In this document: positions 1-64,000 of the stretch, in pieces
Position numbering within the stretch: the first letter of the stretch is position 1
How the letters are laid out: every line of letters starts with the position of its first letter
From: Heliopora coerulea
Taxonomy: Eukaryota > Cnidaria > Anthozoa > Scleralcyonacea > Helioporidae
NCBI GenBank assembly: GCA_030142905.1
Contig: JASJOG010000042.1
Coordinates: 1,304,501 to 1,368,500 of the forward strand
Reading direction: 5' to 3'
Length of the DNA: 64,000 nt
The notes under the pieces: model-generated
The model's input: only the letters and a program-made list of their open reading frames with translations
Told to the model about the DNA's origin: nothing
Database searches by the model: none
Translations under genes and position numbers: made by a program

Positions 1-370
1 TTATTTCAAATGGCTTGCAGACTTCGATCTTCCGAATTCTTTTCAGGATGACTGAAATAGCCTGTTTAGTTGGCAGTCCTTGGGGAAACAAAGACTTTTG
101 AAAAATTAGTCGGCTTTTCCCCATCGGCCTTTTGACGTCCAATTCATGTTTAAGACTATACTATTGCCCAGTCAGAGTTTATTTTTGGAAACTTGGCTTA
201 CAGTATAAACAGTTATCTTATCTGGAGGGAAATAGACACACCCAAGCTTCCTCCCGAGGCTCTTTAGACCTCACGCGATCGTTTACACTCAAGAAAAGAG
301 GACTTGTTTTTCGGTTTTGTTCTGTTTTCATTATAAACATGAACGTATGTACTTGAAATATACACATTTA

Positions 371-545
371 GCATATACCCCGCAAGTGGAGAGTGTTATT
401 TGCATAATGTGATTGGTTCTTCTATCTCCGAGCAAAACAAGATGGCTTTTGCGTTTTGTTTCAGTTACGGAAGCAGAAAATTACTTTTAATAAACGAAGC
501 CGCTGTGCAAAACAATACCAAAAAAACAACGAAACGTGGCATTAA
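371..545 (+). mobile_element. MITE, truncated copy (TATACCTCGC family)
   Basis: A right-truncated copy of the short inverted-repeat element that is complete at 36.29-36.48 kb and present in reverse at 20.28-20.65 kb. It opens with ATATACCCCGCAAGTGGAGAG and shares the inner stretches TGATTGGTTCTTCTATCTC, GAGCAAAACAAGATGGC and TTTTAATAAACGAA with the other copies. No right terminus with the matching GAGGTATAT end is seen. Non-autonomous; no coding capacity. Confidence 0.55.
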
Positions 546-582
546 TGCTTCAGAAATATGTATTTATATGTATATATTCAGA

Positions 583-614
583 GATATGCATATATATATA
601 TATATATATATATA
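583..614. repeat. (TA)n microsatellite
   Basis: Uninterrupted TA dinucleotide run, preceded by ATATGTAT-type imperfect repeats from about 556. Confidence 0.95.
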
Positions 615-822
615 GTCTAAGTAGCAAATGAATAGAAAACATTTATTTAATGGTTGTATACAAGTTCACGTCGATCATTTATCCAAGCAATCATGTAAAG
701 TTATCAGTTAAAAACAAACCACAAAGGGCTCATCAGTTGTCTACCAAGGTGACTATTTCGGGGGTTTGAAGACAAAATAGTCATAATACCTTGGCCTCCC
801 AGCAGCAGTGATCATTTGCCAC

Positions 823-1164
823 CTACCCATCGTGGTTTATTATTTTACTTATCACATTTTCAGGTGTTGTGCCAAATTTCTCGAAAACACCAGGATATTT
901 TCTAATAGCTTTTCGTATCTGCAAATTTAGTTTGGCTCTTGATCCTCCTTGTAAACACATCCTATGATATAACTGAGAAGCTCTAGGTACAAAATCCTCC
1001 AAAAACAGTGTTGCTCTACCAATCCGTAACAGTTCCGAAAATACTGCACCATAAAAAATATTTGAAGGAATATTACTTGAAAGATCTGGCATACGTACTA
1101 TCGAAAATGGAAAAGCATCCCTCTTATCGAACAACTTATACACAAAAATGTTATTTTGAATCAC
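823..1164 (-). mobile_element. Reverse-transcriptase protein C-terminal fragment
   Basis: A 113-codon open frame that looks like the C-terminal part of a retroelement RT protein common in cnidarian genomes. The block VYKLFDKRDAFPFSIVRMPD, then a SNIPSNIFYG segment and SELLRIGRATL, resembles the conserved 'KVYDKRDDF..IVNFP..YGVYISQLIRFAR' block found after the RT palm in that family (from memory). The tail continues through a basic stretch to FEKFGTTPENVISKI. No palm motif (YADD-type) lies in the fragment or next to it, so this is a truncated copy. Family assignment is inference. Confidence 0.5.
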
Positions 1165-1178
1165 GATATCAAGTTCAA

Positions 1179-1181
<3 letters not shown>

Positions 1182-1217
<36 letters not shown>
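1182..1217 (+). repeat. (GT)n microsatellite
   Basis: About 17 perfect GT units immediately upstream of the tRNA-like sequence at 1239. They are read through by a spurious open frame as Cys-Val repeats. Confidence 0.97.
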
Positions 1218-1219
<2 letters not shown>

Positions 1220-1238
1220 CTTGGCCTCCTCCCGGCTT

Positions 1239-1312
1239 GGCCTTGTAGCTCAGTTGGTAGAGCGTCGGACTAGTAAACCGAAGGTCGCGGGTTCGAATCC
1301 CAGCCGCGGTCA
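1239..1312 (+). mobile_element. tRNA-like SINE head
   Basis: tRNA-like sequence with intact internal pol III boxes: A box TAGCTCAGTTGG and B box GGTTCGAATCC. The D arm GCTC..GAGC pairs, the anticodon arm pairs four of five (TCGGA/ACCGA) around CTAGTAA (would read AGT). The acceptor has mismatches and the T stem is only three base pairs, so it is not a convincing functional tRNA. A tail with the self-complementary piece AGTAGAGTTTTCCTCTACT follows, which suggests a SINE. Unlike the other tRNA-like copies in the window. Confidence 0.5.
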
Positions 1313-1466
1313 AGTAGAGTTTTCCTCTACTTACCCGGTATGGATTCGATTCACATGGAAGAAGTACTATCCTTATATCATCTCACCCAAGTGGTTGTAT
1401 ATGTATGTATATAGTCCATGCATCTCAAATTCTTTTAAACTTACTCCAGTTAATGTAGATATATAA

Positions 1467-2990
1467 ATCAAGTTTTGTTCTACTTTAGAGTGACTTTAGG
1501 AACGCAGTCGGAAAGGGCAACCAAGGTTTGTCGAATTAAGTTTCAGAAACGTTTTAAGGTGACTCTTGCCAAGAGTTAAGGCCTGATTCTAAAGGTAAAA
1601 TTACTAAATATCTGGGTTTTTTCGAACAATTAAAAAAACTGCTGAGCTTAAAGTCTTTGGCATTTTTATGTTTTACTGACGTTTTTGTTGTGAGCGTTTC
1701 CGACGACTTCAAAGGATCTGACGATAGATGAAGATAAATATCCAAAAAGATTTGTTTTAAAAATCTGCAAATAATCCTGTGGGTAACTTTCTTGTCTTTA
1801 AGTATCCCCTGAACAGCTTGTGTTGACGAAATCTTGAGTGAAATTTGACGTTCGAGAAGTTTAATTGTAAATTAGAACGATATACGACATACCCACAATT
1901 AACACTGGTCTTGGTCATGAAATGAATGACATGAATTGTTCGAATGGATTTCTTTGCACTTTTTAAGCTGTTGAAGTTTATTATTACTAGAGGGTTTCTT
2001 TTAAAACAAAATTGGGAAAGAGAAATTTCGCTCCATAGAAGTTGTCATATTTGGCTTCATACCTGGAATACTAAATTAGGGTAACACAATACTTGAAGAA
2101 GTTCCTTTTCTAAGCTTAAGTAGATATGTTATGATGGCAATATTCGTTAATAGTCACTCAAAAAATACATCGTACAATATAGACCTGTTAACATCAAACC
2201 AGAAACACAATCTCCATCAATTTTCTAATTCCGAATCCAGGAGAGACCCGGGAAAAATCAAAGTTTTTTTCGATTTTTTATGGTTCTCTTCAGACAATCT
2301 TTCATTACTGAAACTCACTGCAGCCCTAAACAAACTACAACACGACAATCCCGATCATTCTTAACATTTTTTGAATTTCCAGATTATAAATGATAATGAC
2401 ACAAAGTTAACGTCATTGCCAAGGCAATTTTCCTGTTTTCACTCAGGTAAAGTTAAACGAAAGACCTGGTCTTGACTTTGGTGAAGCTTACGATACAAAG
2501 ATCTTTGGTATATAAAATAGAGATGTAATATATCATTCATGCAAGAGAAGGAATGTCCCGTGAAATCTACAAATACCGAAGAGTTTGTTGAAAAACGAGG
2601 CGGTAGCTAAAGTTTTCAACCAATTTCGACGTATTTGGATAGGTGATGAAACTCTTCGAGGGTATGATATAACATCTTAAATAAATCTGTATTTAAAGAG
2701 AATCAGGTTGAGTTTTGTCGATTGTGCTTTCAGGCTGATATCCATACACTCTCTCGCTATTGATTTCCTGTATTTTAGAGCACCCTGGTTCTTGGTCTTG
2801 AATATAAGAGTTACCAAATGGACATCCATGCTTTGGATATTGTGCATGGTCAAAGCACGCGGTATGTTGCGAGATTTGAGAAATACGCAAAAACTCCAAG
2901 CTACTAGGTAAGTTATTTTAGCTTCTCAAACAGCGTCCCTAGTGTTCAACTGAAATGAAGTGCGTATATAGAATAAAAATTTAAGTGCGT
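1467..2990. other. No gene recognised
   Basis: AT-rich sequence with only short open frames (up to 77 codons) that carry no recognisable motif. Nothing supportable seen. Confidence 0.5.
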
Positions 2991-3239
2991 GCGAAAGCGA
3001 CAAACGAGGCGCCATTTACTCAGGTAATTTACACCTATTTGGATATATGCAATGGTGGATGTAGGTAGAACTTGTTAAATGAGTTATTTGGTTTTGTGGT
3101 TCTTAATACTTTTAGATTCATTGGTGGGATTTGGTTATTCCCTACTGTATTTATAATTTACGTAGAGCGAACGGTTCTTTGGGAAGCGGTAGCCTACGCG
3201 AGTTAAAGAGTTACCATTTTCAAATAAATTTCTGTTGTA

Positions 3240-5800
3240 AAAATAAATAAATACTGTAAGATTTATAAAATTACATGATGATCCAAGTCAATGCTCAAAG
3301 GCCAATCTAAATGAATACGTCTTCGATGCTTTTTTAAATGATGTTAGACAGTCAATATTTCGAATCCTTGCTGGCAAATTATTCCAAAGTTTTGCAGATG
3401 CTGATTGGAAGGCTCTGTCACCAACTGTTACAAAATATTTGCCAATGGATGGCAATAGCGTCAAACTGTAGCACAATCTTAAGTTATATCTGGAATGCGT
3501 TGTAACTGTTGTAAGATCAGTAAGATATTTCCGAGTTAATCCGTGTATACATTTAAAAGTTAACAATAAAATTTTTAAATGAATTCTATAACTAACAGGC
3601 AACCAGTGAAGCATTTCTAGAACTGGCGTTATATGGCAAAATTGAGGAGAACCTGTAACCAGTCAGGCGGCGGCATTTTGAACACGTTGGAGTTTAGTTA
3701 TATGAGCAGCTGGAAGACCATAGAGTAGTCCACTACAATAATCGATCTTACTCGAGAGGAATGCATGCACCAAACACTCAGTTTCTTGCCGAGTTAAATA
3801 CTTCCTTATTCTGGAAATGTTATAACGATGAAAAAAAGTGGAACTACTAGTCTTGTTAATATGGTGCAACATATTTAACATAAAGTCAAACCAAGACCCC
3901 AAGTTTTTAACCACAGTAGGTGATTCAGTAAGATGGTTACCCATACGTAGATGGTCTTTTTCCAACTGCTGCCTCGTACCAATAATCAACGACTCAGTCT
4001 TGTCGGGATTAAATTTGAGTTTTTCGGGCAGCATCCATTGATGTACGTCAGCAATACAAGACTCCATTGCCCGAACGGCAATGGCTTCATCCAATTTCGA
4101 TCCAAGTTTAAAGGCCAAATAGAGTTGAGTATCATCAGCAAAACAATGAACATTGGGAAGATGAGCTTCGATGATCTTAAATAGCTCACTTTTGTAAACA
4201 ATAAAGAGAAGTGGACCTAACCATGGTCCCTGTGAGACACCAAAATTCAAATTAAACTTTTTAGAATAAACATCGTCAATTACAACTCTCTGTGTTCCGT
4301 TCGAAAGGTAGGTGGAAAATCAGGATAACACTGTTCCAGATAGTCCTAGGTAATCACAAAGACGCTTGATGAGAATAGCATGTTCCACTGTGTCAAAGGC
4401 AGCACTAAGATCTAATAATACGAGTAATGTGGCATGCTAGTTGTTCATATTCATTAAGATATCTTTTTACTGTTAATAGCACCGTCTTTGTACTGATATT
4501 TTCGATAGATTGACTAAAAAATCGGAAAAAGGTTATTTGTTACTATATGTGAATGCATTTGATCAGAAACTGTCTTCTCGATCAGCTTTGACACATACTG
4601 CGAGTTACTGATAGGTCTAAAATTTTCAAAAGCCAAGTCCAGGCCTAGCCTCTTCAGCAATGGAGGTATTAAAGCATCCTTCCATTCATCAGGAAAAATT
4701 CAGACGAAAGAGAGCTGTTAATAATAGCTGTTAAAACGGGCAGCAACTCATCCAAGCATTCCTTTACAATACTAGTCGGGAGTGGATCCAAGGGGCAATA
4801 TTTTGTAGTTGCCCCCAATACAAGTTTCGCAACAGAATCCATATCCAGGAGTTCAGATTCTTTGAATGACACACACTGCTCAGGAGATGGCATGCAAGTA
4901 TTTTGACGTATACCATTACTATAAACTGTCGAATCTAGTTCGACGTGTATATTTGTAAATTTTTTTCACGAAGAATAGCCCCATATCATTAGCGACCTTT
5001 ATCTTGTTGCAATTTGGCGGAAAGTGCGTCTTATGACCTTGATTAAAAGTGCCTTGGTAACTGAAGATAATTCTTTGTTGCCTGAATTCTCACTAATTAA
5101 ATTACTATAGGACTCACTTCGTGCTCTGTTCATTAAATAAGTTGTCTTGTTCCTTGCACACTTAAATGCCTGTAAGTCAGCATCAAGTTTAGTGGTTCTC
5201 CATCTAAGTTCAGCTCTCCGACGTTTCCTTTTAGCTTCTCTAATTTCTTAATATGCACGCTCTCAAGCTGTTCTCTCAGAAAAACTTTCAGAGTCCCTGA
5301 CGGGAATCGAACCCGTAACCTTCTGATCGCCGGTGAGATGCTCTAACCATTAAGCTACAAAGACTCAGATGTTGAGCGAAGGTTAAATTTGTGTCCTGGT
5401 TCGTATAGATGATAGTGAACCAAGGAACACGGATTCTGACAACTACAGATCTAACATGAAGAGGTGCATGTTTATCTAGAAGGTCCGCTGAGGTGGCATT
5501 ATAACAATTAATCAATCCATCCAGTTCATTGGGTGGACGCTGACATAAATTTGAGGGACGTAAATCTTCCTTGAACGACTTCCTACTGATGCTCTTAAGT
5601 TTACGATTTGACATCTGCTTCAGAAGGTGGTTAGGCTTAGTGAAATCTAAGTCACACAACACAGTGGAATGGTCAGACAAAAAACAGTTAGCTACAGGCG
5701 GGCACTTGATAATAGTATTCGTTTTTCGTGTAATAATCAAATCAAGAATGTGACCAGATACCTGCGTGATTGACTGTACATGCTGCTCAAAACCCAAGGA
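3240..5800 (-). mobile_element. Decayed CR1/L2-like LINE (endonuclease end plus RT)
   Basis: A 5'-truncated non-LTR retrotransposon in reverse orientation. In element order: end of the apurinic endonuclease (5797-5405), with GHILDLIITRK and FLSDHSTVLCDLDF; a basic linker (about 5260-5130) whose frame resumes as EIREAKRKRRRAE; the RT fingers/palm, including LPTSIVKECLDELLPVLT near 4770 and [13 protein letters not shown] near 4400; the block GVSQGPWLGPLLF plus the catalytic HCFADDTQLY near 4140; and the C-terminal MLHWLPVSYRIHLKILLLTF (3614 downward). A microsatellite-like AATAAATAAATA tail ends it near 3243. Several stops and frame changes show it is dead. A tRNA-SINE interrupts it at about 5260-5410. 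CR1 versus L2 clade cannot be settled by eye. Confidence 0.88.
5255..5412 (-). mobile_element. tRNA-derived SINE nested in the LINE
   Basis: The tRNA-like body is 5292-5364 (reverse). It folds into a full cloverleaf: acceptor GTCTTTG/CAGGGAC, D arm GCTT/GAGC, anticodon arm TCTCA/TCAGA around CCGGCGA (one C.C mismatch; would read GGC), and a perfect T stem ACGGG/CCCGT with B box GGTTCGATTCC. Position 33 is C rather than the near-universal U, and the anticodon varies between copies (GGC here, GGT and GAC at 62.8-63.1 kb), so these are SINE heads, not a tRNA isotype. The leader CTTCGCTCAACATCTGAGT and the trailer with AACAGCTTGAGAGCGTGCAT recur at 62.6-63.15 kb. LINE coding sequence resumes on both sides. 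Confidence 0.85.
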
Positions 5801-5899
5801 ATCTAGTTGATTCCTTGGTAAGCATCAAAATAAAGTATGTAACATAAGAAAAACCTTTTCACTAATTACACTAACCAAAGTGAACGAATGCATGCACGT

Positions 5900-5971
5900 A
5901 TGAATGAATGAATGAATGAATGAATGAATGTTTGAAGGAAGGAAGGAAGGAAGGAATGAATGAATGAATGA
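5900..5971 (+). repeat. (ATGA)n / (AGGA)n compound microsatellite
   Basis: Runs of GAATGAATG, then GGAAGGAAGG, then ATGAATGA again. A spurious reverse open frame reads this as a Ser/Phe/Ile/His repeat. Confidence 0.95.
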
Positions 5972-6889
5972 CACTTTTTTAAAGAGAACTGAAATAAGAA
6001 AAAATTAACCCAATAAACTCTGCCACGTACAAGAGTAGCAAATGAAATTGAGAAGGACAATATTGTCGCATGCCTACAGCAGATCCTTCTCAAACAGACT
6101 CTGTTAAGCTCTGTTACACTTTTCTCTTTCTGTTTTAAAAAAAAAATTCTCGCCCCCTGTGCCTGGTCTTTTTGACATCTAAAATTCAAATTAACCCGCA
6201 TGGGGTCTACATTTTACTTACACAGTTTACAGTTCAACTGAAGCGTACCGAACGCCGCACTACCCCCCGTCTTCCTCAGCTCTTTACGTCCCAAATAGGA
6301 GAAGTCAATTGTCTAGACAACGCCAAAACCTGTCGTGATGTACTGATCGTGGTTTGACCTGGGGGATTTCTGCACCCTGTACAATAGCCCATGTATCCTC
6401 TTAAAAACCATGGTTCTTCCTAATCGATCGTGAGTTTTGGCTTTAACCCTTTCTTACGTCGTGGGTTATATACCACACAATGTCACCGTTGTGGACATCG
6501 TGACTCGAGGCACCAATGTCATATCGCCGTCTCGTTCAATCAGCGGCAACTTGCATGCACATACGCATTCGGACAAATTCGTTGGTGTTTTTCAATTTTC
6601 ATCTCGGTCGGCCATTGTGATCGTCAACTGTACTGGGTATCTGCGATTCCAGTGGTCGTCCATACGAAAGATCAATTAGCAAATTTATCTCTATGTTCCG
6701 AACAACAGACTAGATGAAGTCTGTCTCGTTATCTCATGCACTGTTGTATGACAAGCTAGTAGCAGTAATTGCAAATTGAGGTCCCAATCTTTTGGGTACC
6801 TTTAGACAAAAATCGCGAATCGGTTCGCTAGGGTCCTAGCTGTCAAATCACTTGATCATACCAGTGGATTGGGGATACCACGCAGTACA

Positions 6890-7185
6890 GTCAGCTCCCT
6901 CTTAATTAACGGACACCTCTCCAAGACGGACATCACGTTTGATCCCGGCCATTTGTCCATTATTCACGATAACCAAACTCTGTCTAAGACTGACACTCTC
7001 TAAGACGAACACCACGTTTGACCCAGCCATTTATCCATTATTTCACCATAACAAAACTCTGTCTACGACGTACACCTCTCTAAGACGGACACCACGTTTT
7101 GTCCCAGCCATTTATGCATTATTCCACTATAACCAAACTCTGTCTAAGACCGACACCTCTCTAAGACGGACAACGGACACTTTCC
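6890..7185 (+). repeat. ~80-bp tandem repeat in a possible DNA-transposon end
   Basis: Three full and one partial unit starting near 6909, 6987, 7067 and 7148 (spacings 78, 80, 81). Each contains ACACCTCTCTAAGACGGACA, ACCACGTTTG, CCAGCCATTTATCCATTAT and ACCAAACTCTGTCTAAGAC. The array is introduced by CAGTACAGTCAGCTCCCTCT, which resembles the terminal inverted repeat of a pogo/Tigger-like element (memory-based). No matching opposite end is visible, so element class is uncertain. Confidence 0.75.
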
Positions 7186-7439
7186 AGGTGGAAGAAGGTT
7201 CAAAATACCTCCCAGAGCGGACAAGTAATGGTTGATCAATGTCCGAATGATGAAATTTCAATATGTCACAATAACAAAGATGACTTGTGTTGCAAATATT
7301 AACACATTCCATGTAGTATGTTTAACTACCTGACATACATTGAAGGACTTTCGCTCGAAACGTCAGTACCTTTCTCCCGCGGTGGAAAGGCTGGTACCGA
7401 GTGACCAAGGCTCAATCGCTTTTGTCCTGACGACTGGTG

Positions 7440-7790
7440 TCAGATTACGTCATCTCCCTCTCGGTCGGATACCTCTCTAAGATGGACTGCAAGAACGGTC
7501 TCGAAGGTGTCTTGTCTTCTCGATCCTAACAGTTTGCACCTCTCAAAGAATAACACTGCCTGAAAATTGCTCCCCAGGTCAAAATGTAACTGAGGAGGCA
7601 CATCAAAACGCAAGATTAATTCAACCACAGTCTTTACTTGCTGATCATGTAGTGGATATTCCTCAATCCACTTTATGAAATGGTCACCAACGATTAGAAC
7701 ATACTTGTTTTTGTTACAAGAAGCTGGTACAGGACCTAACACGTCCACTGTCGCTCTTTTCAAAGGGTCCTCGACGAACAGGTGGGAAAG
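7440..7790 (-). mobile_element. Ty3/gypsy integrase core fragment
   Basis: Reverse frame of 107 codons with the retroviral-type integrase core layout: VDVLGPVP (first catalytic Asp, residue 7), YVLIVGDHFIKWIEEYPL, then PPQLHFDLGSNFQAVLF, which holds the second Asp (residue 62) in the usual 'HSDQG.NFE' setting. After KLLGSRRQ the expected TTPYHP..DG and third catalytic Glu are missing; the frame runs into unrelated sequence. No RT, RNase H or LTR is seen nearby. A dead, isolated piece of a Metaviridae-type element. Confidence 0.75.
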
Positions 7791-8104
7791 TTTCTCTGAT
7801 CATGTGCGAAGACTGTGTTACGGATTAGTTTCATGGAGACTGTGACGGCAAAATAGCATGAAGATGGAGGCTCTGAACTTCTTAGTCTTTGACGAATTTG
7901 CTGCTAATCCTGCTCTCTTGAGATATCTTATATAATACACAAACCTTGAATAGCAAAACTACGGTGACCTACACTTTGGAGAAACTAAAAATTCTTCGTC
8001 TGAAAGGCTCTTAGTGTTACCAAATGCTACTAAGCTCGGGGGACAACTGGGTTGATTTCCACAAAAAAGTTACCAGTCATTTACCGGGCGCAAAGCGAAG
8101 TCGC

Positions 8105-8359
8105 AATATGAAAATAAAAGCCCAGCTTAGAGTTCTAATGGAAAGAGACATGTCTCAACAATAGAGTAAAACCAGTGTAAACATGATTAATTTAATATGC
8201 TAACTCCCTCTATTCATTCTTACTTTGAAGATATCTCGCGACTAGCGACGAAACGTCAGTAAAATATATTGTTAATCATATTAACGCTGGTTTTACTCTA
8301 TTGTTAAGAGATGTCTCTTTCCGTTAGAATTCTGAGCTGGGCTCTTATTTTTATATTGT
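8105..8359. mobile_element. Fold-back (palindromic) MITE, ~255 bp
   Basis: Arms of about 80 bp at 8105-8190 and 8272-8359 are near-perfect reverse complements: CAACAATAGAGTAAAACCAG on the left against CTGGTTTTACTCTATTGTTA on the right, and AAAAGCCCAGCTTAGA against TCTGAGCTGGGCTCTT outward. The loop holds CGAAACGTCAGTAAAATAT. No open frame. I could not identify a convincing target duplication. Confidence 0.85.
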
Positions 8360-8640
8360 TCCACTATGAATAAACATACAAAAATGGCGACCCGACGACA
8401 CAAACCATAAAATATCACCAGAATAGCTTCACAATAAAACATTGTTTTCAATTGAAGCAGTTTTTCTTCTATAACAAATTATAAGATTTTGAAAATCATA
8501 CTTATGAATTTATTGGTGACATATTCAACTATTTTATGATGAGAGGGAGGATAGACACATCTCGGATCAACCATTATTTCAAAGAAACAACTAAGAATTA
8601 ACTCTTTATGTGGCGCTGTTGCAATTCTGCTACTTATTAT

Positions 8641-8700
8641 ATTTTATCTCTGTCTAACGCCAGATGATCTTCCTTGTCAAGTCAAGACCTCCCGGAAAAT
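8641..8700 (-). repeat. Dispersed repeat, GACGAGTAAAAT..GTTAGCCAGAG family
   Basis: Reverse copy of a short repeat found also at 9400, 29053 (reverse), 43561 and 49850: CTCTGTCTAACGCCAGATGA followed by CCTTGTCAAG. Diverged. Confidence 0.6.
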
Positions 8701-8939
8701 TGTCCCTTAACAGGTTTATCAAAAGCTGTTCTAGCATAGCTAGTGAGTTTTTTATTTAATTCTTACTACAATTGTTGTTACATCCAGAAACAGCGCTGCA
8801 GAATTTTTGCTAACTGCACAATGTCTAATTAAGAAACCACCATGACTTTGCCTCAACTTAAGAAGATGGCCTAACCGTCAAGGCGAGCAAAGACGTAGAA
8901 AAAAGCGCCTGGAAACTGCCAGAACGTGCGACAAGAGAA

Positions 8940-9250
8940 GCTGACGTTTCTGGTGTGGATCATTAAAACAGGATACCGCTTACACAATGTTGAATAACGT
9001 GAAAAGTTCAAAAGTTGGTAACTGCCGTGACTGTTTGCAAAGAATTCCAAGGTTTCGAGCAAGGCCCTTCGTCAGCGAGTGAAACATGTTCTCGGAGAAC
9101 ACGTTTCACTCTCTGACGGATGACCTTTGCAAGAAACGTTAGAATTCTTTGCGATCAGTCACAGCAGTTACGAACGTTTTAACTTTTTACCTTTCTAGTG
9201 TGGGTCCTTCTGTCGAAAGATCAGTTTTTCATCTTGTAAGTTTCGGCAGT
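8940..9250. mobile_element. Large palindromic fold-back element
   Basis: Two arms centred on base 9094 (GTTCTC-G-GAGAAC). Moving outward, GAGTGAAACATGTTCT faces AGAACACGTTTCACTC, then GTTTGCAAAGAATTCC faces AGAATTCTTTGCGATC, then GGTAACTGCCGTGACT faces AGTCACAGCAGTTACG. Similarity fades beyond about 8990 and 9195. No coding content. Confidence 0.8.
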
Positions 9251-9399
9251 TACTTGAACCTTTTAGCTTTTCACACATCGTTCAATCGTCCAATACTCTG
9301 CCCACGCAGCACTCTAGTTTTATATGGTTGCGTAGGAAAGAGGTCTTCCGTATCATTGCCGGAACACTCATTATCAGTAATGATGTTGATACTCGTTAA

Positions 9400-9472
9400 C
9401 ACTTTCCCGTGGTGGGATCTCCCTTTGACGAGTAAAACCGCCTTGCCTTAGCCAGAGTGAAATAATAGAACT
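9400..9472 (+). repeat. Dispersed repeat, GACGAGTAAAAT family
   Basis: ACACTTTCCCGTGGTGGGAT then CTCCCTTTGACGAGTAAAAC and TTAGCCAGAGTGAAATAATA; matches 49850-49925 and 43561-43632. Confidence 0.75.
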
Positions 9473-9499
9473 CTTATCGTGCCGGGAAAGAGTTAAACT

Positions 9500-12400
9500 G
9501 CTCTTGCCCCTCTACGTAGAAAATATCCAAACTATATTCATTGATTATGAGTCTTGAGGTAAAAACGAGTCTGTTTAAAGGAGGCACGGACGTATCCCGG
9601 TTGTCAGACAAACGGTTGCTTAAGAAAGTTAAGTTAGTGGCCCATTTATCATAGATTTGGATGTTTCGTTTGGTGATTTGGCGTGATGACATCACTGTGA
9701 CGTGATCGAAAATGGGAAGTATAGTTTTCCGTGAATTTTTAAGTAACGTTACTTCTGAAGACTTTTACTAGAACCTTAGCTAATCATGAGCGTGAGTTAA
9801 TTTTAGCAGCGGAACACTGATTAAAGATTGTGTGGCCATTGTACCCTATCGGTTTATATGTGAAAACTCCCAAAATAGCATAAAAGTTCAATGCTGGGCA
9901 TTGAACGCTGCTGCGTGTTGAAGGATTAGTAAAATGTCAAAAGTTTCAGGGAACTGGCGAAACGTCGCGGTCTTCGCTCGCAATGTCAGCAGTTCATCAA
10001 CTAAGTTTCGACATTTCCCTGACCCTAATGGCTCTTTATGCTCATGAGTGAGGGGTTGCCCTTACTGGATCTCAGGTAGCTGATAGGGTTATCCATTATA
10101 AATAAAGGTACTTTAAAAAAGGGTCGCCACAGTGAACTTTAGCGATTATTTTCTAAAGTTACAATTGGTTGATATTATCATCAGGAAATAAATAACAGTT
10201 CATGAAAAACGTGTGTACTTAACATGTGCTGCGGTCAGGCGAAAGTTTAGATGGATTAGAGAGCTTAAAATGGTACAACCGCAACTTTTCTTTCTGTGCA
10301 ACTGCTTGCCTTTAGCTCAAGAAATTGATCTGGTTCTAATAAGGCCCGAAACCTGGCCTGATGTCTAAGCTACTAGATTTTTGCGTGTTCTTCAAATAGC
10401 GCAGTGACCTTCTGTCCCAATAACCTCCTAAACTACCTGTCACCTTGCTTCGCACTTCTTATAGATAAAACTCTATTATTAACATTTAATTTTCGTGGCA
10501 GACGTGCTTGGCACAGTCAGACATATATTTAGAGTTTACCTGAAGCATGTATAAGCACGTGTCATCAACATGTGTAACTAATATGGTTGTCGGCGATATC
10601 GGCTGCTATCGCAGCAAACGCTCATTCACCTGATTCGTAGACCTCACCTGTTTCCTTGACTTGACTTTTTTAAACTAATCAATGTTTCTACCTCATTTTC
10701 TTTGGTCCTACTTTTAGCAAGCGCTCGCAGCAAAGTTGATGAGTTTTTTTGTCTTGAACGAAAGCTTTAAGCTTAGTCTTAGGTCTTCCGCACGGAGAGG
10801 TGGTTTATCTGATCAATCTTAATGTTAAACCCTCCTCTTGCGTTTGTTTGCACAGCGTGTTTTTATTACCGCGCCATGTTTCACTGTTTCATTTCTGATT
10901 TAGCAGTAAATGTAGTTTGAGACATTTACAGGTTTATGTTGCTGAATAGTTCATCGAATTCGTTTTTAGCGGAGAGCTGTCAGCAAAAATGAATAAGGGT
11001 TTTTAATTCCCCACTAGGAAACACCAGGAAATCAAATTATGTTAATCGTCACAATTTCAAGGAACATCAACTGCTTAGCGTAACGTCCTGATCTTTTCAG
11101 AACAACAAGTTCACATTGCACAGTTCTCCGTTTCTGAGAACAGGGGAAAAAGTGGAATTTCGTCGCTTTCCGTGAAGCCACTTGCAATTGAGCAAAACAT
11201 ATTTTGTTATCAAATTTTGTCACTAGGAGTCACTAATCACCACGATCTAACATGCGCTAACCTTTTGACCTGTGGTCTTTGGCAACTCTCCGCTTTTGTG
11301 TATCATATATCTGGTGGTATTTCTCATTAACCGTCTTTACAAATCCCTAAAGCGTTTATTTAAGGTTCTAAAGAGGTTATCTTTCCGACGTTTGACGATT
11401 TTTTTCCAGACGTCTTTGACCATTTTTTGTAGCTTTGACCACGGCGCGTGACAACAAGATTTTCCTACCTACTGTGGACCGGCTAAGATTTGTTTCAACG
11501 GCTTGTCTTCTTTAAACGGTTAGCTGTAAGTCATCACGCACACGAGCGGAGCTATAACGATTTGAAGTTAATAGCCGCCATTCTTTGGAACAAATTATCA
11601 AAGAATTATAAACAATTGTCAGCCGTATGTACATACGTTTTGAATTAGGCTATTTCAATGGAGTATAAAAGTACTAGAGAATTTATACCGAGTACATCTA
11701 AGCGGCAAGTCCAAATCTTGTTGGGACTTTAGAGAAAGTGATGAACACTCGGTTCGTTTTGTTAATAATCTATTGGTGAGAGCGGGTTTTGTTTAACTTT
11801 TTTCATCCACTTGTCGAATCGTCTCAGCTGACATGAATTACCCCATTAAGCTTTTGGTTCGGTTAAACATTTGTCGACCGCCCGATCGTTGTCAAATAGT
11901 GATTATAATTTTTGTTTTTCCTGTTTCGTTGTTCAGGCATTGGCTTGAAGAAACTGTTGCCTGCTTATTGCTTGAATATTGAACGCACTCACGCATACAT
12001 TGACCTCGTGGTTTTCCAGTTCGCTTTCAGTTTACTCTTGAGGTTTTATAAAACAAACGTTGCCAATTTAGTCGTGTGGTCTTTCTCTTTTAAATGTTGA
12101 CATTGAGGCAATTAATAATGTTTAAATAATTTCATATTCATTGCAGGCTTTCGATATAAAACTGACAAATATTTCATGTGTTTGCATGCCTTACTTTCGA
12201 ACTCTCAAAATAGGTTAACCTTCATATTCTAATAGACTACTAATGAATTGTTATTTCATAGTACACGATATTTATTCCAAGGACTCAGCTGGTTTTCCGC
12301 TTCGTTTTTCATTTCGTTTTCCGTTTCTCATTATGCGAACAAAATATTGCTCGCCCGACGTGAATTTTTGTATGTCTTTATAAGTGGACTTATTTTTGGA

Positions 12401-13040
12401 CATGCTTTGCCAGTTACCAGCTATTTATCTCGTATTAAACACGTTCTCCTTTTATATCGAATCGTGCCGCATGATTTGAAGACCTGTTAACAACTCACAG
12501 TAATTTCCCGGTACTCCTTTCGCAAATGATCGGGGTCGTGAAATACTTTAATATATGTAGGTTAAGAAATGGTTTGTAACCCCTTTCCCTTCTCACAACT
12601 TTCTCCAGCTGTTGTACACATTTACATTAGGCGTGTGAACTGACTTTTCTTATCGTCAAAGACTGAATGTGGAAATCAGGTCGCACATAACTCATGGGCT
12701 CCCATGTTTGGGAAAATAATTTTTAACGAATAGCCAATCAGCGGTAAGGTTGGCAAGACCCAACCAATCCGTGACAGCTAGGATGATTTGTTCGAAGTAA
12801 CATTGCTACCATTTGGCTTACTAATTATCCTTATCACGAGAACAATCAATTTTATCAGACTATTGATTTATTCAATACAAATCAAGCCATAACCAAGTCG
12901 CAAACCATTGAGTGGGGCGCAGCGTGGTTCAGTCAACATATACCAGACCACTTCAAATTTGAACACGTCTAGCGCCAACGAGACGATAAAGCACCATAGA
13001 CGTCCAAATCACACTCGTTTTTTTGTAACGCGACAGTAAA
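9500..13040. other. No gene recognised; upstream region of homeobox gene
   Basis: About 3.5 kb of AT-rich DNA with only short frames (longest 80 codons at 12248-12490, hydrophobic, no motif). It holds the upstream side of the homeobox gene, but I see no element that I can name as a promoter or enhancer. Confidence 0.5.
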
Positions 13041-14034
13041 ATGCAACAAGGGTACTCATTTTATCGTGGAAAAGGAGAGTTTCATTGCGACAAAACCACA
13101 TGGCATGCTCATTTTTACTCGAAACCACCGGCACGACCAACTCCACACTTCGTCGAAGATATTTTGGGGTTGAAGTCTCGCGGACGAGACCAAGACAAGA
13201 GAGACACAATTGAGGATATTATTGTCGATGAGCAGATTACAGATTCAAGGGGTGATGTATTTGTGGACGTGTCTTGCATTCGCAAATCGAAGCTGAAGAA
13301 TAAGAGCAAATCGAGAATTAAATGCTCCAATGCAATTGAAGATAAAGGTATGTGGAGCTAAGGATCTGAGTAGTCGAGCTGTAAATGTGGCCCTCATTTC
13401 TATTTATATTTGTTCGTTCATGATTCTGTACAGACTGCAGTAAAATATATGTGCGAGTATAGGACATGTCAAAAGATGTGGTTTATAGCTGACGCGTATC
13501 GGGATTATCTGCCTTGTAATTATATGGGGGCTATTAATGTTCGACTGGATTACTTGACATTCTCCCTTTAATTGTGTAGATCCTGTTCGCTACAAAGACA
13601 AGATACCTTGTTCGCAAAAGACTCCGAAGAAAGAACCAAGTTTGAAGACAGAAAGTAGTGAGTCGAAGAGGAAAAAGAAAGCTCGAACCACGTTCACAGG
13701 TCGGCAAATATGGGAGCTTGAGAACACATTTAAGGACAAGAAGTATTTGACTGCGGCGGAAAGGAATGAGCTAGCGCAATTACTTAACGTAACGGACAAC
13801 CAAGTTAAAATATGGTTTCAAAATAGACGAACCAAGTGGAAGAAAAATGTGAAAAACACGGGAGAGGGTTTACCAAAGAGTGGAAACGATTATGAGGAAG
13901 GTTACAACGAGAAAGAGTGTGAGACGAACCAAGAGGAGGAGGAGGTGGAAGTGGAAGGAAGTGCCACTCCTGACAGAGCAATTGACAGTAAAAATGAAAG
14001 TGGCAGTGGCAGTTACGAGGACGAAAACGACTGA
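13041..14034 (+). CDS. NK-like (ANTP class) homeobox transcription factor
   Basis: Sequence-specific nuclear DNA-binding regulator. Two exons: 13041-13347 and 13580-14034, split in phase 1 (AAAG|GTATGT donor, TTGTGTAG|AT acceptor), 253 residues. An engrailed-homology-like repressor motif HFVEDILGL lies at residues 36-44, as in many NK proteins that recruit Groucho. The homeodomain is residues 134-193: R5-T-T-F8 in the arm, helix 3 [16 protein letters not shown] with W48, F49, Q50, N51 and T54. A basic linker precedes it and a Glu-rich acidic tail (EEEEVEVE) follows it to the end. The homeodomain is ANTP-class NKL; the [12 protein letters not shown] and KKYL..AER pattern recalls the lms/CG13424 (Nedx) group from memory, unverified. 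The start is the first ATG of the open exon. An AATAAA lies 136 bp after the stop. Alternative upstream exons cannot be excluded. Confidence 0.92.
13348..13579 (+). other. Intron of the homeobox gene
   Basis: 232-bp intron with GTATGT donor and TTAATTGTGTAG acceptor. Joining the flanks restores one frame (codon GAT across the junction), supporting the splice. Confidence 0.85.
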
Positions 14035-14169
14035 CGGTGAACACGCCGCAATCCAATTGTGCCATCTGGAAGTATTTTAACAGCAATGAGCACGAAAAGG
14101 AATGCTTTCTTCTTAATTGGAGTATTAACGATTCTTGGTACAGTAACATTCGCTTCTGTCGTGTATTTA

Positions 14170-14175
14170 AATAAA
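14170..14175 (+). terminator. Poly(A) signal of homeobox gene
   Basis: AATAAA in TTTAAATAAAACAG, the first such hexamer downstream of the homeobox stop codon. Confidence 0.6.
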
Positions 14176-14229
14176 ACAGTGTAAATAGAGGCACCATTGC
14201 TCTTTCTTGATCTAAGAAAGCCACGATAA

Positions 14230-16290
14230 CGTACTTGGGAGGAGACGGCTTTGGTTTGGAACTAGCAGTACACTGATGTTTAAGTCAGGAGTGCTTGTTA
14301 TTCTCGGTCGGCAAGTAAGAGGCTGGCGCCGTCAATTAATCGCTTAAATGCTCACTTCACTACGCATTGTCATTCTTTTCCGCTAATTTTTCCTAATGAT
14401 CTTGTAAACAGCGCAAGCAAGCTGTAAGCTGTAGATCTCTTAGCAAAAATAACATCCTTCTGTGCCATTTCTGCCAAGAGACCCAGGAAGTGAGGTACCA
14501 GGTGATTCAAACATATTCGAAGGTAAATGACAATCTATTACGATGCATGGATGAAATGCTAATTTGATCTACTTAAATTGGGCCTGGTCCCTATTTTTTA
14601 CCCAAGAGGAAGTGATTAATGGGTTCTGCCAAGTGGTCCATCGTTTCCATCACTCTTAGTTAGCAACTGAAAGTTAAAATTATTGTTTGCTTAAACACGA
14701 GTTGGACTTTCATTCATTAATGGTGCCGCACATCTGGTGGCGAACTTGGATTACTGCATGACGGTCATCAGAAATCGCCCGAACGATTTCTAAACTTTGT
14801 GATCCCGGTATTTGGGGGATTTTGTTCTTGTCATTAGTTAATGCCGTGCGTTCTGTTGATACGTGTGGAGCACAACAAAATGCGAGCAAAGATATTGGCC
14901 GTGAAGACATGTTGCTGGGAGAAGCCCCTTGTTGTTATTAAGAGACCGGTTGCAAAGACGTTTCATTCTTATCTCGAAGTATTAGGCCGATCTGTGACTT
15001 TCATTAACGTAATCGTTAAGTAAATGTCCATGTCACTTCTTAACTTGTCACAACTCAAGTTTTCGGAAGAAAAATCGTCAAGAGGGCATGTCCCACAACA
15101 TCTCGCCAAAGTTGTTGTCTCCTGTGGTGTTCTGACTTTAGTCGAGAACAAACTATGCTATCGGCCGATTTGGCCCATGCTAAACAGAAAACCCGATGGT
15201 TGACACAATGAGTTTGAGGAGCGGTCTCATTGGGCGTTGTTATCAGTTAAGATATTCCATATAAACACGACTGAAGTCTTAGTCAGCGTTGATGCCAATT
15301 AATCAAACTTACACAGAAGATATTCGTCCTTGAACACCAAAATGAATCCAAACATCAAAAACCCATCGTGATCGCAGTGGGATGCGGCACGGTATTTAAA
15401 CACAAACAGTCAGTTACAAGCCTTGATGTCACCTGGTTAAACGTTATTAAATCTCGAGCTTCGAGAAATCATCTGGAGAAATAATCTAGAATCACTTGGT
15501 AGTTTTTAATTAAACTCTAATAAATTATCATAGATTGCAGGAATTTGACGACCGTGGGATGCTGTGTAAATAAAATTGCTTTGTGGCCGTCTTGTGGAGG
15601 TCGTTTGTGACACCCACAGCAACTGCACATGTATAAATAGAGAGTTTATTAAGTCAAATATCACTTTGTGTTGACCCTTTCTTCTTTCATAGCTAACGTT
15701 GTATTTATTACGATTCTTCCTCAGAGATTAAAATTAAAGCAATTGTATACGATGTGAACGGCATGTGTGTGCACGAATTTAATGCGAATTTGATGACATG
15801 AGTGATGCTTTCCTGATTGGAATAGGAGTTCGAGGGGACAAAACATTTAGGTCAAATTTTAGACAAGTAGGATTCCCACAAGAAATTTCTCCACAACCAA
15901 ACAAACCAATTGCGCGCGGTTGAAACAATCACCTAAAATATCCACTTGAAGCGATCATCATCGTTTGTTTTTCACATTTAAAATCACACAAGTTGTGTAT
16001 ACCTTTAATTTTTGTTAAAGACCATTTAGTTAGGTCAGTGAAACCCTTCCTGTACTCGGGTCAATCATTTACACAATAATAATAAGAATCGTCTTACTGA
16101 AGATGCGCCTACTCACTATAGAAGGAACTGTTTTTCAAAGGACCATGATACGACAGTACTCTTAGACAAAGATACCTATTTACAGTAACAAAATTTATAT
16201 TTACATAAGTTAAAAATTCATATTTACCTACGTACACAATTAATAAACGAAAAGTCTATTAGTTATTTAAGTATCGACTACTGAGACGTT
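14230..16290. other. No gene recognised
   Basis: Only short frames without motifs; no repeat of clear structure noticed. Nothing supportable. Confidence 0.5.
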
Positions 16291-16590
16291 TTTTTAAATG
16301 ACCGTTGTCATACCTTTGGATCAGTTGGGGTTATATCATTGGGAAATTCTTTCCATGACATTGCAGCTGTATAGGAGAAGCTCTTTTTTATGAGTAAATC
16401 TGTATCAGGCTTCGCCCGTTGGAGTTTGGTGTTATTACGTCGTAAATTGTAGGTTTCATTCGAACAATAATTAAGCAATTTATTAAGATATGTAGGCAAT
16501 TTTCTAGTCAACGCCTCGTATGTCATCATGTACATTTTCGATTTTTTAAGGTTGTGTAGATCGGTGACCAATAAAGATTCTGTTGTATCT
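16290..16590 (-). mobile_element. LINE RT C-terminal remnant
   Basis: Reverse frame of 87 codons resembling the end of non-LTR retrotransposon ORF2 in cnidarians: MVTDLHNLKKSKMYMMTYEA matches the 'L..LK.....M.YK.LN...P.YL' segment, YNLRRNNTKLQRAKPDTD the 'YNLR......LP.P.T' segment, and KKSFSYTAAMSWKEFPNDI the 'KRSFSYSGA.LWN.LP..I' segment. No RT palm remains. It differs from the 3.2-5.8 kb element at its end, so it is probably a second family. Confidence 0.7.
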
Positions 16591-17138
16591 CATTGAAACG
16601 AACATCGTATGAGTCCCCAGTTCTATATTAGACACTTCTTATGCGAGGCGTGACTGTCATGTTTTACTGTTTATTCGATTCTTTACGTGCAACACTTCAG
16701 GAACGTCTTATATAAGCCGCATCTTATTCCTCATATGATTGGCCTTGTTATCACTAGCGCTCTTCTTCTACGACGCGGCAGTTAATAAGTACACAATATC
16801 CACAAGATATAACGTATACCCCATACAAATAAACAGAATGTTGAATGACAAGGAAATACTGGTATTGGATCGGAACGTTTAACCGATCTTCTGCTCTCCA
16901 TGTGCATCTCGTCAATCTTCAGTCTTTTACCCTGCTTGTATTTGCGAGAAAATTGAATTTAACGCATCGTACGGTTCCCGTATTCGATGATAAACGGCGA
17001 AGTTTAATGCTTGTCAGAACAGGCATGTGTTTCCTGGATAATATTGTGATAAGATCCTGTGAAAAATTTCAAGTTGATCTAATTGTTCGAGCTCTATAAT
17101 GATTCAAGCATAACTGTACAAAACACGTTTGCTTACTT

Positions 17139-17312
17139 TGTTGAAGTAAAGAATAAAACATACTCCGAAAAAATTCATGTTGTTAGCTTGCTGATATTCA
17201 AGTTATGAACGACCGCAACTTTGTCTCCGTCTTGTCTTGTTCACAACTTGAATATCAAACTAACAAGATGACGTTTTTCGGATAATGTTTTATTCTTTAC
17301 TCTTTGAAATTG
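17139..17312. mobile_element. Fold-back MITE, ~170 bp
   Basis: Left arm 17143-17212 and right arm 17237-17311 are inverted copies: GTAAAGAATAAAACAT, CTCCGAAAAA and GATATTCAAGTTATGAACG on the left against CGTTTTTCGGATAATGTTTT, CACAACTTGAATATCAAACT and ATTCTTTACTCTTTG on the right. Short loop around GACCGCAACTTTGTCTCCG. No open frame. Confidence 0.82.
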
Positions 17313-17319
17313 TCAGCTG

Positions 17320-20230
17320 GTTATGATTTTATGTTCTCGAAAGTTGCGGCTTTTCAGCTTAGATAAGACGAATACACAATATTTTTCCATGTTGGTCTAA
17401 TTTACTTCCTTTTTCTACCGGTGATATAACCTATCAACTTCCAAAGCTACTCCTTTTTGAGCAGAGATTCTAAATCTTTTTCACCTGTAAATGAAAGGCT
17501 TTGGTGAATTGCATCATGCACTTGTGCAATGTTTCTTTGTTCCTCAGCCACGTGTTGCAAAAAAGTGGGGAATAAAAACGCGCTGTATTCGCAGAGGCGG
17601 AAACTTAGTCGCCCCAGTAAATGAACATGCTGTTTTTTTTAAACAACATTAAGTATATTCGTCGTTCGTTTATTTAACTGTGCACTTATACAAATTTTAC
17701 GAGTTGGTTTGAGGTTTATCTTTTATTGTTTTGGCCAGTTTCAGGCTGGAAATTAATCGGTGATGTGTGCTTAATGAACGCGAGGTCCTTTTCTTCAATA
17801 CCAACAGACGCATGTGGTCTTGTAAACAATGCACGACGTTTTTGCCTACAATAAACCGGTCACAATTAGCCTCCACGTTGTCTGTAAGTTTACAATGCAC
17901 CACTTGAAGACCAGTTAATTGAGCTCCTCGATTTGCTGCTATTCTTACCTCTGACCATGCAGTAGTTCTGTCTTGAGCTTAAGACCACCTGTTCTACAGC
18001 TGTTTTGAAACCCTAGTTGTCGTCTAAATTTATACATCGCAGACACAACATGCACAACAGCCGTTTTGATGTCATTTACCCTCCAACAGGACATGCAAGA
18101 AGAGCAGTGATAAAAAATTTCCGGTGTTTTGAAACTCTTTCAAGTCACCTCCTGGCCCCATAGAAGTTTCCATTTCGAACCACCTACCGCCTAGACGCCG
18201 TCATGGCGAGCGCGCCTATTCCACTTCAAGATATTCACAGGCATCATGAACAGGACCCTGCCAAGTTCCACCTAATTGTGCAACTGTAAGAGATTCGCAG
18301 TGTCATATTCCCTGGTTTATCGGCCATTTTTGTCTTAAAAAGCATCGAGCTCTCGATGATATAAATATATTATGGATAATTTGAAACTCCGGTCTTTAGG
18401 GTATATTTTCATAACCATTCTACACGAGGGTCTGGCAATTAATCTTACATTGCTAGACTTCAAATATGATACACCATGCATTTGCTTTGGCTATCGCTCA
18501 CCAAAACAAAAGGCTTCATACAGTGTTCTTTTATCCATGCACTTAATTCAGTTATAACAACTGAAAGGAGTAATCCCTGGCATCACTTTAAACGGTTCTA
18601 ATTGGAACCAAACTGTTATGCGTGATTTTCCCCTTTCTAGAACTCATCTATCGTTTACGGTGATAGCAGTGGCAATGAAAACTTTCTTGTAAAATATCAA
18701 ACGCACACGAAACTTCTTCGTTACCTAAAGAAGGAGCTGTTTTTATCCCAAACATTAATAATTTTAAAACTTAGGGGAAAGTTTTGCATATTAGACGAGA
18801 TTCATGACAAAACCACGCCATTTCCGTTCATATGCTTATTGTATTGAAATTAGTTTACCCATATAGTTCAAGACTCGAAATTGAAACCTAAAGGTGGTTG
18901 CCATTTGCGAATTACATGTGGAAAAATTAGTTGTCAATTTGCACATTTTATAAGCGCCGCGTATATAATTCATCTATTTAGCAAGGTTTAAACTTGTTTC
19001 AGAACAAGGTAATAACAGTGAGACAACAGAGTTTCGTAAAGTTTGTATTGATGTCTTGAACGCATCTTGACTGGTATATGACGTAATCATTACCCTGAAG
19101 ACTTTGAAGTATTTGAGTTCCCAGCCTTTATAATTGCAGACGGAAAAACAAAAACTGATAAGTCCTGGAGGTCGAAGGTTCAGAAAAGCAACAGAGTTCC
19201 ATGCGTTTTGTTTTGTCTCTGCGATGTTAAAACTATGGCCTAAGAACCCTGGGTATATAGCCGACTCGGATACTGAGTCAATTACCGTTGTCCAGATAAG
19301 TTAATATAGAAGGAATAACTAACTTGACTATTATAAGATCTTAATTGCCTAATTTAGCTGTAACAGACGGGCTAACATCGTGTAATCTATATTTAGCTGT
19401 TAAATTTCACAATATAACAAATTCCATAACCCATAGATTCCAACCGAGGTAGAGCACATGAGTTTATGTAACAAGGTTATGTAACAAGGTCATTAGTACA
19501 AAAGGAGTAGAACACAAGTTACCTAAGACACTCCTTATATAATCCACGAACGGTTCGGTTCGTACCATTTGTACAAGTCCGACCATTGCGTCTTATTTAA
19601 TGATGGGGCTCGCATGTGTTGGACGGGAACATTGTTTCCGTACCGTTTGTAGGAACCTTTTGTGTTTGATCTAAGGCGCGTTGTATTTTGTCTTGTATAA
19701 CCTCCCCTAATAAAACATATAGTCGCCGGATTGGAGAGTGTTACTAAAGGTAGTCGAAGTGAGGTTACTAGGTCATTTGTAGTGAGGGACCTAGCGGTGA
19801 GGAGGCCTACTAAGGGGCCTAGGGGGAAGAAAATTTCCTGCAGATTACTGAATTCTATTCACAACTCCATATGTAATCATCTTGTGTGTGGAGTACGATT
19901 GAATAGATTTCAGAGAGAATGTCTCGAAGACTTAAATATCTTATATTGTGCATGTACACTTGCATGCGATTAATTTGGCAGTACTTAAACATAACATTAC
20001 TCTCCTTGTTGGGGTCGCCTCGGATTTTTTAAAGGGCTTGAACCATCCCTGGCCAACTTGGCAGTTGCACGATTGGTCAGTTGTAAGATATTTGTTTTAC
20101 TGAATTGAGGACTGAACCAAAAGGAATTCCTATGAAGTTAATGCACTGATAGACGCTGCAATTTTCCCCTGCGTTTGAAATGCAATTGAATTGTTGATGC
20201 ACTGAATGAATTTTGCGGCAAAAGAGGCAA
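17320..20230. other. No gene recognised
   Basis: Nearly 3 kb of AT-rich sequence. The longest frame (80 codons, 19731-19973) has no motif and no start/splice context that persuades. Nothing supportable. Confidence 0.5.
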
Positions 20231-20241
20231 AAGAATAGTTA

Positions 20242-20277
20242 ACAATTATTCACCGACACTGAGGTGAATAATTGTTT
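20242..20277. repeat. Perfect 14-bp hairpin
   Basis: AACAATTATTCACC - GACACTGA - GGTGAATAATTGTT. It sits 5 bp outside the MITE end at 20282 and may be part of the same or a related element. Confidence 0.8.
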
Positions 20278-20281
20278 TACC

Positions 20282-20646
20282 ATATACCTCGCATAATTGT
20301 TTTCACGCACTTACTTTAACTTTTTAAGACAATTTTAGGGAAGGTCGGCTTGTCGCCCGTTCGTCGTTCGTAAACAAAACATTTTTAAACACATTCTGAG
20401 TGCATTTATTGCTAACTTGTAAAGGAAATACGTATTCCTGGATATTTTATTGCCAAATTTTGTTACTTTTTTAGTATTGTCTGGTAGGGGGCGGCTTAGT
20501 TTATTCAAAACAATTTTCTTCTTCTGTAAATGAAACAAAACTGGACGCCATCTTGTTTTGCTCGGAGGTGAATAGTGCAGGATATTCTGAGATAGACGAA
20601 CCACTAAGATTGCGCAAAAAACACTATCTACCCGCGAGACATGTGC
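20282..20646 (-). mobile_element. MITE, TATACCTCGC family, reverse copy
   Basis: Begins CATATACCTCGC and ends GCGAGACATGTGC. The internal run ACGCCATCTTGTTTTGCTC and GGAGGTGAATAGTGCAGGAT is the reverse complement of the 36.3-kb copy. About 365 bp, longer than the 193-bp complete copy because of unrelated internal sequence at 20310-20500. Confidence 0.75.
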
Positions 20647-20884
20647 TAATATAATTTATCCTTGCAATGGAGGAACCAGGTGGAAGGTGAAGTCTGGTGA
20701 GGAAGATTATTGCCCAGCATATAGCTTTAAGTAGAATCATAATACAAAGTAATTTGAAAATATTTTATATATTACTGACGTTTCGTTACTACACGTAACA
20801 TCATCAGAGTGACAAAATATACAGCGTGAAGGAGACATGTTAAGCTGTCTGCCGAGTTGTTTCACTGCTGTATAATCCACCATC

Positions 20885-21625
20885 CCTTGCAAAAATTTCA
20901 CATGAAATTCCACGTATTAAAACAATATTTTATGTGTGAATTGTTTCAATTCCATATGCAAAATGAAAATTTCATATGTGAAATTAATTTTCATATGTGA
21001 ATGTTCTATTTCATGTGTAAAGTACACGTTTCGCGAACATCAACATTTCACATGTGAAATTTTGAACCACTTCATTTCACATGTGGATTAGGTATTTCGT
21101 ATGTGAAAAGGTTCCGAGCTGATATGGGAAATGAAAATTGCATGTGCTTTTCACATTTGAAATGAGATGTGAAATTTTCGTAACGGATGATACACGTGCT
21201 GTAATGATTCACATGCGAACGAGAAATTTTCAAGTTATTATGGGAAAACAGTTCAATTGGGGGGTTTGCAGGATTAAATTGCTTTTCTCACTGTAATAAT
21301 TCCGGAGAAAACATGCCTCCGGACCCCTAAAAAGCCATTTCACATTGGCATTCAAGCCCTTCCTTTCATACAACCCTTAAACAAATACCACTAAATTTCA
21401 CTCCAGTCATTCCATGTGATCGCCCTTGAAAAGATTAAATATGTTTCAATCTCGTATCAAGAATTTTTTTTCATGCGCTTTTTGTCATGTTTAGGTTAGC
21501 CACATGCTCCATTTCACGTATAATTTAATTACAGATGTTTTACCCATGTGGTTAACAGATTATTTTCGCGTGGTTTACGTGTGGAACAATTTCACATGTT
21601 CCAATCTTCAATGTGAAAATCTTGC
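20885..21625. repeat. Dispersed array of TTTCACATGTGAAA-type palindromes
   Basis: At least a dozen variants of the self-complementary core TTTCA(C/T)ATGTGAAA occur here, e.g. ATTTCATATGTGAAATT near 20970, CATTTCACATGTGAAATTTT near 21045, and TTTCACATGTGGA near 21075; sparser copies continue to 21615. Spacing is irregular (roughly 20-60 bp), so it is not a simple tandem satellite. No open frame. Confidence 0.75.
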
Positions 21626-22760
21626 AGTCGGAATTTTTATAAGGCCCTGGGCAAACAAGGAAGTATTATACTGAGAAACATCTACGAGAAGCGTAAATTA
21701 GTGTATACAGAGCAGTGCATACAGAGACGTCTTGGACAACTAAGGAACGTTGTTTCTTGAGTGGCTGAACAAAGAAACAATGTTTCCAAACCGAACATCG
21801 AGACAGGGAACCAAAAAAATGTTTCTGAATTCTCTGAGAAGTAATTTTTGCTTCCACAACAAAACTTTAAAAAATCCGGTGCAAGCGAGAGAAATAATTG
21901 TAGCGTATGTCGAGGCCCTTAAGGTACAGTTACACAGTACACGAGATAAATATCTTTCAATCCAGACCTCAGTTTCCCGATTTTGCACACGCCATACTTA
22001 AGTGACCGGAATCCACGGATATATACCTATGTACAAACACAGAAACGCGCTGCATAATTTTTTACTCTAGTCACCACGCGTGTAAATGGACTCCACTCAC
22101 GTTGAGATTAGTGCCCTTGCACCGCATTTCGCGTGGCGGGCGAGGGGAATATTCAAGTGAAACTTCAACGCCACTGCACAGAGTAAATAATCAACCAGAG
22201 GTCCAACTCGCGTGAAAATTTGTCCCAAATTTTTTATGCGCATGCGCTGGCCTCCATGTTCCTGGCAAGTTCCACCGGCAGTTTTGACCTCATACGAATT
22301 TTTGCCATTTATATGTAAACAAAGTGAAGTTTGATTGTAGTACTAAACTGCTACATTGGAGTTAGGTTTTCAAACCTATCGATGGGTATTTGTTCAGTGA
22401 GCTTACAAAATGAAATTTACTCCACAATTTACAAATATCGTACGAACGTGTTGACAACGCTCGATGGATTCAAACATGTGCTGAATTCTTGTTAATCTTA
22501 CCACGATTTTAAACAAGTCAAAAACTGTTAAAGATCAACTGGTATACATGTGCTTATCAGCAATTTTTTCGTTTGCCTCTTCTGGCCTTGCGATCACATT
22601 TAAGGTTGACGAAGACGGTAAAACCACTTCAATTATGCGAAAATTCAGTTCAGACGAGCACGAAAGTTACAGAACACATACCTACACTTGGCGAGCGCTA
22701 GACCACTGACTTAGAGGACAGTGGGCTAGACGCTTGCCAGGAAGATGGCGGCGTTTGAAT

Positions 22761-22850
22761 TAATGAGATGCGCGAGGCAACATGCGCGAGGACACCAACA
22801 TCAAAGCTGCCGACAGTGATTTGGACCTCTGGTAGACTATTTACTCTGTG
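22761..22850 (+). repeat. 90-bp direct repeat, inner copy
   Basis: TAATGAGATGCGCGAGGCAA through TTTACTCTGTG; 87 of 90 bases match 24626-24715 by eye. Confidence 0.9.
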
Positions 22851-23479
22851 CTGACGTGTAGGTCAATTTGCAGGTCATCCCAGTCCTCTACGCGATAAAA
22901 CACGCAACCTGCTGCGAAAAACTTAGCCTAAATTTCGGATTTTTCGACAGTTTTTTTTTATCCTGAGTAAATAGAGGACAATCTCGGTAGGAGTGCATAT
23001 TTGTCAGAATTAACTGTCGATGAAAAATATAGGTTCAATACAACTTTTTCCCTCGCGTTTTTGACTTACATGGCTGCCCCCATGTCGGCTTCATTCCATC
23101 TTGAGCCCTAGAACAACGCGATATCGTTCCAGTCTTTTCCAGTCTTTATATTTTGCTATTTATAAACAGTTTGTACAGCAAGTTAAAGAAGTACCTACAT
23201 CATACTAGCATGTTACTAAAAATCTTCATGTATACTTTTATAAATTTGAATTGAATTTTTGTTGGCAATAAGTTCTGGGTAAAAAAATGAATGGAATTAT
23301 ACAAATTTGGGTTCTAGTAGCTAGAAAGGATTTATGATGCAAATGTGGTTTTTTAACATACATATTTTTAGACAGTTTATTTTTGATCACTCGTTGACTG
23401 AAAATAATAAACTAGATATACGTACAGATGAATAATTGTTAATATATGTTATTGGAAATATTCATAAATTGTTGGTGAG

Positions 23480-24469
23480 TTAACATTGAAAAACTTTGAT
23501 GTTGTTGATCCATACAACATGGCTCTTGCATTGTGTAGCAGTGCACAAGTGATGTACATTTTCCCCACAGCACTTAAGTGTATCTTCAAATTCTTTTTAA
23601 AATCTAGAAACTTAAAGTAATTAATAATGTCACCAAAAATCCACTAGACTGAAACTCCGACTTCACTCATAGACTTATTCTATTCCTTTTCAATGTTTGT
23701 TAACCTGGCTCCTCGAAAAGGACCTTGAATTTGTTGTCTTGTTGGATAGGCTGGGTCACCATAGATGCAAAGTACATTGCCACTTGAATCAAAAGAATGA
23801 TTCTGTAGTTGTTCAAGAACTTGTGATTGCGCTAAAATTGCACTGTCATGTCATTTACCTTCCACTGGTCCAAATAAATTTGCAATCAATCCATTTGGAG
23901 CAACAATGGATTGAAATTATATTGAATGAACTTTTTTTATGTCCATTGTACATGACTCTGGTACCTTTCAGGCCTAGATATGGGTCTGACTGTGCCGTCA
24001 GTGAAGCCCCAACAGTTGCTCAAAGCTGCGCCTTTTTGATGAGTGGCTTCTGCGAAACCTTCCAATTGAGGGCGATCTAACCAGGATTGTTCAAAGGTTG
24101 TGAACAAATGACGCCAGGTATCGTATACTATACCAATCGTCTTGTCTAGAAAATCGAGGTATCAAATCCACGTACCTGCACGGATAGGCGAAACGCTTCA
24201 AAAATATACACATTGCCTTAACCATTGTAACAGGTGATCTCAGCTGGTATACGAAGAATATCGATCAAATTATAAATATCATTTCGATAAAATCGAAATT
24301 CCGTCTTGCATTCATCGTCGGTCATATCATCCAAATTAAAGTTTTTATATGTAAAATACGGAATATCAGGATTTTTAGGCTTGCTGGCATCATATAGAAG
24401 TGCAAACACTACGTCGTCTATTACATTACACCCATAAGCCAAAGCAATTGTTTCTCTAAGCTTAGACAT
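23480..24469 (-). pseudogene. PIF/Harbinger (HARBI1-like) transposase pseudogene
   Basis: Reverse-strand remnant of a DDE nuclease transposase. N-terminal part 24469-24218: LRETIALAYGCNVIDDVVFA, then DDMTDDECKTEFRFYRNDIY and RIPAEITCYNG, the typical opening of cnidarian HARBI1-like transposases. The frame then breaks at a stop, continuing as CIFLKRFAYPCRY near 24190. The DDE core follows with further shifts: GLH/FTDGTVRPISRP near 23985 (first Asp), APNGLIANLFGPVEGK near 23890, and NVLCIYGDPAYPTRQ near 23765 (second Asp). Where the third acid residue is expected (V-S-V-E-W-x-F-G) the Glu codon is a TAG near 23646. Multiple stops and frameshifts: inactive. Confidence 0.85.
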
Positions 24470-24625
24470 TTCGAATTTATACTCGAGCTACAATCGACGT
24501 CTAGTGCGGTTCTACAGTACAATCGTAAGATTAAATTTAAGCGGGAAACGCCAACGTCAACCGCGTGCTCGTTCCAGTCCTGAGACGTTCCCGTTCCCAT
24601 TGCCGTCATGTAATCGTAAGGTCCG

Positions 24626-24715
24626 TAATGAGATGCGCGAGGCAACATGCGCGAGGACACAAACATCAAAGCTGCCGACAGTGAGTTGGACCTCTGGTAG
24701 ACAATTTACTCTGTG
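24626..24715 (+). repeat. 90-bp direct repeat, outer copy (right TIR end)
   Basis: Differs from the inner copy at three bases (ACACAAACAT vs ACACCAACAT, GTGAGTTGG vs GTGATTTGG, GACAATTT vs GACTATTT). Forms the right terminus of the 2.5-kb element. Confidence 0.9.
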
Positions 24716-24722
24716 GCCACTG

Positions 24723-26750
24723 CGAGACATGTTCCAAATTGCATCAAACGGTGCAACTGCCAAGTTGAAAAATCCAAACCTTAGTCCACAATGGACATGA
24801 GCGTAACAACCACAATACAACAAAAGAAATCGCTCATTTTGTACCTTGCTTTGCTCATTCCTTGCGCGAACATTCTTGTTTATTTATTTGGATGCATTCA
24901 TACGTCGCGTAGCTCGCATCGCTTGTGTCCGGTGTCAACCGAGCTTAACTCTTGCCCGGCGAGATAAGACTTTAATTATTTTATAGCCTGGTTAAGGATT
25001 AAAGGCTGCTCTCCAGGCGAATTTCTTCACGCGAATCGACTTGTCCTCGTACAAATTCAGACGATTTCTCACGAGTTACTGCCCAGAACCCTAGACACAA
25101 ACGGAAAAAGTTGCTTCACGCGAAAAAAATTCGTGTGGTGGAAAACGGCCTTAAGACCACATTCACAAAGGGTTTAAAAACTATGCTATCTATCCACCAG
25201 AATAGAACTCCCATTTTCGGTACAAATTTTGGCAGATAACCAACACTAAAGTTTGCTCCGTTAAACGTCTTTTACAAGTAAGTTTAAAACTTCTATAATA
25301 AACTCGAAATGGCGGTTGAACATTCAGTTAGAAATATTTGTCGGTATGATTGGACTGTATAACCACAACCGCAGTTTATTAGGTGTGCAGAGATAACGAC
25401 AAATATGGTTTTATAAATATATTTTATTTAAATGCTTAGCGAGATTTCACGAGGGGTGTCTTGCGAAGTTGCGAGAAATAGCTGAACCCTAAACTTTTCT
25501 TGAAACGTCAACTCTTCACGTGACGAAATCTGTTACAATTTGCAACGATTTGTGAAACTTGTCTTGGAGTGGCCTTGTATTACAGTTTCACTAAAACATT
25601 GCACAACGTAACGACACTTTTATGCATTTCCCATTCGGCTTGTAGATCAGTGACTGAGCTGGACCTCTGTAATCATCAACGCTGGGTTGGGAACGGAAAT
25701 ATCGCATTGGAAATCATGAGCAAAGGTAGCAGTAAACAACTCTATATTTTGTGGTTGAACATGGTAGCTCCATCCCGAATGACAAAACTGAATACTTATA
25801 GGAGAGTTTCACCTGACCACCCTGGGATTTGAGCCGACGGATTTCGATTAACTAACCCGATACGATCAGATACCAAATAAGCTACAAGCCGAACCAATCG
25901 AAGCCCCAGTCTAAATTCTTTGGTGTTGACGCGCTTCAGAGTTAATATCATGATCTAGACCAGTGAACTGAAGGTACTACCGGTCGAATCTATCCCCGAA
26001 TCAGGTTGGAACTTATCTTAGAACTTTAAAATATTAGCAATGATTGCCCAGGCAAAATATAAACATAAGAGTTCAGCAAATTTTACCCAGTAAGACCATT
26101 ATGATAAAGTCAAGAGACAACGTAGAGCTCAAACAAATTATAATTTGAAATGATTTATTTTAAAGGTTATTTTATTTGATATAGGTTCGTCACGGAGTGT
26201 CTCTAAACTACCTTAATATTCATGTTTTTAAACTGACTTATTTTATGACGTATATTACACGCAGTACGGCTCGCCGTCATGGTGAGTTGTTCTTGTTATA
26301 TTTTTATTGCTGCGTGTTTTGGACTTAAAAACTGGAAGGTTTTGCATGTTGTCATTATTTATATTCCTAGGCGCCTCGTCACGATGGACTTTTACGTCTG
26401 CATCTGCCCTTTCAAAGTTTCCTTTTCGCACCCTAATAAAGAAGAGGTAAGAAAATTAATGCGAAATAGGTTTTTTTCTATGAATGTCAGAAGGTTCCCA
26501 AGGAAGCTGTCCCACCCCTCGGCTGGGATTGTCGGAATATAATCAATGAAACCGTAGGTGCTCGGCAAACATAAAAATAGCGTTATAACATTTCACTCAG
26601 AATGCCCTTTGGAAGGAAAGTTCATTTGTTTTATTAACATTCTTTTGGACATAATTGTTTTACGACTAATTGAAATAGAAGCGTCTGATTCAGCTATACT
26701 TGGCAGTTATTCTAATTTTTATTAAATAAAAATTACCCAGCACTGCATTA
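24723..26750. other. No gene recognised
   Basis: Short frames only (up to 87 codons) without motifs or repeats of clear structure. Confidence 0.5.
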
Positions 26751-26759
26751 AATGATATT

Positions 26760-26930
26760 TTAGTTTGTTGTATGGAATTGAGTTGTATTATCATACTTTG
26801 TTGTGTTGTAATGTATTGTACTGTATTGTATCCAGTTGACTCTATTGTGTTGCGTTTATTTGGGTTGTATTGTATTGCGCTGAATTATATTGATTTGTAT
26901 TGTACAGAGTTGTGCTTTATAGTATTAAAC
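26760..26930 (+). repeat. Degenerate (TTGTA)n repeat
   Basis: TTGTATTGTATTG-like pentamers with many substitutions, e.g. TGTATTGTACTGTATTGTAT near 26812 and TTGTATTGTATTGCG near 26865. Confidence 0.8.
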
Positions 26931-28370
26931 TTTAAATAAATAGAAAGTTGCTTTGCTTAGTCGTAATGTTGCATAAGAATATTCCAGAATCACTTTTTAT
27001 CCCAATACCTCTCGGTCAGCTAATATTTTTTGTCGGATATTTAATCAGTAAATATCCTCCCTACCCAATTCTTGTCTCCACTCCTGTGTAAACTTTCCCT
27101 TGTGTAATTTTAATTTACTATAAATGGACGATCTCCTCACATCTTGGCGTGTGTCTGTTTGATCTACCGCCCACAATGTCTATATCCAGTTCTAGCATTC
27201 TCCACAGGAACCATCCACGCCCCAGACAGAACTGAAAATGTCTTCCCTTTCCAATTACGTATCGACAATTTAATAATGATTAAAGGTTTGCCATGATTAT
27301 TTAATTAAATCTTTGCCGTCTTGGCAATTGAATACCAACTTGTCGCCAGAAAGGTCGAAGTGGTAGTCCTCCGCTACCCTGGGAAGGACATCAGAGGAAA
27401 TGAAAACGTCAACAGTGTATAATCACAGCAGTTGATGATGTGTTTTCCCCTAAGAAATTAATGTATGTATGGCGGCGGCAGTGTGAATTCGGAAAAGAAG
27501 TCTTATTCGATTACCAGTTTGTATCTTGATGTATCTAAGTATTACATTATAGACTAGATATCTTGATATCTGTATGATGCAGATATCCTACTTTAAGTAC
27601 GCATTAACTGACGTGAGGCAAACTTTCATTCAGCCGTTCATTGCCGCCCTCACGATAAACCGCTTGGTCATTTTCAAATCAAAACAAATACCCATATAGC
27701 ATTTTAGCGGGGCGGTTATTTTTGATGTTATATGTCTCTATGTTGCGGTCTACCTACCTGCCCATATCCGTCGTCATGGCTGAGGGTTGGAAGATGTGGC
27801 TTTGTGCTTCCTTAAACTTCCTCTCCTTTCTTAATCTCTCACTTTGGTCATGCAACGTACCAAGCCTATCCACACCAATTTTTTAATGTCGTCGCCCAAT
27901 GTCTTCGGGCAACTTCTAATCCTGTTGCCATCTATTGTTCCCTAAAGGACTGGTACAAGGAAGTATCCCGCCCTGATAATTTCGAAATGTAACTTTCTGA
28001 TACTTCCGAAGAACTCAACATTTGTCGTGAAAATAAAAACATCGCTACTTTTTTTTGAGCTGATATACCAGGGGCTATATTATTGATAATTATGATTTTC
28101 AGTTTTTAAAAAATTATTAAGTCAAGGAAAAATACTCGGTACACTTGAATTTAACTCTTCGTAAGTTTGCATGGCGATATATTTGTACTTGGAATTTCAT
28201 CAAAGCATATAGTCAGATTTAGTCAATAGTCAATGGGACGAAAATTTAGCTGACAAAAAATCTATTTGGTGTATACAACAAATAGGGCTGAAGACATTTG
28301 AATTTGATTCCTTTCAGGGTTTAAAAATTTTCGCAAATATAGGAATGGCTTGCTAAGTTCAACTAGAAAA
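26931..28370. other. No gene recognised
   Basis: AT-rich with no frame longer than 60 codons. Nothing supportable seen. Confidence 0.5.
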
Positions 28371-28376
28371 GTTGAT

Positions 28377-28446
28377 TTGAGCCGGATTCGAACTTGCATC
28401 TTTTGGTTTCCGGACCGTTGCTCTATCAGTTAAGCTGTTGAGTCAA
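28377..28446 (-). mobile_element. Degenerate tRNA-like SINE head
   Basis: Reverse strand carries A-box-like CAGCTTAACTGATAGAGC and B box AGTTCGAATCC. Anticodon and T stems are largely unpaired, so it is a relic rather than a tRNA gene. Different from the GAGTC-type SINE at 5.3 and 62.7 kb. Confidence 0.5.
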
Positions 28447-28727
28447 CTGGGAGCAGTGTACATTTTTTATCCATGCATTTTAAGTGCGCGAGATGTTGTC
28501 GTGCATGACAACTTAAACGCTTTCCTTGAGGATATGAAGTGTTTTGGCTCTCTTCATGTTACCCTGAGGATGATTCTGAAATACGTATACCTTATAACGC
28601 GATGTTTTTCCTCCCTTCAGTCCCATTGGGCTGGCGAACAGACACGAATTATTTCCGTCCGTCTGTGTCGTCGTAGAGCGAGTATACGGGACGTATTTCT
28701 GCCCGTCTTTCTCGTCGGTCGGTCGAG

Positions 28728-28768
28728 CAGACGGACGGACGGAAGGACGGAAGGACAAACAGACGAAG
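28728..28768 (+). repeat. (GACG)/(GGAC)n microsatellite
   Basis: GACGGACGGACGGAAGGACGG tetranucleotide run; flanked on the left by GTCGGTCGGTCG in the opposite sense. Confidence 0.9.
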
Positions 28769-29052
28769 ACTGTTCTCATTGTAAAAAAAAGAGCAATGCT
28801 AAGCAATGCTGGCAATGCTAAGGTGATGACAAACATGATTTTCACTTTTGTACTTCTTAGCCATGGTCATTTCTCTACTTTAGTAATAACACTCACCAGA
28901 ACGCCAAGACCTATGCAGCATATGAATAATATGGCCCCTAATAATCAGTTTAGTAAAAACACTATTGAAACAAATTGCGCTGTAAGAACACGTCAATCAA
29001 CTCCTTTCGGTAAGTACCTGACTTTTTGATTTTACTGGCTGGATAACGGGAG

Positions 29053-29126
29053 ATGATTTTACTCTGGTTAACGCCATACGATTTTGCTCGTCAAAGGGGT
29101 ACGTCAGGCGCTGGAAAGAGTTAAGT
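29053..29126 (-). repeat. Dispersed repeat, GACGAGTAAAAT family, reverse copy
   Basis: GATTTTACTCTGGTTAACGC then ATTTTGCTCGTCAAAGGGG and GGAAAGAGTTAA: reverse complement of the copies at 9400 and 49850. Confidence 0.75.
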
Positions 29127-29129
29127 ATA

Positions 29130-32100
29130 TTTAGTTTAATATCTGAATTTTTTGTTCTCTAATAATCTTCATGTACTTTATATTTTTCAAGCCTTTTACG
29201 TCTACTCGTTATTATCATGGCAACGTAACGCCAGCTTTGAATATGTTAGTATATGCATAAGAGCACCTGCAACTCTGAATTGAAGCAGGCGAGCCATAAT
29301 TTTCTTTTCATACATCATCAATTCAACTGAGCAATCTCCAACTTTATAGACGTTTCACGAAAATCTGTGGTGTAAGTTTCTTTGGTATCACAATACTTTG
29401 TTGAAAGATTTCCTCATTGTGGTTTGTCTATAAAATTGAAAAAGACAAAGATTTATGTGGCTAAAATGTTTCAGAAATTTGAGAGTAGGTTACCAAGGGA
29501 ACACTAGAGTAAATCCTTCAGCACCGCACTGTTTACATCTAATTAAATTCGCAAAAACTACCAGAAAAGTAACTTAACTGATCAATGAAAATGTGGTCAT
29601 GAGCGCAGAACTGAAAACTACCTGAGCGCGCTTCAAACCGCCAAATTTTGGGCGTCCCTTCACCTACGTGGTAAATCAAATCGTCGTGGCCGTTTTCCGT
29701 TAAGTCACTTGGGAATCTTTATCGTAGATATATACCATAGAATTCGCCTCCATCAATGTGACAATCTTACTTATCTATTAAAAAAACAATTAAATAAAAA
29801 AAAGCTCTCAGAATGAGCGCGTATGTTTACTTCCTGTGTGGTTGGAATCCATTTTCATCGTCAAGGAGAGCTGAGAGAAAGGACCAAACAAAGTCAAGTC
29901 TACGATACCGTGTCGAGTTCACAGTATCAGAGTCAAATGGAAAGCTCTGGAATATCAGTGACTTTCCTGATCCAACGAGTAATTCAACCGAAACGTTTTT
30001 TGACAAATAAATACGTTAGGCCCTTATGCTTCTGTCAGATTCCTCATCTTAAATGTAATTGTTATTTAATCGTTAGCAATCATATATAGTTTTTTCTCTC
30101 GAACATTCGCCATTTGTAATGAACATTTAACGTAACCAGTCAACTTTCTGCAAACGAAAATCTCGCGGGCTTCGTTTCTAATGCGGGCTCACGCGGATGC
30201 TAGAATTGAGCCAAAACCTACCATCCCCCCAAAATTGAGACTTCTAGCAATGGTTATCTTAAACCATTGCTGAAATCTTAATTTGGGTTCTTCTCTCAAA
30301 ATTTTGAATCCGTTTCCTTCTTTGAAAGTATTTTAATTTGAATATAACAGAAATGTTGGGGAAAATCTTGCCACACAAAGACCATTTAGGGGATTTTTGG
30401 GGGAGATTAACAGCACTTGGAATCATTTGTCGATGAGCAGCCAGTTCTATTTGATTGAGTTTTCACTTCAGGGAATTGATTAGGGTCAGTTATAGCTGCA
30501 AAATTCTTTCAAGCGGGATCAAGCAATCTGTATGTCTAGGTTGAGCAATACTCACCTTATTTGTTTGTCACTCGGGGTCAATCTCTCGTATGACCACCTC
30601 TCAAGACTTACAAATACTTGAGGACAATGTGACGCCTTTTAATTAACACCAGTAAATCGTTTTAAATCTTCAATGACAAGTTTTCTGAGTCGTATTGACC
30701 CAGAAAACTTTATATTAATTTATGGTGTATGGGACGCTAACTCCCGGTCATTTGGAACGGGGATAAGTGAAACCAAAATGGTGAACAGTTTTGTTTATCA
30801 GCCTCAGTTCTCTCGCTCAGTCTTAGCATTGTTTTTCAAATGGACGTCGGCATAAAGGACTTAATCTTACGGGCAAATTATGCGACGTGATCTTATTGTT
30901 TTTCAAGTTCAAATCCACAAAAGGGATTGAAACTGACTTGCAAAATTTCCTGTATAAGCAACCGTCTTGGCTTTACTTTTTGCAAACAGTTGTTCCAGTC
31001 AGACAGTTACCATAAATATAATTTACTGTTTAGGACGTTAATCTTCTGAGTTATGAAACCGAACTGACTGTTGAAACTATACCACGCTTAAATCAATGTC
31101 TTCGTGAATAAAATATCTAAAGCAGTTACTCAAGTTTTATTGGTTAAGTATTATCTTGTGCCATCCGTACGATACCACCATTACAACTGTACCATTACGT
31201 CAGACCACCCGACGTTTATCTTAATGTCACTTTGAAAAAAGAATCGACATGTTCAAACTTTGTGTTGTTGCGTACATGGGATTTTAAACGTACTAGTTAC
31301 AAAATAGGTTCCTGTTCTGTTTTGGGACATGTACAGACTGTAGGCAAAGGCCACGAGTATCTTTATGTCCGGATAACGGACCCCAACTTTGTAAACTACT
31401 TCTAAAACGTAAACAGGGTCATCTCTGACAGACCCTTAAATGTTTCCAAAGGATAGGACAAATAAAAAGAAGTCAATTTTACGGTGAAAACAACCATGCA
31501 CAAGGCAACAGCAGAGTCTGTAAATGTGATACAGAACTGACTAACAGAACGTCAGTGTCTGTAAACGTACTGATGATTTATTAACCAGTTTTGTACCATA
31601 TGTTTATAGTTACCAATTAAACATAAATTTCTTCTGTATTTTCTTCATCAATTGGTACTGCGGAGTTTTAGAATGGATTTTGTCAACTTGTTTGAATGTC
31701 GAATCGTCATCTCCGGTTTAGTCCTAAAAGGTTAAACGAAACTTGTCAATGTTGCTTGACGGCGGCAAAGTTTTGCAGCGGTAAGCTGCCAAAAGTTCAG
31801 TCAAAAGTAGGAGCTATGACTACAGCTTGCTCCTCGTGACGTTTTCCAACGCCTGATCACACGAATTTCACGACGTCTTTACTGCACAACTGAAACTGTT
31901 TATGTTTGTTTTTTATCGTTAACTTCCCTGACAATAAATTCTACCCTGTCGACTTTCGCTGAACCAGCAAACCTGACAACCGAGAAAAAACCCACGTTGT
32001 TTGGACGAAAATTGACGAAGTCTGCCAAACGCAATCAGGCATCCGATTACAATAACACAAACAAGATCTTGACCTTCACCTTTGGAGGTTGTGGCTCCGA

Positions 32101-32200
32101 CAAGTAGAGGTTTCATTGCTGGACATGAGGAGGTTATTGCTACGATAATCCTTAAGTCTCTCGAATTATTAAGCCCTCCACACTTACGAAAGTGCATACC
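29130..32200. other. No gene recognised
   Basis: Three kilobases with no persuasive frame (two overlapping short frames at 29813-30089 lack motifs). Nothing supportable. Confidence 0.5.
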
Positions 32201-32204
32201 TTTT

Positions 32205-32566
32205 CATGCGTTTTGGCCTTCTGTCCTCACGCAAACGATGAATAGGTGAAGTCATTTTCACTGGAAACGGAGAGTTTCGAAAACGCCTTAGAAAATGGGA
32301 CTTTTTGAAAACGATGCGTTGCCATGTGGACGGACGAAAACGGATATTTTCGAAAACAGTCTGGCATTGAATTCTGCAGCGTGAAGATCATTTTGCTTTG
32401 ACTGAAGATCATTCCTATTTGATTTTCAGATCTGTCAAGTGGACTGGCGAATTCGATAGAAAAACATTCGTGTGGACGCCAATACTTTGATGCATTTTCA
32501 CATAAATTGAAAAGGGCTAATTTAAAAACAAGCATGAAAACGAGGCTTGAGTAGACGGAGCCCTGG
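32205..32566 (-). mobile_element. MITE copy, CGTCCACACG family
   Basis: Its left end, GGCCTTCTGTCCTCACGCAA then ACGATGAATAGGTGAAGTC, is a diverged reverse complement of 36.95-36.99 kb (ACGTGTGGACGGAAGGC). Rich in GTTTTCGAAAACG-type inner repeats (CGAAAACGCC, TTGAAAACGATGCG, CGTGTGGACG). Non-coding; the 102-codon reverse frame through it reflects the repeats. Confidence 0.6.
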
Positions 32567-32569
32567 CGG

Positions 32570-35390
32570 GAATCTAATATGCATCAAACGCCTTGCCGAC
32601 ATCTTAAATTGGTTGGATTGGCTTAGTAGGAAACGTCGACGTTATGTCCATAATATAGAAATCCGTTTGAACTATTTTGAAAAATTTTGGGAGCACTTTA
32701 ACATCAACTTCATTCGTGGTCAATTTTCGAGCTCATTGCCGGAGTAACTGTCGGGAGTCGTGTTTGTCGTTCAGCCGGATTAAACTAATATGTTAATCTG
32801 TCTTATGGTTCGTGTACGAAGGAGGGATTTACGTGCAATGTTTTTTTAGAAATTGGTTTCGAAACTCAAGATGAACTGCTATAGGTCTTGCCAAAAATGC
32901 AGCCAGCCTTAATCCATTGAAAAGATTAGAGGTTTAATACGGAGCGACTGGATTTTAGAGGAAGTTATTAAATTTAAAACCAACTTTGGCTTACGATGGG
33001 TGTTAGGATTAGAGTTATTGTCTGTGAAATACTTACTGACAAACGTAGTGCTTTTGTGGAGTTAATTCTGATTTTTATCATTGGAATATTCCTCCAAGGA
33101 GGAGAGAATTGAAACAAGTAGCAACCATTCGATCTCCTTGTTGATAAAAAACTTCGCATTTTACCAGGCTGAATACAAGGCAATTGTCCTCATTGAATCT
33201 GCTAGCAGCGCAGCTGCACTGTGTGTTGTGAGACAGCCTGGAGGTGACTCGGATCCGCCGAAGAATTTTCATAAATCTTGATGGCTATTTTGGGATTTTA
33301 TTAATCTTGATTGCCAATTGCAATCCATAATTCTGTTTGTTAATTTTTTTACCTCCTTTAATCTTATAATTTTTGACATAAAAAATACTGATAGGTAAAA
33401 TCGTTGTTTATTTACTCAACGCATTCGTTCGTTTTTAGCGTTCTGCCCATTGTGCATTTTGTCACGTCTTTAGCCCTCACGATTCTCCAGAATTTCTGTA
33501 TTTCTTTGTCGCGATAGCCACTCAACAAATGCGCTGATCGAAAGATTTATCCGAGTTCATTGCTGTGATTAGTTTATTTTCTTTAAGTTGTTGTTTTATT
33601 TCTATCTTTCTCGTGAAGGAGTGCAATCTCAAAGTTGCGGTTTGAGCCACTTGACTTAGAATAATCTCAGTTTGACGCCAACATCATTTCTCCACAAACT
33701 GTGAAACTAAATATAAAAATACCCAAATTGTAGTAGAATCCAAGGGCGACAATTGTTTCCTAAAAGTGGCGGGGACGGAGCCGGCCAAGTGATGTGGAAG
33801 CATTCCTTCTGAAAGTTGGCTGTTTTTTTTTTAATCTAATGTTTATGAAATGCCTTTTCCGGCATTCTGAGATTGTTTCTTTGGAAGAACATCCATACCT
33901 TATTTTTCAATCGAAACGAAGCCATGCATTTCCTCCAAACAGCAATAAAGACGTTATAGTATGACTAAACAAAGTATTTCTGCTTGTTTACAAAATGGCG
34001 TCCAAAGAAGAACGATCGGACTGTAAAATAACTTGGCAAATTTTCATAATTTGTCATGTATTCGAACCAACAATACCTAGGTAAGAATTGGGGCTGAAAA
34101 AGGTTATATCGGAAAATCGTAAAGGTAAACATGGAACCATAAGCGCCGAGGGAACAGAAATTAGGCTTCAATTGTCATGAACTTTGCAAAAAGGGGGGGA
34201 TAATTATATATGTATCCCCCTCTGTCCAGAAAGTGGGGGGATATGTCCCCCGATCCCCCCCCAGGATTTACGTCCTTGGTAGAATCAAGCAATGTTCGAA
34301 ATTTTTCGTAAATTACTTCCGCCGTTGACAACGCAAGTTCGACCCATCATCCCTTCCTGTGATATTGTCCTTTGCGTGGGATGGTCGGCAATTTTTGATG
34401 GAGGCAACCAAATTAAATGAGCCTCGCAACTCAATACTGACTCAGCTGGGTCAATGGAAGCTTCGACCACCGGAACGGAGACGAACTCAAAATGTGTCTG
34501 CAAAGACACATTAATACACTCGAAAGCAGATCTTTGTTTAATAGAATATAAAATGGTCCTTGAAGAGGACTTTTGACATGAGAGCAATTCCGAATATTTC
34601 TTGGTTAATTTCATTTAATACATAGAGATTATCTATTCTTCCTTTGGCAGTGACGTCTTTTAAATAGGAAGTCTACTTGTTTCCCAGGCAAAAATAAATT
34701 CCACGAGTAAACAAAGCGCCCATCCCCTAAACTACTGCATATATAGATCCACGTGTTAGGATGGCGTCGCAGTGTCTTGTGTTCTGCAAGTGACTGACAA
34801 AACAGATCTATCTACGACAAAATGTTGGACCTAAATGGTCGAGTTATTTACTTAAAACAAGATGAGACCAAGCATAAACTATCGTGCAAATAAATTATTA
34901 GTTATTAAACCTTCAACTACATATACCTTTGTTGGCACTGTATAGCTGAGGAAATTGAGTTCATAGTGTCCTGTTCGTTTTGAATTCGCTTAGATCATCG
35001 CTTCAGGAGACGAAAGAAAATCCACCCACTAATTTAACATTTAGGTAGTGAAGAAGCTAGCAAGTAAAATCTGTTTACAGTCAGTTATATATGTCATGAA
35101 AGTGATAATGGCAGTGGATGATGTAAAAATGACACACTTACAGTACATTGTTAAACTTATTTCTTCGAACAAGAAATTTTTGTTTAAAAGGCTTAAATAT
35201 TACAAATTGTGCCAACCTTAGTAAAGCAAAATTCTTGTTTTTGGCGTTTCAGTAGACAGTATTTGAAACAGCATTAATAGGTGAAAACGAAGTCTAAAAT
35301 CCAAACTAGTTGCTTTCAATAATTACACACAGGTGCTAGCCTTCGCACCATCAAAAGCAAACAATTGGTAACGAGAATGAAAGTTTATTC
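32570..35390. other. No gene recognised
   Basis: No convincing gene. Contains a G/C-run fold-back at 34193-34270 listed separately. Confidence 0.5.
34193..34270. repeat. G-tract/C-tract inverted repeat
   Basis: Poly-G (AAAAAGGGGGGG) and several C5-C9 tracts (ATCCCCCTCTGTCCAG, GTCCCCCGATCCCCCC) around AAGTGGGGGGATA; able to fold on itself and likely a short mobile-element relic. Confidence 0.55.
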
Positions 35391-35643
35391 AAAGGCATTG
35401 CTCATTGTTTAATCCATTAGATCCCAGATAGTTTTAATAAATTGTTTGATCAATTCAAAAGCCTGTTGAAAATCTATTGAAAACTGTTTATGCACCTAAT
35501 TTACATATGTTAAGTCGTACAGATATGTACGTTTGGGAACTAAAGGGTTAACGCTGACTTCATTGTTCTCCTTTCTGCTTTGCCTTTGTGATAAAGTTAT
35601 GGTCGTGTTGATTTGCTACGCGGACATACTCTCTCTGACCATA

Positions 35644-35792
35644 GAGCTTCTTGCTCCTTGTAGCTCAATAGTTAGAGCATCTCACGGAATGTCAGAAAGT
35701 TGAGGTTTCGATTCTCGTCAAGCGCTTAAAAAACGTTTCTGATTTATAGCCCGAGAACCTTGCACACCTGTGATTCACGAACACCAACCTAA
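35644..35792 (+). mobile_element. tRNA-derived SINE, second family (copy 1)
   Basis: tRNA-like head 35654-35726 with A box TAGCTCAATAG and B box GGTTTCGATTC, then a tail AAAACGTTTCTGATTT..AGCCCGAGAA and CACCTGTGATTCACGAACAC. The same leader (GAGCTTCT) and tail recur at 41960-42112, so this is a defined family distinct in tail from the 5.3/62.7-kb SINEs. Confidence 0.75.
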
Positions 35793-36291
35793 GTTGGGGC
35801 AAACTAGAGAGGGTATGAAGGCCGAAAATTTGGGTGAAATTGAACGGCGCCATTTTGAGTAAACTGGGGGCAAATACTTCTTCTCCAGGCCCTTTCCAGT
35901 CCGTTCGAGAACCTCGAAGTCAAGTAACTGATCTTTAGGAAATTGTTTCGTGTTTGTTTCTATTAACTGTATAGTAGAAAAACTGCTTTTCTCGGTATTA
36001 GTCAATTATTACATTTGCCGTAACTGTTTTACATTCTTTTTTATGAAAAAATAAAAAATAAAAAGAAATAAAAATGAGACAAAAGTTAAGTGGCTTTTCA
36101 CCCTAACCTTGTTTTGCCCCCAATTTATTCAATATGGCGGCAATCAATTTTTCCCACTCGGTTGAGTAACATTTAGCTACAATACCCCCTCTTGTTTTAT
36201 ATATCTATGCGTACACCCTTGGTAAAAAAACGAAACAATACCGGCGTTATTCATTCAACTTTAAGTAATTGCAGTTTAATGTTTTTTAACA

Positions 36292-36484
36292 TATACCTCG
36301 CAGGTGAATAGTATTTTTTTTTGTGCAATCTGATTGGTTCCTCTATCTCGGAATATCTTGCACTATTCACCTCTGAGCAAAACAAGATGGCATCCAGTTA
36401 TGTTTACGCTACGGAAAAAGAACCTTTTTTAATAAACGAACAATTCAAATTGTGATAAAAACACTATTTACCTGTGAGGTATAT
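36292..36484 (+). mobile_element. Complete MITE, TATACCTCGC family
   Basis: About 193 bp bounded by inverted termini TATACCTCGCAGGTGAATAG and (reverse) TATACCTCACAGGTAAATAG, likely with a TA target duplication. Non-coding. Other copies: 371-545 (truncated) and 20282-20646 (reverse). Confidence 0.85.
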
Positions 36485-36498
36485 GCTACAGATTTCGA

Positions 36499-36521
36499 TT
36501 AAATTAAATTAAATTAAATTG
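36499..36521 (+). repeat. (TTAAA)n microsatellite
   Basis: Four to five AAATT units next to the right end of the MITE. Confidence 0.85.
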
Positions 36522-36620
36522 CACATATCAAATTCTACAGATATGTACGATTGGAGAGGGTAAAGGGTTAAAATAAAAAGCTATTGAATCGTTGCAATTC
36601 AGAGCATCTTCGCATTTGCG

Positions 36621-37050
36621 CCTTCGTCCACACGTATACCTGTTCAAATTCATGCGTTTTCATTTAACTGAAAACGCGTCAAAATTATTGCGTCCACATG
36701 AGCGTTTTTGTGTCATATTCTCCTGTCCACACAATAACGATGAAAACGATGGGAGTGTTAATTAAATCATGTCTGACCAATCAAAATCACTGACCTCGAT
36801 AGTGGTCTTCATGTTAGCGAACTCGGTCCAACACCGTTTTCAAAAGTCTCCGTTTTCGTCTGTCCACACGAAAATGAAACGTTTTCAAAAGTCTCCGTTT
36901 TGAAACGTCTCCACTTTCAAGGGCGTTTTCGAAAGTGTCCGTTTTCGATGGAAACGACTCCACCCACTCATCGTTTACGTGTGGACGGAAGGCTAAAACG
37001 GATCAAAAAGTATACGTTTTCGTAAGAAAACGCATACGTGTGAACGTGCC
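36621..37050 (+). mobile_element. MITE inserted into duplication unit A
   Basis: About 430 bp with terminal CCTTCGTCCACACGTATAC on the left and GCATACGTGTGAACGTGCC on the right (imperfect inverted repeats), an inner second terminus ACGTGTGGACGGAAGGC at 36978-36994, and multiple CGTTTTC/GAAAACG motifs. Unit B at 43676-43690 reads straight across this point (GAGCATCTTC..CTGCGACTTC), an empty site, so the boundaries are set by comparison. Probable short target duplication around TGCG. Confidence 0.78.
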
Positions 37051-39421
37051 CTGCGACTCCCTTCCAAAATCTTTTGCGGTCAGTTCGTTTCGTAATTTGC
37101 ACTTAATTTCACTGTATATTTCTCTTCAACAAGTCATTGTGGTCCCGCGGTAGAAAGGCAGAAACTTTGATACAGCGTACGACCGAAGTTGGTGAAATAT
37201 CGCTCGCTCGTCTGGGAACGAATCACATGTTTACAAACCTTTACACTTCGACTAAATTACAGCGACGTTTTTCATTCAGTTCCTACAGTCGACGGAAATG
37301 ATTTTGCCCGACGCTTTTCATGTGTTTGAGGGTTGGAGACACACTTGCTGTCACCCACACCATTTGCTATGATAATTGATTATCCGTATAACTTCTTGGT
37401 AGCGATCGATCTGGTTGTTCCTTTCTAGTTAAGCCAAAAGCAATGTCGTTTTAGCAGATAACGAAGACTTCTAAGCCAGACAGATAGGTGTGTTGAGTTA
37501 AATTGTAAAAGCACGGAAATACCTCACCCATTGGCCTCTCAACGTTATTAATTAGGTAATCGAGATTACTGAGGAAAATGTGGGCACAAATGAAATTAGA
37601 AAACTACAGCTGGGTGATTGCATGGATTCTTCTGTCTGTGACACTTATTATTGCTGCTTTACTGTAACATAGGTTGTTCTTATGTGTTAAACTAAATAAT
37701 TTACTAAGTTAACATTTGAAGTTAAGATATTTTTAAGTTATGCATTCGGCATGAGATTAATAATTCAATCAGACTGGGCGCCTACATATCTTGAATCAAG
37801 AGCTGTGAAGTACCTCGTCACAACGTGGGTAAACTTTGAACGCTTACTTTAAGGTATCGAGAGATAAAAGTGACAAAAGTTGCAGCGGATGTTGAAATTT
37901 AATAATCGTCCCAAATCCACAGCTGTATGTTGGTGCCTGTTGTTTAGATACATCGCGGTTCGAACTAAACACTTGGTAACCAGGAGATCACGACACCCAA
38001 GCCCACTCTTCTTCGCGTAGATAGAAACCAATCGTGCGTCATTGGCCGGAATTCACGTTACTGGAGTCGATCCACCAGTAGTGAGTACAAATCAACAGAC
38101 TGGCCTCATCACTAATCAAACTTTTAATACATAAGTCCGTCGTTTGACATTTGAACTACTAATCTCAACTGAGTTGGTGTGCTCAACCAATATCGAGTTT
38201 ACGTATCACGGTACCTGATCCGATTTCTCGTACACCGTGACAGCAGACGTTTTATTGGGGTTGCGACCAAAACATCAGTTGGTAAGTATGCGAAATACAT
38301 TCGTAGTGTAGGGAGTAATTTCCCCTCCAGTGTGCAGAACTTCTCGAATTGCAACAGAGATATCCTCAACTGAATCAATCAAATCTACCTCCCAGTGTTA
38401 TTACTGTGATAATTTGGCGTTATCGAGTATTCGAGTGGGACAGATAGAATGCCAAAGCCAAAATTTTCGTCTACTATTAGATTTCGTTGAGTGTCTTACT
38501 TTCTGCATCAAAACTCATAAAACATGCTTTAACTGAGTTTTCTCTACAGTACCATATCGTGGTACACCAAATGACAATCACCATATAACCTAAGAGACGT
38601 CTGCTTATCTACAGCATCCTTATTTGATGTACTGGTCTGAACAGAGATCATATCCTATACCCTAAAAACAAAGCGAGTAAATGAGTTTGGTTTCTCTGAG
38701 CAGAGAAGATTTTGAACTGAACTTTTAACACACCGCCTCCGAAAATTTCTAGAATATTCGTTGACGGGTTCATTTTCGAGGATGATATTAAGAACACGAA
38801 CAAAATATGATCACACAACATGCACATCTGTCGTCGTAAGCGGTCAACGTCTTCATTTCCTCAGCCTCTTAAGGGTGATCACGTGACAATAATAGTAATG
38901 ACTTTAATGGTAACTTCATGACTTAAAAATTTCATTTGTTTCACTTGAATTCGTCGACAGCATCAAAACCTTTTGAACCTGCAAAACTCCGGCAAGCACT
39001 GTAGCTTCCTTCCTAAGACAAAAAGAAACTCTAAGACTGTAAAATATCGACAACTGGCAGGTAGGCCACTTTCGAAGCGATAAAAAGTGATCATTCCCTG
39101 ACAAAATGACATGTGGAATTTTATTACTCGAAAAATAAGCATACCAAATTTACATATTCTATCTCTCTCAGGCGATTTGAGTTCCAATTTCAAATGCGCG
39201 ACAGATCTCGCTTATGTGCGAAGAAAGTGTGCGAGATAAAAGAAAAGCAAAATTAGATCGCTTTTTGTCTCGTGTATATACAGTCGTGACTGTCGTGTGT
39301 ATGAAATCAAATACACAGTTTCATCGTAGATGAAACAGTTGGAGGATTTCTCATATATCCCCTAAGTTACTCTACCAACAGCCGAAATTATCGGTGTATG
39401 ATTACACTGATATGGTTATTT

Positions 39422-39440
39422 GCTTTTCAGGTTATCCAAT
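39422..39440 (+). promoter_or_regulatory. Probable 3' splice site in GPCR-A 5' UTR
   Basis: TTTGCTTTTCAG|GTTATC about 115 bp before the GPCR-A start is preserved in unit B (51018-51035) while neighbouring bases differ. It looks like the acceptor joining an upstream non-coding exon to the coding exon. Inference. Confidence 0.4.
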
Positions 39441-39554
39441 TGCTTCGAGACGTGGACACTGGACGCAGACGTAAAGAGCTAAAGAGATTTGGGACTTTTC
39501 AGTCCTTGAAAGGTCCATGTAAGCACTTTGACGACGCTTTCAAGTTTGGATAAA

Positions 39555-40442
39555 ATGCAACAGGAAAGTAACTTAACATCACGTTGGACAAACACAACTT
39601 CTCCACCATTACTCAACCTTCCGCTGGTGATTATCTTTGGAGCTCTCATCCCGCTCACTTTAGTGGGAAACACTTTAGTTTGCGTTGCTTTCATAAAGTT
39701 CCAACGTCTACGCAACGCTACAAATTGCTTTCTGTTGAGTTTAGCCATTAGTGACCTAGCTGTGGGACTAATCCTGATTCCGTTTTGGATTGCTTTCACT
39801 GTGACCGGATTTTCAGACATGCCACAGGGTTTCATGACAGTATGGATTATACTCGATATCACTTGCAGCGTAGCATCCATGACGAACCTCGCAAGTGTGA
39901 GTCTCGAGCGTTGGTACGGAGTCACACACCCATTTCGCCATCGGATTATGCGCACAAGCGACGCAATGGTTATGTCAGGTTTCTCGTGGTTGTACGCAAT
40001 AGGAATTGCCATGCTTTATCTTGTAAAAGAAACGTCTGGGTGGAAATTCACCGCGATCACCATACTCGGCCTATGCATGCCGTTTTTCGTCATGGCAATT
40101 TGCTATTCTGGGATCGCCCGATCGGTTAAACAACAAATACCAGGTGGTAACCACCAGTCTGGCAGAGAGTGCAAGACAATCCGGGCTTTAATTTTGATCT
40201 CGGTCATATTCTTCATTTGTTGGTTTCCATTCATCTTCGGATCTCTTCTCACAAACTACTGCCATTCTTGTGCTGCCTACGTTAAACACAGGCCAGTGAT
40301 TGTTATCTTTCCAAAGTTCTTGCACTACAGTAACTCGTGCATTAATCCTTTCCTCTACGCTTTCCTGAGCCCGAGTTTTAAATCGGCCTTTCAGCAGCTT
40401 TTTTGTGGCGCACGAAATAAAAGACGGATTCAGCATGAATGA
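39555..40442 (+). CDS. Amine-like class A GPCR (copy A, short tail)
   Basis: Plasma-membrane seven-helix receptor, intronless, 295 residues. N-glycosylation sites N6 and N13. Landmarks: N39 (1.50, GNTLV), D67 (2.50, LAISD), D101 (3.32), ERW instead of DRY with R119 (3.50), P176 (5.50), CWFP with W223 (6.48), Y258 (7.43), NPFLY at 264-268, and a membrane-proximal Cys 284. D3.32 with Y7.43 is the amine-binding signature of aminergic receptors; helix 5 lacks the usual serines, and the conserved C3.25 is Met here with no Cys in ECL2. ECL3 has CHSC. Starts at MQQESN because the upstream ATG used in copy B is followed by TAA here. The C-tail ends at RIQHE; the homologous tail continues in frame to about 40560 but with TGA and TAA stops. 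Ligand unknown. Confidence 0.9.
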   Translation: MQQESNLTSRWTNTTSPPLLNLPLVIIFGALIPLTLVGNTLVCVAFIKFQRLRNATNCFLLSLAISDLAVGLILIPFWIAFTVTGFSDMPQGFMTVWIILDITCSVASMTNLASVSLERWYGVTHPFRHRIMRTSDAMVMSGFSWLYAIGIAMLYLVKETSGWKFTAITILGLCMPFFVMAICYSGIARSVKQQIPGGNHQSGRECKTIRALILISVIFFICWFPFIFGSLLTNYCHSCAAYVKHRPVIVIFPKFLHYSNSCINPFLYAFLSPSFKSAFQQLFCGARNKRRIQHE

Positions 40443-40562
40443 AGGAGTCCCTCGACTGACAATAGCCTGAAGGGAAGTCACGCCAAAAGGATTAATCTTA
40501 TAGTTAGCTAAAAAGGCAAAAGAAGAAAGTCAAGCCACGAATTTAACCCGATCTCGCTATAA
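40443..40562 (+). pseudogene. Decayed C-terminal tail of GPCR A
   Basis: Codon-for-codon match to the tail of copy B (DNS, AKR/TKR, GKRRKS/DKRRKS, EFNPISL/EYNQVSL) with no frameshift, but three in-frame stops: TGA at 40440, TAA near 40509 and TAA near 40560. So either A lost its tail or B regained none; loss in A is simpler. Confidence 0.75.
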
Positions 40563-40732
40563 GCAAGAACATTGCGCGATTTATGATGAACATTATTATG
40601 CTTTGCCCGGATGAATATATGATAAACTTCATATCAAACTGTAATGACTAGTATCCGAGAGGAGCTAACATTTTATTGTGGGGCTTTTTATTAACAGTGC
40701 AAAATTCTGTATGAGAAATTGGACTGTCTTAT

Positions 40733-40771
40733 TTGGTAACGGGAATTTTCCAATTTCCTGTTACCAAATTT
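40733..40771. repeat. Short hairpin
   Basis: ATTTGGTAACGGGAA and TTTCCTGTTACCAAAT pair with one mismatch around an 8-base loop, 290 bp after GPCR A. Confidence 0.7.
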
Positions 40772-41879
40772 CTACAACTATGCTTTTAAATAAGGAAAAC
40801 GTTGACTATGCCTATAGTAACGTTTTGATTTCAGTTGCACCGGCGCCAGTTTAAATAATTTCAGTTTATGATTTAAATAATTTGAATGCAACTCACCTGA
40901 GTAAACTCCTTTGTTTGTTCAAAAGCTTTTATCGCCCTTGGTCTTTAACGGAGTCTTAATGCCTTTTTCTCATCATGCATTTTCAATTTCGTTTAATTCT
41001 CGCTGCTTTTCCAATCGCCTTTTCCCCTGGCATTACTTTTTTTGTTCTATATTCCGTAGTGATATGCTTTACTCACGTAGACAACGCTTTTTATGTAAAC
41101 GTTTCCCAAACGTTTTTGCGCTGTTTTGACAGTTTGATTTCACTTGTCTGTCGCCAGTTTAAATTTTTGAACGCCTGCCGCTAATACTTATCCCCCGGAT
41201 TTGCATACGGCACACTTGAGCGAAGCGGAAGCCACATGTTAATATGTTATACATATGTATATATGTATGACATTTATGTTCAATCTGCGGACGTACGTTT
41301 CGCTGTACTACAGCTCATCAGTGCAGCTCGGAACGAACTTGGATTGATAAGGGACCAGAAACATAAGGGATTGATAAGGGACCAGAAACATAGATACGCG
41401 TTGCGAAATTTTGCTCTCCTGGTCGCCAAGCGTGTAAACGGACTTAACGCGCGTCGAGATTAGTACCCTCGCACCAAGCTTGGTGCGGTGGGCATGATAA
41501 ACACGCAACTCTATTGTCAAAATAGTTCTATTTTGAGGATTTCGCATTTCCTCTAATCCTGTTGTCTATTTTACGTGAAATGTTAATACTGGTGTTGATG
41601 AACCTTAATTTACAGTCATACAAATAGGCACCAGTTCGAAATACGTCGTTTAGAGTCCCCGAGAAGCTATGTACTTAACGACCGATGGTGATGTATCCCA
41701 TGCATCATTGACTCCTATGAATCATCTAAATTCAATACCAGCCACGTTGATAAAACTTAGGAATGGTTTATTTCGCTTGTCCCAAATTTGCCCTTTGTGC
41801 GATAAGTAATCGTCAAAATCAGCAGAAGTCAACGTTGTTGACAAGTTGTTGACACGGCTGTCAAGAACTGCAAGGACGG

Positions 41880-41936
<57 letters not shown>

Positions 41937-41937
41937 C
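41880..41937 (+). repeat. (CT)n microsatellite
   Basis: About 25 CT units then CTTT units. Read on the other strand as an Arg-Glu repeat in a spurious frame. Confidence 0.97.
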
Positions 41938-41959
41938 ACTCATTCACTCTCTCAAACCA

Positions 41960-42112
41960 TTGAGCTTCTCGTCCTCTGTAGCCCAAAGGTTATAGTACCT
42001 AACGGACAATCGATCAGGAGGTTAAGGTTTCGGTTCTCATCACGAACTCAGAAAACGTTTCTGATTTCATGGCTCGAAAAGTCAGCTCACCTGTGATCTA
42101 CGTACACCAAAA
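41960..42112 (+). mobile_element. tRNA-derived SINE, second family (copy 2)
   Basis: tRNA-like head 41972-42048 with degraded A box TAGCCCAAAGG and B box GGTTTCGGTTC. The tail AAAACGTTTCTGATTTCATGG then GCTCACCTGTGATCTACG matches copy 1 at 35.7 kb. Confidence 0.7.
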
Positions 42113-42319
42113 CCACTTCATACTGAATGAACTGTACATTACAGTTAAAAAACGAAACAAGTCAGTTTTGTCGGAGAATGTAATCAACGGTGTGGTTCAG
42201 AGTTCGGCATATAAAACGCTTCCAGCTGTTCCTATACCAGCTGACAGAAGACGAACTATTTGTTTCGGACCTCTAACGCTCTTAAGTCAAAAGAAGAAAA
42301 AGCATTTTGAATTGAGTTG

Positions 42320-43395
42320 AATTTCTCCTTTTCCTGCATCTTACCTCAGATGAAAAAGTCTATCTGATGTCCAGATATGAAAGACTATTACGTTAAGTAT
42401 ACAGAACTGTCTCTATATTCCGTTCCTGACTATTGAACACAGACTAGTGACGGCACAAAGGGGGCCATGGGGACAATTGCTCTCTCTCCCTCTCCCCCGT
42501 TTACATCCCAGAACTGGTAGTGATACTCATATTGTAAGTTTCTTATCTTAATCTCTGTTCATGAATTGAAAAACTAACATTGTATGAAAAGTTCAGGATA
42601 TTATTGCAGTGTCACGATATTTTACCTGAATCATGGAGGCTGAAAATTCCATTATCCTAATTGTTTTTATTTCCTCTGAATTTACCATATTTTCCGGAAG
42701 GTTTTGCCCCCCTTACGAATTCTGTGGCCCCTCGTTTGCCACCCCAAACAAGCACGTCTGGCGCCACCACTGAAGAAGACGTGGGCCGAATCGATGTCGG
42801 ACGGTTATTGTAAGCGGTTTAAGAGAGAGTGGTTCATAAGAAACGATTAAAACACCTGATTACTCAGTAAACAACGGTCAGGAAATGTGAATACCGATTG
42901 ACATGGGATTGGAATTTTGGCATTTGTGCGCTTTTTCTGATTACTATCCTGATCTTTCTGTGATTTTCTCAGAAATATCTGAAAGCATTTTCCGTATTTA
43001 CGTAGGCCATGGGATTTTATAATTTGGATTAAATCAGAGAATAGAAAAGAAAGCTCAGGAAGCTGGCTACTAGTTTGCGCGCTATTTTCTTCTCTTGACT
43101 CCAGACGACAGGTATTTGTCCTGAACCAGCTGGGGATTTACAACACCCACCTCTCGCACACCAGATATTTTCCCCTTGGCACTTAAATATCAAATCCTAT
43201 TTACATATAATGAGCTGACCATTCCAGAATATTATTCATGGTGTCCAATGTTTGTTTTAACGCATATTTTGCGTCGTGAAGTATCATTGGGAACCAGTGT
43301 CCACTGGTACATCACTCAAGAGCGGTGTCAGAATTTCGAGAGGAAATCAACAAAATGGCAGTTTAATTGAGGTTCATTGAATGTCGCATCGATTT
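42320..43395. other. No gene recognised; gap between duplication units
   Basis: Unique sequence between unit A and unit B. A 64-codon frame at 43176-43370 has no motif. Confidence 0.5.
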
Positions 43396-43560
43396 CAAAG
43401 TTGTTAACCCTTTAGACTCCAGATTATTCTAGAGAAATTATAAATTATTCAAACGATTTAAAATTCTTTTGAAAATGTATTGAAATTAGTTTGTGAGTCT
43501 AATTTACCTATATTTAATCATACAGATATGTACAATGAGGGGAGATAAAGGCTCAACACT

Positions 43561-43632
43561 TTGACCGCGAGAGCTCTCTCCTTGACGAGTAAAGTCGTCT
43601 GGCGTTACCCAGAGTAAAATGGTAGATGTCGT
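43561..43632 (+). repeat. Dispersed repeat, GACGAGTAAAAT family
   Basis: GAGCTCTCTCCTTGACGAGT then AAAGTCGTCTGGCGTTACCC and AGAGTAAAAT. Confidence 0.75.
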
Positions 43633-46600
43633 ATCCAGCAGAGAAAGAATTGAAGTAATCATAATTCTGAGCATCTTCACCGCTGCGACTTCACGCAAAA
43701 AGCTTTTGCGGTCAATTGAATTATTTTAAGCCCTTGTTCATAAACCAAACAGAAACACCCATCCACTTAATTAAACAGTATATCTTTCTTCAACTTGTCA
43801 TTGACCTCCCGCGGTGGATAAGTAGAATATTTGATGACGGCGAGCGACCGAAATTGGCGAAATATCGCTCGATCACCTCGAAAAAACCGCATGTTTATAA
43901 ACTTTTAGACTTTGACCTGAAAACGTGGTTTTCTTTTAGACTTTGACTAGAAAACGTGGTTTTCTGTTCAGTTCGTACAGTCGACGGAATGATTTACCCG
44001 ACGGTTTCCATTCGCTTGAGGCTCGAGCAACACTTGCTGCCTTCTACATCATTTCATGTAGTCAATGATTAGCCTTATATCATCTTCTTAACAATCGATG
44101 TTGTCCTTTCTTTCTAACTTAAACCAAAATCGATGTCGCTTGAGCAGACAACGAAGACTTGTATGCGACAGATAAGTGAATTGCGTAAGATCGCAAGCAT
44201 GGAAATACCTTTCCCCATCGCAATCCTTTTATTTGAGTAATCGAGATCACTCAGGAATTGCAGGCACAAATGAAATTAGAATACGTCAGCTGGTTTCAAG
44301 GAACGGAAGACAGTTTAGATATCCAGAGGTAAAAAAAGGTCAAAAGCTGTGACGGGTGTTGAAATTTTTGGATTATCACAAATCCACAACGGTATTGAGG
44401 TGCCCGTTGTTTAGGTTAATTTACCTCGTTGCGGTTCGAACCAAACAATTGGTAACCAGGAGGTCACGGTAGCCCACTTTTCCTGTCGTACATATAAACC
44501 AATCGTGCGTCACTAGAATTCACGTTACTGGAGACGATCCACTTTTGGTGCAAACATATCAAGAGACTGGAAAGTCGTCGACAGAAACTCTAAGAACTGT
44601 TGGAATCGCATAACTAATCAAACTTTAAATACATAAATTCATTGTTTGACATTTGAACTGCCGATCTCCATTGAGTAGGTACTCAATATAGAGCTCAAGA
44701 AGCACAGTGGCTGAATCCATTCCTCGTTCACCGCCAAGTTTTACGAGTATAACGTCCAAAACATTAGCTGGTAAGTTTGCTGAATATATCCTCAGTGTAG
44801 TTAATAGTTTCACTTTCAGTGTGCCGAACTTGAGTTGCAACAGAGATATCCTCAACTGAATTAATCAAATTTATTTCTCGGTGTTATCGCTATGATGATT
44901 TGCCTTGATCGCGTATTCGAGTGATGTAGATAGCAAACTAAAGCCAAAATTTTCGTCTAGTGTTAGATTTAGTCGAGTATCATGTCTTCTGCTTCAAGAC
45001 CCATGAAACATGCTTCAACTAAGCTAGCTCTTTAGACACCATGTTGTTCTATACCAAAAAAACAATCACCATTTAACCTATGATCGAGACATCTGGCTAA
45101 GTAACAGCAACCTTTTTGATAAACCGATCCGAAAAGAGAAACTGCTTGACGTTCCCCTGTACGTTCGAAATCATAAAGAGAGAATGTGAGTTCGGTTTCT
45201 CTGAAAAAGAGAACGTTTTCGCAAACGACAAATTAGCCGTGGTCGAGATATTTGGAATTGCCGTAGACGGGTTCATTTTTTAGAATAGCATTTTAAATAT
45301 CAGGCATAATAGTCTCGAAAAGTGATTAATCACTGACTGCAACAAAGTAATCGGTTTTCATGCATGACAATATTTGAGGATGACCGAATGGCGAGATTTC
45401 CTGTTACAAACGCCTTTCAACAGCGGTGCGTCGTACATTACTGGAATTCGACTTGGTTATTTAGTTTCGGAAAGGTTGATTTTTGATTTTTGAGTGACAA
45501 AGGTCTTGATAACATTTCTCTGGCAGCTTTATCGAAGTTCTCAAAACCATTTCAGCTTACATCCTGAAGAAACGTTCAAGCGTTTAGTGGCAACATCTGT
45601 TTAATCATTCTAGGCGGCGACAATGGTTTACGTCAACGTTATAAATGCGATACATGCCTCTCTCTATATCAAATTTCTTTTTTACTTGCAGTAGCTTTTA
45701 AGGCAAGCTGTGGGTCAATGCAAAACATTTCTTAAACGAAGTTATCCTTCGGTAGTATATCTCTGTTCCATAAATCGACTTCCCCCCCCCCAGGTCGTTT
45801 TAATTTATCTACAATGATTTATAACAAGGCAGGAATGGAAAACTACATCGCATATGGCAAAGCCTTGTTACCATATATGAATATTAACATAATGAGAAAA
45901 ACCCGGCGCCCATTCTATAATAGTTATTAAAAATTTGAACTTCGAAAGGAAAGGAGTGACAAGGAATAGTCCGTCAACGGCCTATACAAAATATGATAAC
46001 TGAAGAGTAAAGCTTTTCGTCGTCGTTATTTTTTGTACGCATTAAGCCACCGTTTCCACGTCACTGGAGTAGATTGATATCTCTAAAGATAAAAAAACCA
46101 ACCTCGCAGCGCCACATTACCAAATAATGAAGAACACGAAGCAAGCATTAACACACAGCCGTCTCCATAACCAGTGGACGTCTTCAATTCCACAACTCAC
46201 AAGGAAGACAGGGAGGCTAACAAAGTCAACTGTCAAAATCCGGAAGGTCAGAATTCCTTTTTAATTTTAAAACTATGCATGATTCACGACTCTTGTCGAT
46301 CTCAAAGCGAGAATACTTTAGATTTGTTTAAATGAGTTCAACTTTCCATTCAGCAGTAATTTTTAACGTAAAGTCAAATCAGACGATAATTTCAGAGATG
46401 GCATCATGTAGCAAGGTATCACTCTTTTTGACTTAAGGACACAGTTCTCGCCATGGAAACAACATCCAAAGAACTCTAAAAAGGAACAGTTGCGAATTCG
46501 TTGCTATACATGCGTGGCGTCTCAAAAATCGCCGGATTTTACCTGTTGTTCTGAAGAAGAACAACTACAATCAGAACGACGCTGAGCGTCCGAGGTACTC

Positions 46601-46912
46601 AAGTCAGCGTCCGGACTGAAATGGAGTTGACAATAGCCAATTAAATTAGCTGCGCGTGGCGAAAATCACTGCAAACAACCTCGCTTGTTGTGCATCAAAT
46701 TTTAGGGTTTTCTCGTCAAGAAAAGCAGCAGGGTGATATGATCCTCTACAGCCATATGTATAACTTAACGTCGATGTCAATCTTTAAGTTCATCTTGACG
46801 TCTTGGATCCTCTCTCAGTAAAGGTTTAGCGTGTGTTTTGACGTGGTGAGTGGGTGTTATGGTGAAAATATTGTGGGAGCTGTCTAAACGGCTAAAAAAC
46901 TTACCACGAATT

Positions 46913-46975
46913 GAGTACCTTTCCACCAAGTACCTTTCCACCACTTAAGAAGAGCTATCGCTCTTCTTAAGTGGT
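46913..46975. repeat. 17-bp tandem duplication and perfect 16-bp hairpin
   Basis: GTACCTTTCCACCAA is duplicated in tandem (46915-46944) and runs into ACCACTTAAGAAGAGC - TATC - GCTCTTCTTAAGTGGT (46940-46975), a perfect 16-bp stem with a 4-base loop. Confidence 0.9.
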
Positions 46976-49849
46976 GCACCTGCGGGCAAGGTACACTGGA
47001 AATAGAACTGCGTATCTATGCATGGAGCAAAACATTTAGTACAATAATGAATTACCAAGATATACGTATGGACCTCAATAAAAGCTTTTCCTACTCTGTA
47101 AATGAACTTAAAATACATTATCCATTGGCAAGAGAAGATGTCGCGTGACTTCTGATGTCTTTTACAAGTGATAGCAACGACGTAAGAAACGTAATCTATC
47201 CAATAACTGTTTTCGGGATGTTTGTGACTTTGTTATGAACTTAGCCGACCATAATTTTAATATATTTCCTGTACAATAAGGAATACAGCTATGTGTCACC
47301 CTGCCTTAATTTTGGTTTTCATGTTTATGTAAAATTCAATAGACCAATCGACTGATCAAGATCTATTGTCAGTGGCCAATATGCAAGTTTATTATCATCA
47401 CCTTTGTAATCATTCCTATATCCAAGTGTCAATCTTTTGAATTTTTGTTTACTTTGTTGCTACTATAAGGAATCAGCATTAATTTTAATCTCTGAACGAA
47501 CTTTTCAGACCAAACCCAACCACGGATTTTGGATGAAGTAGACTCATAAGGTCTGGTAATAAGACTTCGTTTTTCATGTCTAAAAAGTCGACAAACCGAT
47601 GTTTTATCTCAGCTAAGTTTTTCAGCAAATTCCTAAATTTATCACTCTCTACCAGTCTTACACCTGCTCAATATTTTAGCTATCGTCAAATCTTTGTGGG
47701 AGGCTTTTTTTAAATATCAAATGCAAACATGATGGTTTTATTTACATTTCAAATTCCATTATCAGTGTAATAAACAGTTCCAGTTCTTTAATATTTATAT
47801 ATCCTTCGAACTTCATCCGATCGTTTTAAAAATAAGTATACCAAATTTACATGTTCTACTTCTCTTGAAACATCTGGTTGAGAGTTTCAACTGCACAACA
47901 GAACAGAATCGAGATTAAACTTATTTAACTCATAACATAAGACTGAAGAGACTATACTGGCAACATACTTCTTACTTGGGATAAAGTTGGCTCAACATTT
48001 CTTCCTGATTATAATTTAAACCATCACTTGAAGCTTACATCGAAGAAGCACGTTTACCAAGCCTAAAACCCTGGCAAACATGGCATAATGAACAAAAAAC
48101 AATGACAAACGTCGGGGACAGTGTAAGTCACGAAGTTTCACCTTCTTGGCATTCCAACGTCCACCTGTTCAACCTCAGTGATGTCATTATATATTCGATG
48201 TGTTTCGCTTCTCTTGTTCAACATTGAACGGCGATGAGAAGGGAGGGAGAAACTTGATTTTGACACAAACTGCAATTAAAATTAAATGTTAGACTTCTTA
48301 GGTTTTTTTGACACAAATTTTATATAAAGTTATCGTCTGATTAACCCCTGAGCGCGGAACTCTTTAATTACTAGAGGATTGACAACAAGTCAAAATTTGA
48401 AACTAAAAATGGCGGACATGGCTGCCTTTTCGGACTTCATTACACATTCCTTACGCAGTCCTTTTGATGTCAGTTTGACCCTTGGAGAACTGAAACTGAC
48501 ATCCAAATAAGGCCTCCTTGTCTGACAATGTTGGTATTACTTTTTGGCCCAATCATGAACTGAGGTCAGTCTTTCAGGTATGCTTGACTCCAGTTAACCT
48601 AAATCTATTGTTTCATGCCTGAAAAGTGTAATTTATACCTAGTTTCAGTTGAATTGAAATCTTATTGAATTTTGACCAGGTAAATTTTTGGGTTTTTAGT
48701 TCCGTCTAATATTTCCAGTTTTGTTTGCCGACGCCACAATCACAAAGCAACATAATTACCTGATCCACTCTATGTATCGTATGGGCATAATTATGGCAAT
48801 TTAGGGTCAGAGTATATTGCAAACTCAGTTATTCTGTAGGTTCTGTAGTCCTATGTGTCCGTTCGACAGACTGATAACTACTATTTACAATGTGAGCAGC
48901 GATGTTGTTTCGGATATATAAGCACGAGCCGAAAGCTTGTGGTTTTATGTCCGATACAACACCGAGGCGAATATGGACAAAATGCTTCGTCAATGTCTCG
49001 AATTCTCATCGTTAATTGACGATTTTGCAGCTGTCTTGGGTCGGAAGCCCATGTTTCAAAGTTTCAATTACATTTTGAGTAACGAAAAACAAAACGCACA
49101 TAAAAGACTTTTTTCTACAGAAAAACCTCGTTTAATTGATAACTGGTAGTACTGGCGTACAATTATTTTAAAATAAAGAGCTCGCGAAACGTTAGAGGAG
49201 GACCAGGAGGAGCTTTCTATAGAATTTGCTTCTGGTGAATTACCAGCAAGGTAAATCTCTGCTTTATAGTCATATACTATGGCGTATATCTTTATATACG
49301 AAGATATACGTACACCCTTATATGTAAAGCTGAACAAAATGTGAAATGAATGTCTCGTTTTCGTTGTAAAAAAAGATTTTTTTCTTTTCACAACGCCAAC
49401 GCCAATGAATGCCAGATGCAATGCACATGGCTAACTAAATAGCTGATGAACTTCATTGAGCATGCATGTCAATCAAATAAAAGCGTTGTGATCAATTAAA
49501 TGAACTGGAAGATAGAAAGCACGTGAAAAATGATCAGTAACATCTTCACTTAAAGCCTGATCTCAACAGGGCGGAGTTTTCCATGCAAACAAGATTTTTT
49601 GCTTTTTTTTTTTTTGCTAATTAGTTCCACTTGAAAGCAAATAAGACAAAAAGTAAACTTCATCCACGCGGAAAATATCGGCCAGTGGAAATCAAGTCTT
49701 GTTTACTCTTGCCCGCTGCACTGGCTTCCAACTGACTGAATAATCGACGGGTATGCCAGCTGGGTTTTCTCAACCTAACATTGATGTTCACGTTACAATA
49801 TTTTATAAGGCATTCATATGGTTTAGAATGAACATCGGATTTCTTCTTT

Positions 49850-49925
49850 GTAACTCTTTCCCGGCTGGAGCTCTCCCTTTGACGAGTAAAATCATCTGGT
49901 GTTAGCCAGAGTACAATAATAGAAG
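49850..49925 (+). repeat. Dispersed repeat, GACGAGTAAAAT family
   Basis: TAACTCTTTCCCGGCTGGAG, CTCTCCCTTTGACGAGTAAA, ATCATCTGGTGTTAGCCAGA. The best-preserved copy in the window. Confidence 0.8.
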
Positions 49926-51017
49926 TCTCAAGGCTTTGAAATTGCTGAGATATTACACTGTTTACTAACAGACTGTTTCGGCGTTCATAAATTTGGGCTC
50001 AGACATCCAAACGCAAAATGAAAATTCAACAAACCATCTACGAGAAAATCGGATTAAACTATCCATTTTCTCAGGGCAATATCTCTCAAGAGCTTGAAAA
50101 TGCCAAGAAACCCCTCGAAATTTCACGACGAAAACTTTTAGCCCTCAGTTTCGAAACATAACACATTTAGATTATTTCATCAACCACTGACGCGTAAATG
50201 AGGAAAAAAGAATTTGCAAGGCAAGAATGCTTACTTAATGTCTGTGATGATAGGAACTAAATATTTATATGTCTAGTACTTTCAGTAACCTGATTCACAA
50301 ACGTCATTCCATGTTTCTAATGGAGCTGAAATTTATTATATGTTTTCCAAACAAACAACTGCTGATTGATCCTCATGTATTTATCTTTGAAGCATTCCAT
50401 GCTGTACTACTTTCCGACGTAAATCTTTGTTAATTTCGATTTAAAGAATGATAGGTCCTGGGCACAAGAATTCTTGTATCATTAATGCTGATAAATGAAG
50501 TCTGTTTGCAAATCCATATACATCACTCTGAGTGAAAAATCGTTGAAATTATGAATCTTATACAAAGCGGAGATTTCACTTTTTAGTTTGAAATGACTTC
50601 TTAATTTGGCTATCTTCTTGTCATAGTGAAGTAAACTCAGTACACCAAACTTGATCAGAGATTCAATCGAGAGACATAAGTAACTGTTAAGCTGATAAAA
50701 AACAAATGGAGTAATTTCGTAACGTGAACATTCAATATGACTGATACAACTGCAAGATAACCAACTATAAACGTTTTCCTGAGCTTGAGTAATCATAACA
50801 AAAATCTTAAACATCAGATCGTGTGCAAAAAAGTTGTGCGAAGTAGAAACAGAGCAAAATTGGGTCAATTTTCGTCTCGTATTTAAAGTCATCTATATGA
50901 TATAGAATAACCGATTTGTTTTTAAAGTGAAACAGTAGGAGAATTTCACATCTTCTCCGTAAGTTACGGTCGAGACAGCTGAAATTATTGGACTATGATC
51001 ATACTGATATGGCTATA

Positions 51018-51035
51018 TTTGCTTTTCAGGTTATC
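51018..51035 (+). promoter_or_regulatory. Probable 3' splice site in GPCR-B 5' UTR
   Basis: TTGCTTTTCAG|GTTATCG, same position and sequence as in unit A, about 110 bp before the start codon. Inference. Confidence 0.4.
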
Positions 51036-51141
51036 GAATTGCTTCGAGACAAAGACACTTGACGCGGACCCAAGAGCTAACTAAAGAGATTTGGGATCGC
51101 CAACATCAGTCTGCCTGAACAGGTTTTAGTGAGAGGTCCAT

Positions 51142-52203
51142 ATGAGCAACCTGACGACGTTTTCGAGTTTGGATAAAATGCAGCAGGAAAGTAACTTGAC
51201 ATCACGTTTGACAAACACAACTTCTCCACCATTACTCAACCTTCCGTTGGTGATTATCCTTGGGGCTCTCATCCCTTTCATTTTAGTTGGAAACACTTTG
51301 GTTTGCGTTGCATTCATAAAGTTCCAACGTCTACGCAATGCTACAAATTGCTTTCTGTTCAGTTTAGCCATCAGTGATCTAGCTGTGGGGCTAATCTTGA
51401 TTCCGTTTTGGATCGCTTTCACTGTGAACGGATTTTCAGACATGCCGCAAGGTTTCACGAAGGTATGGAGGATTCTCGACGTAACTTGCAGCGTAGCATC
51501 CATGACAAACCTCGCAAGCGTGAGTATCGAGCGTTGGTACGGAGTCACACACCCATTTCGACATCTGAGCATGAGCACAAGTCACGCAATAGTGATGTCG
51601 AGCCTTTCGTGGTTCTACGCAATAGGAACTGCCATGTTCTATCTTGTACAAGGAGAGCCTGAGTGGATATTCACCGTGATCACTATACTTGGCCTTTGCA
51701 TCCCGTTTTTCATCATGACAATTTGCTATTCTGTGATCGCCCGAGTGGTTAAACGGAAAACTCCTGGTGGTAACCACCAGTCTGGCAGAGAGTGCAAGAC
51801 AATTAGGACCTTAATTTTGATCTCGGTTATATTCCTTGTTTGTTGGTTTCCGTTCATCCTCGGCTCTCTTCTCACAAACTACTGCCATTCTTGTGCTGCC
51901 TACGTTAACCACAGGCCAGCGATGATTATCTTTCCAAAGGTCTTGCACTATAGTCATTCATGCATTAATCCGTTCCTCTATGCTATCCTAAGCCCGAGTT
52001 TTAAATCGGCCTTCGAACAGCTTTTTCGTTGCACCCGAAGAAGCAGAAGGATTCAGCGTGGCAGGAATTCCTCGTCCGATAATAGCCGGACGGGAATTAA
52101 CACCAAACGGTTTAATCTTACTGCTAGCTTCAAAGACAAAAGAAGGAAGTCAGGTCTCGAATACAACCAAGTCTCGCTTAAAATGAACAACAACTTTGTG
52201 TAA
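51142..52203 (+). CDS. Amine-like class A GPCR (copy B, full tail)
   Basis: Single-exon, 353-residue paralogue of the receptor at 39.6 kb, roughly 80% identical across the helices. An extra N-terminal 12 residues (MSNLTTFSSLDK, with an N-glycosylation site) come from an upstream ATG that is not usable in copy A. Landmarks shift by 12: D113 (3.32), ERW with R131 (3.50), W235 (6.48), Y270 (7.43), NPFLY at 276-280. C3.25 is Thr and ECL2 has no Cys, as in copy A. Changes cluster in loops: ECL2 (VQGEPEWIF vs VKETSGWKF), ICL2 (HLSMSTSH vs HRIMRTSD) and helix-3 entry (FTKVWR vs FMTVWI), which hints at altered ligand or coupling. The 65-residue tail is rich in Arg/Lys/Ser (RRSRRIQRGRNSSS), with likely phosphorylation sites. 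Signals through G proteins by family; ligand unknown. Confidence 0.93.
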   Translation: MSNLTTFSSLDKMQQESNLTSRLTNTTSPPLLNLPLVIILGALIPFILVGNTLVCVAFIKFQRLRNATNCFLFSLAISDLAVGLILIPFWIAFTVNGFSDMPQGFTKVWRILDVTCSVASMTNLASVSIERWYGVTHPFRHLSMSTSHAIVMSSLSWFYAIGTAMFYLVQGEPEWIFTVITILGLCIPFFIMTICYSVIARVVKRKTPGGNHQSGRECKTIRTLILISVIFLVCWFPFILGSLLTNYCHSCAAYVNHRPAMIIFPKVLHYSHSCINPFLYAILSPSFKSAFEQLFRCTRRSRRIQRGRNSSSDNSRTGINTKRFNLTASFKDKRRKSGLEYNQVSLKMNNNFV

Positions 52204-52557
52204 CTTTTGATAATGTTCGTGGAGAACTCCAATGCCGAGAACCCAAGAGGAACAATTCATCACGAAGCTATTCGTTAACAATGTTAGATTCTGAATAAGA
52301 AAATCGATTTATCTTAATCAGTAACAGAAACTTTCAAATTCGTTAATTTACACCCACTATAGTGTCATTAACAGATTCAAGTTTAACTCTATGTTACACT
52401 TTGCATACTTTATCTTACATATTATTTGGCTATTATTGTGGATGTTGTTAATCCATGGCGCTTTTTAACTTAAGATGGATCAATACAGATTATTATTTTG
52501 ACTACAAATGGACGTTCGTCGAGTTTAAAGTTTAAACCCTAAGGAAAAATAATTTCT

Positions 52558-52632
52558 AAGCCCCTAATGGGGATCGAACCCGCTACCTGCTCATGAACCC
52601 TGAGACGCTCTAGCCATTGAGCTACCAAGATT
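52558..52632 (-). mobile_element. tRNA-like SINE head
   Basis: Reverse strand: A box GTAGCTCAATGG, B box GGTTCGATCC, anticodon loop GGGTTCA (would read GTT) on a four-pair stem. T stem poorly paired. Related to the GAGTC-type SINEs at 5.3 and 62.7 kb but diverged. Confidence 0.65.
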
Positions 52633-52889
52633 CATATTGAGAGCTGAGGTACGAGTTCAGCATATGTTTTGCCTACCTGTATATATATGGCAGGCATGAT
52701 AATTCATAATGTGATCGAAAGAGATGAATATTACATATAAAATCCATGTGGCAGTTTCGCAGTATCACGTACCATAAGTGGATTTTCGTCAAGCACATAT
52801 CTCTGAAAAACAATTTCTGAACTCCAGATGGGTGTCGCCTGTCGTAACTGCTGCATAGCCAGCACATATGTGGAATCTTCACCGTAGCT

Positions 52890-52970
52890 CCCATTTTGAG
52901 TCTCCGTATCTCATTGGTTCGGGCATCTCACATGGCAACAAATGCAGGTTCGATCACCAACTATGGCTCT
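52890..52970 (+). mobile_element. Degenerate tRNA-like SINE relic
   Basis: GAGTCTCCGTATCTCATTGG and CATCTCACATGGCAACAAAT, then GGTTCGATCACC. A and B boxes are recognisable, arms are not. Confidence 0.4.
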
Positions 52971-53130
52971 GAAATCGTCTTTCTGCGATATAAGCTTGAC
53001 AAACGTCCACGTATCGTTCAATTCCAATACCGTTTGATTTTAACTGATCACTGTCAAATGGCTTCAAGTCGCGCCTCGTCAAATATTCTATATATCCAGT
53101 AATGTTCCGTATTCTACAGAATATGTAAGT

Positions 53131-53231
53131 GTTAAAGCCCGAGAACGGAGGCTTTACGCCAGATACATCCCAAGGGCGTAGCCTGAGGGTTGTATTTGGC
53201 GTGAAGCCGACGTTCGAGAGCTTTAACTAAC
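53131..53231. mobile_element. ~100-bp fold-back element
   Basis: GTTAAAGCCCGAGAACGGAG and GCTTTACGCCAGATACA on the left pair with TGTATTTGGCGTGAAGC and CGTTCGAGAGCTTTAAC on the right. Small hyphenated palindrome around CCCAAGGGCG. Confidence 0.8.
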
Positions 53232-53483
53232 TTATTTCATGATTACATGTATTTTCTAACAAAAGGATTTCATTTGGGAAAAGACGTTTTTGACATGTAA
53301 TGTATAAACATTGGACGGAAATAAAATGGTTGATTGGCATTTAACAAAAGGTTAATATGTTTGCTAAAAAGATTTTACAACTAGTGATTTTTAATATAAA
53401 TGCATTTGTTTTATTGGAGGCGTCTTACAGATGATCCGAGTTATTTGCATGTGGTCGAGTGGCAAGTAAGGAGAGCTATGAGT

Positions 53484-53859
53484 TAATAAGTTTATCACGT
53501 CGTGTTTTCTGAGCAAAATATTCGCTCTAAATTTCATTGAAATTAAAGAGGTTTCTGCTGAACTGCAAACGACGACTCGTTACTTAAAGAAAGGAAAAGA
53601 TACCAATTCGTCAACAAGTAATTTGAAGGATGGGAGAAACATTTCATTTGTGACCGACGAAGAGCCGGCGAAATGGAAAGTGTTGAAGATTACGGCAAAT
53701 ACTGAAATCAAGTCTGCCTTGGGAGTTCGTTGTTGGGCTGAATTGGCTAGCGTATGTAATGTGAAATCTAAATCCGTTAAAAAACAAGTTTACCGATCCA
53801 TACAGGAAGAAGTGATTTCATTGAGATTACGAAATCTTATCAAACTGATAATATGAAGG
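53484..53859 (+). CDS. Unidentified open frame, possible exon
   Basis: Stop-to-stop frame of about 124 codons with no internal methionine at its head. It holds a hydrophilic stretch (KDGRNISFVTDEEPAKWKVL, then KSALGVRCWAELASVCNVKS and a Leu/Arg-rich end). I recognise no domain. No strong splice acceptor is evident at its left. Could be an exon of an unknown gene, a retroelement relic, or chance. Confidence 0.2.
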
Positions 53860-54044
53860 GAAAATTCCTGTTGATTTTAAGAAGCGTACAATTTTCGTTT
53901 CGAAGGATTTTCACGTATCTTCAGACAGGAAAATGTTGAATTTGTCAAAGATACTGTGTGTAACGTTAAAATTACAAATTGTGTGCCGAGGATTTATAGA
54001 TTTAGTCGAAGTAAGTTCAGTAAATTAAATAAGATTTTGATTTG

Positions 54045-54128
54045 TAAATTCAAGGGATGTATATGATTTCCTAGGAATGTATACATATACATCCTCGGGA
54101 AGCTCATCATACATCCCTTGAATTTATA
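54045..54128. mobile_element. ~85-bp fold-back element
   Basis: AAATTCAAGGGATGTATATG on the left faces CATACATCCCTTGAATTTAT on the right; inner TTTCCTAGGAATGTATA faces TATACATCCTCGGGAAGC. Nearly full-length palindrome. Confidence 0.82.
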
Positions 54129-55959
54129 ATACAATATTATATTTAATTCATCAGCCCCTCTCTTCCCTGCTGAATATCAAATTCCCTCGCCGGGCTATCA
54201 GACGCTGGATTGTTTAATGAGTATGCAAGTTCAGTAAAGGATTATGAATAACAAAGAAAATGCCGTCAATCATGAAATAATGCCGGATACATCCAGTAAT
54301 AGGCCAAACGTCCTGTTTAGGTTGATTGACCAATAGAGCGTCTCCACTCAGTCCCCTCAGACCCGAATAACAAAGGATATGGCGGCCATGTTGGTGTACC
54401 TAACAAAAGTAGATGATCAAAATTCTTTTCTTTAGGAACATCAACATGGCGACTATGACGGCAAGTGTAAACGCTGTATTGCAAAAATATCAGAGTGTGT
54501 CATTTTAAACTTATAACCTCCACTTCATTCTTTTTAATACAACTGCATGAAAAGAGACCAAAATTCTGAACAGTAAGTAAAACTGAATAGAATTCAAAGG
54601 AAGTCAAAGGTTTGCATGCGTAACTATAAAATTTGTTGTTGATGCGACTGATCCATTTATTCGACACAATTTTCATATACGATCGTTCTCTCGCAGCTAC
54701 AGTCACACAGGTTTGGAATGCCAGGGACTTCGAATTGGCGTTTATCACGTATCACTCTATGGTGGACACGACTTGCTTCCTTAAGTTGCAAGGAAAGATG
54801 GCAAGCTTCCAACGGCTAAAAAAAACGGTAATCCCTTGTGGTAGTTGAATATAATTTCACTTCGAAAGAGGATGATGGTTGTTGGGCGAACATTTTGCAT
54901 GGTAATTTACTATAGTGACTTTCACAATGTCGTTCATCTTATTATATGGATGCATAAAACCTTACATAGATGTGGATGCCTCTTATACTGTAATTTTGAA
55001 AGAAATTCAGAATATCTTTTGGTTTCTTAACGAGAAATTGAGCTTAAAATAACAATACAAACTAATACTGGGCGAAGATAAACACCTAGGTAGCAAAAAA
55101 ACTTCAAACATTCGAGTCCTGGCTCCAATTCGAATGATAAAAAAAATTCCATCGTGATTAGAAAATCGGCCTGTTGCAGAGAAATCTGCCTTTTAATCTT
55201 AATTGTACCCTGTCTGGTAGTTATTAATTGATGTTTAAATGTTTAATGGTTCAAACCTGATATAAAAACAGTGCCTTTTTCCAAATCGAGTACCGGGACC
55301 CATGTTGCTACGTAAATTGTTATGTACCTGGACCGATAGATCATGCTGTCCATAATGTTAAAGCCGTGTATAGTCGGACTATAATTTGCTGTTATATCTT
55401 TACCTTATAAAATAATGTTATTGCTAGAGGAACAAATAGTTCTTCCTCAAGTTGCTTGCATCACGACTACTCAGAAAAATTTCAATATCGCCGAGTCGCA
55501 TTTCTCATGGTTACGTATAACCGTTTCTCCCGGAATTCATTCGAAAGTGCACTACAAGAATTTTTGAAAAAATACCTTCGATAATTTTATATTAGACCCA
55601 ATGAATAAACGCGCAACTCATATGTCATCAAAATAGTTTGATTTTGACCATTTCGTAATATCTCATTTTGTTGCCGGCATTTTACGTGAAAATATAATAC
55701 TGGTAACAGTGAACTATAGTTTCTAACCATAAGAGTGGACACCAGATGGATACACATGGTTTAGAGTCCCCGAAAAGAGATCTCTTCTATAATGATGGTG
55801 GTGTAAATCAAGCATTATCGACCCCCATGAATCATCTAAATTCGATACCAGCCAGGCTGATAAAACTTATGAATAATTTATTCCGGCTGTCCAAAATTTG
55901 GCCTTTGTGCGAAAAATAATCCTCGAAATCAGTAGCAGTCAACGTTAATCTTCTCGCAC

Positions 55960-58270
55960 GATCTCTTTGACTGCTTTCTTCAAAATAAGCGCTTGATAAA
56001 GACTAGAATAATGAAGGTAAGAGTGCAAGTAAAAAAGTTATGACAATTTATCATCGAGGTTCAACTGTCTTGTGTCAAAACAATTGCACAACACAATCAG
56101 TTTGTAAGTTAAGCCCAAAACCTTGGACAAATCAGATATAAAAATACCAGGCGTTGTCATAGTAAGTAAAATGCTTTAAAAAGTAAGAATAATAAGTTTC
56201 CCAAGATTGAAAAAAATTGGTTGATTGCTGCTGATTAAACCAAGTAAATTGGAGATAATAAGATTTAGGTCTTGTGAAACGTGAGTAGATGTTTTATTTT
56301 TATTGACTAATTTACCCTATAAGTTATCAAGTGTACTATATTAAGTAACTTTCAGGACACGATTACAAAGTACAATCTATAAAAATACGGCTGCAATAAC
56401 AGCTATTTTATAACCCCGTCCCCCCATGGCGTACGCTTAGCTTAAAAACCAAAATAAAACGACATAAAAAAGGCAACGAGAAATATGATAGCTTGATAAG
56501 CCTGCTATGTAATAACGGACTTTCTAATGGACATTGCAAAATTACAAAAATACTTCCAAAGGGTTCTACAAAGAATCCAATGTTGTTAATGAGAACAATT
56601 TTTTTAAGCTCCGAATAAACTTCATTAAAGAAGTTGCAAAGTACATAACTTTCTTTACATATCTTTCTTTTCTTTGTGTAACTGACCAACATAGCGGAAT
56701 TGTAAAGTAACTTTAATGTCCTATAAATTACGGCAAGATAACACAAGATTGTATGCAAAGAAAATTTGACGACATCACACCAACTTCGTGAAATTGCGAC
56801 GGAACGTCAATACTCGTTTGTCCACGAATACGTTCATGATGAATATTCTTAGAAATTATCTTAAAAAGAAATAGGTGAGATAAGTAACCATGAGACAATA
56901 GTACAAGTTATTACAGCCACTTCGTTGTTTGAAAATCCAGAAATGGAATTACTAAAGGAAACCATTTCATCACTAGGGACCTGCAATATGGAATAGTCCC
57001 CCAATGCTTATACAAAGTATTAAAAGTCCACCCACTTTTATCATAAGTGATATCATAAAATAATTTTTGAATATATAGTTTTTCATAAAATACATGATTA
57101 TGAAAAATTTTTTGACTCATTTTCGACGAATGAGTAACTGGAATGAATCTAATTTGAATCTTACACCACTACTAGCAATTTAATACGTAATTGCCCTTTT
57201 TTGCCTGAAAGTCTGCCTTCAATTTGTCGGTATGTTTCGTAGGTTTGTTTGAAGTTACTCTATTGTTCGATGTTTCATTTGAAGTCGTAAATAAGTCTTG
57301 TATAAGACATTAACAAATAGTAAGATTGGTCGATTAGCTCTTGTCGTATAAGTTAGTACATCTATCCTCGGTGTTGTGATGCATGTCGCATCAGGTTACT
57401 TGAGGATACTTTCATTTGTTTTGGTAATTTCTCACACATTCCGCAACTTTCCTATCAAGTACTTAAATCCGATAATGCGCTCCTGCTCGAGTTTCAAATA
57501 TTACTTAAATGGTCTAATATAATTGCAGTTTTAAACAGAAACCTCTCAATTAGTACTCTTAAAAAGGCAGGAAAAATATAAGCCAACGTGAAATTTTATT
57601 TTTTTGTTTCTAGGTTAACGCGCTCTGCTTCACTGGAATGTCAATTAGTCCTTTTAATTAACTTGCTGGGCGCAATTAAACATAAAATTATTGGTTTATC
57701 TTGCTTTGCTTGGGTTTAGCATATTAAAACTAAAGTAACTGCAAAATTTCATTCGTCGCAACCAGTTATTGCAAAAAACCTGATACGATTAATGGAACGT
57801 GTTAAAGGAAGAACTTTTTAAAACTTTCTCGATTGCTTTCCTTCGACCGAATTTAGAGATCAAAACGGAATTTATTTAATTAATTGATCCAATACATGTC
57901 CAAATGTGATTTATTTAGCTCAGAAGTATGAGCGAAGAGATAATACAAATTAAGAAACATGTAGAATTTATGGCCACCCCGTGTTCGTCTTTACCAAATT
58001 TGATATAAAATTCACTTCTTCTCCAATCTAATAAGATCGAACATTTTTATTTATTCATTTGGTGTCGCTTTTCTTTTTATTTTTTTAAGATGAATTAAAT
58101 CGCTTGGAAAATAATGAAATTGTATTAAATGTTTACAGTTCTAATTAAGCTATGTTAAATTGGTAACATTTAAGGTTGGATTTCTCTCACCAAAGTTCAC
58201 ACGTCCACCAAGAAAAGTGTGCCTTGTTGGTTTGCTTGAACTATTTTTCATTTCATTTTACTTTTCAGAG
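55960..58270. other. No gene recognised
   Basis: AT-rich. A 116-codon reverse frame at 56408-56758 is hydrophobic but has no recognisable motif or context and is probably chance. Holds the upstream region of the secreted-protein gene. Confidence 0.45.
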
Positions 58271-58274
58271 AAAG

Positions 58275-58347
58275 ATGACATTCCTCGTTTTAAAAACCCT
58301 GTTAGGATTCCTGTGTTTTTGTAGTTACTATGCTGCACCTCTCAACC
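58275..58347 (+). CDS. Signal-peptide exon of the low-complexity secreted protein
   Basis: Exon 1 of the gene completed at 59782-61019. ATGACATTCC opens 24 codons: MTFLVLKTLLGFLCFCSYYA is a textbook signal peptide (hydrophobic core, small residue at the end), with likely cleavage before APLN. It ends in phase 1 at a strong donor AACC|GTAAGT. Splicing to TAAAG|AGTTTCG at 59782 gives a Gln codon and enters the repeat frame without a shift, which is the main support for the model. Confidence 0.68.
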
Positions 58348-59184
58348 GTAAGTACATTTAACTTTTGGGCTTTAACACTTTTACAACAGATGTCTTGTGT
58401 TCCTGAATAAAATCATTTAGCAAAAGCAAGCATAAAATCCTTAACGGGGGCCTTGGAAATGAAGTGGTTAAAGCACGCAAATGTTTTCCATGTTCATATA
58501 TCCTTGTCCCACGAAGAACATGTGAAAAGTTAACTTCAGTATTCCTATTGGTGCTTGTTTGTGGATCACGTAATGACAGTCAGACGAAAAGTTTGAGCCA
58601 TTCACAGGCTTGGACTTGACATTGTGTCATCGTACAGTAAAACAGTAATCAGCCATTGTTCTGTGACGCGATGGTGCAATGGCCTCTCCAAGCCTGGCCA
58701 TTCAGTAATATGTGAAAGATAATGTCCAACACGTTGGTAGTTGAACCAAATTAAATTGCTGCATAAGCCTATAGGATTGTTGCAATAATACCAATTCAAT
58801 ATATGATGATATTTTAGTGCAATAGATTTCTGGAAGGGCCTTACTGAGTCGCCTTATTCATTGGGCTCCTAGTCAGTCGAGTTGGCGAATTTGCTATGAT
58901 TATTCTGAACAGTTAAACACATTTAAGGGAAGCCTCTCAAAGGGAAAAGTCTATAAACCCTAAAATTCCTTGAAAATGTTGTGTGTTTCAAATGTCGGTT
59001 GTTGTAATCCGGATCTCCATAAATTTTCAAACAAAGACTTTAGAATTTCAAAAACTTCAGTAAACATTTACCTTTGCCGTAATCTGCTAACAAAATTGTT
59101 TGAAGATTATTAGCGAGGCTGAGATGTTTGATCAATGATTCATTCCCATGCTTATGCGTGTATTTGTGAAAATTTTCTTTTTTC

Positions 59185-59575
59185 ATGAGTATTATACATC
59201 AAATAACATACATCAAACATCACATATCATATATCATATATCATATACCATATATCATATATAATACATCATATATCATACATTATACAATCATAGATCA
59301 TACAATCATAGATCATACATCATCCACCATACATTACATATTATATATCATATGTCGTGACATGATACGTATCAAGTATCATGCGTGATGTATCATGTGT
59401 CACGTATCATGTATCATATATCATATGTAATATATCAAACACCACATATAACATACTGTATATGTCATATGTCATATGTCACAATCATTTGTCATATGTC
59501 ATATGTCATTTGTTGCATTCTATACGTTTTATGTTATACTTTGTATGTTGTATACATGATATGTTATAGGTTATA
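59185..59575. repeat. ATATCAT-type tandem repeat in intron
   Basis: About 390 bp of degenerate ATATCATATATCAT / CATATGTCATATGTC units inside the 1.43-kb intron (58348-59781). Read as Tyr/His/Ile repeats in all frames; not coding. Confidence 0.92.
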
Positions 59576-59781
59576 GGTTACAAGTTACAGGTTGCATGTC
59601 ACATGTTTTTATGTTGGTGAATCAAGTAAACAACTAACGAGAAGTTCATCAAGAACACTGATCGAGACGTTGTCATGTTAAAAAGGCTCGTCTTGCTTAT
59701 GATTTCCTTATGACTATTTCACGAGCTTTGGAAGTTAGATATCATATGACCAATTTTTGCTTTGTATTTATGTTTTTAAAG

Positions 59782-61019
59782 AGTTTCGTAAATTGGAAGT
59801 TTCCGGGGAATCAGAAGAATCTCGGTATGAATCTGGTGAATCAGGAGAGTCTGGCATGTTTGGGGAATCTGGTGAATCGGTTGAGTCAGGAGGATCGGGG
59901 ACATTTGGCTCAGGAAGAGCTAATAAGCCAGGTGAATTTGGTGAATCAGGAGCATCTGGAGCATCACATACGCCTGATGAATCTGAGAAACCTGAGAAAT
60001 TAGGTACGACAAGTGGATCAGGAGAGTTTGGTGAATCAGGAGAATCTTATGAGTCTGGAGATCCTGAAGAAAATGAAAAATCTCGTGAATCAGGAGGGTC
60101 GGGAGAATTTGGAAAATCTAATGAATTCGGAGGATCTGGTGAATTAGGAGAATCTGGCAGATTAAAAGAACCTGGTGAATCAGTCTTATCGGGTGAGTTT
60201 GGAGAATCTGGTGAATCACGAAAATCCGATGAATCTGGACAGTCTGGTGAATTAGAGCAATCTGGTGAATCTGACTTATCTGGTTCAGAGTTCGGAGAAT
60301 CAGGTGAACCAGGGACAACTGGTAAGTTCGGAATACATGGTCCTGAAGGATCAGGATATTTGAATCACATCAGGAAAACTGATGATTCTAGGAAGGTGAC
60401 GAATCAAGAGATCCTCGACAATTGGAAGAATCTCGCGAATCCGGAGATTTTCACAAACCAGGATCACCTGTTGGATCAGTGGAATCAACTTAGCCAGAAG
60501 AATGTGGTCAACAAGGGTAACCTGGACAGCCGGGACACCTTAGTGAATTGGGGAGACCCGGTAGATCAGGAAAATCTCGTGAATCAGAGGGATCTAATGA
60601 ATCAGCGGAACCTGGTCAGTAAGGACAACGGGGAGAATGAGGGTGGATTGGACAATAGGGGCACAGTGAATCAGGGGTATCTGGCGAATCCGAGGAATTC
60701 TGTGGATCAGGAGAGTCAGACGAAACAAGAGGCGCTGGTTTATGACAGGAATCTTGTCAATAAAGGAAATCTGGTTAACTGGAGGAATCTGGTGAATCCG
60801 GGTAGAATTGTGAATGAGGAGAATTTTATGAATCAGGGGGATCGAGAAAGTATTGTGAATCGGAAGAATTTCCTGGATGAGAGGAGTCAGGGAAACCAGG
60901 ATGAGCAGGTGAGCCCGAGGAACGTGGTGAATCCAAGGAATCTTGCAAATCAGGAGCGTTCTATGGGTCAACTGAATGAGCAAATATTGGAAAGTCTTGA
61001 CGACCTCGAAATGAAATAA
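59782..61019 (+). CDS. Secreted Glu/Ser/Gly then Asn/Gln/Leu repeat protein, main exon
   Basis: With exon 1 gives 436 residues. After the signal peptide and QFRKLEVSG come residues ~30-217 of GESGES/EFGESGE repeats, acidic and without Cys or aromatic clusters; then residues ~220-436 of NLVNQ(R/E/G)NL-type repeats. Both halves derive from one nucleotide unit, GGTGAATCAGGAGAATCT, but are read in different registers, with the switch near 60358 (GGATCAGGATATTTGAATCA). The second half has no stop in the register used; the first-half register has at least 16 stops there. The product should be an extracellular, disordered, acidic protein (matrix, mucus or silk-like are guesses). A GTAAGT after ACTG at 60322 offers another model in which the second half is intronic. 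Stop TAA at 61017; AATAAA overlaps it, with ATTAAA at 61043 and AATAAA at 61105. Confidence 0.62.
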
Positions 61020-61042
61020 AACTATCCTGCTGCAGATGTTTA

Positions 61043-61110
61043 ATTAAAGTATTCCTTGAGTTGAAAAAGATGATCGTTGTCTTTCGTTAGATTAATTTTA
61101 TTGAAATAAA
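61043..61110 (+). terminator. Candidate poly(A) signals of the repeat-protein gene
   Basis: ATTAAA at 61043-61048 and AATAAA at 61105-61110 follow the stop codon at 61017-61019; another AATAAA (61015-61020) overlaps it. Confidence 0.5.
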
Positions 61111-61119
61111 AAAAGATAT

Positions 61120-62225
61120 ATACACCATGTATTAAAAAGGAAGAGCTATTAAATTAGAATGTTTGAGGTTATTGCCAACAACTTTTTTGTGATGAACAAC
61201 ATTAGTAGTGACGCTGTGATTAATTCTATCCATTTTCTACGGCAAACTCTCAATTCAATACCGTAGGTTTTTGATAATTTCACTCGCAGTTTTGTTGTGG
61301 CACCAAGTTTCGCCACAGGTCTTCTGTGTAACATCCAACGGCAGGAAAATACGTCACAACGTCCACATAATTCTATTTTCGCCGATAAAAATCTTATTTC
61401 TAGAAATTTTCCCTACTTCCCAATTTGGGCAATTTTTAGTTTTATTTTGAAGCTTCCAAGACTCTCGGGCAATTCATCTTGCACTGCAAATACAGCGTGA
61501 CATGATTTTTGCTAAAAATACGGTATCTTTTTGAAGAAAATATTTTTGTTCCGCTAATGGTGTGTACAGATGTCACACCTCCCCCAACCATTAATACCCT
61601 TGGCTGGGCCCCGATCTCTACTTACAGCAGATGTGAACGAGGAACATTGTAGCGTTAGTTTGTGTTAGATATGGGCGTTCTTTTTTCCTGGGTTTTTTCC
61701 CAAAATTTCTTCAGTGATGTTTGTCTCGAAAGAGTAAACTTTGCGGACACGAAGTATCATGGACGGCGGGAACACAAGGGCTGGGGAAGACTATAGCCTC
61801 CAACTTTTTCTGAGATATCTGTTCCAAAAATATGGGGCATGATCATTCTCAATCTCATCAATAATTCATATCATAAGGAGAATTCAAAGGAAATCACTAC
61901 TGAGACGTAGTTTGGAAACGTTAGTATCGCCTTTTGAATAAAAGAGGAGTACGAGCTCTAGGCCCAACCTCATACCCGGGGCGTTATCTCCCGCCGTCGA
62001 GGGATTTTTATCTTGGAGACTGGAGCTTATCCTAATTGCAAACTCAATATTTTGATGGTTACGAGGGTTCTGAATTACGAATCGTCTAATTTTAAAGTAA
62101 AAGATTTTATGAGTACATTTTTTGCGGTTATTGTTAAAAACAAACGATTGGAGTGTCCGGAGATGGAGTGTAACTCTGATGTACAGTAAAGCAAGAACTG
62201 AAATAGCGATGTAAACAAGCTGAAA
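61120..62225. other. No gene recognised; upstream of R3H exon
   Basis: Intergenic; a 123-codon reverse frame (61884-62255) carries no motif and overlaps the R3H exon start. A possible bidirectional promoter cannot be judged. Confidence 0.45.
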
Positions 62226-62229
62226 TTTG

Positions 62230-62489
62230 ATGTTGGAGGGTTCATTCATTAGCAACCAGAGGTGTACGTTGGAAGAAGAACACTTCGTAGAACTACTTCA
62301 AGAGGACTTGACTGGCTTTTTAAGAAGAACAAAATTCAATCGGGTACTAGTTTTCCCTCCATTATCGTCGCGACTTCGCTTTCTGATACATAGAGTTGTA
62401 GAGAGTTACCAAGCTCTTGCAAGCTGTTCCATTGGGAAAGAACCAAGTAGACGAACCGTTGTTTATTTTGTAAAGGCGTCGAAAAACAG
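62230..62489 (+). CDS. R3H-domain protein, R3HCC1-like, first coding exon (partial)
   Basis: 86 codons plus 2 bases, ending at a strong donor AAACAG|GTAAGC. After an N-terminal helix (EEEHFVELLQEDLTGFLRR) comes an R3H-like block VLVFPPLSSRLRFLIHRVVE, then a SYQALASCSIGKEPSRRTVV segment. This order and the FPPLPSRLR.LIHR.VE..L.S.SVGE...RRTVV pattern are what I recall of R3HCC1/R3HCC1L, which pair an R3H nucleic-acid-binding domain with a coiled coil and RRM-like region. The R3H Arg and His of R-x-x-x-H are present (RFLIH). Start is the ATG at 62230, the first in the frame after a TTG. Remaining exons are not found before the window end, so the gene continues beyond it. Confidence 0.7.
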
Positions 62490-62577
62490 GTAAGCTATTG
62501 AACTACCTCTGTAGCAATTTAAAAGAAAGGAAGTGTTGGTCAGGGACACTCACAGTCGCTCAACAGAGTTTTGATAC

Positions 62578-62937
62578 TGTTAAATGTGGTAGCTTGGTAT
62601 ATATATGATTTTATGCGCATGCTATCAAGCTATTCTACTCAGAAAAACCTTCTGAGTCCCCGACGGGAACCAAACCCGTGACCATCTGATTGCCAGTGAG
62701 ATGCTCAAACCATTGGGCTACATGGACTCAGTAGTAGTCAGTACGTAAATGTAACCTTCACTCACCATCTGAGTTCATGTAGCTTAATGGTTAGAGCATC
62801 TCACTGGTGATCAGAAGGTTATGGGTTTAATTCCCGTCAGGGACTCAGAAAGTTTTTTTGAGTAGAACAGCTTGAGAGTGTGTGCATAAGATCATATATC
62901 TACCAAGCTACCACATTTAAAAACATCATTGATTAAC
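62578..62937. mobile_element. Head-to-head SINE pair forming a ~360-bp palindrome
   Basis: Two GAGTC-type SINEs in inverted orientation: tRNA-like bodies 62655-62727 (reverse) and 62773-62845 (forward). The similarity goes through the bodies and the tails to the ends: TTAAATGTGGTAGCTTGGTA at 62580 faces ACCAAGCTACCACATTTAA at 62919, and GCTATTCTACTCAGAAAAAC faces AGTTTTTTTGAGTAGAACAG. Forward copy cloverleaf: GTTCATG/CAGGGAC acceptor, loop CTGGTGA (would read GGT). Confidence 0.88.
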
Positions 62938-62984
62938 AATACAAATGGGTGACATATCAAGCCTTGCAGACTGGCAGTACATAT

Positions 62985-63155
62985 GTTACCATCATTATGA
63001 ACCAGTACATAAATGTAACCTTTGCTCACCATCTGAGTCAATGTAGCTCAATGGTTAGAGCATCTCACCGACGATCAGAAGGTTACAGGTTCAATTCCCA
63101 TCAGGGACTCAGAAAGTTCTTCTAAATAAAATAGCTTGAGAGCATATGCATAAAA
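62985..63155 (+). mobile_element. tRNA-derived SINE, third copy in cluster
   Basis: tRNA-like body 63037-63109: acceptor GTCAATG/CAGGGAC, A box TAGCTCAATGG, loop CCGACGA (would read GAC), T stem ACAGG with B box GGTTCAATTCC. The leader ACATAAATGTAACCTTTGCTC and the tail AATAGCTTGAGAGCATATGC repeat those of the forward copy 264 bp upstream. Confidence 0.85.
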
Positions 63156-63159
63156 TCAG

Positions 63160-64000
63160 ATTTTTGATACTGAAAGATTCAAGATGGTACTGACACACCA
63201 GTCATGGTCTAATTGGCATAAAAAAGCTATTTTAATAAACCTTTTGATTCCTCTTACACCTTTTGAACTTCATTCCAGCTACCATCAGGTGAAAGATGAC
63301 CATGAGTTGAAAGGTTAAGAAACTTGAGAATATACATACAATAGCTAAGGCTGATAGGACTCAGGTATAAGCTGATTGTAACTTCAAAAAGTTGTGAACA
63401 TGGGGCATTTTTCATCATTCATTATTCATTATTTTCTTCAGTTAAGTATAGAGATACTCCAACAAGGTCTAGAATGTATGGTTATGGAGGAAAGCTCATA
63501 TTTAATCTTGTAACACTGTGATTATACTGCAATTATGTTAGTATAATTATAAGAGCAAACATGAACACCCCATCACATGCCATTTTTAGTGTATTTAATT
63601 GCATGAAAGAGAAATGTTAACATTTTTCAAGGCGAAAACATCTTGGATATTGCATGAAATGACTACTAATGAAAAAACTGAAAATAGTGAAAAATTTCAT
63701 TCAATGGCACAAAGACAAGCAGATGGATTACAGTGAGCAGAAACCTTAGTTCCATTACAACCTAAGAGTTTAGATAGCAGTAGGGGTCACCTCAGGCAAG
63801 TGTCACCCATGCATAGGTCTTACTAGAACTAAACTGAAGCAATTGTCAGTAAAGTTTCAAGGACCAGTCTTCCTTAAATCCCATGAAAATGAAGTTCTAA
63901 ACAGTATTTAACTTTTCCCTCATTCTAGAAAACTAAAAGTTTAGCTGTTTCCCTATTGTATTTAGCTCTCTTCTTTTTCTGAAAAACTATAAAAATAGCT
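63160..64000. other. No gene recognised; probable intron of R3HCC1-like gene
   Basis: No exon with R3HCC1-like content is visible. By position it should be intron 1 of the gene starting at 62230. Confidence 0.4.

Follow-up and report, generated by a model that had tools for sequence, protein, structure and literature searches.

The source of a new protein domain is usually sought in duplication, in exon shuffling or in de novo birth. The locus described here, an open frame on the forward strand of a 64,000-nucleotide stretch of DNA from Heliopora coerulea (the whole stretch that was analysed, called the window below), raises the question of whether a chemically distinct protein segment can also be formed when part of a tandem repeat moves into another reading frame and both readings are kept. 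We consider here the gene model, the repeat that underlies it, the signs of selection in each register, and the explanations that compete for the result.

Gene model and predicted product

Exon 2 (59782-61019, + strand) is a single open frame of 411 codons, and forms part of an open frame of 426 codons (59739-61019, +) that closes at the TAA at 61017-61019. Upstream of it lies a predicted exon 1 of 73 nt (58275-58347, +), which has a start codon, would encode the signal-peptide-like leader MTFLVLKTLLGFLCFCSYYAAPLN, and ends in phase 1 before GTAAGT. Joining the two exons in phase by script gives a product of 436 residues. The predicted phase-1 intron between them (58348-59781, +) has a degenerate TATCATA array inside it, at 59190-59509. 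Its acceptor, at 59782, shares the highest pyrimidine content with two other acceptors of the splice-site scan. Its donor, AACC/GTAAGT, is absent from the 14 top donors of the same scan. The original prediction described a clean signal-peptide exon and hence a secreted protein. The leader is indeed hydrophobic and its phase fits an in-frame join to exon 2, but the exon is a predicted one and its donor carries an unusual C at -1. The product is best described as a predicted secreted low-complexity protein.

Within exon 2, the first half (59782-60365, +) is a diverged tandem array of GGTGAATCAGGAGAATCT, read as Gly-Glu-Ser in a Gly-X-Y-like manner. It is followed by a junction (60366-60392, +) in which the DNA repeat changes register once, by a net -1 or +2, through an indel whose exact form is ambiguous, and by a second half (60393-60971, +), in which the same 18-nt unit is more diverged and is read as Asn-Leu-Val-Asn-Gln-x. 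The weakly repeat-like C-terminal tail LNEQILESLDDLEMK (60972-61019, +) ends with the TAA. Two AATAAA signals were read from the sequence, one at 61015-61020 (+), which overlaps the stop codon, and the other at 61105-61110 (+). The frame runs on from the second half to the stop inside the first AATAAA, with no intron between them.

Five Rfam tRNA matches occur elsewhere in the window (1239-1312, 5292-5364, 62655-62727, 62773-62845 and 63037-63109), of which ARAGORN gives four; three of the matches share a span of less than 460 bases, and these could be short elements derived from tRNAs. By eye, a frame at 3663-4319 (-) resembles a piece of reverse transcriptase (FADDTQLYLAF), and a frame at 13558-14034 (+) has a homeobox-like stretch.

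One repeat unit and a single register switch

The repeat unit was sought in each half alone (59805-60342 and 60392-61009) by EM from random positions, using 30 starts for the real sequences and 10 for the controls. The same 18-nt unit, GGTGAATCAGGAGAATCT, was recovered de novo from each half, with scores of 294 for the first (91-116 in four codon-shuffled controls) and 255 for the second (86-108, again in four controls). Near matches to the unit, with three mismatches or fewer, number ten in the whole window, seven in the first half and three in the second, compared to an average of 0.05 in shuffles of the window. At lags of 9 and 18 nt the first half has autocorrelations of 0.50 and 0.53, and the second half 0.42 and 0.47, compared to 0.21-0.29 at lags off the period (3, 6, 8, 10, 12, 15, 17 and 19 nt). 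Differences from the unit amount to 145 of 538 bases (27%) in the first half and 210 of 618 (34%) in the second. Tandem Repeats Finder called an array only at 60079-60273 and nothing in the second half, which is evidently too diverged for that program.

A cyclic alignment to the unit assigns 59782-60360 to register class 0 (mod 3) and 60392-61009 to class 1, and is ambiguous at 60361-60391 and in the last ten bases. Register changes within each half are net multiples of three; they include a five-base detour at 60844-60848, where two non-triplet changes cancel in this way. When 30-nt windows were scored at a step of 24, class 0 was best in 25 out of 25 (59790-60366) and class 1 in 26 out of 26 (60390-60990), so that all 51 fit one switch, with near ties at 60366 and 60990. 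The relationship is also seen at the protein level: in a protein search of the genome, the DNA of the first half, translated in the other register, matches residues 206-354 of the second half with 40% identity (E 5.4e-5, 4 stops).

Both parts therefore derive from one DNA unit, read in different registers of one open frame. This is what the original prediction had proposed, on the basis of a single repeat read in two frames with a switch at about 60358. The same 18-mer and the one net register change are as predicted, although the alignment and the windows place the switch nearer 60366-60392.

Stops and selection in each register

Stop codons were compared with a neutral simulation in which the unit is mutated according to the substitution matrix of the half concerned, a matrix that already includes the effect of any selection; codons with a stop in the consensus were omitted from the counts. 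In the first half, the Gly-Glu-Ser register has no stop in 179 codons where 3.1 are expected (P 0.043), the Asn/Gln register has 4 in 176 (6.2 expected), and the third register 10 in 146 (9.9 expected). In the second half it is the Asn/Gln register that is free of stops, with 0 in 203 codons where 6.1 are expected (P 0.002); the Gly-Glu-Ser register has 14 in 204 (11.2 expected) and the third register 4 in 169 (6.4 expected). The reciprocal contrasts give P values of 0.00014 and 0.046. For the second half the test used the frame that runs on from the first, so that no choice among three frames was involved. The earlier count of at least 16 stops in the second half in the old register agrees with the 17 raw stops found from 60380 to 60998 (the figure of 14 refers to aligned codons in 60392-61009), and the first-half stop reported near 60003 in the Asn/Gln register corresponds to the first of the four, at 60001. 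Stop avoidance in the used register is thus supported in both halves.

Other measures distinguish the halves. The first half has a synonymous excess (P 0.018) and BLOSUM conservation (P 0.018 with stops included, 0.046 without). Four-fold sites of CTN and GTN codons in the second half have diverged in 32 of 68 cases, compared to 178 of 550 elsewhere (P 0.02) and to 14 of 62 at the corresponding unit positions in the first half (P 0.006), these P values being indicative because the test was picked after viewing the per-position table. Four-fold sites of the first half follow the same trend (40 of 119 against 105 of 419 diverged, P 0.08). It had been suggested that each half is purified only in the register in which it is used. 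The stops, and the post hoc result for second-half four-fold sites, agree with this, but for the second half neither the synonymous excess (P 0.13) nor BLOSUM conservation (P 0.10 with stops, 0.33 without) supports it. Support for amino-acid constraint is moderate for the first half and not clear for the second. Judged from the DNA, the stop pattern and the four-fold divergence support the suggestion that both halves are translated.

Homologues and paralogues

No homologue of the whole exon-2 product was found in the protein collection at E values up to 0.001 among the 7995 candidates listed, nor of residues 193-411 at E values up to 1 among 518 candidates. A neighbouring receptor was used as a yardstick for this search. 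It found 40 proteins, the best-named being from the octocoral Dendronephthya gigantea (54%), and the collection thus contains at least some octocoral sequence. Searches for the exon-2 product gave 3 pattern matches in viral contigs and 18 in bacterial and archaeal contigs, none of which was confirmed, and no match among PDB sequences.

The window has two similar single-exon GPCR frames, at 51172-52200 and 39510-40442 (+), of which the second is probably the 82% match of the receptor search. The receptor search matched a Dendronephthya gigantea protein at 54% and listed Montipora proteins at 22-25%, which may be other receptor types; judged by this one gene, the DNA is more likely to be from an octocoral than from a stony coral.

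The genome (429.8 Mb in 769 contigs) was searched as well. A DNA search, which skips simple repeats, returned the locus itself only, and tblastn at E values up to 1 gave no match in the 60 kb downstream or the 40 kb upstream. The protein search at E values up to 0.1, with 59 of 59 candidates scored, gave seven rows: the locus, the first half in its other register (L013, the match described above), and five that were rejected as paralogues. L014 (G000:C760, 1421-1938; E 9.2e-5) is a near-pure 18-nt minisatellite of a different unit, AAAGCTTAGTGAATCTAC, whose best windows agree with the array at 18 of 30 bases; it has open frames on both strands. L015 is also near-pure and is a different kind of repeat, and L016 and L017 together make up a single (Gly-Glu-Ser)n array, whose unit is GGCGAGAGC. 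The near-pure (Gly-Glu-Ser)n open frame of L016 (G000:C161, 1276-1791) has 171 codons and a Pfam Collagen match of 87.4 bits, and other frames there are also open. L018 is a proline-rich collagen-like frame built on another unit. Its open frame (G000:C53, 999-3356) has 786 codons, runs off the locus and matches Pfam Collagen with 38.6 bits, and by eye another of its registers reads Leu-Val-His-Gln, resembling the second half. The genome thus appears to hold no convincing paralogue. A distant link of L014 or L016 to the exon-2 array is possible.

Composition and possible function

The first half consists of 24% Gly, 21% Glu and 20% Ser, and has a net charge of about -29. The second half has 17% Asn, followed by Leu, Asp, Gln and Val, and a net charge of about -9. 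S-x-E is a secretory-kinase site; the motif occurs 19 times in the first half (8.1 in shuffles) and not at all in the second. The halves are therefore chemically different, as had been predicted. Their mean hydropathy is nearly equal, at -1.20 and -1.19, and both lack cysteine and N-glycosylation motifs. In AlphaFold2 models made without an alignment, the mean pLDDT was 45.4 when all of exon 2 was modelled and 45.8 when the second half was modelled alone. The C-terminal tail (60972-61019) is predicted to be a helix and has the highest local confidence in both of these low-confidence models.

The first half resembles the Gly-X-Y of collagen in its 9-nt period and in having Gly often at every third place. 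The pattern G..G..G is enriched in it (16 against 2.5 in shuffles). However, the Pfam Collagen match (residues 17-60) scores 19.7 bits, which is below the cut-off of 27.2, and a long uninterrupted Gly-X-Y is absent, Gly occupying 21 of 31 cells at one of its unit positions and 19 of 29 at the other. The first half differs further from collagen in having little proline (3.7%) and Gly that is often replaced, and the second half lacks the Gly-X-Y pattern. On both counts, the Pfam score and the uninterrupted pattern, the product falls short of a collagen-like protein.

The first half would thus be acidic, Gly-X-Y-like and rich in S-x-E sites; it is probably disordered and may be phosphorylated. 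The second would form a less charged Asn/Gln/Leu/Val hexapeptide stretch. A component of matrix, mucus or sclerite is suggested, in which the first half would bind cations and the second would self-associate. On the predicted sequence, the protein would most likely serve as a secreted and disordered component of matrix or mucus that may be phosphorylated. A reading as a neuropeptide precursor was dropped on inspection.

Origin of the two registers

A pure array can be read without stops as Gly-Glu-Ser or as Asn-Leu-Val-Asn-Gln, and its third register meets a TGA in every 18 nt. A shift of net -1 or +2 from the first of these readings to the second is therefore survivable, and the opposite shift would truncate the protein. 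Our preferred explanation, to which we give a probability of roughly two in three, is that this is a two-exon octocoral gene in which a nearly pure 9/18-nt array underwent one net -1 or +2 indel that shifted its downstream part, both halves being read. The array of exon 2 would still have been nearly pure when the indel moved the downstream part into the Asn-Leu-Val-Asn-Gln register, after which both halves would have diverged, avoiding stops only in the register that each uses. The second-half stops in the Gly-Glu-Ser register are close to the level without selection, which implies that the shift came before nearly all of the divergence, or that the second half was never read in this way.

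Gly-Glu-Ser is taken to be the older reading because Gly-X-Y is the usual 9-nt reading and because the genome has another (Gly-Glu-Ser)n frame with a Pfam Collagen match. Against this, the second half is the more diverged (34% against 27%) and could be the older part. The claim that an indel created a chemically new domain therefore stands as to the one register change and the two chemistries; derivation of the second half from the first is an inference, the searches above having yielded no relative that would show the direction.

The explanations that compete with this one overlap, and their probabilities do not add to one. The second half could be an intron or alternatively skipped: an intron at 60322-61090 (+), running from the donor CTG/GTAAGT (6.7) to the acceptor tgtctttcgttag/ATT, would leave the Gly-Glu-Ser half with one further residue before a stop (by eye). 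This donor ranks top of the scan and is just before the junction, the acceptor at 61091 ties with two others as the most pyrimidine-rich, and the second half shows little amino-acid conservation beyond stop avoidance. Strong donors do, however, arise readily in the array, since the unit is itself donor-like (CTG/GTGAAT, 2.9), and there are others at 60909 (6.6) and 60193 (5.9). An intron would also have to account for the lack of stops across 203 aligned codons (6.1 expected) in the exact frame that continues from the first half, for register changes of net triplets only across about 600 nt, and for the extra divergence of second-half four-fold sites. We consider it doubtful, although it is the most serious of the competing explanations. 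Of similarly low probability is the suggestion that the second half was first non-coding, being repeat DNA past an older stop that was captured in whichever register was open. The absence of any trace of former Gly-Glu-Ser constraint there (14 stops, 11.2 expected) fits this, but the same absence would be expected after a shift in a nearly pure array, and the outcome is the same as in our preferred explanation, birth alone being different.

Somewhat less probable again is that the ancestral reading is Asn/Gln, with a Gly-Glu-Ser half that is derived and was amplified later. The first half is less diverged, and its best ungapped self-match scores 63.6 over 266 nt compared to 20.2 in the second half; yet from its score and length this self-match is only about 65% identical, which does not establish late amplification, and the usual 9-nt reading and the other Gly-Glu-Ser array in the genome point the other way. 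There is finally the ordinary explanation, that such repeats are open in several registers by nature or that the switch is an assembly error. The arrays L014-L016 are indeed open in several frames, and a single stop occurs over about 200 codons in one antisense frame of the first half. But the two halves are 27% and 34% away from the unit and carry 4 and 14 stops in the unused register, the simulation takes both unit and divergence into account, and 14 scattered stops could not come from one base error. Assembly error or mere repeat openness is unlikely, and is the explanation to which we give least weight.

Relation to known systems and significance

In the S-antigen of Plasmodium falciparum, one DNA repeat is reportedly translated in different frames between alleles, as Saint and co-workers are said to have described in 1987. 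The likeness to the present locus is that one DNA repeat is read in different reading frames in natural repeat proteins; the difference is that there the frames differ between alleles, and here both are in one protein. Osmanli et al. (2025, PMC12871928) argue that repeat proteins with a new chemistry can arise through frameshifts in tandem repeats. The available part of that study concerns computed frameshifts of reference proteomes, and presents no natural protein with both registers in tandem. Frameshifted segments can be kept in proteins through compensatory frameshift pairs (Biba et al., 2022, PMC8935012), and some protein properties are robust to frameshifts, mean hydropathy being kept (Bartonek et al., 2020, PMC7084103). 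Our locus is similar in that a frameshifted segment is kept with almost the same hydropathy, and differs in being a tandem array without a second indel that restores the frame.

Among the papers listed by literature searches, which cover subscription journals weakly, there was no natural protein with both registers in tandem, although this is weak evidence. Frame change in repeat genes has precedents in the work above, and both registers in one protein would be a new variant. The chances seem to us about even that the two survivable registers of one DNA repeat are kept side by side here as two chemically distinct secreted domains, arising from a single uncompensated indel in a natural animal protein. 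With one repeat visibly read in two registers, and with stops missing from each register only where that register is used, the locus would be a compact natural test of the long-standing idea that repeats yield new proteins when their frame changes. It would also test which repeat units survive a frame change, two of the three registers being open in the pure unit.
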